NCBI GenBank assembly: GCA_015067465.1
Contig: SVMK01000006.1
Span: 1 to 53,026, forward strand
Source of the DNA: Oscillospiraceae bacterium
GTDB lineage: Bacteria > Bacillota > Clostridia > Oscillospirales > Oscillospiraceae
Direction: 5' to 3'
DNA length: 53,026 nt
Below are positions 1-53,026 of this stretch, one piece after another. A model generated the notes under the pieces. The model worked only from the letters and a program-made list of their open reading frames with translations. It made no database searches and was not told the DNA's origin. Within the stretch, counting starts at the first letter, position 1. Each line of letters starts with the position of its first letter. The position numbers and the translations under genes are program-made.

Positions 1-175
1 ATTATATTGATTTTTTGTAAAAAACTCAAAGGCGATTTTGAACAAAATACCACAACGAAAGTACTGTGCAAAACTTACACAAGGGCCTCTGTGCTTTGGC
101 ATAAGGGTATGGTTTCCTGTTGATTATCTGCCCTAAAATTGTGCCGCATATCCTTTCTTATAATATAGTTCGCCT
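1..175. other. AT-rich flank, probable end of an integrated element
   Basis: AT-rich DNA to the left of the broken tRNA. A short reading frame is open on the plus strand from base 1 to about 123 and could be the tail of a gene that starts outside the window, but I do not recognise it. Because the tRNA 5' half is missing here, this side most likely belongs to an integrated element or to an excision or rearrangement scar. This is inference; no integrase is visible. Confidence 0.35.
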
Positions 176-220
176 TTGGTAAGGATGAGGTCGGCAGTTC
201 GAATCTGCCCAGCAGCTCCA
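176..220 (+). pseudogene. tRNA-Thr(GGT) 3' fragment, candidate attachment site
   Basis: The sequence holds the 3' part of a tRNA: anticodon loop TTGGTAA (176-182, anticodon GGT), the 3' strand of the anticodon stem GGATG (183-187), variable loop, a perfect T-arm GGCAG-TTCGAAT-CTGCC (193-209), acceptor strand CAGCAGC (210-216), discriminator T and encoded CCA (218-220). The matching 5' half (an acceptor strand GCTGCTG, the D-arm and CATCC) is absent upstream. Identity with a tRNA-Thr begins at the anticodon loop, a usual crossover point of tyrosine recombinases that enter tRNA genes. It is therefore best read as an att half-site, not as a working tRNA. Confidence 0.75.
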
Positions 221-223
221 TAT

Positions 224-256
224 ATGCCTGAAATCGAAAGATTTCAGGCATTTTTG
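224..256 (+). terminator. Intrinsic terminator after the tRNA fragment
   Basis: A perfect 12-bp stem (224-235 with 240-251), GAAA-type loop, and a T-run directly after it. It was probably the terminator of the original tRNA-Thr gene. Confidence 0.8.
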
Positions 257-449
257 TTTTGCCGCAGTTTCCGCCAAAGACTTCGGACGTCAGCTGCAGC
301 CTCTTGCGGGTCGCCGCGTCGCTGCCGTTCAGCGGCATTTTTGCCCGTTGTCTATCAATTTAGCACAAATTTTTCTGGCCTTTTCCTAAAACATATGGTA
401 TAATTGTTTATAATATACCATACATTACAACGAAAGGGGGTAGGGAGCC
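257..449 (+). promoter_or_regulatory. Leader and promoter region of the antiporter gene
   Basis: No gene is seen here. Two overlapping -10-like TATAAT boxes lie at 399-404 and 409-414; the -35 is weak (T-rich around 371-386). A purine-rich ribosome binding site (AAAGGGGG, about 433-440) precedes the ATG at 450. Confidence 0.5.
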
Positions 450-1892
450 ATGCTGCAAGGTTTTTACGCCGGACTCAGCTCGCAGGCTGCGCCGGTGATC
501 ATCTCCATCTCATGCATTCTGTTTCTGGGCTTTTTCATGACGCGCCTGACCAAGCTGGTGCGGCTGCCGAACGTTACGGCCTACATACTCGCCGGCATCA
601 TCATCGGTCCCTATGCCCTGGATCTGATCCCCGCGGAATTTATTGCGGGAACATCCTTTCTCCCCGACATTGCGCTGGCCTTTATCGCGTTCAGCACCGG
701 CGAATTTTTCCGCCGCTCCGTGCTGAAGAAAAACGGATTGCGCGTTGTGCTGATTGCTTTTTGCGAAACCTGCCTTGCCTCGGTGCTGGTGTTCGTGCTG
801 TGCCGCTTTGCTTTGCGGCTGAATATCGTTTTTTCCGTTGTGCTCGCAGCGCTTGCCGCCGCAACCGCACCCACATCCACGATCATGACCATCCGTCAGA
901 CCGGCGCGAAAGGCGATTTTGTAAACACGCTGCTGCAGCTCGTTGCGCTGGATGATATCATCGCCCTTGTGCTCTACAGCGTTGCCATCTCCGTCACCGT
1001 TGCGCTCACCACAGGCTCCCGCGTTGACACCGCGAGCATCCTCACTCCCGTTGTTTCCAACATCGGCGTTCTGGCGCTGGGCGCGGTGTTCGGCTTTTTC
1101 CTGAAGCTGCTCATGCCCAAAAAGCGCACCACCGACAACCGCCTGATCGTGTCGATTGCCATGCTGTTCACTTTCTGCGGCGTTTGCGCGCTGCTGGATA
1201 TCTCTCCGCTGCTCGGCTGCATGTCCATGGGCATGGTGTATATCAACCTCACCGACGACGACAGGCTTTTCAAGCAGCTGAACTATTTCAGCCCGCCGAT
1301 CCTGCTCATCTTCTTTGTCCGCTCCGGCGTGTCCTTCCGTCTGGATGCGCTGGCAAAAACCTCCGCGAGCGTCGGCGCCGTGCCGCTGCTGGTGATCAGC
1401 GCGAGCTACGCGCTGGTGCGCATCCTCGGCAAATATGCCGGCACATTCCTTGGCTGTCTTTACACCGGCAAGCCGAAAAATATCCGCAATTATCTCGGTC
1501 TTGCGCTGGTGCCGCAGGCCAGCGTGGCCATCGGTCTGGCAGCGCTCGGCGCGCGCATGCTCGGCGGCGAGGCGGGCGAATCGCTCAACACGATCATTCT
1601 CGCCTCAAGCGTGATGTACGAACTCATCGGTCCTGCCTGCTCCAAACTCGCGCTGTATCTCTCCGGATCCTACTCCAACCAGCTTGAAGATCTGGTTCCG
1701 GACGAGGCGCTCGCTCCGGCACAGGAGCCGCGCACCGAGCTGGAACTGCTGATCGAGCGCATACAGAAAATTCAGGCGGAACTTCCCGCCCACAACCACG
1801 ACGTTTCCGAAGAGGAGGCGTTTGACCAGGCGGCGTATGAATACAGCGAGCTGATGGGCTTCGGCTTCCGCCGCCGCTTTACGCGAAGATAG
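450..1892 (+). CDS. Cation/proton antiporter (CPA family, Na+/H+ exchanger domain)
   Basis: A 480-residue integral membrane protein with about twelve hydrophobic segments in residues 10-410. It carries the central motif of monovalent cation/proton antiporters: a Thr-Ala-Pro-Thr-Ser stretch followed by LVALDDIIALV, whose paired aspartates are the expected ion-binding site. The C-terminal 70 residues are hydrophilic and acidic, probably a short cytoplasmic regulatory tail; no TrkA-N domain is present. Likely role: exchange of Na+ or K+ for H+ for pH and salt balance. The ATG at 450 has a good ribosome binding site. The next gene starts 12 bases after the stop, so the two are probably co-transcribed. 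Substrate ion is not decidable from sequence. Confidence 0.85.
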   Translation: MLQGFYAGLSSQAAPVIISISCILFLGFFMTRLTKLVRLPNVTAYILAGIIIGPYALDLIPAEFIAGTSFLPDIALAFIAFSTGEFFRRSVLKKNGLRVVLIAFCETCLASVLVFVLCRFALRLNIVFSVVLAALAAATAPTSTIMTIRQTGAKGDFVNTLLQLVALDDIIALVLYSVAISVTVALTTGSRVDTASILTPVVSNIGVLALGAVFGFFLKLLMPKKRTTDNRLIVSIAMLFTFCGVCALLDISPLLGCMSMGMVYINLTDDDRLFKQLNYFSPPILLIFFVRSGVSFRLDALAKTSASVGAVPLLVISASYALVRILGKYAGTFLGCLYTGKPKNIRNYLGLALVPQASVAIGLAALGARMLGGEAGESLNTIILASSVMYELIGPACSKLALYLSGSYSNQLEDLVPDEALAPAQEPRTELELLIERIQKIQAELPAHNHDVSEEEAFDQAAYEYSELMGFGFRRRFTRR

Positions 1893-1904
1893 GAGGAAAA
1901 CACC

Positions 1905-2615
1905 ATGATGAACATACACGATCCCCTCGCCGCGCTGCTTGGCCCCTGGGCCGGTGAACTGGGCACGTTTTCCGTGCTGCTGCGCGTTGCGCTCTCTGTG
2001 CTTTTCAGCGCGCTTGTCGGCTGCGAGCGCGCCGTGAAGCGCCACGCCGCCGGTTTGCGCACATTTATCGTCGTGTCCCTTGCGGGCACAATGGCAATGA
2101 CACTCGATATCGGCTTCGGCGCAAGTTTCCCCATCATCTCCGCATTCAGCACAGTTGCCGCCGCCGTGATCGCCGTCAACTGCGTGATGTACAACTCCAA
2201 AAGCCGCATCCGCGGTCTGACCACCTCTGCCGCGCTCTGGTCCTGCGGCATCATCGGAATGCTCCTCGGCGCAGGACTTTACACAACCGCACTCGTCTGC
2301 CTTATCGCGCTCGTCGCCAGCCTTTACTATTTCCCGGCATTTGAGCGCTATCTCAAGGACCGCTCCAACCATTTTGAAATCCACCTTGAGCTGAAGAGCA
2401 AAGGCAACCTGCAGGATTTTGTCACCACCATCCGCCGCCTGGGACTGAAAATCGACGTGATCGAGGCCAACCCCGCCTATGCAAGCTCCGGACTGAGCGT
2501 TTACTCCGTTGCGCTCACCATCTCCAGTCCGGAACTGAAAAAATACAAAACCCACCACGAAATCATCGAGGCGCTGCGCAGCCTGGAATATATCCATTAC
2601 ATCGACGAAATGTGA
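1905..2615 (+). CDS. MgtC/SapB-family membrane protein
   Basis: A 236-residue protein with an N-terminal membrane domain (about five helices, residues 20-145) and a soluble C-terminal ACT-like domain (about 155-236). The MgtC signature is visible near residue 40: GCER followed by a short loop and AGLRT. MgtC proteins are linked to Mg2+ limitation, acid stress and membrane energetics; exact activity is unsettled. It follows the antiporter by 12 bases with a GGAGG site before the ATG, which suggests an ion or pH homeostasis operon ending at the hairpin at 2676. Confidence 0.85.
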   Translation: MMNIHDPLAALLGPWAGELGTFSVLLRVALSVLFSALVGCERAVKRHAAGLRTFIVVSLAGTMAMTLDIGFGASFPIISAFSTVAAAVIAVNCVMYNSKSRIRGLTTSAALWSCGIIGMLLGAGLYTTALVCLIALVASLYYFPAFERYLKDRSNHFEIHLELKSKGNLQDFVTTIRRLGLKIDVIEANPAYASSGLSVYSVALTISSPELKKYKTHHEIIEALRSLEYIHYIDEM

Positions 2616-2675
2616 CCGCGCCCGCGCAGGGCAGGCATGCATTCCTCCGCGCGCCGCAGCCATTCTGCCATGAAA

Positions 2676-2724
2676 AAAGCCACTCCCGTTATGCGTGACC
2701 TTTGCCGCGCACGGGAGTGGCTTT
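2676..2724. terminator. Bidirectional terminator
   Basis: A perfect 14-bp stem (2676-2689 with 2711-2724) with T-runs on both sides when read on each strand. It lies between the plus-strand mgtC-like gene and the minus-strand small membrane gene, so it can serve both. Confidence 0.85.
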
Positions 2725-2764
2725 TGCTTTTATGCAGTGCTGTTTTAACGGTGCAGGATGCCCG

Positions 2765-2971
2765 TTATTTGCCTTTGAGCCTTGCTTTCACAAAGGAAAC
2801 CACCATCACCAGGATGGCCGCCGCAAGGCCGAGCTGCACGCCGGTGTAAACCGTGTTTTCAAACGGATTGCCGGTGATCAGGCCGAAAAGCCATGCAGCT
2901 AAAATGCCGCAGGCGGAGAGCACCGCCAGCATCAGGATGATTGTCAGCACAGCGTATTTGGTGAATTTCAT
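2765..2971 (-). CDS. Small two-helix membrane protein, unknown function
   Basis: A 68-residue protein with two hydrophobic segments (about residues 7-31 and 43-61) and a basic C-terminal end (VKARLKGK). I do not recognise a family. It looks real: a GAGGAG site precedes the ATG at 2971, a good promoter lies at 3047-3075, and a terminator follows. It stands alone between the MgtC-like gene and the pfl genes. Confidence 0.65.
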   Translation of the reverse strand: MKFTKYAVLTIILMLAVLSACGILAAWLFGLITGNPFENTVYTGVQLGLAAAILVMVVSFVKARLKGK

Positions 2972-3046
2972 ATTCGTGTTTTCTCCTCAAAAAGCGGCGC
3001 AGGCCGCGCCTTTGTACCGGCGCGCTGCGTGCGTGGTGTTTTCGCT

Positions 3047-3075
3047 ATCATAGCACACTTACCCCCGTTATGCAA
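3047..3075 (-). promoter_or_regulatory. Promoter of the small membrane protein
   Basis: On the minus strand, TTGCAT (3075-3070), 17 bases, TATGAT (3052-3047). This places the start of transcription about 65 bases before the ATG at 2971. Confidence 0.7.
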
Positions 3076-3145
3076 CCTCTCCGCCCGCTGCCTTCGCAGC
3101 GCGTGCAGCGCAAAAGAGGCTACGCGCGCCGTGGCGGAAACCCCA

Positions 3146-3183
3146 ACAAAAAAGCCCCCGCAAAGCCTGCGCCCTGCGGGGGT
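3146..3183 (-). terminator. Terminator of the pfl operon
   Basis: GC-rich stem (TGCGGGGG-type arms at 3154-3162 and 3174-3182) followed on the minus strand by a run of seven T. It lies 54 bases after the pflA stop. Confidence 0.8.
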
Positions 3184-3236
3184 AAGTGTGTTTTTTGTGC
3201 AGCTGCGTTTTGGAAATCGGCTCTGCGCCCGCGCCC

Positions 3237-3947
3237 TCAGCGGCCGGCTTTGAGCACGGCATTCACCATTTCCATATCCGCCTCCGTGGGGGGCTGCGTG
3301 TCGGCCAGACGGTAAAGGCCCGGCTCCCACTTGTGCTCGCCCATCTTGTGGAACGGCAGCGGCTCAATGCGCTCAACGCATTTGAATCCGCGCAGGTATT
3401 CCGCCAGTGCCTCAAGCTTTTCCTTATCCAGCGTGTAGCCGGGAACAACTACATGGCGAATCCAAACCGGCTTGCCGACGCTCTCGCAATATTCCAGCAG
3501 CTCTTTTTCGCGCTCAAACACGGCATCGCTGCCGGTGATTTCCGCGCAAAGCGCACGGTCGTAGGCCTTGATGTCCAGCAGGAGCATGTCGGCCGCATCC
3601 ACCGCGTCCTTGCAAACGGAGAGCGGAATTCCGCCGGAGGTGTCGATCGCAACGTGAATCCCCTCCGCGTGCAGCGCATGGATCAGCGCAAGCACAAATT
3701 CGTGCTGCAGCAGCGGCTCGCCGCCGGAGAGTGTAACCCCGCCGCCGTTGCGGTAGAAGGGCTTATAGTCGCGCACCTTGTCCACAACCTCGGCCACGGT
3801 GACCTCCGTGCCGTCGGCCGGATCCCACGTGTCCGGGTTGTGGCAGAATACGCACCGCAGCGGACAGCCCTGGAAAAACACGACGAAGCGGATTCCCGGG
3901 CCGTCAACGGCGCCGAATGATTCGTAGGAATGGATCCTTCCCGTCAT
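3237..3947 (-). CDS. pflA: Pyruvate formate-lyase activating enzyme
   Basis: A 236-residue radical SAM enzyme that installs the glycyl radical on pyruvate formate-lyase. The radical SAM cluster motif CPLRCVFC (C-x3-C-x2-C) is near residue 29, followed by the SAM-binding TLSGGEPLLQ stretch near residue 73. Length fits the family. The ATG at 3947 shares its A with the pflB stop (TGATG), which points to translational coupling; a GTG three bases upstream is an alternative start. Its neighbour and target pflB is directly upstream in the same operon. Confidence 0.97.
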   Translation of the reverse strand: MTGRIHSYESFGAVDGPGIRFVVFFQGCPLRCVFCHNPDTWDPADGTEVTVAEVVDKVRDYKPFYRNGGGVTLSGGEPLLQHEFVLALIHALHAEGIHVAIDTSGGIPLSVCKDAVDAADMLLLDIKAYDRALCAEITGSDAVFEREKELLEYCESVGKPVWIRHVVVPGYTLDKEKLEALAEYLRGFKCVERIEPLPFHKMGEHKWEPGLYRLADTQPPTEADMEMVNAVLKAGR

Positions 3948-6163
3948 CACATTTTCTCGTGGAAGGTACGGGAGATAACCTCAAGCTGCTGCTCGCGGCT
4001 GAGCTTGATGAAGTTGACCGCATAGCCGGAAACGCGGATGGTCAGCTGCGGATACTTCTCGGGGTGATCCATAGCATCGAGCAGGGTTTCGCGGTTGAGA
4101 ACGTTGACGTTCAGGTGCTGGCCGGTCTTGTCCATATAAGCGTCCAGCATGGTGATGAGGTTGTCGGTACGGTCTTCCATCTCCTTGCCCAGTGCGGAAG
4201 GCGCCATGGAGAAGGTGTAGGAGATACCGTCTTCGCAATCCTCGAAGGGGATCTTGGCAACGCTCAGCAGGGAAGCCAGCGCGCCGTTGGTGTCGCGGCC
4301 GTGCATCGGGTTGGCACCGGGTGCGAGCGGGATGCCGGCCTTTCTGCCGTCGGGCGTGGTGCCGGTGTTCTTGCCGTACTCAACGTTGGAGGTGATGGTC
4401 AGAACAGACTGCGTTGCGATGGAGTCGCGGTACATGTTGTTCTGGCGGATGTGGTTCATGAACATGCGGGCAACCATAACTGCGAGATCGTCCACACGGT
4501 CGTCGTTGTTGCCGTACTTGGGATAGTCGCCCTCGATTTCAAAATCGACTGCGATGCCCTTTTCGTTGCGGATGGGCTTCACCTTGGCGTACTTGATTGC
4601 ACTCAGAGAGTCGGCAACCACGGACAAGCCGGCGATACCACAGGCGGTGGTGCGCTTGATGTTTTCATCCATCAGAGCCATCTCGATGCGCTCATAGTCA
4701 TACTTGTCGTGCATATAGTGGATGGTATACAGCGCCTTGGTGTAAACGTTTGCGAGATATTTTGCCATCTCGTCGAAACGTGCCATAACCTCGTCGTAAT
4801 CCAGATACTCGCCGGTGATGGGCTTGAGTGCGGGACCGACCTGCTTGCCGGTGATCTCGTCCACGCCGCCGTTGATTGCGTAAAGCAGGCACTTTGCCAT
4901 GTTTGCGCGGGCGCCGAAGAACTGCATCTGCTTGCCGATGCGCATCGGGGAGACGCAGCAGGCAATGCCGTAGTCATCGCCGAGGTCAACGCGCATCAGG
5001 TCGTCGTTTTCATACTGGATGGAGCTGGTGCGAACAGAGATCGCGGTTGCATATTTCTTGAAGTTCTGGGGCAGACGGGGGCTCCACAGAACGGTCAGGT
5101 TGGGTTCGGGTGCGGGGCCGAGGTTGATGAGGGTGTGGAGATAGCGGTAGCTCATCTTGGTGACCATGTGGCGGCCGTCGAGGCCCATACCGCCGATGCA
5201 CTCGGTGACCCACACGGGATCGCCTGCAAAGATGTCATCGTAATCCAGGGTGCGCAGGAAGCGGACGATACGCAGCTTCATGATGAAGTGGTCAACCATT
5301 TCCTGAATTTCGCTTTCGGTGTAGCGGCCTTCGGCCAGGTCGCGCTCGGCATAGATGTCGAGGAAGGTGCTGGTGCGGCCCAGGCTCATTGCGGCGCCGT
5401 TCTGCTCCTTGACGGCGGCGAGATAGCCGAAATAGGTCCACTGAATGGCTTCCTTGGTGTCCTGTGCGGGACGGGAAAGATCGAAGCCGTAGATCTTGCC
5501 CATTTCCTTCAGTTCTTCCAGAGCGTCGATCTGCTCGGCGATTTCCTCGCGCTTGCGGAGAATGTCCTCATTGATCTGGGGATAGTCGAGCTGGTCTTTT
5601 GCGGCTTTCTTCTGCTCAATGAGATAGTCCACGCCGTAGAGTGCAACGCGGCGATAGTCGCCGATGATGCGGCCGCGGCCGTAGGCATCGGGCAGACCGG
5701 TCAGAAGCTTGGCGCTTCTGGCGGCGCGGATTTCGGGCGTGTAAACTTTGAAAACGCTCTCGTTGTGGCTGTGGCGATACTTGAAGATCTTCTTCACTTC
5801 GGGGTCGAGATGATAGCCGTGCTCTTCCAGAGACTGCTCCACCATGCGCAGGCCGCCGAACGGCATGATTGCGCGCTTGAGGGGCTTCTCGGTCTGCAGA
5901 CCGACGATCACTTCGAGGTCCTTGTTGATATAGCCTGCATCGTGTGCTGCGATGCCGGAGATCAGCTTGGTGTCGGCATCCAGAACGCGGCCGGGGGCAT
6001 TGCGCTCTTTTTCAAGCAGAACGCTCAGCTCTTCCCAGAGCTGCTTGGTGCGTGCGGTGGGCTCGGCAAGAAAGCTGTCGTTGCCGTCATAGGGCGTGTA
6101 GTTCTTCTGGATAAAGTCGCGAACATTGACGGCTTTGTTCCATTCACCATTGACAAAGTTCAT
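3947..6163 (-). CDS. pflB: Formate C-acetyltransferase (pyruvate formate-lyase)
   Basis: A 738-residue glycyl radical enzyme that converts pyruvate and CoA to acetyl-CoA and formate in anaerobic cytoplasm. The adjacent catalytic cysteines are in IACCVSPMR (about residues 406-412) and the radical glycine is in RVSGYAVNF near the C-terminus (about residue 713). Length and motifs fit true PFL, not a diol dehydratase-like relative. AAAAGGGG precedes the ATG at 6163. A minus-strand terminator from the LysR gene lies just upstream, so pflB must have its own promoter in 6164-6248; a TATGAT at about 6240 is a possible -10 but I see no convincing -35. Confidence 0.98.
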
Positions 6164-6240
6164 TTCTTTTTCCCCTTTTCTACAGTTTATTTTTAATTTT
6201 GCTCATTTTTTTGTATATTTCTCTTAGTATCTGTATCATA

Positions 6241-6279
6241 CCAATAAAAAATGCGGATTTGAAGTAATCAAATCCGCAT
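6241..6279 (-). terminator. Terminator of the LysR-type regulator gene
   Basis: A perfect 12-bp stem (6251-6262 with 6268-6279), 5-base loop, and on the minus strand a T-rich tract immediately after. It separates the regulator from pflB. Confidence 0.88.
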
Positions 6280-6334
6280 ACGCATATTCCCATTCGTGAT
6301 AACACAAACGTCCGACACGTCCGTACAAGTTATG

Positions 6335-7264
6335 TCAGCGCTCGGACAGCTCGCGCACCACCTTGTTCACTTTTTCGATAAACAGGCAGTCCCCGCCCGT
6401 GAGGTGGTAGCCGCGGCGATAGATCAGCGCGTCTTTATAGCGGTTGTCCGGCAGGTCGCAGCGCCGTTCCGTGAGCGGATAGGTGTCCATCACGCTCTGG
6501 GGCGTGGGCGATGCCCACATGTAAGTTTCCGGCATGGCGCACAAAAGCTCAAACTGGCTCTGCCTCTCATATACCACGATCTCGCGCGTCTCCGGCGTGC
6601 GGCGGCGCAGCGCCTGCATCTCCGCGGGCGAAATCTGCGGAACCTCGGGATCGTCGTGGGTGATTTCGATGAGCGTTTCCAGATCGGCTTCGGTGATCTC
6701 TTCCTTGCTCGCAAGCGGGCTGTTTTTTGCCATAACAAGATGGAAGGAAAATTCCCAGATCGGCTGCAGCAGCAGGTCCTTGCTCTCCACATAGCGCAGG
6801 AAATAGTCCTCATACGCCGTCGGGTAGCGGATGATGCCGAGGTTGCAGTCGTGATCGGCAACGTGCGCAATCGCGCTCATCGTGTTGGTTTCGCGGTAAT
6901 CCGCGCGGATTCCCGCGTTTTTGTCCACTTCTTTCATAAATTCCACAAACGCCTGCGAAATGTAGCAGGCGATCGGAACTGCAAATTCGAAATGGTAAGC
7001 GTCCGTGCGATGGGGGCGAAATTCGTTTTCCAGCTCCTCCATGGACGCAATGATTTCCTTTGCGTGCGCAAGAAACGCCTCGCCCTTTTTCGTGGGCAAA
7101 ACGCCGCGCGAGGTGCGGTTGAAAATATCAAGTCCCGCATCCTGCTCCAGCTCGCGGATGGCCTTGCTCAGAAAAGGCTGGCTGACAAACAGCTTCTCCG
7201 CCGCTTTGGAGATGGATCGGCAGCGTTCCACTTCAACGGCATATTTCAGGTGTTGTATATCCAT
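6335..7264 (-). CDS. LysR-family transcriptional regulator
   Basis: A 309-residue regulator. The N-terminal winged helix (residues 1-60) has the LysR pattern: MDIQHLKYAVEV, then SISKAAEKLFVSQPFLSKAIRELE with the recognition helix, then TKKGEAF. Residues 90-300 form the effector-binding domain. The start chosen is ATG 7264, with GGAG nine bases upstream; a longer frame upstream lacks LysR similarity and runs into the promoter. Effector unknown. It lies upstream of pflB on the same strand with a terminator between, and is divergent from the c-di-GMP gene at 7479; control of either neighbour is only inference. Confidence 0.9.
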   Translation of the reverse strand: MDIQHLKYAVEVERCRSISKAAEKLFVSQPFLSKAIRELEQDAGLDIFNRTSRGVLPTKKGEAFLAHAKEIIASMEELENEFRPHRTDAYHFEFAVPIACYISQAFVEFMKEVDKNAGIRADYRETNTMSAIAHVADHDCNLGIIRYPTAYEDYFLRYVESKDLLLQPIWEFSFHLVMAKNSPLASKEEITEADLETLIEITHDDPEVPQISPAEMQALRRRTPETREIVVYERQSQFELLCAMPETYMWASPTPQSVMDTYPLTERRCDLPDNRYKDALIYRRGYHLTGGDCLFIEKVNKVVRELSER

Positions 7265-7319
7265 AGGCTCTGCTCCGTATTTTCGGTTGGTTATTGCCCG
7301 GCTGTTTACTATATCATTT

Positions 7320-7348
7320 ATTATATACCACCCTTCAACCCTTGGCAA
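7320..7348 (-). promoter_or_regulatory. Promoter of the LysR gene
   Basis: Minus strand TTGCCA (7348-7343), 17 bases, TATAAT (7325-7320). Confidence 0.75.
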
Positions 7349-7401
7349 TAAAACTTTCCCTGCCGTTTTAGCCGAAAATTTCGCAATTGATGTGTTACAT
7401 C

Positions 7402-7430
7402 TTTACAGCAACACTTATTTAATGTATAAT
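7402..7430 (+). promoter_or_regulatory. Promoter of the GGDEF/EAL gene
   Basis: TTTACA (7402-7407), 17 bases, TATAAT (7425-7430); the ATG at 7479 follows with AAAGGAGA about 7464. Confidence 0.85.
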
Positions 7431-7478
7431 TATTTTGATATATTATGCATTTTCTCTCACATAAAGGAGATTGTCTAT

Positions 7479-10304
7479 ATGATTCCCATTCTAACTCTGC
7501 GCGAGGAGTTTGTCTGTCTCGTCGTCCTTGCGTTCCTTTATTCCACATCGCTGATCTATCCCATGGGCGAAGACCGCCGCTATTTCAACCGTCTGAGCCT
7601 GTTCGCTGTAATTCACGTTCTGTTCGATATCATCACTGTCATCACCGTCAACAATCTCGAATCCGTAGCAACCTGGCTCAACAATATCTGCCACTTTATC
7701 TACCTCATCTCCGTCATTCTTTATTTCCACGAAATGTTCAACTACATCTTCGTCCTCAGCTACCCCAACCACCCAAAGCAAAAGAATGTTTATAAAACCA
7801 GCCTCGCCCTGCTGATTATCTATTGTCTCTGCCTGCCGTTTCTCAATATCACCTATGAGCGCTACGGCAACACAAACGCAGCCTCCGGCGGCGCGGCCTA
7901 TGTCGGCTTTGCGATGGCTTACATCTATATCCTCTGCTGCCTTTCGCTCCTTTTTCGCAAGCACAAAAGCTTGCCGCGCCTGCTTTGGCGCACGCTCGTT
8001 CCCATGCTGCTCGTTCTCCTTGTCATGGAAACGTGCCAGCTGTTTGACCGCCAGTTCCTCTTCACCGGCGCCGGCGTCACCATTGCAACGCTCGGCTTTT
8101 TCTTCTCGCTGGAAAATCCTGCGCGCGTTTTTGAGCAAAAGATTATTACCGACGCGCTCACCGGCGTGCGCTCCCGCCACAGCTACAATCAGGATATTCT
8201 GCGTTTTCAGTCCGAATTTGAGCAGGCGCCCGACATTCCGTACACCTTTGTTTTCTTTGATATCAACAATCTCCGCTCCGTCAACGCCCAGTACGGCCAT
8301 CAGGAAGGCGACCGCAACATCACGTTCATCGCCTCCACGCTCTCGCTGGAAATGAAGCACGCCTACGCCATCTACCGCATGGGCGGCGACGAATTCCTTG
8401 CCGTTTATCGCGGCGAGGAAGAAGGCGTCATCCGCGGTGAGCTTCAGCGCGTTCAGTCAGTTTGTCTTGAAAAAGCGGCAGACTTCAAATATCCGCCCTC
8501 CGTCGCAATCGGCTATGCGGTTTCCGGTCCCGAGTATAAGTCCCTCCTTGACGTTATCCGCACGGCGGACTACGTTATGTACCGCAACAAAGAGTCGATG
8601 AAAGAGAACAAAACTTATCTCGACGGCGGCGACGGCATGCGCTATAACCTCGCCGGTCTGACCGACCGTCTGTTCACCGCAATGTGCTCTTCCAACGACC
8701 GCACCTACCCCTTTGTTACCAATATGGAAACCGGCGTTACCCGCATTTCGCCGAGCTGGGCGCAATATTTCGGGCTCAACGGCGAGTTCCACGCCGATTT
8801 CGTCAATGTCTGGCAGGCTTACATCCATCCCGGTGACCGCAAGCAGTATTTCGATAATTTCACCGCCGTGATTTCCGGCAAACAGAAATACCACAACTGT
8901 GTTTACCGCGCGCTCAACACCGACGGCAAATACGTCACCTGCGTGAGCCACGGCTCCATCTACCACGGCAATGACGGCGAACCCGATATTTTTGCCGGCT
9001 ACGTTGTCAACCACGGCGCACGCGAAAACGTCGACCCCACCACCGGCCTGCAAAACTTCCTTGCCCTGAGCAGCCGCCTGTACGCCACCCGCGCTTCCAA
9101 AACCCAGGCTTTCATCCTCAGCCTGCGCATCAACAATCTCTCCCGCATCAACATGCTATACGGTTACGAGGGCGGCAACCGCGTGCTTTGCGAGATGGCT
9201 TCTTTCTTTACCAAAGAAGTGAAAAACATCGGCGAAGTTTTCTGCCACGACGGAAACAACTTCTATTTCTATTTCCAGGAAACCCCGCGTCAGACCGTTG
9301 CCACATTCTATACGCATATCTCCAATGTGCTGATCCACGGTCTGCCGATCAACAACCGTTCCGTCCCGCTCAATATCTCCGGCGGCGCGTTCGAGATTCT
9401 GCCGGACTGCACGCTCGACGATATGAGCATTCAGCGCTGCCTGATTTACGCACTGGACGAATCCGCATATTCCCAGCAGGACAAACTCGTTTTCTACGAC
9501 GCCATCAACTCCGAAGGCGAATCCCCGAACTTCGACCTGCTTGCCGCCATCCATCGCGACGCGGTCAATGAGCAGCAGTATTTCCGTCTGCGCTATCAGC
9601 CGATCGTTGATTCCCAAACCGGCAGGGTTGTCGGCGCGGAAGCGCTCCTTCGCTGGATCCATCCCACGCTCGGCGAAATCCCGCCCGGCCGCTTCATCGC
9701 CTTCCTCGAAAACGACCCCAGCTACTATTCCCTCGGCATCTATATCCTCGACCTCGCGCTGGCGGATGCCCGCGTGTGGCGCGAGATGATTCCCGACTTC
9801 CGCATCAACGTCAATATCACGGCGCTGCAGCTGCAAAATTCCGGCTTCATCACAGAGGTTCTCTCCCTGCTCGCCCGCCACAACTATCCGCCGCAGGGTC
9901 TTATCCTCGAGCTGACCGAGCGCTGCAAGGAGCTGGACATCACCTACCTTTCAGATCAGATCGCCGCGCTGCGCAAAGCCGGGCTGCTCGTTGCCTTTGA
10001 CGATATGGGCACCGGCTACTCCACCGTGGCGCACCTGCTCAATATCCCCGTGGATGAAATCAAGCTTGACCGCACGTTTGTTTCCAACCTCATGCAAATG
10101 AACGGCTACCGCCTGTTTGCCGACGCCCTTGTCCGCGCCGGCGCCCAGAGCGCCTCCCGCTACATTGTCTGCTTTGAGGGCGTTGAAACCGAAGAAACGC
10201 TTGACTTTATCCGCAACTACGGCGACACCGTATGCCAGGGTTATCTCTTCTCGAAGCCCCTGCTTCCGGACGAATTTAACGCCTACATAGAAAATCAGCT
10301 CTGA
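7479..10304 (+). CDS. Membrane GGDEF-PAS-GGDEF-EAL c-di-GMP protein
   Basis: A 941-residue protein. Residues 1-220 are a multi-helix membrane sensor. Residues about 225-385 form a GGDEF domain with an intact GGDEF motif (near 301) but no RxxD inhibitory site in the usual place. Residues about 395-515 look like a PAS domain. A second cyclase-like domain (about 520-690) is degenerate, with HDGNNF where GGDEF should be. The C-terminal EAL domain (about 695-935) keeps EALLRW, NVNITALQL, LELTER, FDDMGTGYS, KLDRTFV and EGVET, so it may be an active phosphodiesterase. The protein could both make and break c-di-GMP. The ATG at 7479 is chosen because promoter and ribosome binding site lie just before it; longer upstream reading would cross the promoter. 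Confidence 0.93.
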   Translation: MIPILTLREEFVCLVVLAFLYSTSLIYPMGEDRRYFNRLSLFAVIHVLFDIITVITVNNLESVATWLNNICHFIYLISVILYFHEMFNYIFVLSYPNHPKQKNVYKTSLALLIIYCLCLPFLNITYERYGNTNAASGGAAYVGFAMAYIYILCCLSLLFRKHKSLPRLLWRTLVPMLLVLLVMETCQLFDRQFLFTGAGVTIATLGFFFSLENPARVFEQKIITDALTGVRSRHSYNQDILRFQSEFEQAPDIPYTFVFFDINNLRSVNAQYGHQEGDRNITFIASTLSLEMKHAYAIYRMGGDEFLAVYRGEEEGVIRGELQRVQSVCLEKAADFKYPPSVAIGYAVSGPEYKSLLDVIRTADYVMYRNKESMKENKTYLDGGDGMRYNLAGLTDRLFTAMCSSNDRTYPFVTNMETGVTRISPSWAQYFGLNGEFHADFVNVWQAYIHPGDRKQYFDNFTAVISGKQKYHNCVYRALNTDGKYVTCVSHGSIYHGNDGEPDIFAGYVVNHGARENVDPTTGLQNFLALSSRLYATRASKTQAFILSLRINNLSRINMLYGYEGGNRVLCEMASFFTKEVKNIGEVFCHDGNNFYFYFQETPRQTVATFYTHISNVLIHGLPINNRSVPLNISGGAFEILPDCTLDDMSIQRCLIYALDESAYSQQDKLVFYDAINSEGESPNFDLLAAIHRDAVNEQQYFRLRYQPIVDSQTGRVVGAEALLRWIHPTLGEIPPGRFIAFLENDPSYYSLGIYILDLALADARVWREMIPDFRINVNITALQLQNSGFITEVLSLLARHNYPPQGLILELTERCKELDITYLSDQIAALRKAGLLVAFDDMGTGYSTVAHLLNIPVDEIKLDRTFVSNLMQMNGYRLFADALVRAGAQSASRYIVCFEGVETEETLDFIRNYGDTVCQGYLFSKPLLPDEFNAYIENQL

Positions 10305-10383
10305 TTCCGCAGCTGTTGCCGCTATCGTTTCCATCGCATGCTTGTCCCCGGTTTCCCTCGGGCAAACGTAGAAAAACCAAACC

Positions 10384-10417
10384 AAGGCCGGGTACCGATC
10401 GGTACCCGGCCTTTTCC
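10384..10417 (+). terminator. Palindromic terminator after the GGDEF/EAL gene
   Basis: A perfect 30-base palindrome (10384-10413) with strong GC arms and a short T-run after it. Confidence 0.75.
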
Positions 10418-10440
10418 GTATCCTGTTTTGCATATGATGC

Positions 10441-10476
10441 AAAATCGCCGGGCAAATGTTTGTCCGGCGATTTTTC
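10441..10476. terminator. Second hairpin, probably bidirectional terminator
   Basis: Stem AAATCGCCGG with CCGGCGATTT around an inner CAAA/TTTG pairing, then TTTTT. It lies between the plus-strand c-di-GMP gene and the minus-strand duplicated fragment. Confidence 0.7.
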
Positions 10477-10519
10477 GTATGGTTTTTTTTGCGTGCGCAC
10501 TCTGCGCCTTTCCGCGGCC

Positions 10520-10813
10520 TCAGATACGGTAAAATTTCTGGAACTTGCTCTTGGGTTTGTCCGGGTGCGTCATCGCAAGCGTGCCGGCCTTGACAAGCGG
10601 ATGGAGATATTTTGTCACAACATAGTAGCTCGTGTTGATCTCCAGCAGATCCGCAATCTCGTCTTTCGACTTCGGCGTGTCGCAAAATTCCAGGATGCGT
10701 TCACTCACGGTAGGCTCCTCCGCCTTGCCGTCCGGCGCCGGAGAATTATAGAGCGTGGCCCGGAACTGCCCGCGCGCGCTCTCAAACACCGGCGGCTTCA
10801 AACCGGCCTTGCG
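10520..10813 (-). pseudogene. Duplicated 3' fragment of the AlbA/Schlafen-type gene
   Basis: This segment encodes the last 97 codons of the protein at 12172-13608, including the C-terminal winged-helix part and the identical end KFQKFYRI. By eye it differs from 12172-12465 at only seven positions in 294 bases, in direct orientation. No own start belongs to it; it is read in frame from an unrelated stretch upstream (10814-10918). Its stop is intact. It is a recent duplicate, not an independent gene. Confidence 0.85.
10520..10813. repeat. Direct repeat, copy 1 (294 bp)
   Basis: About 98 percent identical to 12172-12465 and in the same orientation. Identity stops sharply at 10813/12465 at the end of a shared AACCGGCCTTGCG. 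Confidence 0.93.
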
Positions 10814-10918
10814 GATGCCCTGCTCGTCTGCCACGGAACGGCCGGGTTCATAGAGGCCGCTGTACACGCAGCGGCCCAGATGTTCTGCAAAAATAACCGT
10901 AAATGCGGGAGCGTTATA
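10814..10918 (-). pseudogene. Fragment resembling the N-terminus of GH51 alpha-L-arabinofuranosidase
   Basis: Minus-strand translation gives FAEHLGRCVYSGLYEPG followed by RSVADEQGIRK. This matches what I recall of the GH51 N-terminal motif (F-x-EHLGR-x-VY-x-GIYEPG-x-x-x-ADE-x-GFR). The frame starts right after the stop of the capA-like gene and continues without break into the duplicated fragment at 10813, giving a chimeric frame. Only about 35 codons are present, with no start codon at the expected place apart from an internal GTG. The family call is from memory of the motif and needs a search. Confidence 0.5.
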
Positions 10919-12070
10919 TTATTCGCCTTTTTCCTTTGCCTGAATTCGAACCTCATCGCCGACCCACTCGAAGGCTGCGTTCAGACCGGCGCCGTCCGTA
11001 ATTTTTTTCATATAGTCGAATACCTGCTGTCCGCCGTTTTCACGGGTGACCACACGTGTCACGCCTTCCTTGTCCACAATCATGGGGACGTAGCGGGTCT
11101 CCACGATTTTGCCGTCCTCCACGATGCACTTGGCAGCCACGGTGTTGACGGACTCGGGATGGAAGGGATACGTGGGATAATCGGGATCCGGCACAAAACC
11201 GAAGCGTTCCTGACGCTTCTTGGCCCATTCCAGTTCCGCATCCACAGCCAGCTTGGTGTCGCCCAGATTGCGCTTGAAATCGGGGCGCAGATACGGTGCC
11301 CAGGCCACAAAGTTGTTCAGCCCGTGATAAATGGTTTTGCCCTTGTAGACTTCAATACCGTGGAGAATATGGGAATGGGAAGCCGTGACCACATCCGCGC
11401 CGGCATCAATGGCGGCGTATGCCACAGTCTGCTCGTAATCCGCCAGTTTTACAGGCTTATGAACGATGCCCTTGTGTAGGTAGACGCACAGAATGTCGCA
11501 CTGTTCCCGCAGCGCGGCGATTTCCCGCTTCATGCGGGCAAAGGTGTTGGGTTCCGGCCATGTGACAGTGCGCTCGGGAGGGCCGCCGGGGTTAGCTACG
11601 TCGCCCATGTCAAAGTATGTCAGGATCTCCACATAGGGGTTGCCGGACTTGGCGGGGCCTGCCCATGCGGCCTTGGGGCCTACGCAGTTATAGCTGATAT
11701 AGCCGACCTTGCAGCCGTCCATGTCAACAATCACCGGCACCGACGCCTCTTCCAGATTGCGGCCGCCGCCGGTAAAGGGAATGCCATTCTCCTTCAGCCA
11801 CGCGGTGGTATCCTCCACACCCACTTCGCCGGCATCATACACATGGTTGCCTGTCAGTGCCAGGGCATCCACCAGGCCCTTCAAAGGCTCCAGCGTGGAC
11901 GGACTGCGGGACAGCCCTTTCATTTCCGGTGCACGGTCGGTATAGGGCACTTCCAGCTGTGCCAGCACCAAATCGGCTTGCTCCATCATCGGTGCCACAC
12001 CCTGCAGGAAATCCGCGGAGCGTTCACCAAGGATGATATCACCGGTGAGAATCATAGAATACTGTTTCAT
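10919..12070 (-). CDS. CapA-family (poly-gamma-glutamate synthesis-type) metallophosphatase-like protein
   Basis: A 383-residue protein of the PGA_cap family. The fold motifs are visible: TGDIILGER near residue 9, ALTGNHVYDAG near residue 91, and SHSHILHGIEVYKGKTIYHGLNNF near residue 235, which supply the Asp, Asn-His and His ligands of a calcineurin-like metal site. No signal peptide is seen, so it is probably cytoplasmic, unlike many CapA proteins. Function of stand-alone members is not known; polyglutamate capsule synthesis is not implied because capB and capC are absent. A GGAGG site precedes ATG 12070. The gene sits exactly between two direct repeats, which marks it as inserted cargo. 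Confidence 0.85.
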   Translation of the reverse strand: MKQYSMILTGDIILGERSADFLQGVAPMMEQADLVLAQLEVPYTDRAPEMKGLSRSPSTLEPLKGLVDALALTGNHVYDAGEVGVEDTTAWLKENGIPFTGGGRNLEEASVPVIVDMDGCKVGYISYNCVGPKAAWAGPAKSGNPYVEILTYFDMGDVANPGGPPERTVTWPEPNTFARMKREIAALREQCDILCVYLHKGIVHKPVKLADYEQTVAYAAIDAGADVVTASHSHILHGIEVYKGKTIYHGLNNFVAWAPYLRPDFKRNLGDTKLAVDAELEWAKKRQERFGFVPDPDYPTYPFHPESVNTVAAKCIVEDGKIVETRYVPMIVDKEGVTRVVTRENGGQQVFDYMKKITDGAGLNAAFEWVGDEVRIQAKEKGE

Positions 12071-12120
12071 AGGGAACCTCCTTTTATATTATTATACCAT
12101 TATACCGCAAAATACCGCAA

Positions 12121-12157
12121 ATCCCCCCGCCGGTCACAGCGCGCCCGACAGGGGGAT
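12121..12157 (-). terminator. Hairpin after the AlbA/Schlafen-type gene
   Basis: Stem ATCCCCC (12121-12127) with GGGGGAT (12151-12157); the T-tract beyond it on the minus strand is weak, so termination is likely but not certain. Confidence 0.45.
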
Positions 12158-12171
12158 GTTCGCATCCTGCG

Positions 12172-12465
12172 TCAGATGCGGTAGAATTTCTGGAATTTGC
12201 TCTTGGGCTTGTCCGGGTGCGTCATCGCAAGCGTGCCAGCCTTGACAAGCGGATGGAGATATTTTGTCACAACATAGTAGCTGGTGTTGATCTCCAGCAG
12301 ATCCGCAATCTCGTCTTTCGACTTCGGCGTGTCGCAAAATTCCAGGATGCGTTCGCTCACGGTAGGCTCCTCCGCCTTGCCGTCCGGCGCCGGAGAATTA
12401 TAGAGCGTGGCCCGGAACTGCCCGCGCGCGCTCTCAAACACCGGCGGCTTCAAACCGGCCTTGCG
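12172..12465. repeat. Direct repeat, copy 2 (294 bp, within the intact gene)
   Basis: Partner of 10520-10813. This copy is embedded in the full-length gene, so it is probably the original. Confidence 0.93.
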
Positions 12466-13608
12466 CATCTCTGCGCAAACCAGAGGAATTCCGGAGATTG
12501 CCGCGCTCTTGCCCAGCAGCACTTCTATGTTGCCCGCAATGTAGGGATTTCTGCGGTCCGGATGCGACTTACCCAGCTCCCCGATCGTCATCGTGCCAAA
12601 CAACCCGCCCGGGTTTTCCACCACCAGCCGGTCACTGTACATCGTCAGCGTGATCGGCGCGTCCTCGGTGTAGACGCTGTAGTCGCGATGGATCATAGCG
12701 TTGAGCAGCAGCTCGCGAACGGCGGGCAGCGGGTATTCGGGACGTCCTGTGCGCAGGCCCTTGCTGTCTTTGTTCACAACATTCTTCATATTGCGGCGCA
12801 CAAAGGCCATTGCGTCGTTGAGCATCTGGCGAATGGAGCCTTCAAAGCGCCGGCTGTCGGTTATCTCGTTCGGAAAATCGTCCGGGCCGATGCGCTGTGT
12901 TCCCGCAACCGCGGTTGCGATAATGCCCATCTGGGGGAAATATCCCTGCGGATAATCGCCCAGCAGCATCAAACCGCCCATAGTCAGCTGCTCTTCCTCG
13001 GCAATGCCCTGCAGCTGCATCACGCGCGCGGCGTCGTTTTTCACCAGCCGCGGCTTCTCCGCGCGCAGCTTGGCAAAATATGCCGCCAGCTGTTCGCGGT
13101 TGATGTCTTTCAGCTTCGTGCGCTCCACAACGCGCAGCTCATCGCGGATCTTGTTGCGATATGCGTCGAAGCAGTAAACTTCAAACTCGCTCATGGCAAC
13201 GCACTCGCCGCCGATGCGCTCAAAAGCGCCGCTCGCCCTTCCCGCCGGTTTGTAGTAGCAGGGCTTTTTCTCCGGTTCGCATTCCGATATCTCCGCGCTG
13301 ATCACCGTCATGCCGTTATACACCGTTTCGGTGAAAAAAGCCTCCGCCGCCGGTTCGAGCTGATGCGCCGCGGTCATCACCTGATCGTGAATCGCCGCTG
13401 CGTCGCGCACGCCGACAATGCGGGTGCTGTTGCGCGGGTCAACGCCGAAAACGATTGTGCCCCCGCCTGCCTGATTGGCAAACGCGGACAGCACCGTGTA
13501 TAGTTTTTCCGTTGCCCAGTATCCGTCGCAGCGCAGTTCCACGCGCTGACGGTCGGTTTTTTCGAGGATAATATCCTCGATCAAAGAGTGTAATTCCTGT
13601 GCCAGCAA
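12172..13608 (-). CDS. AlbA_2/Schlafen-type putative DNA-binding protein with C-terminal ATPase-like and winged-helix domains
   Basis: A 478-residue protein. Residues about 15-140 show the AlbA_2 pattern (E-x-K-type start, LSAFANQAGGGTIVFGVD, then RIVGV). Residues about 300-400 hold the GHKL-like HATPase_c_4 region (RELLLNAMIHRDYSVYTEDAPI, then VVENPGGLFGTMTIGEL). The last 70 residues form a winged helix (VSERILEFCDTPKSKDEIADLL). Such proteins are often annotated as RecG-related regulators; their targets are unknown. The start is a TTG at 13608 with GAGGGG ten bases upstream. A block of iterated TTTTGAAAA motifs lies just upstream. Its 3' end is duplicated at 10520-10813. Confidence 0.85.
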   Translation of the reverse strand: MLAQELHSLIEDIILEKTDRQRVELRCDGYWATEKLYTVLSAFANQAGGGTIVFGVDPRNSTRIVGVRDAAAIHDQVMTAAHQLEPAAEAFFTETVYNGMTVISAEISECEPEKKPCYYKPAGRASGAFERIGGECVAMSEFEVYCFDAYRNKIRDELRVVERTKLKDINREQLAAYFAKLRAEKPRLVKNDAARVMQLQGIAEEEQLTMGGLMLLGDYPQGYFPQMGIIATAVAGTQRIGPDDFPNEITDSRRFEGSIRQMLNDAMAFVRRNMKNVVNKDSKGLRTGRPEYPLPAVRELLLNAMIHRDYSVYTEDAPITLTMYSDRLVVENPGGLFGTMTIGELGKSHPDRRNPYIAGNIEVLLGKSAAISGIPLVCAEMRKAGLKPPVFESARGQFRATLYNSPAPDGKAEEPTVSERILEFCDTPKSKDEIADLLEINTSYYVVTKYLHPLVKAGTLAMTHPDKPKSKFQKFYRI

Positions 13609-14488
13609 ATGGATTTCACCCCTCTTTATCTCGTTCGACTCATTTTAGCATTTTTCAAAACTTCGGTCAATGGTTTTTTGCTATTTTTGTTTTGATTTTT
13701 TATTTTTGTTTTGAAAAATTGCATTTTTCAAAAATATTTTTGCCGTGTTTTGAAAATTTACATAATTCGTTAGGTTTACATCGTTTTACATAATATTATT
13801 ATCGCTTCGACATTTTCCGTGTTTTGAACTCTGTCGTTTTTCGAAGAATTTGTTTTGAAAACGTTGAAAACCGCACAATTCATTTTTGAGAATCGCCCTC
13901 GTTTGCGAATTGTCATAATACGTCCGAAACTTGTTCCGGACGCTGCGCCACTCAATTTTTCAAAAATTTTGTCATTTTTTCAGTTCGTCCGATTTTTGAA
14001 AATTTCTTTTTCCTCCGTCGATGCCTGCCTGACTTTTCCAGGCGCTTTCGCGCATCAGTTCGGTGAAGTCTGTTTTTGCCGAAAACGGCCCGACGAAAAG
14101 GTTTGTATGATGCCTGAGTGGGGATTTAAGCGCAAAAAACGCTGCGCAAAACTTTTTCTCTCCGATTTCGACGGATCAAATTAAATTTGCTCTGCGCTGC
14201 GCGTTCCGGAGAGCTGCTGCGACGATTGAACCTGCCTGTGCAAACCGAGCGCCTGTTGTGTCTTGCGTAAAACGGATCTGTTTGGCCTCCACGCGCAAGG
14301 GGCGATCATCTGCGCGTGCGGGGGCGATCCTGTGCGAGCAGGGGCATGCAAGGAAACGATTTCCGGCGCATGCCGGGGATGATTTTTTCGCGATTATTTC
14401 CGCAGTACGCAGCGCACCGCCGCGGCGCGCATTTTTTCGATATCAGCGGTGTCATATTGTTGATTTTTCCTTGTTTTGCAGCCGATTT
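13609..14488. other. AT-rich gene-free region with iterated TTTTGAAAA motifs
   Basis: About 880 bases with no convincing gene. Seven copies of TTTTGAAAA or its complement TTTTCAAAA occur at about 13651, 13709, 13724, 13748, 13853, 13956 and 13993, and three TTTACAT words at 13757, 13775 and 13785. From about 14030 the composition becomes more GC-rich; GGGGCGATC occurs twice near 14300-14330. A 109-codon frame at 13855-14184 has no ribosome binding site and no protein-like composition. The region may be a regulatory array for the AlbA-type gene or decayed DNA. Confidence 0.6.
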
Positions 14489-14521
14489 TGTAACCGCGCT
14501 GTAACGCTGCGATATTATAAT
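14489..14521 (+). promoter_or_regulatory. SARP/OmpR-type activator box and promoter, copy 1
   Basis: TGTAAC at 14489-14494 and 14500-14505 (11 bases apart), then 10 bases, then -10 TATAAT at 14516-14521. No -35 hexamer is seen; the boxes occupy its place. The same layout occurs at 20996-21028 and 22700-22732. It reads toward the transglutaminase gene at 14651. Confidence 0.75.
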
Positions 14522-14566
14522 TAAGTATACATGAAAAACTTTTTATACTTTCGGTTACAAAAAGTC

Positions 14567-14595
14567 TTTACATTTTCATAATTATAGTATATAAT
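14567..14595 (+). promoter_or_regulatory. Second, sigma-A type promoter of the transglutaminase gene
   Basis: TTTACA (14567-14572), 17 bases, TATAAT (14590-14595), about 56 bases before the ATG. Confidence 0.8.
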
Positions 14596-14650
14596 GTAAC
14601 CAGGAATAGTATCCGGCGCAGTATGCCGCCGGTCGGAAGGAGTTAGATAC

Positions 14651-15535
14651 ATGAAAAAAAGATCTGTTACTCTGCTTGTTGTTTTCTGTCTTGTTCTGGC
14701 GCTCATCCCGCTCACAATCGGTGTGATCGGCACGGGCAGCGCCGCCGCACCCGCACCCGTAAAGGAAGTTCTCTACCAGTCCTCCAACGGTCAGGCGGTG
14801 ATTGATGCAACCTATGTTGCAAACGGTTATGTCAAAGTGAAGTTCAACCCCGGCATTGACGTCAAAACCAAGGTCATCATCAAGGGGCCCGACGCGGTGA
14901 AATATACCTACAACCTCAACAGCAAGGGCAATTACGAAACCTTCCCGCTCACCGCAGGCAACGGCAAGTACACCGTCGGCGTTTACAAAAACGTCAGCGG
15001 CACTTCCTACAGCACGATGCTGAGCAAGGAAATCACCGTAAATATGCCTGACCAGTTTGCCCCGTTCCTGAACCCCAACCAGTACGTCAACTATTCCGCC
15101 GACAGCAAGGTGATTGCTCTGGCGGCTGAGTTGGCCGGCGCTGAAACGACGGAGCTTGGCAAGGTTGAGAAGATTTACCACTACATCATCACCAACTTCA
15201 CCTACGATTACGACAAGGCCGCAACCGTAAAGAGTGGCTATCTGCCGAATGTTGACACCACGCTTGCCGAAAAGAAGGGTATCTGCTTTGACTACGCCGC
15301 CGTGATGAGTTCCATGCTGCGCAGCCAGGGTGTCCCCACCAAGCTGGTTGTCGGCTACGCGGGAACGCAGTATCATGCCTGGATTTCCGTTTACACCAAG
15401 GAAAACGGCTGGGTTGAGTCCGTTGTATTCTTCGACGGCAACACCTGGAAGCTTATGGATCCCACCTATGCCTCCTCCGGCTATGTTGAGTATGCGAACA
15501 ACGCAGCAAACTACTCTCAGAAGTACGTTTACTGA
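14651..15535 (+). CDS. Secreted transglutaminase-like (cysteine protease fold) protein
   Basis: A 294-residue protein with a signal peptide (basic start MKKR, hydrophobic core to about residue 32, then AAAPAP). Residues about 40-135 look like a beta-sandwich. The C-terminal transglutaminase-core domain (about 150-280) shows the expected triad: Cys in KKGICFDYA, His in QYHAWI and Asp in LMDPTYA. Such proteins act outside the cell as cross-linking or proteolytic enzymes on wall or surface proteins. GGAAGGAG precedes the ATG. The gene has two promoters, one with TGTAAC boxes shared with two other genes here. No cell-wall anchor is present. Confidence 0.88.
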   Translation: MKKRSVTLLVVFCLVLALIPLTIGVIGTGSAAAPAPVKEVLYQSSNGQAVIDATYVANGYVKVKFNPGIDVKTKVIIKGPDAVKYTYNLNSKGNYETFPLTAGNGKYTVGVYKNVSGTSYSTMLSKEITVNMPDQFAPFLNPNQYVNYSADSKVIALAAELAGAETTELGKVEKIYHYIITNFTYDYDKAATVKSGYLPNVDTTLAEKKGICFDYAAVMSSMLRSQGVPTKLVVGYAGTQYHAWISVYTKENGWVESVVFFDGNTWKLMDPTYASSGYVEYANNAANYSQKYVY

Positions 15536-15576
15536 TTTGTAGGATACAAAAACGCAGCCGTTACAAAAATCAAAGT

Positions 15577-15616
15577 CCGCAGCGTATCCAAGCGATACGC
15601 TGCGGCTGTTTTTTTA
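15577..15616 (+). terminator. Terminator of the transglutaminase gene
   Basis: A perfect 12-bp GC-rich stem (15577-15588 with 15594-15605) and a T-run of eight. Confidence 0.9.
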
Positions 15617-15647
15617 TTGCGCAACAGCTAATTTATGCGGTAATTTA

Positions 15648-15676
15648 TTGCAATTAACGCATAACACTGATATAAT
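15648..15676 (+). promoter_or_regulatory. Promoter of the pilus-like operon
   Basis: TTGCAA (15648-15653), 17 bases, TATAAT (15671-15676), about 60 bases before the first gene. Confidence 0.85.
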
Positions 15677-15734
15677 TAAGTAATTATTGCGCGGCAAAAT
15701 TTAACCGCGCAGCATATGAGAGGAGGAGTTCACC

Positions 15735-16775
15735 ATAAAACTCCGCACACTTGATGACGAATATCTGTCCTTTTTCTGCGCAGCGCTGAGCAACGTGCTG
15801 GACGCAGGCCTGCCGGTCAGCGAGGGCATTTCCCTGATGGGCGAAGAGGAAGACGATGACGACCTGAAAGCGATGCTCGACCGCCTTTACGAACGTCTGG
15901 GCTACGGAACCACCGTTTTCGCCGCTTTCACCGAGGAAGGCGTGTTTCCGGAATATATGCTCAATATGATCGACCTCGGCGAGCAGACCGGTCACCTCGC
16001 AACGGTGTTTCACAAGCTGGCTGCCTATTACGACAAGCAGGTTCACATCCGCTCCGTCATTCGCAGCGCAGTGGCATACCCCGCCATGCTGTTTGTGATC
16101 ATTCTGGCCGTGTTTTTCGTGTTCCTTACCGAAGTTTTGCCCGTTTTCAAGGATGTTTTCGCGCAGTTGGGCGCCACGATGCCCCCCTTCGCCACCGCTC
16201 TGCTGAATTTCGGCATTGGTCTCGGCAAGGCAAAGTGGGTTTTACTCGGCGTTCTGGTTGCCGTGCTGGTTTATCTCATCCTCTGCCGCACCGTGCGCAG
16301 CGTTCGCGATGCTTCGATGAATCTGCTGACCCGCCTGTTCGGCGGCTCCGCGCTCGGCCTGAAGGTTTCTCTGGCACGTTTTGCCGCCGCGATGAATCTG
16401 AGCTATTCCGGATTGTCCGACGTGCAGGAAGCGCTGGCAATGTCCGAGCGGTTTTCTTCGAGCAAAGCGCTGGAGGAAAAGATTCGCCGCTGCCATGCGG
16501 AAATTGAAGCCGGAAAAGGCGTTGCCGAGGCGATGTCCGCGTCCGATCTGTTCTCTTCCATTGACTGCAAGATGCTCAGCATCGGCGCAAAAACCGGATG
16601 CGTGGACGAAGTATTGGAAACCATCGCGGTTCACACCGAAGAGGACATGGACGAAGCGCTCGAGAAGGCAACCGGCCGCGTGGAGCCCGTGATCGTGCTG
16701 ATCCTCTCCGTTTGCGTCGGCCTGCTGCTGCTCACCGTGATGCTCCCGCTGGTCAGCATCATGTCCGTGATCTGA
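15735..16775 (+). CDS. GspF/PilC-type inner membrane platform protein, apparent ATA start
   Basis: About 346 residues with two T2SSF domains (about 15-130 and 210-335) and three hydrophobic helices (near 110-135, 170-200 and the C-terminus), as in type IV pilus platform proteins. The family N-terminus (LSFFCAALSNVLDAGLPVSEG) begins before the first usual start, a GTG at 15795 without a ribosome binding site. A strong GAGGAGGAG lies at 15719-15728 and the codon six bases after it, in frame and just after an in-frame TGA, is ATA (15735). I therefore place the start at ATA; GTG 15795 (326 residues) is the conventional alternative. It heads an operon of pilin-like genes and pilT. Confidence 0.85.
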   Translation: MKLRTLDDEYLSFFCAALSNVLDAGLPVSEGISLMGEEEDDDDLKAMLDRLYERLGYGTTVFAAFTEEGVFPEYMLNMIDLGEQTGHLATVFHKLAAYYDKQVHIRSVIRSAVAYPAMLFVIILAVFFVFLTEVLPVFKDVFAQLGATMPPFATALLNFGIGLGKAKWVLLGVLVAVLVYLILCRTVRSVRDASMNLLTRLFGGSALGLKVSLARFAAAMNLSYSGLSDVQEALAMSERFSSSKALEEKIRRCHAEIEAGKGVAEAMSASDLFSSIDCKMLSIGAKTGCVDEVLETIAVHTEEDMDEALEKATGRVEPVIVLILSVCVGLLLLTVMLPLVSIMSVI

Positions 16776-16785
16776 GGCGCTGTCT

Positions 16786-17106
16786 ATGAAAAGAGAGAAG
16801 AAAGCCGTCATCCCGCGCGCTGCCGTGGTAACGCTGCTGCTGTTTGCGGTGCTGCTGATCTGTGTGCTCAGCGGTGTCCGTCAGGCGGCGCAGGCACAGA
16901 AAACAGAGGCAAAGCGCATTTTGGAAGACAGCCTCTACCGCGCCGCCGTGAGCTGCTATGCCATTGAGGGCCGCTACCCCGACACGCTGGAATACCTTAC
17001 GGATAACTATGGCGTTTATATCGACGAAACGAAATATGCCGTATTTTACGACATATTCGCATCCAACCTGATGCCGGACATCACCGTGCTTGACAAGCAG
17101 CCGTGA
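16786..17106 (+). CDS. Small pilin-like membrane protein
   Basis: A 106-residue protein with one N-terminal membrane helix (about 12-32) and a small outer domain starting RRAAVSCYAIEGRYPDTLEYL-like, the pattern seen after the helix in pseudopilins (a coiled stretch, then a Y-x-x-EG-x-YP-x-x-L region). It lacks a prepilin peptidase site with the usual Gly-Phe. It starts 10 bases after the gspF stop and is followed by another pilin-like gene. Role in a pilus-like fibre is inferred from context. Confidence 0.7.
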   Translation: MKREKKAVIPRAAVVTLLLFAVLLICVLSGVRQAAQAQKTEAKRILEDSLYRAAVSCYAIEGRYPDTLEYLTDNYGVYIDETKYAVFYDIFASNLMPDITVLDKQP

Positions 17107-17149
17107 ATCCCTGCCCCGGAATCACTGACCGAAAGGAATTAGGTTATAC

Positions 17150-17635
17150 ATGGGAAAAAGTTCTCAGACGATCGGGTTTATCATCAGCCTGATCCTTATA
17201 TGCCTGTTCGCAGTCTGCGTGTTTCTGGTGCTGGCAACCGGCGCGGAGATTTATAAAGACATCTCCGGCGTCATGGACACGCAGTTCGGCGCGCAAACCG
17301 CCCTTGGCTACACCGCAACAAAAGTCCGCCATTTCGACATTGCCGAGAGCGTGAGCGTCGGCAAGCTGGTTGAAACGGACGCAATCATCCTGCGCGAAAC
17401 CATCGACGGCAGCGAATACCACACCTATCTCTACAACCACGACGGCTATCTCTGCGAGCTGTTTTGCGAAGCGGATTCCGGACTCCGCCCGGAGGACGGA
17501 CAGCAAATCATCGCAGTGGACGGCTTTGAATTCAAGCTGGACGGGAGCATGCTCCACATTGCATGCGAAACAAACGGCAGCACCATCACGCAAAGCATCT
17601 ATCTGCGCAGCGGAGAGGCGGGTGAGGCGGCATGA
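17150..17635 (+). CDS. Pilin-operon membrane protein, DUF4860-like
   Basis: A 161-residue protein with one N-terminal membrane helix (about 7-32) and a beta-rich outer domain (about 50-155). It resembles proteins I recall as DUF4860 from similar Clostridia loci, but that name is from memory. No peptidase cleavage motif. A short AAAGGA site precedes ATG 17150. Its stop overlaps the next start by four bases (ATGA), so translation is coupled. Confidence 0.7.
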   Translation: MGKSSQTIGFIISLILICLFAVCVFLVLATGAEIYKDISGVMDTQFGAQTALGYTATKVRHFDIAESVSVGKLVETDAIILRETIDGSEYHTYLYNHDGYLCELFCEADSGLRPEDGQQIIAVDGFEFKLDGSMLHIACETNGSTITQSIYLRSGEAGEAA

Positions 17636-18033
17636 AAAAACGATCGAAAACCCCGCTTTCCCTGATTGAAATCACCACAATGGTCCTGATTTTTTCCCTC
17701 TGCGCCTCCATCTGCATGCGCCTGTTTGTGTCCGCAAACGAAAAGGCGAACCGCAGCAGCGATCTTGCCTGCGCCGTTGGCTGGGCACAAACCGCAGCTG
17801 ACACCTACAAAAGCTGCGGCGGCGACCATGCGGCGGCGGCACAGCAGCTCGGCGCAGACATTTCCGGCAAAACCGCAACGCTGTGGTTTGACAACGGCTG
17901 GAACGTGTGTGCGCAGTCGGGCGGCAGCTTTTGCCTGACGCTCACCGACGGGGATCCCGCCGGGGTCAGCGTTTCACACGCCGGCGGCGAGGTGCTTTTC
18001 GCGCTGGAAGTAAAGGCGGTGCCCTATGGATAA
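17632..18033 (+). CDS. Prepilin-like protein
   Basis: A 133-residue protein whose start resembles a type IV prepilin: basic MKKRSKTP, then LSLIEITTMVLIFSLCASICM, with Glu five positions into the hydrophobic helix as in GFTLIE pilins, although Pro-Leu replaces Gly-Phe. The rest is a short outer domain rich in Gly and Ala. It overlaps its neighbours on both sides (ATGA before, 8 bases after), which supports tight co-translation with them. Confidence 0.72.
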   Translation: MKKRSKTPLSLIEITTMVLIFSLCASICMRLFVSANEKANRSSDLACAVGWAQTAADTYKSCGGDHAAAAQQLGADISGKTATLWFDNGWNVCAQSGGSFCLTLTDGDPAGVSVSHAGGEVLFALEVKAVPYG

Positions 18034-18478
18034 AAAAAGACGCACGGGCACAGCCCGCTTCAACATCGGCATCGCATCCATCATCTGCATCTTTGCGGTG
18101 CTTGGCCTGACCATTTTCGCCGTACTCTCGGTTTCCACCGCAAGCGCGGAAGCCAAACTGGCGGACAAATATGCCGCCTCCGTCACGGACTACTACGCCG
18201 CCGACCGCCGCTGCTCCGATATTGCCTGCCGTTTCGGCGCGCTTTGGGAATCCGGCGCGGATGCGCAGGCGCTGCGCGCACTGGCGCAGGAGCTTGACGC
18301 AAGCTTTGAGTCGGACGGCACAGAAGCACAAATCAGCTACAGCGTTCCCATCGACGGCACGCAGAACCTGAGCGTAACGCTCCGCCTGGGTGCATCGTTC
18401 CGCATCGAACGCTGGCAAACAGAAAACGCCGGAGAGTGGCTCCCCGATACGGAGCTGAATCTCTGGGACGGAACTTGA
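18026..18478 (+). CDS. Pilin-operon membrane protein, unknown family
   Basis: A 150-residue protein with one helix (about 14-38) followed by an Ala-rich, partly coiled stretch and a beta-rich tail. It looks like a minor pilin or assembly partner because of size, topology and place, but has no diagnostic motif. The start overlaps the previous gene by 8 bases and the stop is 10 bases before pilT. Confidence 0.65.
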   Translation: MDKKRRTGTARFNIGIASIICIFAVLGLTIFAVLSVSTASAEAKLADKYAASVTDYYAADRRCSDIACRFGALWESGADAQALRALAQELDASFESDGTEAQISYSVPIDGTQNLSVTLRLGASFRIERWQTENAGEWLPDTELNLWDGT

Positions 18479-18488
18479 GGAGGAACCT

Positions 18489-19547
18489 ATGTCCGGATTT
18501 TTTGAAATCATCCAGCAAGCCATGGAGCAAAAGGCGTCCGACGTTTTTATCGTTTCCGGACAGCCGATCTCTTTCAAAATCAATAAGCGCATCGTCCCGA
18601 TCGACGATGACCGCGTTATGCCCGAGCGCGCTCACATTCTGGTGGCGGAAGCCTACGCCGCTGCAAAGCGCGATATGGCGCGCCTGATCGAAAAGGGCGA
18701 CGACGACTTTGCCATTTCCATGACCGGCATCGGCCGCATGCGCATGTGCGCCTACAAGCAGCGCGGCTCTCTGGCCGCCGTTGTTCGCATGGTGTCGTTC
18801 CAGATCCCCGATTACAGACAGATCGGCATCCCGGAAAACGTGATTAGCTGCGCGCAGGCGCAAAAGGGCCTTGTTCTTGTAACCGGCCCTGCCGGAAACG
18901 GCAAATCCACCACGCTCGCGTGCATCATCGATCAGATCAACAAAACGCGCAACGGTCATGTGATCACACTGGAAGACCCCATCGAATTTCTCTACCGCAA
19001 CGACAAATGCATCATCAGCCAGCGCGAAATCGAGCAGGACACCCAAAACTATGTCACGGCCATCCGCGCCAGCCTGCGTCAGGCGCCGAATATCATTCTG
19101 CTCGGCGAAATGCGCGACTATGAAACCATCAGCGCCGCAATGACCGCCGCAGAAACGGGCCATCTGGTGCTCTCCACGCTCCACACCGTTGGCGCCGCCG
19201 ACACCGTTGACCGCATTATCGACATTTTCCCGCCCTCGCAGCAGCAGCAGGTGCGTGTTCAGCTGAGCATGCAGCTCCACGCCGTTGTGTCGCAGCAGCT
19301 GGTCCCCACCGTGGACGGCGGCGTTGCCCCGGCATTTGAGGTCATGTTTGCTAACAACGCAATCTGCAACCTGATCCGTGACGCAAAGGTGCACCAGATC
19401 GACTCCGTGATCGCCACATCGTCCGCACAGGGCATGATCAGCATGGACAACAGCCTGCTGGATCTGTATTCGCGCAAGCTCATCACCAAGGAAACCGCGC
19501 TGACCTATTCTCAGCACCCGGAAATCATCGCAAAGCGCCTTGACTGA
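18489..19547 (+). CDS. pilT: PilT-like type IV pilus retraction ATPase
   Basis: A 352-residue secretion ATPase. Walker A is GPAGNGKSTT (about 136-145), the Asp box ITLEDPIEF near 160, Walker B IILLGEMRD near 200, and the His box STLHTVGAADTVDRII near 227, as in PilT/PilU. GGAGG lies just before ATG 18489. It is the only motor of the operon: no PilB-type extension ATPase and no prepilin peptidase are in the window. It may drive retraction or, as the sole motor, both directions; that is inference. Confidence 0.92.
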   Translation: MSGFFEIIQQAMEQKASDVFIVSGQPISFKINKRIVPIDDDRVMPERAHILVAEAYAAAKRDMARLIEKGDDDFAISMTGIGRMRMCAYKQRGSLAAVVRMVSFQIPDYRQIGIPENVISCAQAQKGLVLVTGPAGNGKSTTLACIIDQINKTRNGHVITLEDPIEFLYRNDKCIISQREIEQDTQNYVTAIRASLRQAPNIILLGEMRDYETISAAMTAAETGHLVLSTLHTVGAADTVDRIIDIFPPSQQQQVRVQLSMQLHAVVSQQLVPTVDGGVAPAFEVMFANNAICNLIRDAKVHQIDSVIATSSAQGMISMDNSLLDLYSRKLITKETALTYSQHPEIIAKRLD

Positions 19548-19568
19548 TCGTAAATTCCCAATAAACGC

Positions 19569-19618
19569 AAAAAACCCGCCTGCCCTGCAGCACTGCCTGC
19601 ACGGCGGGCGGTTTTTTT
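19569..19618 (+). terminator. Terminator of the pilus-like operon
   Basis: GC-rich arms (AACCCGCCTGCC against GGCGGGCGGTT, imperfect) followed by seven T. Confidence 0.8.
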
Positions 19619-19666
19619 ATGCCTTGAGCGCGCCTCTTGCCGCGGCGACGCTCAAAAACAGCGACG

Positions 19667-19695
19667 GAGCCCTGCCTCGAATTGAAGCAGGGCTC
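19667..19695 (-). terminator. Hairpin after the EP-repeat gene
   Basis: Perfect stem GAGCCCTGC (19667-19675) with GCAGGGCTC (19687-19695). On the minus strand the T-rich tract comes about 10 bases later, so it is a weak or factor-assisted terminator. Confidence 0.5.
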
Positions 19696-19735
19696 TGGCG
19701 GAAGGTATATTTTTGAATGGAGGTAAGGATATGAA

Positions 19736-20941
19736 TCAGCAATCGGTTTCGGACTTTTTACGCATCGCAGCGGTTGCGATCAGGCCGCACAGGCTGAGCA
19801 CTGCAACGATGAGCATTGCGTTGCGCACGGTGGAGGCAGCGCCGGTTGCGGGGGTTGCGTCCAGAGGAACATCCTCGTCCTCAATGTCGGTCATCTCTTC
19901 TTCGGGCTCGCCGGTGAGGGGAACTTCCTCGTCCTCGATGAGTTCAACTTCCTCTTCGGGTTCATCTGCCAGAGGAGTTTCCTCTTCAAAAATCTCTACG
20001 GTTTCGTTGGAATCGTAGAAATATTCGTTGTCGATTTCGTTTTCGTTTTTGATTTCTTCCTTGGGTTCTTCCTTGCGCTCGGTGACGTTTTCTTCAACCA
20101 CAGGCTCTTCAACTACGGGTTCTTCAACTTCGGGCTCTTCAACTACGGGTTCGTCAGCTTTGGGCTCGTCGACTACGGGCTCGTCAACTGCGGGCTCGTC
20201 AACTTCGGGCTCGTCAACTGCGGGCTCGTCAACTTCGGGCTCGTCAACTTCGGGCTCGTCAACTACGGGCTCGTCAACTTCGGGCTCGTCAACTGCGGGC
20301 TCGTCAACTTCGGGCTCGTCAACTACGGGCTCGTCAACTACGGGCTCGTCAACTTCGGGCTCTTCAACTTCGGGCTCTTCAACTTCGGGCTCTTCAACTT
20401 CGGGCTCGTCGACTTCAGGCTCTTCAACTACGGGCTCTTCAACTACGGGTTCTTCAACTTCGGGCTCTTCAACTTCGGGCTCTTCAACTTCGGGCTCTTC
20501 AACTGCAGGCTCTTCAACTACGGGTTCTTCAACTACGGGTTCTTCAACTTCGGGCTCTTCAGTGCCCGTGCTGCCGGCACCAACATTGAAGGTGCCGCCA
20601 AGCTTCATGCCGCCGATATTGACAGAGACGTTCACACCAAAACCGTTTTCTCCAAACTGAATGTCGCCGATGTTGATATCAAAGCCGCCCTCGAACGGGT
20701 TGCCAAACTGCGCATCAATCGTGCCGTCAACATGAACATCGCCGTTTTCGCCGCTGTAAGTGCCCTCAACAGTGCCGTCTTCGGTGACGTTGCCTTCTGC
20801 GGACCAGAAGCCGCCAAACCAGTCGGTGAAAGAAGCGCCGAACGGATGGCTGTTGCCTTCTGCAGCAGACGCGGAAACGCTGAGTCCTGCGGTCATGACC
20901 AGAACGAGGACAACCGCAAACATCTTCTTGAGCTTCTTCAT
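19736..20941 (-). CDS. Secreted EP-rich pentapeptide-repeat surface protein
   Basis: A 401-residue protein. Signal peptide 1-27 (KKLKKMF, hydrophobic core, SASA). Residues 30-125 are a Gly-rich, probably beta-structured domain. Residues about 131-285 are 31 tandem pentads of the type xVEEP or xVDEP; the middle copies carry Asp, the outer copies Glu. Residues 290-355 are acidic. The end has TPATG, a hydrophobic stretch ([18 protein letters not shown]) and RKKSETDC, which resembles an LPxTG-type sorting signal with an unusual first residue; similar VPLTG and VPLD words occur just before. It is probably wall-anchored with the repeats as a stalk. GAAGGAGAAGAG precedes the ATG. Confidence 0.85.
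20087..20551. repeat. 15-bp tandem minisatellite
   Basis: About 31 tandem copies of a 15-bp unit (plus-strand type GGGCTCGTCAACTTC, with TCT/TCG and GCG/ACG/TCG variants) encode the EP pentads. Unit length is a multiple of three, so copy-number changes keep frame. Confidence 0.95.
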
Positions 20942-20995
20942 AATCTCTTCTCCTTCAGCGCGATCACGTCGGCGATCGGTGTTCTTTATGACTAT

Positions 20996-21028
20996 AATAT
21001 ATATGTCCGGCGTTACACCGCGGTTACA
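20996..21028 (-). promoter_or_regulatory. SARP/OmpR-type activator box and promoter, copy 2
   Basis: Minus strand TGTAAC (21028-21023), TGTAAC (21017-21012), 10 bases, -10 TATATT (21001-20996). The core TGTAACCGCGGTGTAAC is shared with copy 3 except for one base. It drives the EP-repeat gene at 20941. Confidence 0.78.
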
Positions 21029-21128
21029 TTTCGCGATAAAAAACAGTTAAATTTCGACACAAAACAACCATTTGTATCGTTGCTTCTGTAACCTTTTCTG
21101 AAGTTTTCTATATTTTGTTCCAAAAGCA

Positions 21129-21160
21129 AATCCCCCACACAATATATTGTGTGGGGGATT
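21129..21160 (-). terminator. Terminator after the sortase gene
   Basis: A perfect 32-base palindrome centred on AATATATT with CCCCC/GGGGG arms; on the minus strand it is followed by TTTGCTTTT. Confidence 0.8.
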
Positions 21161-21233
21161 GTTACGGTTACAGCCGCAAAATATTTCGAATTTTTTTATT
21201 TGTAACTTTTTTGCGCTGCGCGTGCAGCCTCGG

Positions 21234-22076
21234 TTACGGCAGCGGCTGCTCCGCTTCGGGCGCGGGATCCGGCGTAATTTTTTTTGCAACAACGGCGAAC
21301 CGACCGTTTTCAACGTGGTAAGAACAGGTGGACAGCGTGAGCAGCTGGTCGCCGAATTCTGCCTCCACGCCGGTGTCGTAGCACTGGTTTTCGCGGATGA
21401 AGTCGAGATATTCGTTGAATTCTTCCTCGGTTTCCGCCTCGCGGAAATAGTAATAGCGGAAGCCGTCTTCGCTTTTCATGAGCACGCGGGCATAAAACGC
21501 ACCGATGATTTCGTAGGTTTGCTCCTCATAGAGCGTGTCGAAGCGGATATATTTGTGGTCTTTCCAGTAATCCTCATAGGAAAAATAATCCAAGTGGCCG
21601 AACATGGCGCTGCTTTGCATATGGTGGCCGTAAATGATGAGATTTTCGGACGTGTTAATATCATTTTTCGCATCGAGATACAGGGTGCCGCGGTTGGATG
21701 GGTTGCCGTAGAAATCGATGTCGATATATTTGTCCGGCTCATCGGGCGTATGCATAACAACATAGTCAATCGCCGTGCCATCAATCTTCAGCCAGCCGAT
21801 CGTGTCGGGGTTTTGCTCATACACCTCAGCGTATTTCTCCATCACAACGGGTTCCGGCGTGGGGGTGGGGGAGGGTTCGGGCGTTTGCGTTGCAGCGGGC
21901 ATCGGCGTTGGCGTAAGGGTGGGCAGGGGCGCCGGGGTTTGCACAACGAGCGACTGCACCTGCTTATCCGTTTGGGATTCGCGGTATTGCCCGATATAGT
22001 ACACGGCGAGCCAGCCGCCGCTGATGATAAACACCGCCGCAAAGATCAGAATGATGATTTTTCTGAGCTTGTTCAT
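21234..22076 (-). CDS. srtB: Class B sortase
   Basis: A 280-residue membrane-anchored transpeptidase. An N-terminal helix (about 7-28) is followed by a Pro/Thr-rich linker (about 45-75). The catalytic domain (80-265) has IIYGHHM with the essential His, LLTLSTCSYHVENGRF with the catalytic Cys, and the Arg five residues after the Tyr-His. The extra helix region and the TLSTC motif favour class B. It sits directly upstream of the EP-repeat protein with its possible sorting signal, so that protein is the likely substrate; this is inference. GGAGGA precedes the start; a TATAAT lies at about 22114. Confidence 0.92.
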   Translation of the reverse strand: MNKLRKIIILIFAAVFIISGGWLAVYYIGQYRESQTDKQVQSLVVQTPAPLPTLTPTPMPAATQTPEPSPTPTPEPVVMEKYAEVYEQNPDTIGWLKIDGTAIDYVVMHTPDEPDKYIDIDFYGNPSNRGTLYLDAKNDINTSENLIIYGHHMQSSAMFGHLDYFSYEDYWKDHKYIRFDTLYEEQTYEIIGAFYARVLMKSEDGFRYYYFREAETEEEFNEYLDFIRENQCYDTGVEAEFGDQLLTLSTCSYHVENGRFAVVAKKITPDPAPEAEQPLP

Positions 22077-22187
22077 GCCGCAAAATCCTCCTTCGATTTG
22101 TTTCTGTTACATATTATATATGTATCTCACCCGTTGCGCAAGCGCGCTGTTAAAAAAGCGGGTCGTCTTTCCCCTGCGCAAGCAAAG

Positions 22188-22218
22188 CGGGGCGACCGTT
22201 TTGCTTGCGGTCGCCCCG
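22188..22218 (-). terminator. Hairpin after the orphan 136-residue gene
   Basis: Perfect 11-bp GC stem (22188-22198 with 22208-22218). The T-tract is poor, but a run of six T follows about 35 bases later on the minus strand. Confidence 0.55.
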
Positions 22219-22242
22219 TGGGTGTATCACTTTTTTCAGGCA

Positions 22243-22653
22243 TTATTCGGACAGGGCGCTGTCCAGAATCATCAGCAGCTCAAGAACGCTGCGGAAGCTC
22301 GCTTCCGACTCCTCCTCCAGCCACGTAACCGTGCCCTGCCAGCTTGCGTTCTGGCGGAAATGCACATTGATGCGGAACGTCGCAATCTGGCCGCCGGCGT
22401 TTTCCGCGGGCTGCGCGCCCGTCGCGGACACAGTGGTGCCGCTGAAGCTGCGGCGCTCCATCGCGCGCTGCGGACTGTTGAGCTCATCATAGAGTTCATC
22501 CATGATCATCAGCAGCTGCATCTGGCTTTCAAATTCCAGTCCCTCCGGGAACTTCGCGTTGGTCACGGTTCCTTTCAGGTTTTTGCCCGCATAGGATTTT
22601 GCCTTGACCAGGCAGGTTTTGCTCTCAAACGGGACAAACTTGGTGTAAACCAT
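22243..22653 (-). CDS. Small conserved-looking protein, unknown function
   Basis: A 136-residue soluble protein without signal or membrane segment. The N-terminal half reads as a short beta structure (KTCLVKAKSYAGKNLKGTV), the middle has an Ala/Gly-rich loop, and the C-terminal part (FRQNASWQGTVTWLEEESEASFRSVLEL) looks like a beta-alpha unit. I do not know its function. It has a strong AAAGGAG site before ATG 22653 and its own promoter with the TGTAAC double box, shared with the EP-repeat and transglutaminase genes, which places it in the same probable regulon. Confidence 0.75.
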   Translation of the reverse strand: MVYTKFVPFESKTCLVKAKSYAGKNLKGTVTNAKFPEGLEFESQMQLLMIMDELYDELNSPQRAMERRSFSGTTVSATGAQPAENAGGQIATFRINVHFRQNASWQGTVTWLEEESEASFRSVLELLMILDSALSE

Positions 22654-22699
22654 CTTTTTTCTCCTTTCCGGAGGTAATCCTCATACTCATTATAGCCTA

Positions 22700-22732
22700 A
22701 CTATACTCGCGTCCGGTCACACCGCGGTTACA
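22700..22732 (-). promoter_or_regulatory. SARP/OmpR-type activator box and promoter, copy 3
   Basis: Minus strand TGTAAC (22732-22727), TGTGAC (22721-22716), 10 bases, -10 TATAGT (22705-22700). It drives the orphan gene at 22653 and lies about 140 bases from the SARP gene promoter. Confidence 0.75.
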
Positions 22733-22873
22733 AAACGCGAAAAAATAAATTAATAATTTTTTATTTTTATCTTTTTTCCCTCTAATTAATGTAAGTAACA
22801 TACATGTATACTGTATTTTGCTCCAAAATGTTCGGATTTTAGTTGTATATGTATCCAAAATTTCATTTTTCGG

Positions 22874-22902
22874 TTGTAATTGCAAATCTGCGGGGATATA
22901 AT
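22874..22902 (+). promoter_or_regulatory. Promoter of the SARP-like gene
   Basis: TTGTAA (22874-22879), 17 bases, TATAAT (22897-22902). The 22741-22870 stretch between this and box copy 3 is AT-rich and holds no gene. Confidence 0.75.
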
Positions 22903-22960
22903 TAATTGGTTTGATTTGTTCCCAAAACTGTCGTTGCAACGACGGAGGATACATATTATT

Positions 22961-24163
22961 ATGGATGATTCTGCTTATCTGAAAGTAAATATGCTCGGCG
23001 GATTTTCCGTCTCTTACGGTGACACGGGCAAAACCCTCACCGATAAAGACACCCGCTCCCGCAAGGTTTTGATGATGCTTGAATATCTCATCACCTTCCG
23101 CGAGCGAGAGATTCCGCAGCACGAGCTGATCGATATGCTTTGGCCCGACGAAGAAAGCGACGATCCCGCAAACGCACTGAAAACCCTGCTCTACCGCGTG
23201 CGAAGCGCCATCGGCGAGGTCGGCTTTGTGGACGGCAAGGACCTGATCCTCTCCCGCACCGGCTCCTACGGCTGGAACAACGCTTACCCCATCTGGATTG
23301 ACGCCGAGGAGTTTGACCGCCTCAGCCGTATCGACACCGCGCTTCCGCCCGACGAACTGCTGAACAATCTTCTGCAGGCCATCGCCCTTTACAAAGGCGA
23401 TTTCCTTCCCAAAACCTCTATGGAGCCCTGGGTGGTTCCCATCAGCACATATTACCATTCCCAATACCTCAAGGCCGTGCACTACGCCGTTGAAAAGCTC
23501 AATGAGCAGGCCCGCTTTGAGGATATCATCGCCATCTGCCAGGACGCCATCGCGGTTGACCCCTATGACGAGCCGCTGCATCTGGCCACCATCCGCGCCC
23601 TGATCGACACCGGCATGCAGCAAAAAGCCCTGCAGCACTACAACTACGTCACCGACCTTTTTATGAAGGGCTTCGGCATCAACCCCAGTCCCGAGCTTGT
23701 GGCCCTTTATAAGGAAATCATCAAAACAACAAAAACCATGGAGACCAATCTCCATGTTATCCGCGAAGAGCTTCGCGAGCACGAGCACAGCAGCACCGCG
23801 TTTTACTGCGAGTATGAAATCTTCAAAGACATCTACCGTCTGGAAGCACGCGCTGCCGTCCGCACCGGTCAGGTGGTCCATATCGTGCTGGTCACCGTGA
23901 TGGACGGTCGCGGCAAAAAGCTTTCGCAAAAGCAGCTCAACCTCTCCATGGACCGTCTGCAGGAGGTTATCGCCGGCTCGCTCCGCATCGGCGACACCTT
24001 CACACGCTACAGCGTTTCCCAGTATCTTTGCATGCTCCCCACCGCGTCGCTGGAAAACTGCGACCTTGTGATGCAGCGAATTTCCCGCAATTTCAAGAAA
24101 AAATACGCTCATATGGACATTTTGCTCCAATACTCGGCGCTTCCGATCGAGCCGTGTGAATGA
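22961..24163 (+). CDS. SARP/BTAD-type transcriptional activator with degenerate cyclase-like C-terminus
   Basis: A 400-residue regulator. Residues about 5-100 form an OmpR-type winged helix (VNMLGGFSVSY, then TRSRKVLMMLEYLI, LIDMLWPDEESDDPANALKTLLYRVR, LILSRTGSYGWN). Residues about 105-245 are the bacterial transcriptional activation (BTAD) helical repeat (ALYKGDFLP, FEDIIAICQDAIAVDPYDEPLHLATIRALI). Residues about 275-395 resemble a GGDEF fold with the catalytic motif lost (LRIGDTFTRYSVSQYLCMLP). SARPs bind direct heptamer repeats at 11-base spacing near the -35, exactly what three promoters here show. The ATG at 22961 has GGAGG 12 bases upstream; an earlier frame overlaps the promoter. It is divergent from the orphan gene. 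Confidence 0.85.
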   Translation: MDDSAYLKVNMLGGFSVSYGDTGKTLTDKDTRSRKVLMMLEYLITFREREIPQHELIDMLWPDEESDDPANALKTLLYRVRSAIGEVGFVDGKDLILSRTGSYGWNNAYPIWIDAEEFDRLSRIDTALPPDELLNNLLQAIALYKGDFLPKTSMEPWVVPISTYYHSQYLKAVHYAVEKLNEQARFEDIIAICQDAIAVDPYDEPLHLATIRALIDTGMQQKALQHYNYVTDLFMKGFGINPSPELVALYKEIIKTTKTMETNLHVIREELREHEHSSTAFYCEYEIFKDIYRLEARAAVRTGQVVHIVLVTVMDGRGKKLSQKQLNLSMDRLQEVIAGSLRIGDTFTRYSVSQYLCMLPTASLENCDLVMQRISRNFKKKYAHMDILLQYSALPIEPCE

Positions 24164-24181
24164 GGGGACATATGGAAAAGA

Positions 24182-24217
24182 CAAACCGCCGGGCTGCTCG
24201 CCCGGCGGTTTGTTGCG
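24182..24217. terminator. Terminator between convergent genes
   Basis: Perfect 13-bp stem (24182-24194 with 24200-24212), GC core, short T-rich flanks on both strands. It serves the SARP gene and the convergent cyclase gene. Confidence 0.8.
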
Positions 24218-24239
24218 CTTTTGTGTATGCTGCGCGCAT

Positions 24240-25583
24240 TTATTCTGTTTTGTCCTCTGCGCGGCAGGCTGCTGCGCCGTGGAAGCAATAGCGGTTTTTT
24301 CCGCTCTTTTTCGCGCCGTACATCGCCTGATCCGCCCGACCGAGCAGCGCGTCGTAATCTTCCTCGCCCGGCTTGCTGTAGGCGCAGCCAACGCTGATGC
24401 TGAAGCAGATCTGGGCTTTTTCGTCCAGATGCAGGCAGCAAACCTTGTCGAGCATCTGTTCTATGCGCTCCACAATGGCTTTTTCCTCGAGCGCATTCGG
24501 CAAAAACACCAGAAATTCATCGCCGCCCAAGCGCCCGATCAGATCGGTGTCTCGGAAGTGTTCGCGCAAAAGCCGGATCAGCCGCGTCAAGATCTGGTCG
24601 CCCGCCTGATGTCCGAAATTGTCGTTGTAGTGCTTGAAATTATCTACATCAACCACCAGCAGGCAGCCGCGCTGGCTGTCCTCGCGCAGATGGTGCTTCA
24701 CGCGCGACTCAAACGTTGCGCGGTTGAGCGCGCCGGTCAGGCTGTCGGTGATGCTGCTTTGGATCAGGTGCTGGCGCATCATGTGCTGCTCGGTCACGTC
24801 GGTGGCAAGGGCATACACATGAATGTGTCCGTCGTTCGGGTCGGTCAGAAGCTGCATCTGAATGCTCATCCAGCATTTCTGCCGTCCGGCGTCAATCACG
24901 CCGGCAAATTCCGCCTCTGTGCTTGTTTCTCCGGCCGCAACTTTCTGCATCAGCGTTTCGCGCGAGAAAAACAGCCGCGCGGCGGTGCGGTAGGACGGGC
25001 TGATATATTCGTCCACCACGCTGTTCATCACATCGGTGTAGCATGATTCCGGGCGCTTGATCGGTGCGCGGAATCCGTCAAGCAGCAGGATCTGGTCGGC
25101 GGAAAGGTCGCCCTGCATCTGGGCAATCATCTTGTTGTCCGGCTTTCGCTGCACCGCACGCTGATAAAAAGCCTCTTTGCGGCGCTCGTCCGTTATATCG
25201 CGGATCGAGAGAATTCCGATGCGGTCTTCGCAGCCCTCCGGCGTTGCGCTCACGCGTGCGCTGTACCAGCGTCCGCCGCGTTCTGCGGAAAGGCGCGCGT
25301 GGATAACCTTTTCCATGGTTCTGCCGCCGTGCAGACCGCAGCAAAGCAGTGCGTGGGCATGGCGGATGGTGTCCGGATAAATATAGCTGCACAGCGCGCT
25401 CGGCGTAATGGGGATTTCCTCCGCCATTCCCGCCAGACGGCAGCGCTCCGGATCAATCGCCCGAGCCACCGTGTCGTGGAATTTCCATGTATAGACCAGC
25501 CGATCCGTATGCACAATCAATTGCTCAAGCAGCAGCTCGGCTGCATCTGCGCCAAGCATTGCCAGCACGGCCTGATCTGCCAT
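24240..25583 (-). CDS. PAS-GGDEF diguanylate cyclase
   Basis: About 447 residues, soluble. Two PAS-like regions (about 30-135, ending SIRDITDERRKEAF, and about 170-275, ending ATDVTEQHMM) are followed by a GGDEF domain (about 285-435). The active site RLGGDEFLVF is intact and RDTD lies five residues before GGDEF, the position of the RxxD product-inhibition site. It should make c-di-GMP from two GTP in response to a cytoplasmic signal. The ATG at 25583 has GGAGG nine bases upstream; a GTG two codons earlier is too close to it. It is convergent with the SARP-like gene. Confidence 0.9.
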   Translation of the reverse strand: MADQAVLAMLGADAAELLLEQLIVHTDRLVYTWKFHDTVARAIDPERCRLAGMAEEIPITPSALCSYIYPDTIRHAHALLCCGLHGGRTMEKVIHARLSAERGGRWYSARVSATPEGCEDRIGILSIRDITDERRKEAFYQRAVQRKPDNKMIAQMQGDLSADQILLLDGFRAPIKRPESCYTDVMNSVVDEYISPSYRTAARLFFSRETLMQKVAAGETSTEAEFAGVIDAGRQKCWMSIQMQLLTDPNDGHIHVYALATDVTEQHMMRQHLIQSSITDSLTGALNRATFESRVKHHLREDSQRGCLLVVDVDNFKHYNDNFGHQAGDQILTRLIRLLREHFRDTDLIGRLGGDEFLVFLPNALEEKAIVERIEQMLDKVCCLHLDEKAQICFSISVGCAYSKPGEEDYDALLGRADQAMYGAKKSGKNRYCFHGAAACRAEDKTE

Positions 25584-25680
25584 GTTCACGTCCCTCCTTC
25601 GCCGTGTCGATTTATGGATAATTTGCGGTTATTTGTCGATTTTTCACGCGATAACCACAAAATTTAGGCCCTTACCTTAT

Positions 25681-25710
25681 ATAGTATCGGCAATTTTCTC
25701 CAAATGTCAA
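25681..25710 (-). promoter_or_regulatory. Promoter of the diguanylate cyclase gene
   Basis: Minus strand TTGACA (25710-25705), 18 bases, TACTAT (25686-25681). Confidence 0.65.
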
Positions 25711-25770
25711 GACAAATTGCAATTTTCTTTCACCTTGCCGCATTTTCGCGCAAGATTTCTGTCATTTTGC

Positions 25771-25891
25771 TTGAAAACCGCCCTGTTCTGCTATACAATG
25801 CGCCATGTCCGTGCCGCAGCACAATATCTGGCGCTTCGCAGGAAAAGTGCGCGCCGCGCTCTTGAAGCGCTGCGGTGCGTTGTGGTATAAT
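25771..25891 (+). promoter_or_regulatory. Two promoters before the zinc-ribbon gene
   Basis: TTGAAA (25771-25776), 17 bases, TACAAT (25794-25799); and TTGAAG (25862-25867), 18 bases, TATAAT (25886-25891). A GC-rich hairpin (about 25920-25943) lies in the leader. No gene is seen in 25584-25967. Confidence 0.6.
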
Positions 25892-25967
25892 GTTTTGTCT
25901 TAATCAGACAATGTATTCCCCGCGCGGTGCGCACCGCCGCGGGAATGTGATATAAAGGAGGCCAACC

Positions 25968-27206
25968 GTGTCTACCGAAGTGACCAACTATCAATGTCCG
26001 TCCTGTTCCGGTCCGCTCCATTTCTCTTCCGAAACCGGAAAGCTGCAGTGCGACCATTGCGGCACTGCCTACACCCCGGACGAGATCGCCGCGCTGTATG
26101 CCAACAGTGACGCTGCCGCGCAGCAGGCCTTTGCCACCGCGCGCGCCGCGGAGGAAGCCGCGGAAGAAACCGTGGTGGAGGAAGCCGAAGCTGCGCCGGA
26201 AGAGTTTGCCGCCGCGCCCATCTCCGATGACGAAAAGGCCGCCCGCCGGCAAAGCCGCTGGGACGGTGCCACCATCAGCGCAGACTGGGGCGAAGAAGGC
26301 AACGCCATGCGCGCTTACAGCTGCCCGAGCTGCGGCGCAGAGCTGCTGTGCGAAGAAACCACCGCCGCCACCAAATGCCCTTACTGCGACAACCCCTCCA
26401 TCGTGCCCGGTCAGTTTGCCGGCGCGCTCAAGCCCAACTATATCATTCCGTTCAAGCTCACCCGGGACCAGGCTGTTGCCGCGCTGAAGCAGCATTACCG
26501 CAAAAAGCTGTTTTTGCCGCGCTCGTTCCGCGACAACAATCAGATCAGCAAGCTGCAGGGCATCTATGTGCCTTTTTGGCTGTTCAACGCCGAGGCTGCC
26601 GCGGAATGTGCCTTTGCTGCCACAAACAGCACCAGCCACCGCTCCGGTGACTATATCGTCACCAAAACCCGACACTACGACGTGCGCCGCGCGGGCAACA
26701 TCCGCTTTGTGCAGGTGCCGACGGACGCATCGAAAAAAATGCCGGATGACCTGATGGATTCTCTGGAACCGTATAACTACAGCGAGCTCAAGCCCTTTTC
26801 CACAGCCTATCTCCCCGGCTATCTCGCGGACAAATACGACGTATCCGTGGAAGACGACGCCGCGCGCGCGGACAATCGCTGCGCCGCTTCCGCCACCGAG
26901 ATCATGCGCAACGATGTGCGCGGCTATCAAAGCGTCCGCCTTATCCGGAACGACACCTATATCAACCGCGGCAAAGTGGAATATGCGCTTTTGCCCGTCT
27001 GGATTCTGAAAACCCGCTGGGACAACAAGGATTATCTCTTCGCCATGAACGGGCAAACCGGCAAATTCGTCGGCAATCTCCCCGTTTCCAAAAAACTTTT
27101 CTGGGCCTGGTTGCTCGGCATCACGGCTGTTCTGGGCGTCATCCTCTGCTGCACATCGGCACGCACCGCGCTCGGCGAGCTGATCTATCACCTGATCGCG
27201 GGCTGA
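25968..27206 (+). CDS. Double zinc-ribbon protein with C-terminal membrane helix
   Basis: A 412-residue protein. A first zinc ribbon at residues 9-32 (CPSC...CDHC), an acidic Ala/Glu linker (about 60-95), a second zinc ribbon near 117-138 (CPSCGAELL...CPYC), a conserved body (about 155-370) with KPNYIIPFKL and LQGIYVPFWLFN, and one membrane helix near the C-terminus (about 378-400). Start is GTG 25968 after AAGGAGG. It resembles a family of replication restart or TFIIB-like zinc-ribbon proteins of unknown role. It precedes the TPM-domain gene by 17 bases, a pairing that suggests a joint envelope function. Confidence 0.82.
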   Translation: MSTEVTNYQCPSCSGPLHFSSETGKLQCDHCGTAYTPDEIAALYANSDAAAQQAFATARAAEEAAEETVVEEAEAAPEEFAAAPISDDEKAARRQSRWDGATISADWGEEGNAMRAYSCPSCGAELLCEETTAATKCPYCDNPSIVPGQFAGALKPNYIIPFKLTRDQAVAALKQHYRKKLFLPRSFRDNNQISKLQGIYVPFWLFNAEAAAECAFAATNSTSHRSGDYIVTKTRHYDVRRAGNIRFVQVPTDASKKMPDDLMDSLEPYNYSELKPFSTAYLPGYLADKYDVSVEDDAARADNRCAASATEIMRNDVRGYQSVRLIRNDTYINRGKVEYALLPVWILKTRWDNKDYLFAMNGQTGKFVGNLPVSKKLFWAWLLGITAVLGVILCCTSARTALGELIYHLIAG

Positions 27207-27223
27207 GAGGGGAGGTAAGCGAT

Positions 27224-28714
27224 ATGAAACGATTTTTCACCGCAATGCTGCTCCTCGCGCTGCTGGTTTCCATGCCGGCAGCCGCCGCACGGGCCGAAAC
27301 GCCCGCGTCCCCGCCTGTTCTCGCAGACCTTTACCACGCCGTAAGCTGCGTTTCCGACGGCAGCGACTACGATTGCGACGGAGAATACCTCGAACTGCAC
27401 CCCGACGGCAGCGGCATTTTTCTCTACTGCGGCACACCCTACGACCTGCACTGGTCCCTGGGCGACGAGCCGATCACCTATGAAAACAGCGGTGCTTTCT
27501 CTCAGGTTTGGCCCTTCGCCTTCACCGACCGCGACGGCGACGAATTTTCCGGCTACCTCTTCCCTGAGGGCCTCATCTACGGCACTTACCGCGACTATGA
27601 ATACGCCTTCGCCTCCGAAGCGCTGCTTCACGCCGGAAACGATGCTTCCCAATCCGCAAGCACCGACACGCTCTACGTCCCCACCCCCGGCTACGAGCCC
27701 TCTGCCGCCGACGAAGCGCTGCCTTACCGCACATTCTACCGCGGCGACGACTACATTCTCCTCAACGATGACGGCACCGGCGTCTGGTTCTGGCTGGATG
27801 AAGCCATTCGCATCACGTCCTGGACAAGCGAGGGCGAACGCATCCGCATAGAAGCCTATGACGGCAGCGTTTTGTCCGGCACGCTTGCCAACGGCGTGCT
27901 CAACTGCGGCGATGGCTACAACGACTGGTTTTACACCGCGATCCCCGGCATGCACCCGCCCGCAACGCAGTTGGCGCCCGAGCGCTGGAACGCCGACCTG
28001 CCGAGCGTGCTTGACGAGGCGGACATCCTGACCGACGAACAGGAGCGCAGCCTGTCCCTTCGCGCCGACGAAATCAGCCGCGCAAACCACTGCAATGTTT
28101 ATATCATCGCGCTTTCCGATTACCGCGACTACACCGACGCTTACAGCCTTTACGCCTGCGACGAGGAAATCCGCACCGGCTACAATCTCGGCTACGGCAG
28201 CGACAAATCCTGCATCTGCCTGTTTCTGAGCATGAACGCGCGCGACTACGACCTGCTCACCTTCGGCGATTTTGCTTCCGCCGCCTTCACCGACTACGGC
28301 AAGTCCCGTCTGGAATCGGCATTTCTCGACGATTTCTCGAACGACAACTGGTATGCCGGTCTGACCGACTATCTCGAAACCTGCGGCAGTTTGCTGCAAT
28401 CCGCCGCCGTCGGCCAGCCCCTGGATTTTGACAGCGACCCGCTTGTGGGCGCTGCCGGAATTGCCGGCTGTGTGCTGCTCGCATTCGTGCCGGCGCTCAT
28501 CTTCTGCCTGCTCCACAAGCGCCGGATGCAGGCCGTTGCGCGCGGCGGAAACGCCAACGCCTATGTTGACGGTGTTGAGTTCACCTGTCGCCGCGATCAG
28601 TATCTGCGCACCACCACCTCGCGCCGTTATTCCCCGCGCAACTCCGGCGGCAGCGGCGGGGGACGCAGCGGCGGCAGTCGCGGCGGACATTCCCACCGCG
28701 GCGGAAAATTCTGA
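27224..28714 (+). CDS. TPM-domain membrane protein with Gly/Ser-rich tail
   Basis: A 496-residue exported protein. Signal peptide about 1-25. Residues about 30-235 hold two similar beta-rich units (each with a DDYILLNDDGTG-like strand pattern). The TPM domain (about 260-390) starts with VLDEADILTDEQERSL and has the YNLGYGSDKSCICLFLS core. A membrane helix (about 408-430) is followed by a basic stretch and a C-terminal Gly-Ser-Arg-rich tail with His. TPM proteins are linked to photosystem repair in plants and to unknown envelope functions in bacteria. Co-transcribed with the zinc-ribbon gene. Confidence 0.85.
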   Translation: MKRFFTAMLLLALLVSMPAAAARAETPASPPVLADLYHAVSCVSDGSDYDCDGEYLELHPDGSGIFLYCGTPYDLHWSLGDEPITYENSGAFSQVWPFAFTDRDGDEFSGYLFPEGLIYGTYRDYEYAFASEALLHAGNDASQSASTDTLYVPTPGYEPSAADEALPYRTFYRGDDYILLNDDGTGVWFWLDEAIRITSWTSEGERIRIEAYDGSVLSGTLANGVLNCGDGYNDWFYTAIPGMHPPATQLAPERWNADLPSVLDEADILTDEQERSLSLRADEISRANHCNVYIIALSDYRDYTDAYSLYACDEEIRTGYNLGYGSDKSCICLFLSMNARDYDLLTFGDFASAAFTDYGKSRLESAFLDDFSNDNWYAGLTDYLETCGSLLQSAAVGQPLDFDSDPLVGAAGIAGCVLLAFVPALIFCLLHKRRMQAVARGGNANAYVDGVEFTCRRDQYLRTTTSRRYSPRNSGGSGGGRSGGSRGGHSHRGGKF

Positions 28715-28746
28715 CCGCATCCGCTCCACAATATTTCGCATATACG

Positions 28747-28786
28747 AAAAATCAGCCTTTCCGAGCGATCGGAAAGGCTGATTTTT
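28747..28786. terminator. Bidirectional terminator
   Basis: Perfect 17-bp stem (28747-28763 with 28770-28786) with A-run and T-run ends, between the plus-strand TPM gene and the minus-strand lysine operon. Confidence 0.92.
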
Positions 28787-28867
28787 GGTTTGTTTGATTC
28801 ATTTCGCGGCTATCGCGTCCGGCGCTGCGCCGGTTTTCCCGGTCGCGCCGCGGGTTTTTCGCCGCTT

Positions 28868-30181
28868 TCAGCGAAATTCGCGGTAGATGCTGCGGATGGC
28901 TTCCTCAAAGTCGTTCTCGTCCACGCCGAGAATGATGTTCAGCTCGCTGGAGCCCTGGTCGATCATGCGGATGTTGATGCCTGCGTCCGCAACGGCGCGG
29001 AAAATGCGTGCTGCGCTGCCGCGCGCGGCAACCATGCCGTGACCGACAATGGCGATCATGGCAAGACTGCTTTCCACAACGATGCTCTCCGGCTGCAAAA
29101 CCTCATTCAGGTCGTCCAAAACGGCGGCACGGTGCTCTTCAAACTGCTCGCTGCTCACAACAACGCTCATCGTATCGATGCCGGTGGGGCAATGCTCAAA
29201 CGAAACGCCGTGCTTTGCCAGAACGCCGAGCATTTTTGCGCCGAAGCCAACCTCGCTGTTCATGGAGGACTTCTCCAGCAGGATGCTGGTGAAGCCTTTG
29301 CGGCCCGCAATGCCCGTAACGGTGCGCATGCGGAACTCCTTGGGCAGCGCGGCAACGATCATGGTACCCTTGTCGGCGGGGCAGTTGGTGTTGCGGATAT
29401 TGATGGGGATGCCCGCCTTACGCACGGGGAACACTGCGTCCTCATGCAAGACGGAAGCGCCCATGTAGGAGAGCTCGCGCAGCTCGCGGTAGGTGATGTA
29501 TTCAATGGTCTGCGGATTGCTGACGATGCGCGGATCGGTAAACAGCATGCCGGAAACATCCGTCCAGTTTTCGTAAACGGTGGCATTGATTGCGCGGGCA
29601 ACCAGCGATCCGGTCACGTCCGAACCGCCGCGGGAAAACGTGTGCACCGCGCCGTCTTCCGTTGCGCCGTAAAATCCGGGCACAACCGCGCATTCCACCA
29701 TCGCGAGAACCGCGCTGAGGTTTGCGTTGGTCTGCTCCTCGTCGAATGTGCCGTCGGCTGCAAAGCGGATCAGGGGCGCCGCATCGTAAAACGGGAAGCC
29801 CAGATACGCCGCAAGGATCTTGGAGTTGAGATATTCTCCGCGGCTGGCCATATAATCGCGGCTCGGCTCCGCGCTCAGATGCCGGCGGATCACGTCGATC
29901 TCGCTGTCGAGCGCAAAGTCAACCCCCAGCTCGGAGATAATGTCGGAAAATCGGGCTTTGATCTGCTCCAGAACGCTGCCGTAGTCGCCGCCCGCAACGG
30001 CCTGATCGTAGCAGCGATACAGCAGATCCGTCACCTTGGTGTCGCTGTCGCTGCGCTTTCCCGGCGCGGACGCCACCACAAAGCGGCGACGGTCGTCGGC
30101 TTTGATGATATCGGCAACCTTGCGGAACTGCCCGGCGTCCGCAAGCGAACTGCCGCCGAATTTAACAACAATGGTTTCCAT
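28868..30181 (-). CDS. lysC: Aspartate kinase
   Basis: A 437-residue aspartokinase, first step of the aspartate family pathway (aspartate + ATP to aspartyl phosphate). N-terminal KFGGSSLADAGQF, the kinase motif VVPGFYGATEDGAVHTFSRGGSDVTGSL (about 167-195) and two C-terminal ACT domains (about 300-430) for allosteric control. It is the last gene of the dap/lys operon, 44 bases after lysA, and so under the lysine riboswitch; feedback by lysine is plausible. Confidence 0.96.
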   Translation of the reverse strand: METIVVKFGGSSLADAGQFRKVADIIKADDRRRFVVASAPGKRSDSDTKVTDLLYRCYDQAVAGGDYGSVLEQIKARFSDIISELGVDFALDSEIDVIRRHLSAEPSRDYMASRGEYLNSKILAAYLGFPFYDAAPLIRFAADGTFDEEQTNANLSAVLAMVECAVVPGFYGATEDGAVHTFSRGGSDVTGSLVARAINATVYENWTDVSGMLFTDPRIVSNPQTIEYITYRELRELSYMGASVLHEDAVFPVRKAGIPINIRNTNCPADKGTMIVAALPKEFRMRTVTGIAGRKGFTSILLEKSSMNSEVGFGAKMLGVLAKHGVSFEHCPTGIDTMSVVVSSEQFEEHRAAVLDDLNEVLQPESIVVESSLAMIAIVGHGMVAARGSAARIFRAVADAGINIRMIDQGSSELNIILGVDENDFEEAIRSIYREFR

Positions 30182-30225
30182 TTCTGTTTTGTTCCTTCTC
30201 TAAACGTATTCAAATGCCGCGCCGG

Positions 30226-31533
30226 TTAAACATCCAGCGCAACGAGGTCCTTCAGCGTTTCGCGCTTCACCGCAACATAGCTCTCGCCGCCGCGCAGCAT
30301 CACCACCGGGGGGCGGGGGATGCGGTTGTAGTTGGATGCCATGGAGTAGTTGTAAGCGCCCGTGGTGCAAACAGCAAGCAGGTCGCCGCGGCCGATGCTC
30401 TTCGGCAGCGAAATATTTTCCTGAATGATGTCGCCGCTTTCGCAGCAGCGCCCCACCACGGAGCATTCAAAATCGCAGTCCTCGTTCATTCTGTTGGCTG
30501 CCAGGCAGGTGTAGCGCGCGCCGTAAAGGGCAAAGCGGGGGTTGTCCGTCATGCCGCCGTCCACGGAAACATAGTTTTTGTAGCCGGGGATCTGCTTGAC
30601 TGTGCCAACGGTATACAGCGTCAGGCCCGCGTCGGCAACGATGCTGCGGCCCGGTTCCATATGTATTGCAGGCTCGGGAATATTCAGCGCTGCGCAGGTA
30701 TCGTGAAATACCTTTGCAACCTCTGCGATCTTCTGGGCAATATCAAGCTCGGGATCGTCCGCCACATAGCGAACGCCGTAGCCGCCGCCGAGGTCCAGTT
30801 CGCGCGCCATGTAGCCCTGCGTTTTTGCAATGTGGGCCACATAGTTGAGCATCACAACCACCGCGCGCTCAAACACATCCTCCGCAAACACCTGCGAACC
30901 GACGTGGCAGTGGTAGCCCGCCAGATCAATGTGCTTTTGCTGCAGCGTGAAAGCGATCAGCTCGTCGGCCTGACCGGTTTCGATGGCCGTGCCGAACTTG
31001 GAGTCCACGCGGCCGGTGTCCACCGCCGCGTAGGTGTGGGGGTCGATGCCGGGGGTGAGGCGCAGCAGAATCTTTTGCAAAATGCCGCGCTTTGCGGCCT
31101 CCGCTTCCACCGCGCGCACCTCTTCTTCATTGTCCGCAACAAAATAGCCGACGCCGCAGTCCATCGCAAAGGCAATATCCGCATCCGTTTTGTTGTTGGA
31201 ATGGAAATACGCATTCGCAAGGTTGAATCCCGCCTGCTGTGCGCTGTAGATCTCGCCGCTGGAAACAACGTCGATGCCCATGTTTTCTTCCTGCACAATG
31301 CGGTAGATCTGCTTAAACGCGTTTGCCTTTCCCGCATACAGCACCTGCGCGCCCTCGCCGAAGCAGCGGCGGAACGCCTCGGTGTAAACGCGGCAGTTGC
31401 GGCGCACGCGGTCCTCATCCATGAGGTAAAGCGGCGTGCCGTACTGCGCGGCGAGCGCCGCGGTGTCCTGCCCGGCGAAGCACAGGTGGCCCTGCGCGTT
31501 CACCGATAAATTGTCGCAAACAAAGTTGTTCAT
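30226..31533 (-). CDS. lysA: Diaminopimelate decarboxylase
   Basis: A 435-residue PLP enzyme that makes L-lysine from meso-diaminopimelate. The PLP lysine is in VLYAGKANAF (about residue 57), the Gly-rich phosphate site in ELDLGGGYGV (about 245), and the substrate Cys motif in VGRCCESGDII (about 350), followed by GAY near residue 385. Length fits the family. It lies between ddh and lysC. Confidence 0.97.
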   Translation of the reverse strand: MNNFVCDNLSVNAQGHLCFAGQDTAALAAQYGTPLYLMDEDRVRRNCRVYTEAFRRCFGEGAQVLYAGKANAFKQIYRIVQEENMGIDVVSSGEIYSAQQAGFNLANAYFHSNNKTDADIAFAMDCGVGYFVADNEEEVRAVEAEAAKRGILQKILLRLTPGIDPHTYAAVDTGRVDSKFGTAIETGQADELIAFTLQQKHIDLAGYHCHVGSQVFAEDVFERAVVVMLNYVAHIAKTQGYMARELDLGGGYGVRYVADDPELDIAQKIAEVAKVFHDTCAALNIPEPAIHMEPGRSIVADAGLTLYTVGTVKQIPGYKNYVSVDGGMTDNPRFALYGARYTCLAANRMNEDCDFECSVVGRCCESGDIIQENISLPKSIGRGDLLAVCTTGAYNYSMASNYNRIPRPPVVMLRGGESYVAVKRETLKDLVALDV

Positions 31534-31556
31534 CTTGTGTTATCTATCCTTTCAAA

Positions 31557-32534
31557 TCAGAGCAGATGCGCCCGCAGTTCCTCCGCGGAGAGGGGAGAGA
31601 GGTCTGCCGGAGCAACGTCGAAAATCGTCTTGCAGCCGGTCTGTCCCTTTTCCTGCATTCTGCTCACAGCACGCGCCAGGGCAACCAGTGCTCCCGCGGT
31701 AAACTCGGGGTTGGAGTCCAGCTCCAGCCGGTATTCGATGCTGTGCTTATGCTCGCCGTTCAGGCCAGTGGTGCCCGAGCGGATGACAAATCCGCCGTGG
31801 GGCAGCGCGGCATGCTCGCGGCGCAGTTCCTCCGCGGTGATAAAGGTCACCGTGGTGTTGTAGTCTGCAAAATAATTCGGCATGGTCTTGATCGCGGTTT
31901 CGATCGCGGCCTTGTCTGCGCCCTCTTCCGCAACCACATAGCACTCGCGCAGATGCTTCTCGCGCGCCGTCAGCTCCGGCTGCGTTCCGCTGCGAACAGC
32001 GTCCAGCGCGGCAGCGATTGGCACGGTGTACTGTCTTGCGTCGGCAACGCCGGGAATGCGGCGAATCGCGTCGGAGTGGCCCTGGCTGACGCCGCGGCCC
32101 CAGAAGGTGTAGTCCTTGCCTTCGGGCAGGAGCGCGCCGCCGTAAAGGCGGGCAAGGGAAAACATGCCGGGATCCCAGCCGCCGGAGATCAGCGCAGTGG
32201 TTCCGCCGCGCCGGGCCGCAGCGTCAACCGCAGCAAAATGCTCGGGAATACGGGCGTGGGTGTCAAAGCTGTCCACCACATTGAATTTTTCCGCCAGCTT
32301 GGGGGTGAGCACGGGCAGGTCGGTGGCGCTGCCGCCGCACAAAACAACCGCGTCGATCTTTCCGACAAAGTCGTCAATGCTGTCCGCCGCAAAAACGTTC
32401 ACGCCCGTCAGCGTCTGCACCGTGGCGGGGTCGCGGCGCGTGAAAACGCCGACCAGCTCCATATCGGGATTCTGACGCGCGGCAAGCTCAACGCCGCGGC
32501 CGATGTTTCCGTAGCCGTAAATTGCAAGCTTCAT
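31557..32534 (-). CDS. ddh: meso-Diaminopimelate D-dehydrogenase
   Basis: A 325-residue NADPH-dependent enzyme that makes meso-diaminopimelate from tetrahydrodipicolinate in one step. The Rossmann motif YGYGNIGRGVE is at the start; SGGWDPGMFSLARLYG and FWGRGVSQGHSDAIRRI are typical substrate-domain motifs. Its presence explains why no dapD, dapE or dapF is in the operon. Start ATG 32534, 20 bases after dapB. Confidence 0.96.
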   Translation of the reverse strand: MKLAIYGYGNIGRGVELAARQNPDMELVGVFTRRDPATVQTLTGVNVFAADSIDDFVGKIDAVVLCGGSATDLPVLTPKLAEKFNVVDSFDTHARIPEHFAAVDAAARRGGTTALISGGWDPGMFSLARLYGGALLPEGKDYTFWGRGVSQGHSDAIRRIPGVADARQYTVPIAAALDAVRSGTQPELTAREKHLRECYVVAEEGADKAAIETAIKTMPNYFADYNTTVTFITAEELRREHAALPHGGFVIRSGTTGLNGEHKHSIEYRLELDSNPEFTAGALVALARAVSRMQEKGQTGCKTIFDVAPADLSPLSAEELRAHLL

Positions 32535-32553
32535 GCAAATAGTCCCCTCTCTC

Positions 32554-33300
32554 TCAGAACGAGATCATGCTGTTCATGTCATAAAGTCCCGCGCTCTTGC
32601 CGCAGAGGAATTCCGCCGCGGCGAGTGCGCCCTCGGCAAACAGGGCGCGGCTGTGCGCCTCATGCTTGAGGGTGATGGTCTGGTTGGGGGTGCCGATGAT
32701 CACTTCATGGTCGCCCACAATGTTGCCCATGCGAACGGCGTGGATGCCGATTTCTTCCTTCGTGCGCTTGGCCTGACCGCTGCGTCCGCAGTTCACGGTT
32801 GCATCGGTACGCACGGTCTGAATCGCGGAAGCGATGGCAAGGGCGGTGCCGCTGGGGGCATCCAGCTTGCGGTTGTGGTGCTTCTCGATAATCTCAATCT
32901 CGGCTTCGGGCATCACTGCGGCGGCCTTCTTTGCCAGCTCAATCAGCAGCGCAACGCCCAGCGAGAAGTTCGCTGCGAAAAACAGAGGGATCTTCTCGGC
33001 GGCGGCGCGGATGGCCGCGCGCTCTTCCTCGGTCTGGCCGGTGGTTGCCAGAACCAGCGGGATATTGTTGCGCACAGCAAACTCCAGCAGCGCAGTCGTG
33101 CAGCTGTGATGGGAAAAATCAACGATGCAGTCCACATTCGTTTCCGCATCGGCAAAGCTCGAAGCGCAGGGAACGGTGGCGGCTGCTGCGTTGCAGAAGT
33201 CCACGCCCGCAACCAGTTCTGCGCCGCGGTAGCCTTCTGCGGCAAGGCGCGCAACCTCGTTGCCCATATGTCCGCAAAGTCCATTGATAAGAATTCTCAT
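32554..33300 (-). CDS. dapB: 4-hydroxy-tetrahydrodipicolinate reductase
   Basis: A 248-residue reductase of the DAP pathway. N-terminal nucleotide-binding start ILINGLCGHMGNEVARLA, DFSHHSCTTALLEFA, and the catalytic EIIEKHHNRKLDAPSGTAL motif (about 140-158) with the two histidines and the Lys. Sits 23 bases downstream of dapA. Confidence 0.97.
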   Translation of the reverse strand: MRILINGLCGHMGNEVARLAAEGYRGAELVAGVDFCNAAAATVPCASSFADAETNVDCIVDFSHHSCTTALLEFAVRNNIPLVLATTGQTEEERAAIRAAAEKIPLFFAANFSLGVALLIELAKKAAAVMPEAEIEIIEKHHNRKLDAPSGTALAIASAIQTVRTDATVNCGRSGQAKRTKEEIGIHAVRMGNIVGDHEVIIGTPNQTITLKHEAHSRALFAEGALAAAEFLCGKSAGLYDMNSMISF

Positions 33301-33323
33301 ATCTTTATCCTCGCTTTGTCCGG

Positions 33324-34211
33324 TCAGATCAGCTTCATCTCGCGCATCAGGGCGAGCATCTGCTCTTCATGCGCGCTCTCCATCGTGGTGAGCGGCAGGC
33401 GCACATAGTTTTCGCACCAGCCCATAGCGGCCATGGCGGCCTTCACGGGGATGGGATTCACTTCGCAGAACAGCGCCTTGATCAGGGGCAGATACTCCAT
33501 CTGCATCTTTGCGCTGCCGGCGGTGTCGCCGTTGAACCAGCGGTGGCAGATCTCGGAGGTTTCCTTCGGCATCACGTTGCTCAGCACGGAGATAACGCCG
33601 GTGCCGCCCATGGCCAGGATGGGAACGATCTGGTCGTCGTTGCCGGAATAGATGTCCAGCTTGTCGCCGACGAGGGCTGCGGTTTCAACGATCTTGGAGA
33701 TGTTGCCGTTTGCTTCCTTGATGGCGGCGATATTGGGATGGTCGGCCAGTGCGGCATAGGTTGCCGGCTCAATGTTCACGCCCGTGCGGGAGGGAACGTT
33801 GTAGAGGATCAGGGGCTTGGTGGATGCATCCGCAATGGCGTTATACATCGCGATCAGGCCCTTCTGGGTTGCCTTGTTGTAGTAAGGGGTAACCACCAGC
33901 AGTCCGTCCGCGCCGATCTCGCAGGCATAGCGGGTAAGGTTGATGGCGTAGGCGGTGTCATTCGAGCCGGTGCCGGCAATCATGGGAACGCGGCCGGCAA
34001 TGCGCTCCACGGCGAAGCGCAGCAGCTCGCGGTGCTCGGCGTCGGTAAGGGTGGAGCCCTCGCCGGTGGTGCCGGCAATCACCAGAGCATCAATGCCCTG
34101 CTCGATCTGCCAGTCGATCAGCTTGCCGAAAGCGGGATAGTCCACGCCGTTGGCGTTCATGGGGGTGATCAGTGCGCTCGCAGCGCCGCGGAAGATGGGA
34201 TTTGCAGTCAT
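33324..34211 (-). CDS. dapA: 4-hydroxy-tetrahydrodipicolinate synthase
   Basis: A 295-residue aldolase that condenses pyruvate and aspartate semialdehyde. GTTGEGSTL near residue 43, the catalytic Tyr in LILYNVPSRTGVN (about 135) and the Schiff-base Lys in IAAIKEANGN (about 163). ATG 34211 is chosen because AAAGGAG lies nine bases upstream and the family starts FRGAASALITP there; a longer frame to 34256 reads through the leader. First gene of the lysine operon, directly after the riboswitch terminator. Confidence 0.97.
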   Translation of the reverse strand: MTANPIFRGAASALITPMNANGVDYPAFGKLIDWQIEQGIDALVIAGTTGEGSTLTDAEHRELLRFAVERIAGRVPMIAGTGSNDTAYAINLTRYACEIGADGLLVVTPYYNKATQKGLIAMYNAIADASTKPLILYNVPSRTGVNIEPATYAALADHPNIAAIKEANGNISKIVETAALVGDKLDIYSGNDDQIVPILAMGGTGVISVLSNVMPKETSEICHRWFNGDTAGSAKMQMEYLPLIKALFCEVNPIPVKAAMAAMGWCENYVRLPLTTMESAHEEQMLALMREMKLI

Positions 34212-34260
34212 TTTCGTTTTCTCCTTTGTTTTTTCAAATTTAATCGAATACCGCAACCCT

Positions 34261-34300
34261 AAGGAAATGAAAAGCAGCCAATGCCATTTGCATTAGCTGC
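34261..34300 (-). terminator. Regulated terminator of the lysine riboswitch
   Basis: On the minus strand, stem GCAGCTAATGC (34300-34290) with GCATTGGCTGC (34284-34274), then TTTTCATTTCC. It lies between the aptamer and dapA, as expected for a transcription-attenuating switch. Confidence 0.82.
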
Positions 34301-34373
34301 GATTTTTTCATGTATCTCCCTTTTGTCCGGTTAAAAAACTTCGAACAGCAAAAGAAAAATCCACAATCAATAC

Positions 34374-34527
34374 ATAGCTCTCCGCAAATGCGACAGTCGG
34401 ACGAATATTGTTCGTACAACCAGGCAGGGGTGACAACTCCCCACCTTCGGCAGCGGCCCCTTTCGCCCCGGCAACGGCTCTGTCAGCCTTGCGCACCGGA
34501 CCTACTCTTGACAACTGCACCTCTATC
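34374..34527 (-). ncRNA. Lysine riboswitch (L box) aptamer
   Basis: Minus strand. The conserved L-box words appear in order: ATAGAGGTGC at the 5' end of P1, CAAGAGTA, GCGAAAGGGG, GCCGAAGG, and a closing GAGAGCTAT that pairs with ATAG of P1. Several stems between them are visible. It precedes dapA, with a terminator hairpin after it. Lysine binding should favour the terminator and shut off the dapA-dapB-ddh-lysA-lysC operon. Confidence 0.93.
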
Positions 34528-34555
34528 CTTTAATTGCAATATTTGATTTTGCTGA

Positions 34556-34585
34556 ATTATAGCATAAACACACGCGCCGTGGCAA
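34556..34585 (-). promoter_or_regulatory. Promoter of the lysine operon
   Basis: Minus strand TTGCCA (34585-34580), 18 bases, TATAAT (34561-34556), about 25 bases before the aptamer. The 34586-34737 stretch behind it holds no gene. Confidence 0.75.
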
Positions 34586-34737
34586 CCCGCATTATTGCCA
34601 ATCTTCCCTGTGCTTTCTTGGCTAAAATCATGGGCATTTCACAGATTGCAGCAAAACTCCTGTTGTATCAGGCGTTTCGCGGGCAGCGCCGCGCTTGCCC
34701 GATGCCTTGTTGCAGGCGCGCTGCCGCGGCGTTTTTT

Positions 34738-35526
34738 TCACCGCGGCGCATCCGCAATGCGCACGCCGCGGCCTTCCAGCCTTGCGCCCCACACATCAAA
34801 GCGGAAGCGCAGCGCCTGCGTGCTGTGGGCATCGCCCGAGAGCAAAAAGCTTGCGCCGCGCGCCGCGAGATAGTCCTGCATCGAGGGCGCGGGATACGGC
34901 ACGCTGCGGCAGCCGCGGAACATCGCGCCGGTGTTCAGCTCAAAGGGCTTTCCGCACGCCAGCAGCCTGTCGGCAGCGGACTGCCACGCCACAACATAGC
35001 GCGGGTGCGCCTCGTCAAACAGCGCGCCGCCCTCGTTGAACTTTGCGATCAGGTCGAAATGCCCGATCACGTCGCAGCCGGTTTTGTCGCAAACGTCCGC
35101 CACCGTGCGGAAATAGGCTTCCGCCACGCCGTAGATGTCGCCCCCGAAGTGTTTTGCCGCGGCCGCGCGCAGAATTTCCGCCGATTCATCCACGGGCACA
35201 TACTCTCCGCCCAGCTGCACATAGTGCACGCCGCCGATCACATAGTCGTAATCCGCCGTGGATGCGTCGGAAAAATAGTCCTGCTCCACGCCGCAAAGCA
35301 CGCGGATGCGCCCGGCATATGCCGCTTTCAGCCGCGCGATCTCCGCGCGGTAAGCCGCCGTGCCCGCCTGCGACATGCACCAGCTCTCGTCAAAGCCCGT
35401 GTGGCTGTGGCCGGAAAAGCCGATGGCGGTCATACCCTGCGCCAGCGCAGCCTCTACCATTTCCTCAGGGGTGTTTTTCCCGTCGCAAAACGCGGTGTGC
35501 ACATGATAGTCCGCAAGCGGGATCAT
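34738..35526 (-). CDS. hisK: Histidinol-phosphatase, PHP family
   Basis: A 262-residue PHP-superfamily phosphatase for the step histidinol phosphate to histidinol. Metal ligands: DYHVHTAFCDG at the start, GFSGHSHTG (about 36), GVEQDY (about 79), GHFDLI (about 154) and the C-terminal SGDAHS (about 233). It is the last gene of the histidine operon; its ATG overlaps the hisIE stop by four bases. It replaces the HAD-type phosphatase of enteric bacteria. Confidence 0.92.
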   Translation of the reverse strand: MIPLADYHVHTAFCDGKNTPEEMVEAALAQGMTAIGFSGHSHTGFDESWCMSQAGTAAYRAEIARLKAAYAGRIRVLCGVEQDYFSDASTADYDYVIGGVHYVQLGGEYVPVDESAEILRAAAAKHFGGDIYGVAEAYFRTVADVCDKTGCDVIGHFDLIAKFNEGGALFDEAHPRYVVAWQSAADRLLACGKPFELNTGAMFRGCRSVPYPAPSMQDYLAARGASFLLSGDAHSTQALRFRFDVWGARLEGRGVRIADAPR

Positions 35527-36176
35527 GTCATCTTCTCCTGCTTCACCTTGTGGTCGATCACATGGCGTGAGCCGAGTTCGCGGTGGATTTCCTCAAGGGA
35601 AATGCCCATCTCGGTCATCAGCACCATCACATGATACGCCAGATCCGCGATCTCATAGATGGTTTCCCGGCGGTCGTCCGCCTTCGCGGCGATGATCACC
35701 TCGGTGGTTTCCTCGCCAACCTTTTTCAAAATCTTGTCGCGGCCTTTTTCAAACAGATACGTGGTGTAGGAGCCTTCGGGCTTTTCTTCCATGCGGCCCT
35801 GCAGCAAACGCATCAGCCCCTCCAGCGAAAATTCGCTGCGCTCCTCGCTCTGAAACACGGGATTTTCAAAGCAGCTCGTCGTGCCAAGATGGCAGGCCGG
35901 ACCGTCGGGTTCCACCATAACCACCAGCGCGTCCTTGTCGCAGTCCGCCGTGATGGAAACGATGTGCTGATAGTTGCCGCTGGTTTCGCCCTTGAGCCAC
36001 AGCTCCTGCCGCGACCGGCTCCAGAAGCAGGTGAGTTCCTTTTCCATGGAGATGCGCAGGCTCTCCTCGTTCATATACGCCAGCGTCAAAACGCGCTTGC
36101 TCACCGCATCAACCACGATGGCGGGAATCAGGCCGTTGGCGTCAAATTTCAGTTCGGAAATATTCAGGTATTCCAT
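35523..36176 (-). CDS. hisI: Phosphoribosyl-AMP cyclohydrolase / phosphoribosyl-ATP pyrophosphohydrolase
   Basis: A 217-residue fused HisI-HisE protein for steps 2 and 3 of histidine synthesis. HisI part (1-110): CFWSRSRQELWLKGETSGN, and the metal Cys/His residues in DCDKDALVVMVEPDGPACHLG. HisE part (about 120-210): SYTTYLFEKGRDKILKKVGEE then EVIIAAKADD. Overlaps hisK by four bases and follows hisF by three. Confidence 0.97.
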   Translation of the reverse strand: MEYLNISELKFDANGLIPAIVVDAVSKRVLTLAYMNEESLRISMEKELTCFWSRSRQELWLKGETSGNYQHIVSITADCDKDALVVMVEPDGPACHLGTTSCFENPVFQSEERSEFSLEGLMRLLQGRMEEKPEGSYTTYLFEKGRDKILKKVGEETTEVIIAAKADDRRETIYEIADLAYHVMVLMTEMGISLEEIHRELGSRHVIDHKVKQEKMT

Positions 36177-36179
36177 AGC

Positions 36180-36944
36180 TTACAAAACCTCTCTGACGGG
36201 AATATTCTGTGTTTTCAGCGCTGCTTTCAGGTCGGGGATCTTCACCTCGCCGAAATGGAAGATGGATGCCGCAAGCCCCGCGTCCACGCCGGGCAGCGTT
36301 TGAAACAGCGTGGTAAAATCGTCAATGCAGCCCGCGCCGCCGGAGGCAATCACGGGAACGGACACCGCCGCGCACACGGCCTCGAGCATCTCAAGGTCAA
36401 AGCCGCCTTTCACGCCGTCGGTATCGATGGAGTTTACAACAATCTCGCCCGCGCCGAGCGAAACGCCTTTTTTGATCCATTCGATCGCTTCCATGCCGGT
36501 GTTTTCGCGTCCGCCCTTGGCAAACACGCGAAACACGCCGTCCACGCGCTTTACATCGGCCGACAGCACAACACACTGGTCGCCGTAGCGCTTCGCCGCT
36601 TCAAAAATCAGCTGCGGGTTACGAATTGCGCCGGAATTCACGCTCACTTTGTCCGCGCCGCATTTGAGCACGCGGTCAAAATCGTCCACCGTGTTGATGC
36701 CGCCGCCAACCGTGAGCGGGATGAACACATTGCGCGCCGTTTCCGTGAGAATGTCCGTAAACAGACGCCGCCCGTCGCTCGATGCGGTGATGTCGTAAAA
36801 CACCAGCTCATCCGCGCCGTTGTCGCTGTAGTATTTCGCCAGCTCCACGGGGGAGTTGACGTCGCTGAGTCCTTCAAAGTTCACGCCCTTGACCACGCGG
36901 CCGTCGCGAACGTCCAGACAGGGAATAATTCGTTTTGTAATCAT
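36180..36944 (-). CDS. hisF: Imidazole glycerol phosphate synthase, cyclase subunit
   Basis: A 254-residue beta/alpha barrel that closes the imidazole ring with HisH-supplied ammonia. IIPCLDVRDGRVVKGV (catalytic Asp11), GGGINTVDD, and ASGGAG near residue 224. The ATG at 36944 overlaps the hisA stop by four bases (ATGA), with GGAGG before it; a longer frame extends into hisA and is not used. Confidence 0.97.
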   Translation of the reverse strand: MITKRIIPCLDVRDGRVVKGVNFEGLSDVNSPVELAKYYSDNGADELVFYDITASSDGRRLFTDILTETARNVFIPLTVGGGINTVDDFDRVLKCGADKVSVNSGAIRNPQLIFEAAKRYGDQCVVLSADVKRVDGVFRVFAKGGRENTGMEAIEWIKKGVSLGAGEIVVNSIDTDGVKGGFDLEMLEAVCAAVSVPVIASGGAGCIDDFTTLFQTLPGVDAGLAASIFHFGEVKIPDLKAALKTQNIPVREVL

Positions 36945-37654
36945 CGCGCCGCCTCCACCGCTTTTTTCAGATCGATCGCGCCGGTGTAATACGCCTTGCC
37001 GATGATCGCGCCGTACAAATCCAGCGCGCGCAGCGCGCAAACATCATCCAGATCGGAAACGCCGCCGGACGCCGTGATCTGCATGGAAAATTTCTCCGAA
37101 AGCTCTTTATACAGCGCGCGGTTTGTGCCCTGCATCGCGCCGTCTTTGGAAATATCCGTGCAGATAATGGTTTTCACGCCGAGCGCCTGCATCTTTGCGC
37201 AAAACTCAAATGCGTCCAGCTCGGATTTCTCCGTCCAGCCCTTCACGGCAACGCAGCCGTCGCGGATATCAACGCCAACGGCGATCTTCTCGCCGTAAGC
37301 GGAAACGGCTTCGCGCAAAAACGCCTCATCCGTCACCGCGGCGGTGCCGAGGATCACGCGGTCGATGCCCGCGTCGAGATAGCGCGCAACCACCTCCATG
37401 GAGCGGATGCCGCCGCCGATCTCGCAAAACAGGCCGCTTTCGCGCTTGATGGCGCAAACGGTTTCAAAATTGGGCGTTTCGCCGCTTTTTGCGCCCTCCA
37501 GATCCACGATATGGATGCTGCTCGCCCCGCAGGCGGCAAAGTCCCTGCCGATCTCCTCGGGGTGCTCGCTGTAAACGGTCATCTGCGCATAGTCGCCCTT
37601 GAAAAGGCGCACGGCCTTGCCTTCATATAAATCAATGGCGGGAAACAAAATCAT
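36941..37654 (-). CDS. hisA: ProFAR isomerase (HisA)
   Basis: A 237-residue barrel isomerase. FPAIDLYEGKAVRLFKGDY with the catalytic Asp8, EIGGGIRSMEVV, GVDIRDGCVAVKGW (second catalytic Asp) and TASGGVSDLDD. Overlaps hisH and hisF by four bases each. Confidence 0.97.
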   Translation of the reverse strand: MILFPAIDLYEGKAVRLFKGDYAQMTVYSEHPEEIGRDFAACGASSIHIVDLEGAKSGETPNFETVCAIKRESGLFCEIGGGIRSMEVVARYLDAGIDRVILGTAAVTDEAFLREAVSAYGEKIAVGVDIRDGCVAVKGWTEKSELDAFEFCAKMQALGVKTIICTDISKDGAMQGTNRALYKELSEKFSMQITASGGVSDLDDVCALRALDLYGAIIGKAYYTGAIDLKKAVEAAR

Positions 37655-38271
37655 ACGCCCACCTCCATTTCACAAAACGCGCGGAGAATATTCAATCCCA
37701 CTTCGCCGCTCTTTTCCGGATGGAACTGGCAGCCGAACACATTGCCGTTTTGCACCGCCGCCGTCAGCTCCGCGCCGTATTCCGCCGTTGCGATCACGCT
37801 CTCGCCGCAGTCGGCTGCGAAAAACGAATGGACGAAATACACGCAGTCTCCGTTTTTGATGTTGCGGAAAAGCGGGGATTCCCGCTTGAATATCAGGCCG
37901 TTCCAGCCGATGTGAGGGATCTTCAGTCCCGCTGGGATCACATCCGCGATCGGCTTTACGCTGCCCGGCACCAGCCCGAGGCCTTCGTGCTCGCCGTATT
38001 CATAGCCCTTTTCAAAAAGCAGCTGCATGCCGAGGCAGATGCCCAGCAGGGGCTTGCCCGCTTTTGCCTGCTCCACAACCACCTTGTCCAGGCCCGTTGC
38101 GCGCAGCTTGTCCGCCGCATCGCCGAACGCGCCAACGCCCGGCAGCAAAATCTTGTCCGCCGCGCGCAAAACCGCCGCGTCACCCGTAACAATCGCTTCT
38201 GCGCCAACGGCGGCAAAGGAGCTTTTCAGGGAAAACAGATTCCCTACGCCATAATCTACGATTGCGATCAT
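37651..38271 (-). CDS. hisH: Imidazole glycerol phosphate synthase, glutaminase subunit
   Basis: A 206-residue class I glutamine amidotransferase. LPGVGAFGDA oxyanion region, nucleophile in LLGICLGMQLLFE (about residue 77), and the His-Glu pair in GCQFHPEKSG (about 184). Works as a complex with HisF. One-base overlap with hisB, four-base overlap with hisA. Confidence 0.97.
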   Translation of the reverse strand: MIAIVDYGVGNLFSLKSSFAAVGAEAIVTGDAAVLRAADKILLPGVGAFGDAADKLRATGLDKVVVEQAKAGKPLLGICLGMQLLFEKGYEYGEHEGLGLVPGSVKPIADVIPAGLKIPHIGWNGLIFKRESPLFRNIKNGDCVYFVHSFFAADCGESVIATAEYGAELTAAVQNGNVFGCQFHPEKSGEVGLNILRAFCEMEVGV

Positions 38272-38858
38272 CAGAGAACTCCCTTCGTGGACGGGATCTC
38301 GTCCTTAAACTGTTCCTCAACGCAAACCGCCGCGCGCAGCGAGCGGGCTGCGGACTTAAACGCACCCTCAATGATGTGGTGGGCGTTTTTGCCCGCCATC
38401 TTGCGCAGATGCAGCGAGCAGGCGCAGTTGCGAACAAAGGCGTAGAAGAATTCTTCAACCAGTTCGGTGTCAAATGTGCCCACGCGCGCCGTGGGGATGC
38501 GCAGGTCAAAACCGAGGAAGGCTCTGCCCGAGAGATCCACCGCCGTCAGAATCAGCGACTCGTCCATCGGCAGAATGCAGCTGCCGTAGCGGACGATGCC
38601 GCGCTTTTCGCCGAGCGCCTGCGTAAAGGCCTGACCGAGCGCGATGCCGATGTCCTCCACGCTGTGATGATCGTCCACCTGCGTGTCGCCGCGGCAGGTA
38701 AGCGTCAGGTCAAAGCGGCCGTGCTTGGCAAACAGCGTGAGCATATGGTCCATAAACCCAACGCCGCTTTCGATCTCGCTCTTGCCCGTGCCGTCCAGAT
38801 TCAGCTTCAGGGCAATCTCGGTTTCTGCGGTTTTTCGATAAATTTCGGCCGTTCTCAT
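38271..38858 (-). CDS. hisB: Imidazoleglycerol-phosphate dehydratase
   Basis: A 195-residue dehydratase without phosphatase domain. The Mn-binding repeats are visible: GVGFMDHMLTLFAKHG and DDHHSVEDIGIALG, then CACSLHLRKMAGKNAHHIIEGAFK. The missing phosphatase half is supplied by the PHP enzyme hisK. Starts immediately after the hisC stop. Confidence 0.97.
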   Translation of the reverse strand: MRTAEIYRKTAETEIALKLNLDGTGKSEIESGVGFMDHMLTLFAKHGRFDLTLTCRGDTQVDDHHSVEDIGIALGQAFTQALGEKRGIVRYGSCILPMDESLILTAVDLSGRAFLGFDLRIPTARVGTFDTELVEEFFYAFVRNCACSLHLRKMAGKNAHHIIEGAFKSAARSLRAAVCVEEQFKDEIPSTKGVL

Positions 38859-39920
38859 TCAGGCAGCCTCCAAAATTGATTTGATGGTGTTGAGCAGAAT
38901 ATCCATCTGCTCTCTGGTTCCGATGGTGATGCGGTTAAAATCGGCGATCTCCGCGCGCGTGAAATGGCGCACCAGCACGCCGCGCTCTTTCAGGCGGCGG
39001 TAAAGCTCGCCGCCATCCATCTTCGGCGTTCTTGCAAAGATGAAGTTTGCGCACGACTCCAACACCTCAAAGCCCATGCCGCGCAGCGCCGCCGTAGTGT
39101 AGGCGCGGTTTTCCATGATCGTTGCGCAGTTGCGTCTGGTGTAGTCCTCGTCGTCGAGCACCGCCGCTCCCAGCGCAAGCGTTGCGGAGTTCACATTATA
39201 GGGGTTGGTGGAGTTGCGGATATTGTTCAAGTCCTGAATCAGTTCCCTGCTGCCGATGCCGAAGCCCAGCCTGGCGCCGGCCATGGAGCGGGATTTGGAA
39301 TAGGTCTGCGTCACCAGAATGTTGTCGTATTTGTGCACAAGCTGCAGGCTGCTCTCGCCGCCGAAATCCACATACGCCTCGTCAACCACAACCACATTGT
39401 CGGGATTCGACGCCACAATGCGCTCAATCTCGCTTACCGGCAGCAGCAGACCCGTAGGCGCGTTGGGGTTTGCGATCACGATGGTTTTGCCAATGCCGCA
39501 ATAGTCGTCGGCGTTCACGGAAAAATCCGCGCGCAGGGGGATTTCCTCATACGCAACGCCGTTCACCGCGGCGAACACGGGATAAAACCCGTAAGAAATC
39601 GCAGGAAACGCCACCGGGTGCGCAGCATCGCAAAAGGCCATGAACGCAAAGTTCAAAACCTCGTCCGAGCCGTTTGTCACGATCACCTCGTCGGCGGAAA
39701 ATCCGTAAAAATCCGCCAGCTTTTCGCGCAGCGCGCGGCAGTCCGGATCGGAATAGAGGTTCATTGCGCGGGTGCTTTCCGCAGCCTGACGCAGCGCCTT
39801 GTCCGACGGGGGAAAGGGACTTTCGTTCGTGTTGAGCTTCACATACTGCATGTCCTGCGGCTGCTCGCCGGGAACATAAGGGGCAAGGGCCGCGAATTTA
39901 TCGCTGAAAAATCTGCTCAT
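38859..39920 (-). CDS. hisC: Histidinol-phosphate aminotransferase
   Basis: A 353-residue PLP aminotransferase. LNTNESPFPPS at the start, IANPNAPTG (about 149), VVDEAYVDFGGES (about 173) and the PLP lysine motif QTYSKSRSMAGARLGFGIG (about 205). Four bases downstream of hisD. Confidence 0.96.
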   Translation of the reverse strand: MSRFFSDKFAALAPYVPGEQPQDMQYVKLNTNESPFPPSDKALRQAAESTRAMNLYSDPDCRALREKLADFYGFSADEVIVTNGSDEVLNFAFMAFCDAAHPVAFPAISYGFYPVFAAVNGVAYEEIPLRADFSVNADDYCGIGKTIVIANPNAPTGLLLPVSEIERIVASNPDNVVVVDEAYVDFGGESSLQLVHKYDNILVTQTYSKSRSMAGARLGFGIGSRELIQDLNNIRNSTNPYNVNSATLALGAAVLDDEDYTRRNCATIMENRAYTTAALRGMGFEVLESCANFIFARTPKMDGGELYRRLKERGVLVRHFTRAEIADFNRITIGTREQMDILLNTIKSILEAA

Positions 39921-39924
39921 CGGC

Positions 39925-41196
39925 TCATTCCTCCCCGCGAACGGTCACGCTGCGGGCATGTCCGGTCAGTCCCTCGGTCATGGCAAAGCGCGCAACCTGA
40001 TCGGCAACGCCGGCGAGCGCTTCGTCGCTGTAGTAGATATACTGGGTTTTCTTTACGAAATCATCCACGGACAGCGGGCTGGAAAAGCGCGCGGTGCCGC
40101 TGGTGGGCAGGGTGTGGTTTGCGCCGGCGAAATAGTCGCCCAGCGCCTCCGGGCAGCTTCTGCCGAGAAACACCGAGCCGGCGTGCTTCACCTGCTCAAG
40201 CCACGCAAACGGGTCCTCCACACAAAGCTCCAGATGCTCCGGCGCAATGGCGTTTGCAACGTCCAGCGCCGTGTGCAGATCGTCCGTTACGATGATTTTT
40301 CCGTTATTGTCAACGGAAACGCGCGCAATCGCCTCGCGCGCAAGCAGCGGCAGCTGGCGCTCGATCTCCTGCTGCACCTGCTCTGCCAGCGTCTGCGAGT
40401 CCGTCACCAAAACGGCGGCGGCCATGCGGTCATGCTCCGCCTGCGAGAGCATATCGGCTGCAACATGGCGGGGATCGTTCGCCCCGTCGGCCACAACCAG
40501 AATCTCGCTGGGGCCTGCGATCATGTCGATGGAAACCTGACCGAACACCTGCTTTTTCGCCTCTGCAACAAACGAGCCGCCCGGTCCGACGATTTTATCC
40601 ACTTTGGGCACGCTTTCCGTACCGTAAGCCAGCGCGGCAACAGCCTGCGCGCCGCCGATTTTGAAAATCTTGTCCACACCTGCCACCTTTGCCGCGGCAA
40701 GGATGGAAGCGTCGATCGTGCCGTCGGCGCGCGGGGGCGTCACCATCACAAGCTCACTGCAGCCCGCGATCTTCGCGGGGATCGCATCCATCAAAACGGT
40801 GGAGGAAAGCGGCGTAACGCCGCCGGGCACACAAAGGCCAACCTTCTCGATCGGAATCACTTTCTGGCCGAGCACCGTGCCCTTGTCTTCCATGCGAAAG
40901 CCCTCGCGCAGCTGGCGGGCGTGAAACGCGCGGATATTCTCCGCTGCGCGCTCCAGCACCGCGAGAAACTCCGGATCCACGGCGTCGAGCGCCGCGTCCA
41001 GCTCCTCGCGCGTTACCTGCAGCGTGCTCAGCTTTGCTTTTTCAAATTTCTCGTTGTAAGCCAGCAGCGCGCTGTCGCCCTGTGCGCGAACCGTGGCAAT
41101 AATGTCCGCCACCACGGCGGAAACGTCGATTTCCGGCACGGCTCTTGCAAAAATATCCTGATCGGCAACCTCGCCGTATTTCATGATTTTGATCAT
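39925..41196 (-). CDS. hisD: Histidinol dehydrogenase
   Basis: A 423-residue zinc enzyme for the last two oxidations to histidine. GLCVPGGVTPLSSTVLM, GGAQAVAALAYGTESVPKVDKIVGPG, AGPSEILVVAD, and the catalytic NHTLPTSGTARF (about 358) are typical. ATG 41196 is chosen: GGAGG is seven bases upstream. A TTG two codons earlier overlaps the hisG stop and is a weaker option. Confidence 0.96.
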   Translation of the reverse strand: MIKIMKYGEVADQDIFARAVPEIDVSAVVADIIATVRAQGDSALLAYNEKFEKAKLSTLQVTREELDAALDAVDPEFLAVLERAAENIRAFHARQLREGFRMEDKGTVLGQKVIPIEKVGLCVPGGVTPLSSTVLMDAIPAKIAGCSELVMVTPPRADGTIDASILAAAKVAGVDKIFKIGGAQAVAALAYGTESVPKVDKIVGPGGSFVAEAKKQVFGQVSIDMIAGPSEILVVADGANDPRHVAADMLSQAEHDRMAAAVLVTDSQTLAEQVQQEIERQLPLLAREAIARVSVDNNGKIIVTDDLHTALDVANAIAPEHLELCVEDPFAWLEQVKHAGSVFLGRSCPEALGDYFAGANHTLPTSGTARFSSPLSVDDFVKKTQYIYYSDEALAGVADQVARFAMTEGLTGHARSVTVRGEE

Positions 41197-41198
41197 CT

Positions 41199-41831
41199 TC
41201 AAGCCTCCACAAGCTTCGCAAGGGCGCTGCTGAGCGCCTCGATCTGTTCTCTACGGAATTCATATCCCGCCTTGTTCGCCACCAGCCGCGCGCTGATGGG
41301 CACGATCGTTTCCACAACCTCGAGATTGTTCTCCCGCAGGGTTTTCCCGGTTTCCACAATGTCCACAATCACGTCGGAAAGTCCGAGGATGGGCGCGATC
41401 TCGATCGAGCCGTTGAGATGGATAATGTCGATATCGCGGCCGAGCGATGCATAATAGTTCGCCGCAATGTTTGAAAACTTGGTGGCAACGCGCAGGGTGC
41501 GTCTGCGGTCATCGTAAAAGCCGCTTTTTGCCGCCACCGCCATGCGGCAGCGCCCCAGATTCAGATCCAGCAGCTCATACACATCGGGGGAATACTCCAG
41601 CAGAATATCCTTGCCCGCCACGCCGATATCGGCCGCGCCGCGCTCAACATACACGCCCACATCCGACGGCTTTACCCAGAAATAGCGCACACCGAGCGTT
41701 TCGTTTTCAAACACCAGCTTGCGGTTTTCCTCCAGAATATCGGGACATTCATAGCCCGCGCGGGCAAACATGTCATACACCTTTTCGCCAAGGCGGCCCT
41801 TGGGCAGCGCAATATTAAGAAATCTGTTCAA
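41199..41831 (-). CDS. hisG: ATP phosphoribosyltransferase, short catalytic subunit
   Basis: A 210-residue short-form HisG. NIALPKGRLGE at the start, KPSDVGVYVERGAADIGVAGKD, and DVIVDIVETGKTLRENNL for the PRPP loop. Short HisG needs HisZ, encoded just upstream. I choose TTG 41831, after GAGGTGG, because similarity starts there; it overlaps hisZ by 17 bases. The frame further upstream lies inside hisZ. Confidence 0.95.
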   Translation of the reverse strand: MNRFLNIALPKGRLGEKVYDMFARAGYECPDILEENRKLVFENETLGVRYFWVKPSDVGVYVERGAADIGVAGKDILLEYSPDVYELLDLNLGRCRMAVAAKSGFYDDRRRTLRVATKFSNIAANYYASLGRDIDIIHLNGSIEIAPILGLSDVIVDIVETGKTLRENNLEVVETIVPISARLVANKAGYEFRREQIEALSSALAKLVEA

Positions 41832-42924
41832 CGTATTCCACCTCGTTTCCGCGCAGCCGCGCAAGACGGCGATACTTCAGCTTTTCGGGAACGGCGCACT
41901 GCGCCATCACATTTCCGTCGCGGGCGAGCTGCTTCACCGCGCGCAGCAGCGCTGCGGGTGCTGCGGTTTCGTCATACAGCAGCAGCGTATCCACATCGTA
42001 TTCCGCGCTCTCGCCGGAAAAGCGCTCCAACATGTCGAGATACACGGCAAAGCCCACCGCGCCCGCGCGGCGGCCCATGCGGCTCATCAGCTTGTCATAC
42101 TGTCCGCCGGAAATCACGCTGCCGGGCACGCCTGCAACAAAGCCCTTGAACACAACGCCGTTGTAGTAGTCCATATCGTTCACAACCGAGAAATCAATGC
42201 GCAGCATGTCGCCAAAGCCCATCTCGGTCAGCCCGTCGGTCAGCGCGGTCAGCTTTTCCAGCGCCGCAGCCGGGCAGCCCAGCTCAGCCAGCGCAGGCAA
42301 AACGGTTTCGGGCCGGCCCGCCGTGCGGATGAGCGCCTGCAGCCGCGCAACGGCCTCGGGCGCGGCACCGGCAGATGCGCAAAGCGCCGCCAGCTCATGC
42401 ATATTTTTCCCGCCGATGCACTTGAGGATCGCCCCGCGCTGCGCCGCGCCAACGCCGAGGGCATCCACCATCGCGGAAACCACATCCATATGCGAGAGAT
42501 CCAGCACGCACTCGTCCGAGATCGCGCGCAGCGACTCCGCCGCGAGCATCAGCACCTCAAGGATGCAATAATCATCCACATGGCCGATGCACTCCAGACC
42601 GGTCTGCATAATCTCGCGGAAGCTGCGTGTGCTGCCGGAAACTCTGTAGACATTTTCGTTGTAGTAAAGCTTATGCACGCCCGCTTCCGTGTCGCGCGTG
42701 CTGCGCACGATCGAGAGCGTCACGTCCGGCTTGAGCGCCATCAGCTTGCCGTTTGTGTCCGTAAACGTGATCACATTATCGGAAACCAGAAAGTCCTTGT
42801 TTCTGGCATAAAGGTCGTATTCTTCAAATTTGCTCATGCGAAACGGAAGATATCCGAATCGGCTGTAAAGGTCGCGCAGCGCAAACACGATGCGCTCTTC
42901 ATACTGCAATGTAGGCATATCCAT
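41815..42924 (-). CDS. hisZ: ATP phosphoribosyltransferase regulatory subunit
   Basis: A 369-residue paralogue of histidyl-tRNA synthetase. Class II-like motifs are partly kept (FGYLPFRMSKFEEYDLY, LKPDVTLSIVRSTRD, YYNENVYR, FREIMQTGLECIG), but the anticodon-binding domain is absent. It forms a complex with HisG and carries histidine feedback. Follows the yerC-like gene by two bases, with GGAGG before ATG 42924. Confidence 0.95.
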   Translation of the reverse strand: MDMPTLQYEERIVFALRDLYSRFGYLPFRMSKFEEYDLYARNKDFLVSDNVITFTDTNGKLMALKPDVTLSIVRSTRDTEAGVHKLYYNENVYRVSGSTRSFREIMQTGLECIGHVDDYCILEVLMLAAESLRAISDECVLDLSHMDVVSAMVDALGVGAAQRGAILKCIGGKNMHELAALCASAGAAPEAVARLQALIRTAGRPETVLPALAELGCPAAALEKLTALTDGLTEMGFGDMLRIDFSVVNDMDYYNGVVFKGFVAGVPGSVISGGQYDKLMSRMGRRAGAVGFAVYLDMLERFSGESAEYDVDTLLLYDETAAPAALLRAVKQLARDGNVMAQCAVPEKLKYRRLARLRGNEVEYVEQIS

Positions 42925-42926
42925 GC

Positions 42927-43214
42927 TCAGTCCTCCTTGGCGCGGTCAATGGCGGCGCGATACCCGCCGCTGCCGTAATCCAGGCATTTTTTCACGCGGC
43001 AAATCGTCGCGGAGCTGACGTTTGCCTCCTTTGCAACTTCCTGATAGCTCAGCCCGCGGTCCAGCAAAAACGCAACCTCCAACCGCTGGGTGAGATCCTT
43101 CAGTTCTCTTATGGTGCAAAGATCCTCAAAGAAATCGTAACAATCATCAATGGTTTCCAGCTTCAGAATGGCCTGATACAGGCGATCCTGCGCCTCGTTA
43201 TGCCTGGCGCTCAT
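42927..43214 (-). CDS. yerC: YerC/YecD family TrpR-like regulator
   Basis: A 95-residue protein of the TrpR/YerC family. CTIRELKDLTQRLEVAFLLDRGLSYQEVAKEANVSSATICRVKKCL is the helix-turn-helix core; a Gly/Tyr-rich end follows (shown as two parts: residues 33-60 and 61-78). As first gene of the histidine operon it may be its repressor; this place is known from other Clostridia. No T-box is seen in the short leader. Confidence 0.9.
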   Translation of the reverse strand: MSARHNEAQDRLYQAILKLETIDDCYDFFEDLCTIRELKDLTQRLEVAFLLDRGLSYQEVAKEANVSSATICRVKKCLDYGSGGYRAAIDRAKED

Positions 43215-43479
43215 GCCGCGTCCCCCTTTATCGTGATACCTGACTATTATACTATCACGCTATTATGCTAAAGTAAATAGCCAATGTGACGAATCTTGCC
43301 CGAAAAAACCGCACGATTCGGTGTTGTTTGCTCCTGCCGCGTCCGCCGCGACAGGGAATATGCGCGCGCAGCACGTCCCTCTGCACGCCGCGACACTTTT
43401 CCGGGCGTCTGCGCGCTCCGTCCGCGCTGTCACACGCGGTCGCTGCGATGCGCAAATCGCCCCGCCGCAAGCTGCACCG

Positions 43480-43525
43480 CGCAAACGCCGCCGCACAAAC
43501 GCCGCCGCGCAAACGCCACCGCACA
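43480..43525. repeat. Imperfect 15-bp tandem repeat, three copies
   Basis: Unit CAAACGCCGCCGCAC with one to three changes per copy. Not protein-coding as far as I can see. Confidence 0.6.
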
Positions 43526-43563
43526 AAAAACATGAAACGGAGCGCATCGTGCGATACGCTCCG
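43524..43563 (-). terminator. Terminator of the LCP-family gene
   Basis: Minus strand stem CGGAGCGTATCG with CGATGCGCTCCG (one mismatch), then TTTCATGTTTTTT. Confidence 0.8.
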
Positions 43564-43619
43564 CTGTCGGGAATCTTCCCGCTGTTTGAACCATTGTCAT
43601 TTGCCGTCCTTGCGCGGCT

Positions 43620-44852
43620 TCAGTCCTCGGGACACAGGCCCGGCAGATGGTGGGCGGAAACGCCCCCGTTTTTCACCGTGCAGGTCATGCAGAAGAAGGA
43701 GTCCTCTCCGCCCGCAACCACGCCGGTGGTTGCCCACACGGAGGTTCCGGATGCGTTGGCGCAGAGAATGTCCACATTCTGCTCTGTCAGCGGCGTATCA
43801 AAGGGGGTAAGGCATGTGTTCACCATGTCCAGCCACGCGGGAACATCGATGCTCACAACGCTCACGCCGCCGATATAGCTTCCCGTCGCAATCGGCAGGG
43901 TGTGGAATTTCACATCATCCATGCTGCAGCGCAAAAACTGTCGGGCAAACCACGCGATATTCGCCGCCGTCAGGTCGGTTTCCGTGTGCTCGGCCACAAT
44001 CTCGGCCAGCGTCGAGAGGTTGGGGATGTTTCCAACCGTAAGCACCTGAGATGCCAGCGTTTTCAGCACATCCTGCTGCACGCCGATGCGCTCGATATCG
44101 CCGCCCGCGTAAGAATCGCGGAAGCGGCAAACCTTCACGGTGTCCTCGCCGTTGAGCAGCTGGTAGCCTGCGGGAATCGTAATGCTCAGGTTCTGCGCGA
44201 AGTCCCAGTAATACATGTCCTCGGGAACATCGTACCAAACGCCGCCGATGGCGTCCACCACCTCGGCAACCGCATCCATGCTGACCACCACATAGCAGTC
44301 CACCTCAAAGCCGAGCAGCTTTGCAACATGGTTGCGCAGCGCTTCCACGCCGTCCTTGCCGGAGTTGATATAGCCGGGATACACAGCGTTGATCTTCTTG
44401 GGCGTGCTGCTCCAGGAGATGTTGATGAGCGTGTCGCGCGGGATGCTCACGCAGTCCACCGTGTGGGCCACGGTGTCAAAGCGTCCGACAATGATGGTGT
44501 CGGTGCTGTTGCTGGCAGCGTCGCGGCCAACAAGCAGCACGGTGTAAACGCCGTCGCGGTGCGTCGCGTCGGTGGTCAGCGCGGCGCTGTTGTCCGGGTC
44601 GTCGTCCGGATCGGAAACGTCGGGGCCGTCGGCAGGCGCAGCAGACTCCACCGGCTGCGTTGCCGCCTGTTCCGGCGTGGGCTGGGCGGGCTGCGGCGCC
44701 GCAATCGCGGGCGGACGCTCCCAGATTGCATACCCCGCCACGGCAGCGGCCACAAGCAGCACAACCGCCAAGAGCGCATTCAGCGCACGGTGGCTTTTCG
44801 GTTTTTTCTTCGGCGCGGGCGCCTTGCGTGAATCGTTTCCGTTCAGCTTCAT
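43620..44852 (-). CDS. LytR-CpsA-Psr (LCP) family cell-wall polymer ligase
   Basis: A 410-residue membrane-anchored protein. One helix (about 24-44), a Pro/Ala/Asp-rich linker (about 48-95), then the LCP domain (about 100-265) with LLVGRDAASNSTDTIIVGRFD, SIPRDTLINI, KINAVYPGY, INSGKDGVEALRN, DAIGGVWYDVPEDMYY and VKVCRFRDSYAGGDIERIGVQQ, which carry the Arg and Asp residues of the phosphotransferase site. LCP enzymes transfer teichoic acids or capsule to peptidoglycan. Own promoter at 44900-44928, so not tied to the ribosomal operon upstream. Confidence 0.93.
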   Translation of the reverse strand: MKLNGNDSRKAPAPKKKPKSHRALNALLAVVLLVAAAVAGYAIWERPPAIAAPQPAQPTPEQAATQPVESAAPADGPDVSDPDDDPDNSAALTTDATHRDGVYTVLLVGRDAASNSTDTIIVGRFDTVAHTVDCVSIPRDTLINISWSSTPKKINAVYPGYINSGKDGVEALRNHVAKLLGFEVDCYVVVSMDAVAEVVDAIGGVWYDVPEDMYYWDFAQNLSITIPAGYQLLNGEDTVKVCRFRDSYAGGDIERIGVQQDVLKTLASQVLTVGNIPNLSTLAEIVAEHTETDLTAANIAWFARQFLRCSMDDVKFHTLPIATGSYIGGVSVVSIDVPAWLDMVNTCLTPFDTPLTEQNVDILCANASGTSVWATTGVVAGGEDSFFCMTCTVKNGGVSAHHLPGLCPED

Positions 44853-44899
44853 ATCTTAAAACCTGCTTTCGGGTGCGGATTTCTATTTATTGTATATGT

Positions 44900-44928
44900 A
44901 TTATACCCCGTTTGCATCGTTTTTGAAA
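44900..44928 (-). promoter_or_regulatory. Promoter of the LCP gene
   Basis: Minus strand TTTCAA (44928-44923), 17 bases, TATAAT (44905-44900). Confidence 0.7.
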
Positions 44929-44951
44929 ACTAACCGCCCGGGTTTGCGGGA

Positions 44952-44987
44952 TATAAAACGCGCATCGGAACGTTCCGATGCGCGTTT
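44952..44987 (-). terminator. Terminator after rplA
   Basis: Perfect 32-base palindrome (44956-44987) with GC-rich arms, then TTTTATAT on the minus strand. Confidence 0.88.
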
Positions 44988-45000
44988 GTACAACAGCTGA

Positions 45001-45693
45001 TTACAGCTGCTTCTGTGCGTTGATCTTGACGCCGGGGCCCATGGTGCTGGCAGTGACGCAGCTACGGATGTACTGGCCCTTGGCAGCAGCGGGCTTTGCC
45101 TTGACGATCGCGCCCAGCAGAGCAACATAGTTTTCAAAGAGCTTCTCAGCGCCGAAGCTGACCTTGCCGATGGGGCAGTGGATGATGTTGGTCTTGTCCA
45201 GACGATACTCAACCTTACCGGCCTTGGCTTCCTTGACAGCCTGCTCAACGTTGGGGGTAACGGTGCCGGCCTTGGGAGAGGGCATCAGACCCTTGGGGCC
45301 GAGGACCTTACCGAGACGACCGACGGTACCCATCATGTCGGGGGTAGCGATAACGGTGTCGAATTCGAACCAGTTTTCCTTCTGGATCTTTTCAACATAC
45401 TCCATGCCGCCGGCATAGTCTGCGCCTGCAGCCAGAGCTGCCTCAACCTTTTCTTCCTTGCAGAAGACCAGAACGCGAACGGTCTTGCCGGTGCCGTTGG
45501 GGAGAACGATAGCGCCGCGGACCTGCTGGTCAGCGTGACGGCCATCGACGCCGAGCTTCACATGGAGCTCAACGGTTTCATCAAACTTTGCCTTGGAAGC
45601 CTTGCAGACCAGCTCCAGAGCATCTTTTGCGTCATACAGTGCAGCCTTGTCGATCAGCTTGGCTGCTTCTTTATAGTTCTTACCTCTAAACAT
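45001..45693 (-). CDS. rplA: 50S ribosomal protein L1
   Basis: A 230-residue L1. [16 protein letters not shown] at the start, [21 protein letters not shown], the [22 protein letters not shown] region and the end [17 protein letters not shown] are typical. It ends the operon: a strong terminator follows 14 bases after the stop, and rplJ-rplL are not downstream as they are in many genomes. Confidence 0.98.
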
Positions 45694-45710
45694 TTCTTAC
45701 GTCCTCCTTC

Positions 45711-46136
45711 TCAGTCACCGACGACGACGCCCATGGAGCGGCAGGTACCTGCGACCATGCTCATGGCGGCTTCGATATCGGAGCAGTTCAGGTCGGGCAT
45801 TTTCTGCTCGGCGATCTTGCGGACGTCTTCCTTGCTGATGGTGGCAACCTTCTCGCGGTGGGGAACACCAGATGCCTTGTCCAGGCCGCAGGCCTTCTTG
45901 ATGAGCAGGGCTGCGGGAGGAGTTTTGGTAACAAAGGTAAAGCTGCGGTCGGAATAGACAGTGATGATAACGGGGATCATCATGCCCATGTCGTTCTTCG
46001 TGCGTTCATTGAAATCCTTGGTGAACTGGCCGATGTTAACGCCATACTGACCAAGAGCAGGGCCGACAGGGGGGGCCGGGGTTGCCTTGCCTGCGGGAAC
46101 CTGGAATTTTGCATATCCAACTATTTTCTGTGCCAC
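45711..46136 (-). CDS. rplK: 50S ribosomal protein L11
   Basis: A 141-residue L11 with the family pattern: [39 protein letters not shown], and the C-terminal rRNA-binding part with [14 protein letters not shown] and [16 protein letters not shown]. It binds the GTPase-associated region of 23S rRNA. Between nusG and rplA, with a GGAGGTGC site before the ATG. Confidence 0.98.
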
Positions 46137-46161
46137 TTGAAGTGCACCTCCTGATTAAAGA

Positions 46162-46686
46162 TTATTGTTCAACGGGCTCAACCTGATCAAGCTCCAGGTC
46201 AACCGGCGTTTCTCTGCCGAACATGGAGATGACCACGCGGACAAGATCTTTATCCGCATCGAGTTCTTCAACGATGCCCAGAAAGCCCTCGAGAGGACCG
46301 TCTGTGACTTTTACGGTGTCGCCGACAGCGTAACCGACAATGATTTCCTTGCGCTCAACGCCGAGATCGTAGATCTCCTGCTCCGTCAGGGGAATTGCCT
46401 TGCCTTCGCTTCCTACGAAGCCGGTGGCGCCTCTGACATTGCGGACCAGATGCCAGCTCTCATCGGTGAGGATCATCTTCACCAGAACGTAACCGGGGAA
46501 CACTTTGCGCTCATAGGTTTTTTCACCGGAGTCGGTGTGCTCGGTAACGGTTTCCAGCGGGATGTTCACTTCGTGGATAAGATCCTGCATCCGGCGGTTT
46601 TCGGCAGCTTTCAGGATTGCGGCAGCAACCGCGTTCTCATAGCCGGAATAGGTGTGGACAACATACCACTTTGCATTTTCTGCCAT
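46162..46686 (-). CDS. nusG: Transcription termination/antitermination protein NusG
   Basis: A 174-residue NusG. NGN domain at 1-115 (WYVVHTYSGYENAVAA, then FPGYVLVKMILTDESWHLVRNVRGATGFVG) and KOW domain at 122-172 (VGDTVKVTDGPLEGFLGIVEEL). Between secE and rplK, seven bases after the secE stop. Confidence 0.97.
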   Translation of the reverse strand: MAENAKWYVVHTYSGYENAVAAAILKAAENRRMQDLIHEVNIPLETVTEHTDSGEKTYERKVFPGYVLVKMILTDESWHLVRNVRGATGFVGSEGKAIPLTEQEIYDLGVERKEIIVGYAVGDTVKVTDGPLEGFLGIVEELDADKDLVRVVISMFGRETPVDLELDQVEPVEQ

Positions 46687-46692
46687 TGTCGT

Positions 46693-46953
46693 TTAACCTG
46701 CGAGTGTGACAACCGCCTTGATGATCATCTGGGCGATCTCATCGAAGCCCCAGATCACGACCGCGGAAATAATCATGACGACGAGCGCAACAACCGTGTT
46801 GGTCACAGCCTGCTTCGGCGTGGGCCAGATGACCTTCTTCAGCTCGCTCTTCATCTCTCGCCACCACTTAGCGACTTTCTTGAAGAAGGAAAGCTTCTTG
46901 ACGTCCTCTTTCTTGACGGCATTGGTGGTAGTGACTGCCTTATCGTTTGCCAT
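46693..46953 (-). CDS. secE: Preprotein translocase subunit SecE
   Basis: An 86-residue SecE: charged N-terminus, the amphipathic motif FFKKVAKWWREMKSELKKVIWP (two parts), TPKQAVTNT, and one membrane helix (about 50-80). Part of the SecYEG channel. No tRNA-Trp lies between rpmG and secE. Confidence 0.95.
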   Translation of the reverse strand: MANDKAVTTTNAVKKEDVKKLSFFKKVAKWWREMKSELKKVIWPTPKQAVTNTVVALVVMIISAVVIWGFDEIAQMIIKAVVTLAG

Positions 46954-46978
46954 TTTGTACGTCCTTTCTGAAGCTTAC

Positions 46979-47140
46979 TTACTTCGTCTCGCTATGCAGT
47001 GTGTGCTTGCGGCAGAAACGACAATACTTCTTCATCTCGATGCGATCAGGAGTATTCTTCTTGTTCTTCTTCGTGTTGTAGTTTCTCTGCTTGCATTCAT
47101 TGCATCTCAGGGTGATTTTTACTCTTGCACCTGCAGCCAT
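46979..47140 (-). CDS. rpmG: 50S ribosomal protein L33, zinc-binding form
   Basis: A 53-residue L33 with both CxxC pairs (CNEC, CRFC), so the zinc (C+) form. [13 protein letters not shown] is the family start; ATG 47140 has AAGGAGGTG before it. First gene of the secE-nusG-rplK-rplA operon. Confidence 0.96.
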
Positions 47141-47204
47141 TTTTCGGCACCTCCTTGTTGTATTTGACCTTGGTGGGGTCATGCCTCCCTGTTCGGAGAT
47201 CGGG

Positions 47205-47232
47205 CCGGCTTTTCCGTGCCGCGAAAAGCCGG
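47205..47232 (-). promoter_or_regulatory. Hairpin in the rpmG leader
   Basis: A perfect 10-bp stem, CCGGCTTTTC with GAAAAGCCGG, 8-base loop, in the roughly 185-base leader between the promoter at 47330-47358 and rpmG. No T-run follows, so it is not an ordinary terminator. Role unknown. Nothing else is seen in 47141-47329. Confidence 0.45.
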
Positions 47233-47329
47233 TTTTCCGCGCCTTCCTTGCACTTTTTTCGCGCGGCGGAATTTGCGTTGAATCTGCTTTCGGACACAAA
47301 AACAAACCCGTCTGACGACAGGTAACGGT

Positions 47330-47358
47330 AGTGTACCACAGCCGAAGCCAAAGGTCAA
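47330..47358 (-). promoter_or_regulatory. Promoter of rpmG-secE-nusG-rplK-rplA
   Basis: Minus strand TTGACC (47358-47353), 17 bases, TACACT (47335-47330). Confidence 0.78.
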
Positions 47359-47426
47359 GCTGTTTTTTTGCAGATTTTTCAATCGTTTCGGGGCTTTTTT
47401 TGACGATTTTCCATATATTCGGGGAC

Positions 47427-47455
47427 TTGCGGAGCCAAACGGAGAATGCTATACT
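47427..47455 (+). promoter_or_regulatory. Promoter of ruvX
   Basis: TTGCGG (47427-47432), 17 bases, TATACT (47450-47455), 41 bases before the ATG. Confidence 0.7.
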
Positions 47456-47495
47456 ACATCTTGTAAATTATCTGCGAAAAGGAGCATAAAAATTC

Positions 47496-47903
47496 ATGCG
47501 GATCATGGCCATAGATTACGGCGACCAGCGCATCGGCATCGCCATTTCGGACGCAATGTGCATCCTGTGCGGCGACGCGTTCACCATGCAGGAATGGAAT
47601 ATGGAGCGCGCAGCGCAGCGCATTGCGGACGAGGTCCGAGCCCGCGGCGTGGGAACGCTGGTGCTCGGTCTGCCGAAGAATATGGACGGCTCCGAAGGCC
47701 CCCGTGCGGAAAAATCCCGCGCCTTTGCCGCGCTTTTGCGCGCCGAAACCGGACTGGAGCCCATTCTCTGGGACGAGCGCCGCAGCAGCATCGAAGCCCA
47801 CGCCATCCTCCACGCCAACGGCAGAAAAATGAAGGACCACCGCAAATCCGTGGACGCGGTGGCCGCAACCCTCATGCTCGAGGGCTATCTCGGAACGCTG
47901 TAA
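47496..47903 (+). CDS. ruvX: Putative Holliday junction resolvase / pre-16S rRNA nuclease RuvX
   Basis: A 135-residue YqgF/RuvX protein with an RNase H-like fold: MAIDYGDQRIGIAISD with the first acidic residue, VLGLPKNMDGSEGPRAEKSRAFA, WDERRSS with the second acidic residue, and DAVAATLMLEGYL at the end. Related proteins process 16S rRNA ends. AAAAGGAG before the ATG; single-gene unit with its own terminator. Confidence 0.94.
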   Translation: MRIMAIDYGDQRIGIAISDAMCILCGDAFTMQEWNMERAAQRIADEVRARGVGTLVLGLPKNMDGSEGPRAEKSRAFAALLRAETGLEPILWDERRSSIEAHAILHANGRKMKDHRKSVDAVAATLMLEGYLGTL

Positions 47904-47963
47904 AAGGTTCCCGCGGCGTTCCCATTTTTTGTCCGCACGGGCAGCGCTATAATTATATAAGTA

Positions 47964-48004
47964 ATCCCCGGGGCGCGCCGCAGCCGCTCCGGGGAGATTT
48001 TTTT
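47964..48004 (+). terminator. Terminator of ruvX
   Basis: Stem TCCCCGG (47965-47971) with CCGGGGA (47989-47995), then eight T. Confidence 0.8.
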
Positions 48005-48009
48005 ACATA

Positions 48010-48231
48010 TCAAAACAGTGCGATAACCGCCTGCCACGCGCCGGTCAGCCGCGCCGCGGCCGTGTCCGCCGCGGTTTGCATCGCGGTGTAAAATCCGTCC
48101 ACGCTGCCAAACAGAATGTCCGCCATGCGAACGGGGGATGCGCCGGTCAGCCAGCCGATGCCCGCGAGCACCGCGCCGCCGACAATCAGCGCCAGCACCA
48201 CCCAGAGAACGATACGCCATGCTTTCGTCAT
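48010..48231 (-). CDS. Small membrane protein, unknown function
   Basis: A 73-residue protein with one clear helix (about 6-28) and an Ala-rich amphipathic C-terminal half. Not recognised. Its start overlaps the stop of the upstream DUF1700-like gene by four bases, so it is co-translated with it; it may be a partner in the envelope. Confidence 0.65.
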   Translation of the reverse strand: MTKAWRIVLWVVLALIVGGAVLAGIGWLTGASPVRMADILFGSVDGFYTAMQTAADTAAARLTGAWQAVIALF

Positions 48232-48932
48232 ACCGTTTCCTCCTTTTTCAGACAGAGCTTTTCACCCAGCGCAACCAACACTCTGGCAATCCAGACATAG
48301 GCAAGCTCCATGCTCAGCCACAGGCCGAACCACGCCGCCAGCAGGCCGAGCGCACCCACGCCGAGCGCGCCGCCGAGAAGCAGCAAAACATCGCTCACAA
48401 GGCTGAGCATCGCCGCCGCGCGCAGCGCAAACAGCACTGCCGCCGCGATCGCAGCCGCGCCCGTGATGAGAAACGGCAGCCCGATGCACACCAGCACCAC
48501 CGTAACCGGCAGTCCGATGATCACAGCGGGAATCAGATACGCGATGAGCGCCCCCGCTTTCACGCGGCTCGGCTTTTTCGCCGGCTTTGCGGGCGCTTCC
48601 TCCGCCTCCGCCGTATCCCACGCCAAGGCGGTCTCCTCCGGTTCTTCGGTCATCGCTTCCGCGGCGGCAAGGCGTTCGCCCCGCACTTCCGCAATGGTTT
48701 CCAGCGCTTCGCGGCGCAGCGTATCCACCGCGCTCGGCGGCGCACTGGGAACATAAGTGCGCGCAAGCTCAATCGCCACAACCGTGGGGGAGCCAAGCTG
48801 CTCGATCAGCGCCTCTTCGCTGCGGCAGGACGCAAACCGCGCTTCGTATTGTTCCAGCACAGCCTGCCTGTCCCATGAGGACATAAAGCCCAAAAGCTTG
48901 GCCAGCTCTGCAATATACTGTTCTCTGCTGAT
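48228..48932 (-). CDS. DUF1700-like membrane protein, apparent ATC start
   Basis: About 234 residues. The N-terminal soluble part has the pattern SREQYIAELAKLL, then LEQYEARFASCRSEEALIEQLGSP, as in DUF1700 proteins; the C-terminal half (about 125-215) has three or four membrane helices. That N-terminal pattern starts before the first usual start codon (TTG 48893). The codon nine bases after a GGAGG site is ATC (48932-48930), in the place where relatives have ATG. TTG 48893 (221 residues) is the conventional alternative. No PadR regulator is next to it. Confidence 0.75.
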   Translation of the reverse strand: MSREQYIAELAKLLGFMSSWDRQAVLEQYEARFASCRSEEALIEQLGSPTVVAIELARTYVPSAPPSAVDTLRREALETIAEVRGERLAAAEAMTEEPEETALAWDTAEAEEAPAKPAKKPSRVKAGALIAYLIPAVIIGLPVTVVLVCIGLPFLITGAAAIAAAVLFALRAAAMLSLVSDVLLLLGGALGVGALGLLAAWFGLWLSMELAYVWIARVLVALGEKLCLKKEETV

Positions 48933-48995
48933 GGAAATACACCTCCGGCGGCATGGTTCGCCGCTGTTTTCTCGCGTAACGCACAGTTACATATA

Positions 48996-49024
48996 ATTAT
49001 ACATATTCCCGCTCTTTCGGTCAA
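48996..49024 (-). promoter_or_regulatory. Promoter of the DUF1700-like operon
   Basis: Minus strand TTGACC (49024-49019), 17 bases, TATAAT (49001-48996). Confidence 0.8.
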
Positions 49025-49081
49025 GATTTTTCGTCTGCTGCAGCAGGCGCAAGCGCGCGCATTTTGCTTTCTGTAATAGAC

Positions 49082-49110
49082 TTGACTTATATCGTGATAA
49101 AGCATATACT
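49082..49110 (+). promoter_or_regulatory. Promoter of the thiolase operon
   Basis: TTGACT (49082-49087), 17 bases, TATACT (49105-49110), 71 bases before the ATG. Confidence 0.82.
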
Positions 49111-49181
49111 GTAATCATCATTATAATAAGTATGCGCAGCATTGCATCAAATCTGCGTAAATCCGGAAAGAGGAGCTTCAT

Positions 49182-50462
49182 ATGAGAGACATTTATGTAG
49201 TAAACTGCTGCAGAACCGCTGTTGGCTCCATGGGCGGCAGTCTGAAGGACATTCCCGCTCCCGAACTGGGTGCAATCGTTATCAAAGAGGCGCTCCGCCG
49301 CGCCGGCGTGAACGCCGCCGATGTTGACGAGGTCATGATGGGCTGCGTGCTCACCGCCGGACTCGGTCAAAACCCCGCGCGTCAGGCCGCCGTGAAGGCC
49401 GGCGTTCCCCTGTCCGTCCCCGCCTACACCGTCGGCATGGTGTGCGGCTCCGGCATGAAAGCCGTGATTGAAGGCGCCCGCTCCATCATTTCCGAGGATG
49501 CGGAAATCGTCGTGTGCGGCGGCATGGAGAACATGTCCTCCGCGCCCTACACGCTGCCCGACATGCGTTTCGGCAAGAAGATGGACGTTTCCATGGGCAC
49601 CCGCGGCGTGGTGGATACCATGGTGAAAGACGGCCTGTGGGACGCTTTCAACGACTATCATATGGGCTCCACCGCAGAAAACATCTGCGACATCTGGGGC
49701 ATCACCCGCGCAGAGCTGGACGATTTTGCCTACGCATCCCAGACCAAATGCAAGGCCGCGCAGAGCGAAGGCCGCTTCGCCGACGAAATCGTCGCCGTTC
49801 CCGTGCGCGTTCGGAAAGAAACCGTGCCGTTCTGCGTTGACGAATTCCCGCAGCCCGAGCCCAACCGCGAGAAGATGGGCAAGCTGCGCGGCGCATTCCG
49901 CCTGACGGACGACAACCGCTTCGTCGCCGACGGCGGCACCGTGGAGGACACGTTTGCTGCCGCTGCCTGCAAGCCCACCGAAACCGACGGCGCCACGCGC
50001 GTGACCGCCGGCAACGCCTCCGGCATCAACGACGGCGCAGCCGCCATCGTCCTCGCCTCCGGGGAAGCCGTTGCGAAATACGGCCTCAAGCCCATGGCAA
50101 AGCTTGTCAGCTGGGGTCAGGGCGGCGTGGATCCCAAAATCATGGGCACCGGTCCCGTTCCCGCGTCCCGCCAGGCCATGACCAAGGCGGGCCTGACAAT
50201 TGCGGACATCGACCTGATCGAGGCCAACGAAGCCTTTGCGGCGCAGTCCATCGCCGTTGCGCGCGAGCTGGGCTTTGATATGAACAAAGTGAATGTAAAC
50301 GGCGGCGCAATCGCCATCGGCCACCCCGTCGGCGCCTCCGGCGCGCGCATCATCGTCACGCTGCTGCACGAGATGGCAAAGCGCGGCGATGCAAAAACCG
50401 GCCTTGCCACGCTGTGCATCGGCGGCGGCATGGGCGTTGCCACCATTTTTGAAAAGTGCTGA
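49182..50462 (+). CDS. Acetyl-CoA C-acetyltransferase (thiolase)
   Basis: A 426-residue thiolase that joins two acetyl-CoA to acetoacetyl-CoA or runs in reverse. Catalytic residues are in place: Cys in VGMVCGSGMKAV (about 89), His in AIGHPVGASGARI (about 382), and the second Cys in LCIGGGMG (about 413). It is about 30 residues longer than usual; the extra part (about 240-273, Asp/Thr/Ala-rich) sits just before VTAGNASGINDGAAA. GGAAAGAGG before the ATG. First gene of an operon with a two-subunit CoA transferase. Confidence 0.95.
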   Translation: MRDIYVVNCCRTAVGSMGGSLKDIPAPELGAIVIKEALRRAGVNAADVDEVMMGCVLTAGLGQNPARQAAVKAGVPLSVPAYTVGMVCGSGMKAVIEGARSIISEDAEIVVCGGMENMSSAPYTLPDMRFGKKMDVSMGTRGVVDTMVKDGLWDAFNDYHMGSTAENICDIWGITRAELDDFAYASQTKCKAAQSEGRFADEIVAVPVRVRKETVPFCVDEFPQPEPNREKMGKLRGAFRLTDDNRFVADGGTVEDTFAAAACKPTETDGATRVTAGNASGINDGAAAIVLASGEAVAKYGLKPMAKLVSWGQGGVDPKIMGTGPVPASRQAMTKAGLTIADIDLIEANEAFAAQSIAVARELGFDMNKVNVNGGAIAIGHPVGASGARIIVTLLHEMAKRGDAKTGLATLCIGGGMGVATIFEKC

Positions 50463-50494
50463 ATCATCCAAACGAAACGAGGTAGAAAAAACGC

Positions 50495-51214
50495 ATGAAA
50501 AACAAAGTTATGCGCGTGGAAGACGCCATCGCTGAATACTGCTTCTCCGGCATGACCGTAATGCTGCCGGGCTTTGTCAATGTGGGCGTTTCCGAAACGC
50601 TGATCGACGCGCTGCTGCGCACGGACATCTGCGACCTGAACATCATCTCCAACAACACCAGCATCAAGGGCCGCGGCATCGGCAAGCTGGTGCATGCCGA
50701 CCGCATCAAGCACATCACCTGCTCCCACATCGGCAACAATGAAGAAACCTGCGCCAAGGTTGTTGCGGGCGAGATCAACATCACGTTCTGCCCGCAGGGC
50801 TCCCTGTGCGAAAAGGTTCGCGCGGGCGGCGCGGGCATCGGCGGTGTGCTCACCCCGACCGGCGTTCACACCCCGATGCAGGACGGCAAGCAGCTGCTCG
50901 AGTGGGACAGCGCAGCCGGTCAGTTCAAATTCGTCATGCCCGACGAGCCGCAGAACGGACAGCGCTTCATTCTTGAGCTGCCGCTGCGCGCCGACGTTGT
51001 GTTTGTCCATGCCTGGAAGGCGGACACCTTCGGCAACGTTGTTTACCGCCGCACCTCGCGCAACTTCAACGAGGCTTTCGCCACCGCCGCCGACCACGTC
51101 ATCGTGGAAGCGGAGCAGATCGTGGAAGTCGGCGAACTGGATCCCGACGAGATCATGACCCCCGGCTTCATCGTTGACGCCGTTGTGCAGGGCGCCGCCC
51201 TGACCGAAGCATAA
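50495..51214 (+). CDS. atoD: 3-oxoacid-type CoA transferase, subunit A
   Basis: A 239-residue alpha subunit of a type I CoA transferase. MLPGFVNVGVSETLIDALL, DLNIISNNTSIKGRGIGKLV, and NITFCPQGSLCEKVRAGGAGIGGVLTPTGVHT (several parts, about 88-125) match the family. With the next gene it should move CoA between acetoacetate or butyrate and acetate. The symbol follows family use; ctfA or scoA would be equal names. It starts 32 bases after the thiolase stop. Confidence 0.9.
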   Translation: MKNKVMRVEDAIAEYCFSGMTVMLPGFVNVGVSETLIDALLRTDICDLNIISNNTSIKGRGIGKLVHADRIKHITCSHIGNNEETCAKVVAGEINITFCPQGSLCEKVRAGGAGIGGVLTPTGVHTPMQDGKQLLEWDSAAGQFKFVMPDEPQNGQRFILELPLRADVVFVHAWKADTFGNVVYRRTSRNFNEAFATAADHVIVEAEQIVEVGELDPDEIMTPGFIVDAVVQGAALTEA

Positions 51215-51227
51215 GGAGGAAACGGAT

Positions 51228-51893
51228 ATGGAACTCACCGGAAAAGAACTGATCGCTTACCGCACCGCCCGTTTCTTTCAGGACGGCAACGTTGTAAACC
51301 TCGGCATCGGCATGCCCACCAAATGCCTGAGCTATCTGCCCGAAGGCGTTGATATCTGGATCGACACCGAAAACGGCGCCGTCGGCCTCACCGGCGCGCC
51401 CAAGCCCGGCGAAAGCTACGACCCCAACGTTGTGGACGCCGGCGGCAAGCCCTCCATGCTGCGCCCCGGCTCCGCCTGCTTTGATTCTTTCCGCTCCTTC
51501 GGCTACATCCGCGGCGGCCACATCGACGTCACCGTGCTCGGCGCATACGAAGTGGACGCGGAAGGCTCTCTGGCCAACTGGATGATCCCCGGCAAGGCCG
51601 CCGCCGGCATGGGCGGCGCGATGGACCTCGTCACCGGCAGCAAAACCACCATCGTCATGTCCACCCACACGGACAAGGCCGGCAACCCCAAGCTGGTGCA
51701 GCGCACGGAGTATCCCCTCACCGGCTACCGCTGCGTGGACTATTTCGTCAGCGAGCTGGCTGTCATTCACTTCTCTCCGGAAGGCCCCGTGCTTGAAGAG
51801 ATCTCCCGCTCCACCACCGTGGAGGAAGTAGTTGCCAAAACCGGCGCCAAGCTCATCATTCCCGAAACCGTCGGCATCCTCGAAGACGCCTGA
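51228..51893 (+). CDS. atoA: 3-oxoacid-type CoA transferase, subunit B
   Basis: A 221-residue beta subunit. The catalytic glutamate is in WIDTENGAVGLTG (about 45), after NLGIGMPTKCLSYLPEG; later GGHIDVTVLGAYEVDAEG and GMGGAMDLVTGSKTTIV fit the family. Together with thiolase and subunit A this operon links acetyl-CoA, acetoacetyl-CoA and short-chain acids, as in butyrate or lysine/aminobutyrate fermentation. Which acid is used cannot be told from the sequence. Confidence 0.92.
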   Translation: MELTGKELIAYRTARFFQDGNVVNLGIGMPTKCLSYLPEGVDIWIDTENGAVGLTGAPKPGESYDPNVVDAGGKPSMLRPGSACFDSFRSFGYIRGGHIDVTVLGAYEVDAEGSLANWMIPGKAAAGMGGAMDLVTGSKTTIVMSTHTDKAGNPKLVQRTEYPLTGYRCVDYFVSELAVIHFSPEGPVLEEISRSTTVEEVVAKTGAKLIIPETVGILEDA

Positions 51894-51917
51894 TTTCCCG
51901 GCACTTCCGCCGAAAAA

Positions 51918-51960
51918 CGCACACCCTGTGTCCCCGCGGACGCAGGGTGTGCGCCTTTTT
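51918..51960 (+). terminator. Terminator of the thiolase operon
   Basis: Stem CGCACACCCTG with CAGGGTGTGCG, GC-rich loop, then CCTTTTT. Confidence 0.88.
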
Positions 51961-52016
51961 ATGCCCGGAAGCGGCGAAAAAGCCCGAAAACACAGGGACT
52001 TATTTGAAAAAATCGG

Positions 52017-52044
52017 TTGACAAGCCGGATATTTCATGTATAAT
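52017..52044 (+). promoter_or_regulatory. Promoter of rpsF-ssb-rpsR, with structured leader
   Basis: TTGACA (52017-52022), 16 bases, TATAAT (52039-52044). The leader up to 52123 has two short hairpins (CTTGCC/GGCAAG near 52051-52069 and GCTTGCGC/GCGCAGGC near 52079-52100); an S6:S18 autoregulatory leader is possible but I cannot confirm it. Confidence 0.75.
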
Positions 52045-52123
52045 TATATGGCTTGCCCTTGTCGGCAAGTTATCCTTGCTTGCGCTTCGGGCGCAGGCCA
52101 TTCGTCCAGAAGGAGGTGCACAA

Positions 52124-52420
52124 ATGGCAAAGTCCATGGAAAAGTACGAGTGCATGTATGTTCTCAATCCCAACCTGACCGAGGATGAGACTGCAGCAAT
52201 CGTCGAAAAGTTCAAGGCGCTTGTCGAGGCAAACGCAACGCTTGATGAGATGGAGGAGATGGGTAAGCGCAAGCTCGCTTACGAAATCAACTACCTGACC
52301 GAAGGCTACTACGTCCTCGTCAAGTTCACCGGCAGCCCTGATTTCCCCGCAGAGCTGGACCGTGTCCTCGGTATTACCGATGGCGTCATCCGCAGCCTGA
52401 TCACGCTTCGTTGCGAGTAA
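52124..52420 (+). CDS. rpsF: 30S ribosomal protein S6
   Basis: A 98-residue S6: MEKYECMYVLNPNLTEDE at the start, MGKRKLAYEINYLTEGYYVLVKF (two parts) in the centre, IRSLITLRCE at the end. ATG 52124 follows AAGGAGGTG; an upstream extension crosses the leader and is not used. First gene of the rpsF-ssb-rpsR operon. Confidence 0.97.
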   Translation: MAKSMEKYECMYVLNPNLTEDETAAIVEKFKALVEANATLDEMEEMGKRKLAYEINYLTEGYYVLVKFTGSPDFPAELDRVLGITDGVIRSLITLRCE

Positions 52421-52435
52421 GAGGGAGCGACAGAC

Positions 52436-52900
52436 ATGTTGAACCACATTGTTCTGATGGGACGCCTCACGCGCGATCCCGAGCTTCGTTACACGCAGAG
52501 TCAGCTCCCCGTCGTGTCGTTTACGCTGGCGGTGGACCGCGACTTTGGCGGCCGTGACGGAGGCGACAGACAGACCGACTTCATCGATGTCGTCGCATGG
52601 CGCTCCACCGCCGAGTTCGTGTCCAAGTATTTCACGAAAGGCAGCATGGCCGTCGTTTCCGGCCGTCTGCAGATCCGTGACTGGACCGACAAGGAAGGCA
52701 ACAAGCGCCGCAACGCCGAAGTTGTTGCGGACAACGTCTATTTCGGTGAAACCAAACGCAGCCGCGAAGAAAGCGGCGGAAATTATCGCAGCGACAGCGA
52801 CGGATACGCCCCCCGCGGCGGTTATCAGAGCTTTGACAGCGCTTCCGGCGCTCCCGCATTCTCTGATCTCAGCAGCGCGGACGGCGAGCTCCCGTTCTGA
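52436..52900 (+). CDS. ssb: Single-stranded DNA-binding protein
   Basis: A 154-residue SSB. OB-fold at 1-110 (MLNHIVLMGRLTRDPELRYTQ, FTLAVDRDF, DFIDVVAWRSTAEFVSKYF), a Gly/Ser-rich linker, and the acidic tip DGELPF, the partner-binding end that is usually DDDIPF. Fifteen bases after rpsF. Confidence 0.97.
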   Translation: MLNHIVLMGRLTRDPELRYTQSQLPVVSFTLAVDRDFGGRDGGDRQTDFIDVVAWRSTAEFVSKYFTKGSMAVVSGRLQIRDWTDKEGNKRRNAEVVADNVYFGETKRSREESGGNYRSDSDGYAPRGGYQSFDSASGAPAFSDLSSADGELPF

Positions 52901-52935
52901 CCCGCGGTGAAAAAATACGATAGGAGGATTCAGCC

Positions 52936-53026
52936 TTGGCTTTTGATAAGAACAACAGCAATATGAAGACCCGCAAGCGCAGAAAGGTTTGCCAGTTCTG
53001 TGTTGACAAGTCCACCTTTGTCGACT
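52936..53026 (+). CDS. rpsR: 30S ribosomal protein S18, partial
   Basis: The first 30 codons of S18 from TTG 52936, after AGGAGG, cut by the window edge. MKTRKRRKVCQFCVDKSTFVD is the family start region; CQFC indicates the zinc-type N-terminus. Third gene of the operon. Confidence 0.93.
   Translation, partial: MAFDKNNSNMKTRKRRKVCQFCVDKSTFVD

Follow-up and report, generated by a model that had tools for sequence, protein, structure and literature searches.

A candidate type IV filament-like machine with PilT as sole motor and a transglutaminase-like partner

Introduction

Can a machine of the type IV filament kind work with PilT as its only motor and with pilin-like subunits that are never cleaved? 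This question is raised by an operon on contig SVMK01000006.1 of an Oscillospiraceae genome (1.82 Mb, 85% complete), within a stretch of 53,026 nucleotides that we refer to as the window. In reviews, at least in the defining passage of PMC4471445, a type IV filament is recognised by a pilin that a peptidase processes, along with a prepilin peptidase, an ATPase for assembly and a platform protein. The preliminary description of the window proposed either that the parts missing from the operon are encoded elsewhere or that it specifies a reduced machine with one motor. Here we weigh these options using relatives of the operon, which we call the cassette, in other genomes.

Results

An operon with a single ATPase

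The region from 15648 to 19612 reads as one transcription unit encoding a GspF/PilC-type platform protein, four single-helix proteins (p2 to p5) and PilT, in agreement with the preliminary description, and its promoter-like and terminator-like ends lie near the limits drawn there (Table 1). Adjacent genes are separated by gaps of 10-44 nt or overlap by 4-8 nt. The platform gene has no ATG, GTG or TTG close to its Shine-Dalgarno sequence, and ATA at 15735 is probably its start codon. No Rfam match was found around the operon, and no pilB, pilD, pilM, pilN or pilO was seen at the locus, the lack of PilM/N/O having already been remarked upon.

Table 1 Features of the cassette and its neighbourhood in the window
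Feature	Coordinates	Strand	Evidence
Secreted transglutaminase-like protein (TG), partner gene	14651..15535	+	Transglut_core 80.7 bits
Terminator-like stem separating TG from the operon	15577..15605	+	Sequence read
Promoter-like site, TTGCAA-17-TATAAT, extended TG	15648..15676	+	Consensus match only
GspF/PilC-type platform protein	15735..16775	+	T2SSF (PF00482) 153 bits, two domains; GspF/PilC models
p2, pilin-like, conserved CYAxEGxYPxxxxYL	16786..17106	+	Predicted model, pilin structure matches, distant relatives in type IV pilus (T4P) clusters
p3, DUF4860, GspJ-like minor pseudopilin fold (predicted)	17150..17635	+	PF16152 87.5 bits
p4, pilin-like, Glu5 kept, Pro in place of Gly(-1)	17632..18033	+	Profile match to Geobacter PilA
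p5, PilX/GspK-like, invariant Gly where the helix begins	18026..18478	+	Gly 88/88; weak T4P minor pilin matches
PilT-type ATPase, sole motor	18489..19547	+	TIGR01420 406 bits, cut-off 319
Terminator-like stem 3' of pilT	19592..19612	+	Sequence read
BTAD (SARP-type) regulator, frequent neighbour	22880..24163	+	BTAD 73.5 bits

The assignment of the motor to the PilT family is accompanied by scores below the cut-offs of the ComGA model (133.8 bits, cut-off 300) and the TadA-family model (33.7 bits, cut-off 373). Walker A is conserved in an alignment of 17 rows, as are motifs that we take to be the Asp box, the His box and a C-terminal AIRNLIR-like motif. Phylogenetic analysis placed the PilT proteins of the cassette in one clade apart from pilus PilT (support 100/96), in a final tree that holds 33 of the 44 cassette rows and leaves out short PilB rows, including the fragmentary L140_B; in a first tree L140_B fell inside the cassette clade, and the cassette group did not form one side of a branch. 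A viral origin was considered and set aside: a scan of viral contigs with p3 gave no relative, and PHROGs matched PilT to just two families whose function is unknown.

Distribution of the cassette

Our search for homologous operons, a check proposed at the outset, found the six genes in the same order at 137 of 151 distinct loci (18 duplicate loci were left out). The marker of the system, DUF4860, exceeds its cut-off in 78 of 396 genomes at the level of the order and in 12 of 398 at that of the phylum. The hosts are gut and environmental Clostridia, with complete operons in the cultured Butyricicoccus pullicaecorum DSM 23266, Oscillibacter valericigenes An860 and Oscillibacter sp. PC13, and a complete operon is also present in the Chloroflexota (Flexilinea flocculi). 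The literature that we searched contained no paper describing the cassette and no mention of DUF4860. In PMC4880562, pilB and pilC are listed for a Butyricicoccus-like genome, and an automatic pipeline might have given these names to genes of the present operon.

Genomes without a prepilin peptidase or PilB

The genome that contains the window has exactly one PF00437 match, the operon PilT, and no match to the prepilin peptidase family PF01478. Among 79 carrier genomes, 27 likewise have no PF01478 match, and in none of these did the PF00437 search reveal a PilB-class ATPase. In 26 of the 27, a single PF00437 match of at least 127 bits was found, corresponding to the operon PilT; comparable searches score PilB above 400 bits. 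Genome G122 has an in-frame TGA in the operon PilT and a second PF00437 match of 98.8 bits. No canonical prepilin (N_methyl) exceeds its cut-off in any of the 27. All 26 peptidase-less carriers besides the genome of the window are at least 95% complete, two of them consist of a single contig (G170 and G387), and cultured isolates are included. PilT itself is missing despite sufficient room in G005, in G072 (no PF00437 match anywhere in the genome) and at locus L168, and probably also at L159 and L184; some machines may work without the motor, unless these copies are decaying.

One explanation for a cassette of this kind is that PilB and PilD are supplied by a second pilus, Tad or secretion locus of the host cell, with the pilins being processed after all. 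A PF01478 match does occur in 52 of the 79 carriers, outside the cassette and accompanied as a rule by a distinct pilus or Tad-like locus, many carriers have a PilB/PilT locus, and there is a precedent in MSH loci that have no peptidase and may use that of another system, as noted in a section of Denise et al. (PMC6668835). This scenario is nevertheless improbable given the 27 carriers described above, single-contig genomes and cultured isolates among them, the absence of N_methyl matches over the cut-off in these genomes, and the loss of the cleavage-site glycine in most p4 proteins (see below). A second complete pilus locus with matching pilins, which would have told against the reduced machine, was not encountered in the 27 peptidase-less carriers. 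Comparative genomics thus indicates that the reduced one-motor machine is real, and the case is decided by the 26 further carriers, not by the 85% complete genome of the window: all 26 are at least 95% complete and have neither a peptidase nor a PilB-class match.

Pilin ancestry of the four small proteins

None of the four small proteins in the window has an N_methyl match in Pfam, and searches with p2, p4 and p5 family members returned only scattered weak matches (T2SSI, N_methyl, Tt1218-like and PilX_N, each in 1 of 35 p4 members). The model of p2 (pLDDT 94) was compared with known structures in VIA and its first seven matches were all type IV pilins, the best being PilA4 (Z 7.3); the first six for p3 (pLDDT 90.8) were TTHA1219 (twice), the XcpV/XcpW complex, XcpW, EpsI/EpsJ and GspK-I-J, with Z from 8.9 (TTHA1219) through 8.4 (XcpV/XcpW) to 7.7. 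These fold assignments concern predicted models of p2 and p3 only, and VIA itself grades their Z values as middling. Foldseek found nothing at E 0.001 with either model (best E 0.092 for p3 and 1.4 for p2), and sequence searches of the PDB gave a weak TcpA match for p2 (E 1.1) and nothing useful for p3 or p5. For p4 the pilin assignment comes from sequence, its profile matching Geobacter PilA at E 6e-5.

Relatives of all four proteins, with their Gly cleavage sites intact, occur in canonical pilus clusters. Distant relatives of p2 carry G/YTLMEL and G/FTLIEL sites in two such T4P clusters, p5 has weak profile matches to minor pilins in 3 of 27 T4P loci, and one canonical pil cluster (G034 = L139) holds relatives of p2, p3, p4 and p5. 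We conclude that the four small proteins are pilin-derived, because the predicted folds of p2 and p3 match pilins and GspJ and relatives of all four occur in canonical pilus clusters.

The preliminary description held that these proteins lack the usual Gly-Phe site. This is borne out for p2 and p4, whereas p5 relatives have Gly at the would-be -1 position in 88 of 88 sequences and p3 has an unconserved G-F at residues 9-10. The p4 protein of the window reads K-T-P/L-S-L-I-E, with Pro at -1 and Glu at +5. Across its relatives Glu5 is kept in 88 of 89 and Gly(-1) is absent from 68 of 89 (present in 21), while all 18 T4P-cluster matches, read by eye, have Gly(-1). In peptidase-less genomes Glu5 is present in 33 of 33 rows and Gly(-1) in 4 of 33, these rows comprising the 27 carriers and six relatives with completeness of 73-91% (G019, G029, G030, G057, G071 and G088). 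Gly(-1) is somewhat commoner in the presence of a peptidase (17/56 versus 4/33, p 0.07), and some p4 copies in peptidase-bearing genomes may still be processed. These patterns suggest that Glu5 is under selection despite loss of the cleavage site.

One may postulate that the cassette is simply what is left of a type IV pilus locus in decay; its descent from pilus genes, the loss of cleavage sites, pilB and pilD, and the few copies without pilT could all be read in this way. Decay is, however, unlikely given the conservation observed, and we accord it very little credence: intact loci keep one gene order, the PilT catalytic motifs and p4 Glu5 are retained, Chloroflexota copies fall inside the Bacillota clade, and the link to the partner gene described next is tight.

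A transglutaminase-like partner

The gene upstream of the operon encodes a member of the transglutaminase-like superfamily with a Cys-His-Asp triad, each residue of which is conserved in 132 of 132 sequences. This family of secreted or lipoprotein transglutaminase-like enzymes, TG, is the most constant partner of the system (132 of 153 loci). A strong match (E 1e-40 or better) is common among DUF4860 carriers (17 of 20) and rare among non-carriers (1 of 79; Fisher 3.6e-15), and TG lies directly upstream on the same strand at 96 of the 123 distinct loci with room, and elsewhere at 19. In the window, TG is divided from the pilus-like operon by a terminator-like stem of its own. The preliminary description mentions neither the TG partner nor the wide distribution of the cassette, nor does it recognise that all four small proteins descend from pilins.

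The constancy of TG raises the scenario of a type II secretion-like piston in which TG is the cargo and a pseudopilus pushes or releases it through the wall. The subunits do resemble a G/I/J/K set, the p3 model matches GspJ structures, and a lipobox-like motif is present in 73 of 122 TG sequences. TG nevertheless has an ordinary-looking export signal with which it could reach the surface unaided, and the motor is PilT and not GspE; we regard the piston as possible but doubtful. A ComG-like pseudopilus for DNA uptake, powered by PilT, would fit the short ComGB-like platform (107.9 bits to NF041012, under the cut-off of 240) and the ComEA match in the genome of the window. We give this little chance: ComEA exceeds its cut-off in 16 of 27 carriers and, among non-carriers that have no peptidase, in 19 of 30 (p 0.79; no link), and a search at E 0.001 found no ComEA in B. 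pullicaecorum (G144).

A BTAD regulator family, with a putative regulatory role, lies near the system at 59 of 153 loci. It could point to a non-filamentous complex in which PilT acts at the membrane to sense or transmit force and signals through the regulator, and uncleaved pilins may indeed fail to polymerise. Yet most loci have no BTAD gene nearby, no receptor or kinase partner was seen, and four pilin types point to assembly, so that such a complex appears improbable.

Discussion

A proposed machine

Taken together, we find it moderately probable that the cassette encodes a distinct type IV-filament-like machine that has a PilT-type motor alone, is independent of prepilin peptidase and operates with TG. 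A functional PilT-only, peptidase-independent system is very likely. We also lean, with somewhat less assurance, towards a widespread and as yet unnamed machine class with PilT as sole motor, uncleaved pilin-like subunits, no prepilin peptidase and a coupled surface TG-like enzyme. The system is known here from genes and predicted models, and what it moves is inferred.

Our mechanistic proposal, a short pseudopilus acting with TG, is tentative. The four pilin-like proteins would remain uncleaved, each anchored in the membrane through its N-terminal helix, and would assemble on the platform into a short envelope-bound pseudopilus, with GspJ-like p3, PilV/GspI-like p4 and PilX/GspK-like p5 as a putative complex for the tip or for initiation, and with p2 in the place of the G-like subunit. 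A PilT hexamer would rotate the platform and do all the mechanical work, either driving both directions or pulling against a self-forming bundle. Outside, TG would act on the wall or on subunits of the machine itself, and the machine might move or expose TG or use it for cross-linking.

If the cassette does define such a machine class, it may break two rules thought universal for such machines and would be, to our knowledge, the first natural case of a "retraction" motor that performs every mechanical task and of a system that manages without pilin maturation. It makes testable in nature whether a PilT-class motor can drive assembly in addition to pulling, and which function pilin Glu5 has when the N-terminus is never freed; cultured gut butyrate producers such as Butyricicoccus pullicaecorum are possible test hosts. 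DUF4860 and several unannotated families would gain a role, and detection models that need pilB or pilD would overlook the cassette.

Comparison with known systems

Measured against the definition of type IV filaments, the 27 peptidase-less carriers, the genome of the window among them, show neither a dedicated prepilin peptidase nor an assembly ATPase of the PilB/GspE/ComGA class. The cassette does supply a polytopic GspF/PilC-family platform protein and, by prediction for p2 and p3, subunits of pilin fold. The monoderm type IVa pilus, exemplified by the pil cluster of G034, shares PilT and a PilC-type platform with the cassette, but the latter has no PilB, PilD, PilM/N/O (at the locus) or classical major pilin, has mostly lost its class III leaders and has its PilT in a separate clade. 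The competence pseudopilus (ComGA-GG with ComC) likewise combines a short ComGB-like platform and several small pilin-like proteins in few genes; the cassette ATPase, however, is PilT-type and not ComGA, the peptidase match is absent from 27 of 79 carriers, the genome of the window included, and there is no association with ComEA. With the type II secretion pseudopilus (GspE, F, G-K and O) it has GspF and the predicted GspJ-like fold of p3 in common, together with p4 and p5 motifs that we take to resemble GspI and GspK; it differs in having a PilT motor and a TG partner and in the absence of GspE and GspO.

A single bifunctional ATPase, CpaF/TadA, reportedly serves the Tad/Flp pilus, and one ATPase per system is also the arrangement in the cassette. 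The CpaF/TadA ATPase itself, the two TadB/C platforms, the TadV peptidase and the Flp pilins are not part of the cassette, which has one platform gene at the locus in a genome with no PF01478 match. The MSHA pilus, unlike the cassette, presumably keeps a dedicated extension ATPase in a host with a prepilin peptidase (in part after PMC6668835); in Vibrio cholerae its extension as well as its retraction need PilT, at least as summarised in PMC9815625.

A six-gene operon and its conservation

The preliminary description had proposed an operon of a platform protein, four single-helix proteins and PilT, and we recovered all six genes at 15735-19547 on the forward strand. At 15721-15740, the start region of the platform gene shows a good Shine-Dalgarno sequence, with no in-frame ATG, GTG or TTG before 15795; translation likely begins at an ATA at 15735, or else the assembly contains a base error.

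Features of the operon and its surroundings in the window
Feature	Position	Strand	Remark
TG, secreted transglutaminase-like protein	14651-15535		upstream of operon, own terminator-like stem between
Promoter-like site	15648		front edge of operon
Platform protein (GspF/PilC-type)	15735-16775	+
p2, small protein	16786-17106	+	single N-terminal hydrophobic helix
p3 (DUF4860), small protein	17150-17635	+	single N-terminal hydrophobic helix
p4, small protein	17632-18033	+	single N-terminal hydrophobic helix
p5, small protein	18026-18478	+	single N-terminal hydrophobic helix
PilT-type ATPase	18489-19547	+
Terminator-like stem	19592-19612		rear edge of operon
Secreted Pro/Glu-repeat surface protein	19736-20941	-	sorting-signal-like C-terminus; adjoins sortase
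Sortase	21234-22076	-
Small family, about 136 aa	22243-22653	-	near system in 26/153 loci

Using DUF4860 (PF16152), counted over cut-off, as the marker of the system, we found it in 20/99 relatives, 78/396 genomes of the order and 12/398 genomes of the phylum, and in 0/14 control genomes. Named carriers among the matches listed include Butyricicoccus pullicaecorum DSM 23266, Oscillibacter valericigenes An860, Oscillibacter sp. PC13, Intestinibacillus massiliensis and Flexilinea flocculi (Chloroflexota); in a quick PilT tree, in which one fragment is misplaced, the Flexilinea PilTs nest within those of Bacillota, which suggests transfer. The genus siblings G001 and G002 encode PilB and prepilin peptidase, with no DUF4860 match.

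The hunt for homologous operons suggested in the preliminary description was fruitful. Our locus set combined the surroundings of DUF4860 matches with 80 of 232 relatives from a p2 pattern search (named loci); after removal of 18 duplicates, all six genes occur in a single order in 137 of 151 distinct loci, and the cassette is a conserved system. Nine of the 14 incomplete loci end at a contig edge next to the missing genes; PilT is absent despite room in G005, G072 and L168, in L159 just 920 bases remain, and L184 is a partial locus.

TG belongs to this setting. Its family is present in 132/153 loci, with Cys, His and Asp in 132/132 sequences and a lipobox-like motif in 73/122. Counting distinct loci that have 1.3 kb or more of upstream sequence, we find it as the immediate upstream neighbour in the same orientation in 96/123; in 19 it lies at another place in the locus, and 8 lack it. 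Across the 99 relatives, a TG match at E <=1e-40 was found in 17/20 DUF4860 carriers vs 1/79 others; the three exceptions among the carriers are G055, G064 (55% complete) and G034, whose DUF4860 match falls inside a canonical pil cluster. Looser neighbours among the 153 loci are a BTAD regulator (59) and a sortase (33).

Absence of prepilin peptidase and assembly motor

In the operon's own genome (85% complete, 101 contigs) we found no PF00437 (PilT/PilB ATPase) protein beyond the operon PilT and no PF01478 (prepilin peptidase) match. Among 79 DUF4860 carriers from the order search, 52 have a PF01478 match and 27 have none (26/78 if at least 90% completeness is required); the latter include the single-contig genomes G170 and G387 and the isolates G144 (B. 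pullicaecorum), G364 and G252. In 26 of these 27 a single PF00437 match of at least 127 bits is the operon PilT, PilB proteins scoring >400 bits in the same searches, and G072 has no PF00437 match at all. In G122 the operon PilT copy carries an in-frame TGA and a second, PilT-like match elsewhere in the genome reaches 98.8 bits; the two lie at G122:C10:5009-5848 and G122:C12:34973-35773. Remaining ATPase matches in the 27 score 17.5-33.3 bits, and the prepilin motif N_methyl is over cut-off in 0/27. The G072 locus (L130, 4004-6766) holds five genes, without PilT and without TG.

Pilin ancestry of the small proteins

The four small proteins derive from pilins. The p2 model (pLDDT 94) has type IV pilins in its top seven rows of structure comparison by VIA (PilA4, Z 7.3). 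For p3, predicted as a 59-residue helix and eight strands (pLDDT 90.8), rows 1-6 comprise TTHA1219 together with entries that contain the minor pseudopilins XcpW, EpsJ and GspJ, at Z 8.9-7.7, values near 8 being middling by the tool's own warning; row 7 is an XcpGHIJK pseudopilus model (Z 5.5), and unrelated rows follow from 5.2 down. Foldseek alone gave no significant match for either model. A search with the p4 profile finds Geobacter PilA at E 6e-5; Glu5 lines up in this match, and position -1 holds a residue other than Gly.

The most telling evidence is that relatives of all four occur in canonical pilus clusters. Profile searches (E <1e-3) of 27 type IV pilus loci of the same order, a few of which overlap or come from one genome, found relatives of p2 in 2/27, p3 in 2/27, p4 in 18/27 and p5 in 3/27; reversed decoys gave none for p2, p3 and p5 and a best value of 0.014 for p4. 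In G034, relatives of all four lie along a single pil locus with PilB, PilT and PilC, and with PilM/N/O-like genes judged by position and look. This cluster (L139, 4523-11999), whose p2, DUF4860, p4 and p5 relatives are of the processed type, is a candidate for the ancestral state.

By eye, every pilus-locus relative has Gly at the processing position (e.g., G/YTLMEL, G/FTLIEL, G/FTLMEV, G/SALVLV). System p4 has Glu5 in 88/89 and Gly(-1) in 21/89, the latter in 4/33 from peptidase-less genomes vs 17/56 in others (Fisher p 0.07). System p5 keeps its Gly in 88/88, so this residue probably has a role besides cleavage.

Proposed mechanism and relation to known systems

In alignment, system PilT retains its nucleotide-binding and PilT-type C-terminal motifs, and in a more careful tree system PilTs form one clade (support 100/96) apart from pilus PilTs and PilBs. 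G005 (L054/L207) has an operon without its own PilT and a separate PilB/PilT locus; the PilT of that locus is the best-scoring pilus PilT against the system profile.

We infer that uncleaved, helix-anchored pilin-like subunits would build a short pseudopilus on the platform, with PilT as the sole source of force; TG may act outside the membrane, with or on this machine. In a separate study of a Tad pilus, one ATPase reportedly served both directions. Other published work likewise indicates that a single ATPase can drive Tad pili in both directions (PMC6668835), and that PilT can contribute to extension of the MSHA pilus (PMC9815625). DNA uptake is not favoured as a function, because ComEA is as frequent in non-carriers (19/30) as in carriers (16/27).

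Literature searches for DUF4860 and combined terms returned no description of the cassette. The Gram-positive pilus survey of Imam et al., which started from PilB/ComGA and platform proteins, describes no such operon in its available portions (PMC3244431). Berry and Pelicic (PMC4471445) define type IV filaments by four features: class III leaders, a platform, an assembly ATPase and prepilin peptidase. All of these but the platform were looked for and not found in the system, and for that reason we assign it to none of the type IV pilus, Com, T2SS and Tad classes. Its platform is short at the N-terminus, as in ComGB. The system descends from machines of the type IV pilus/Com/T2SS/Tad type and probably works like them.
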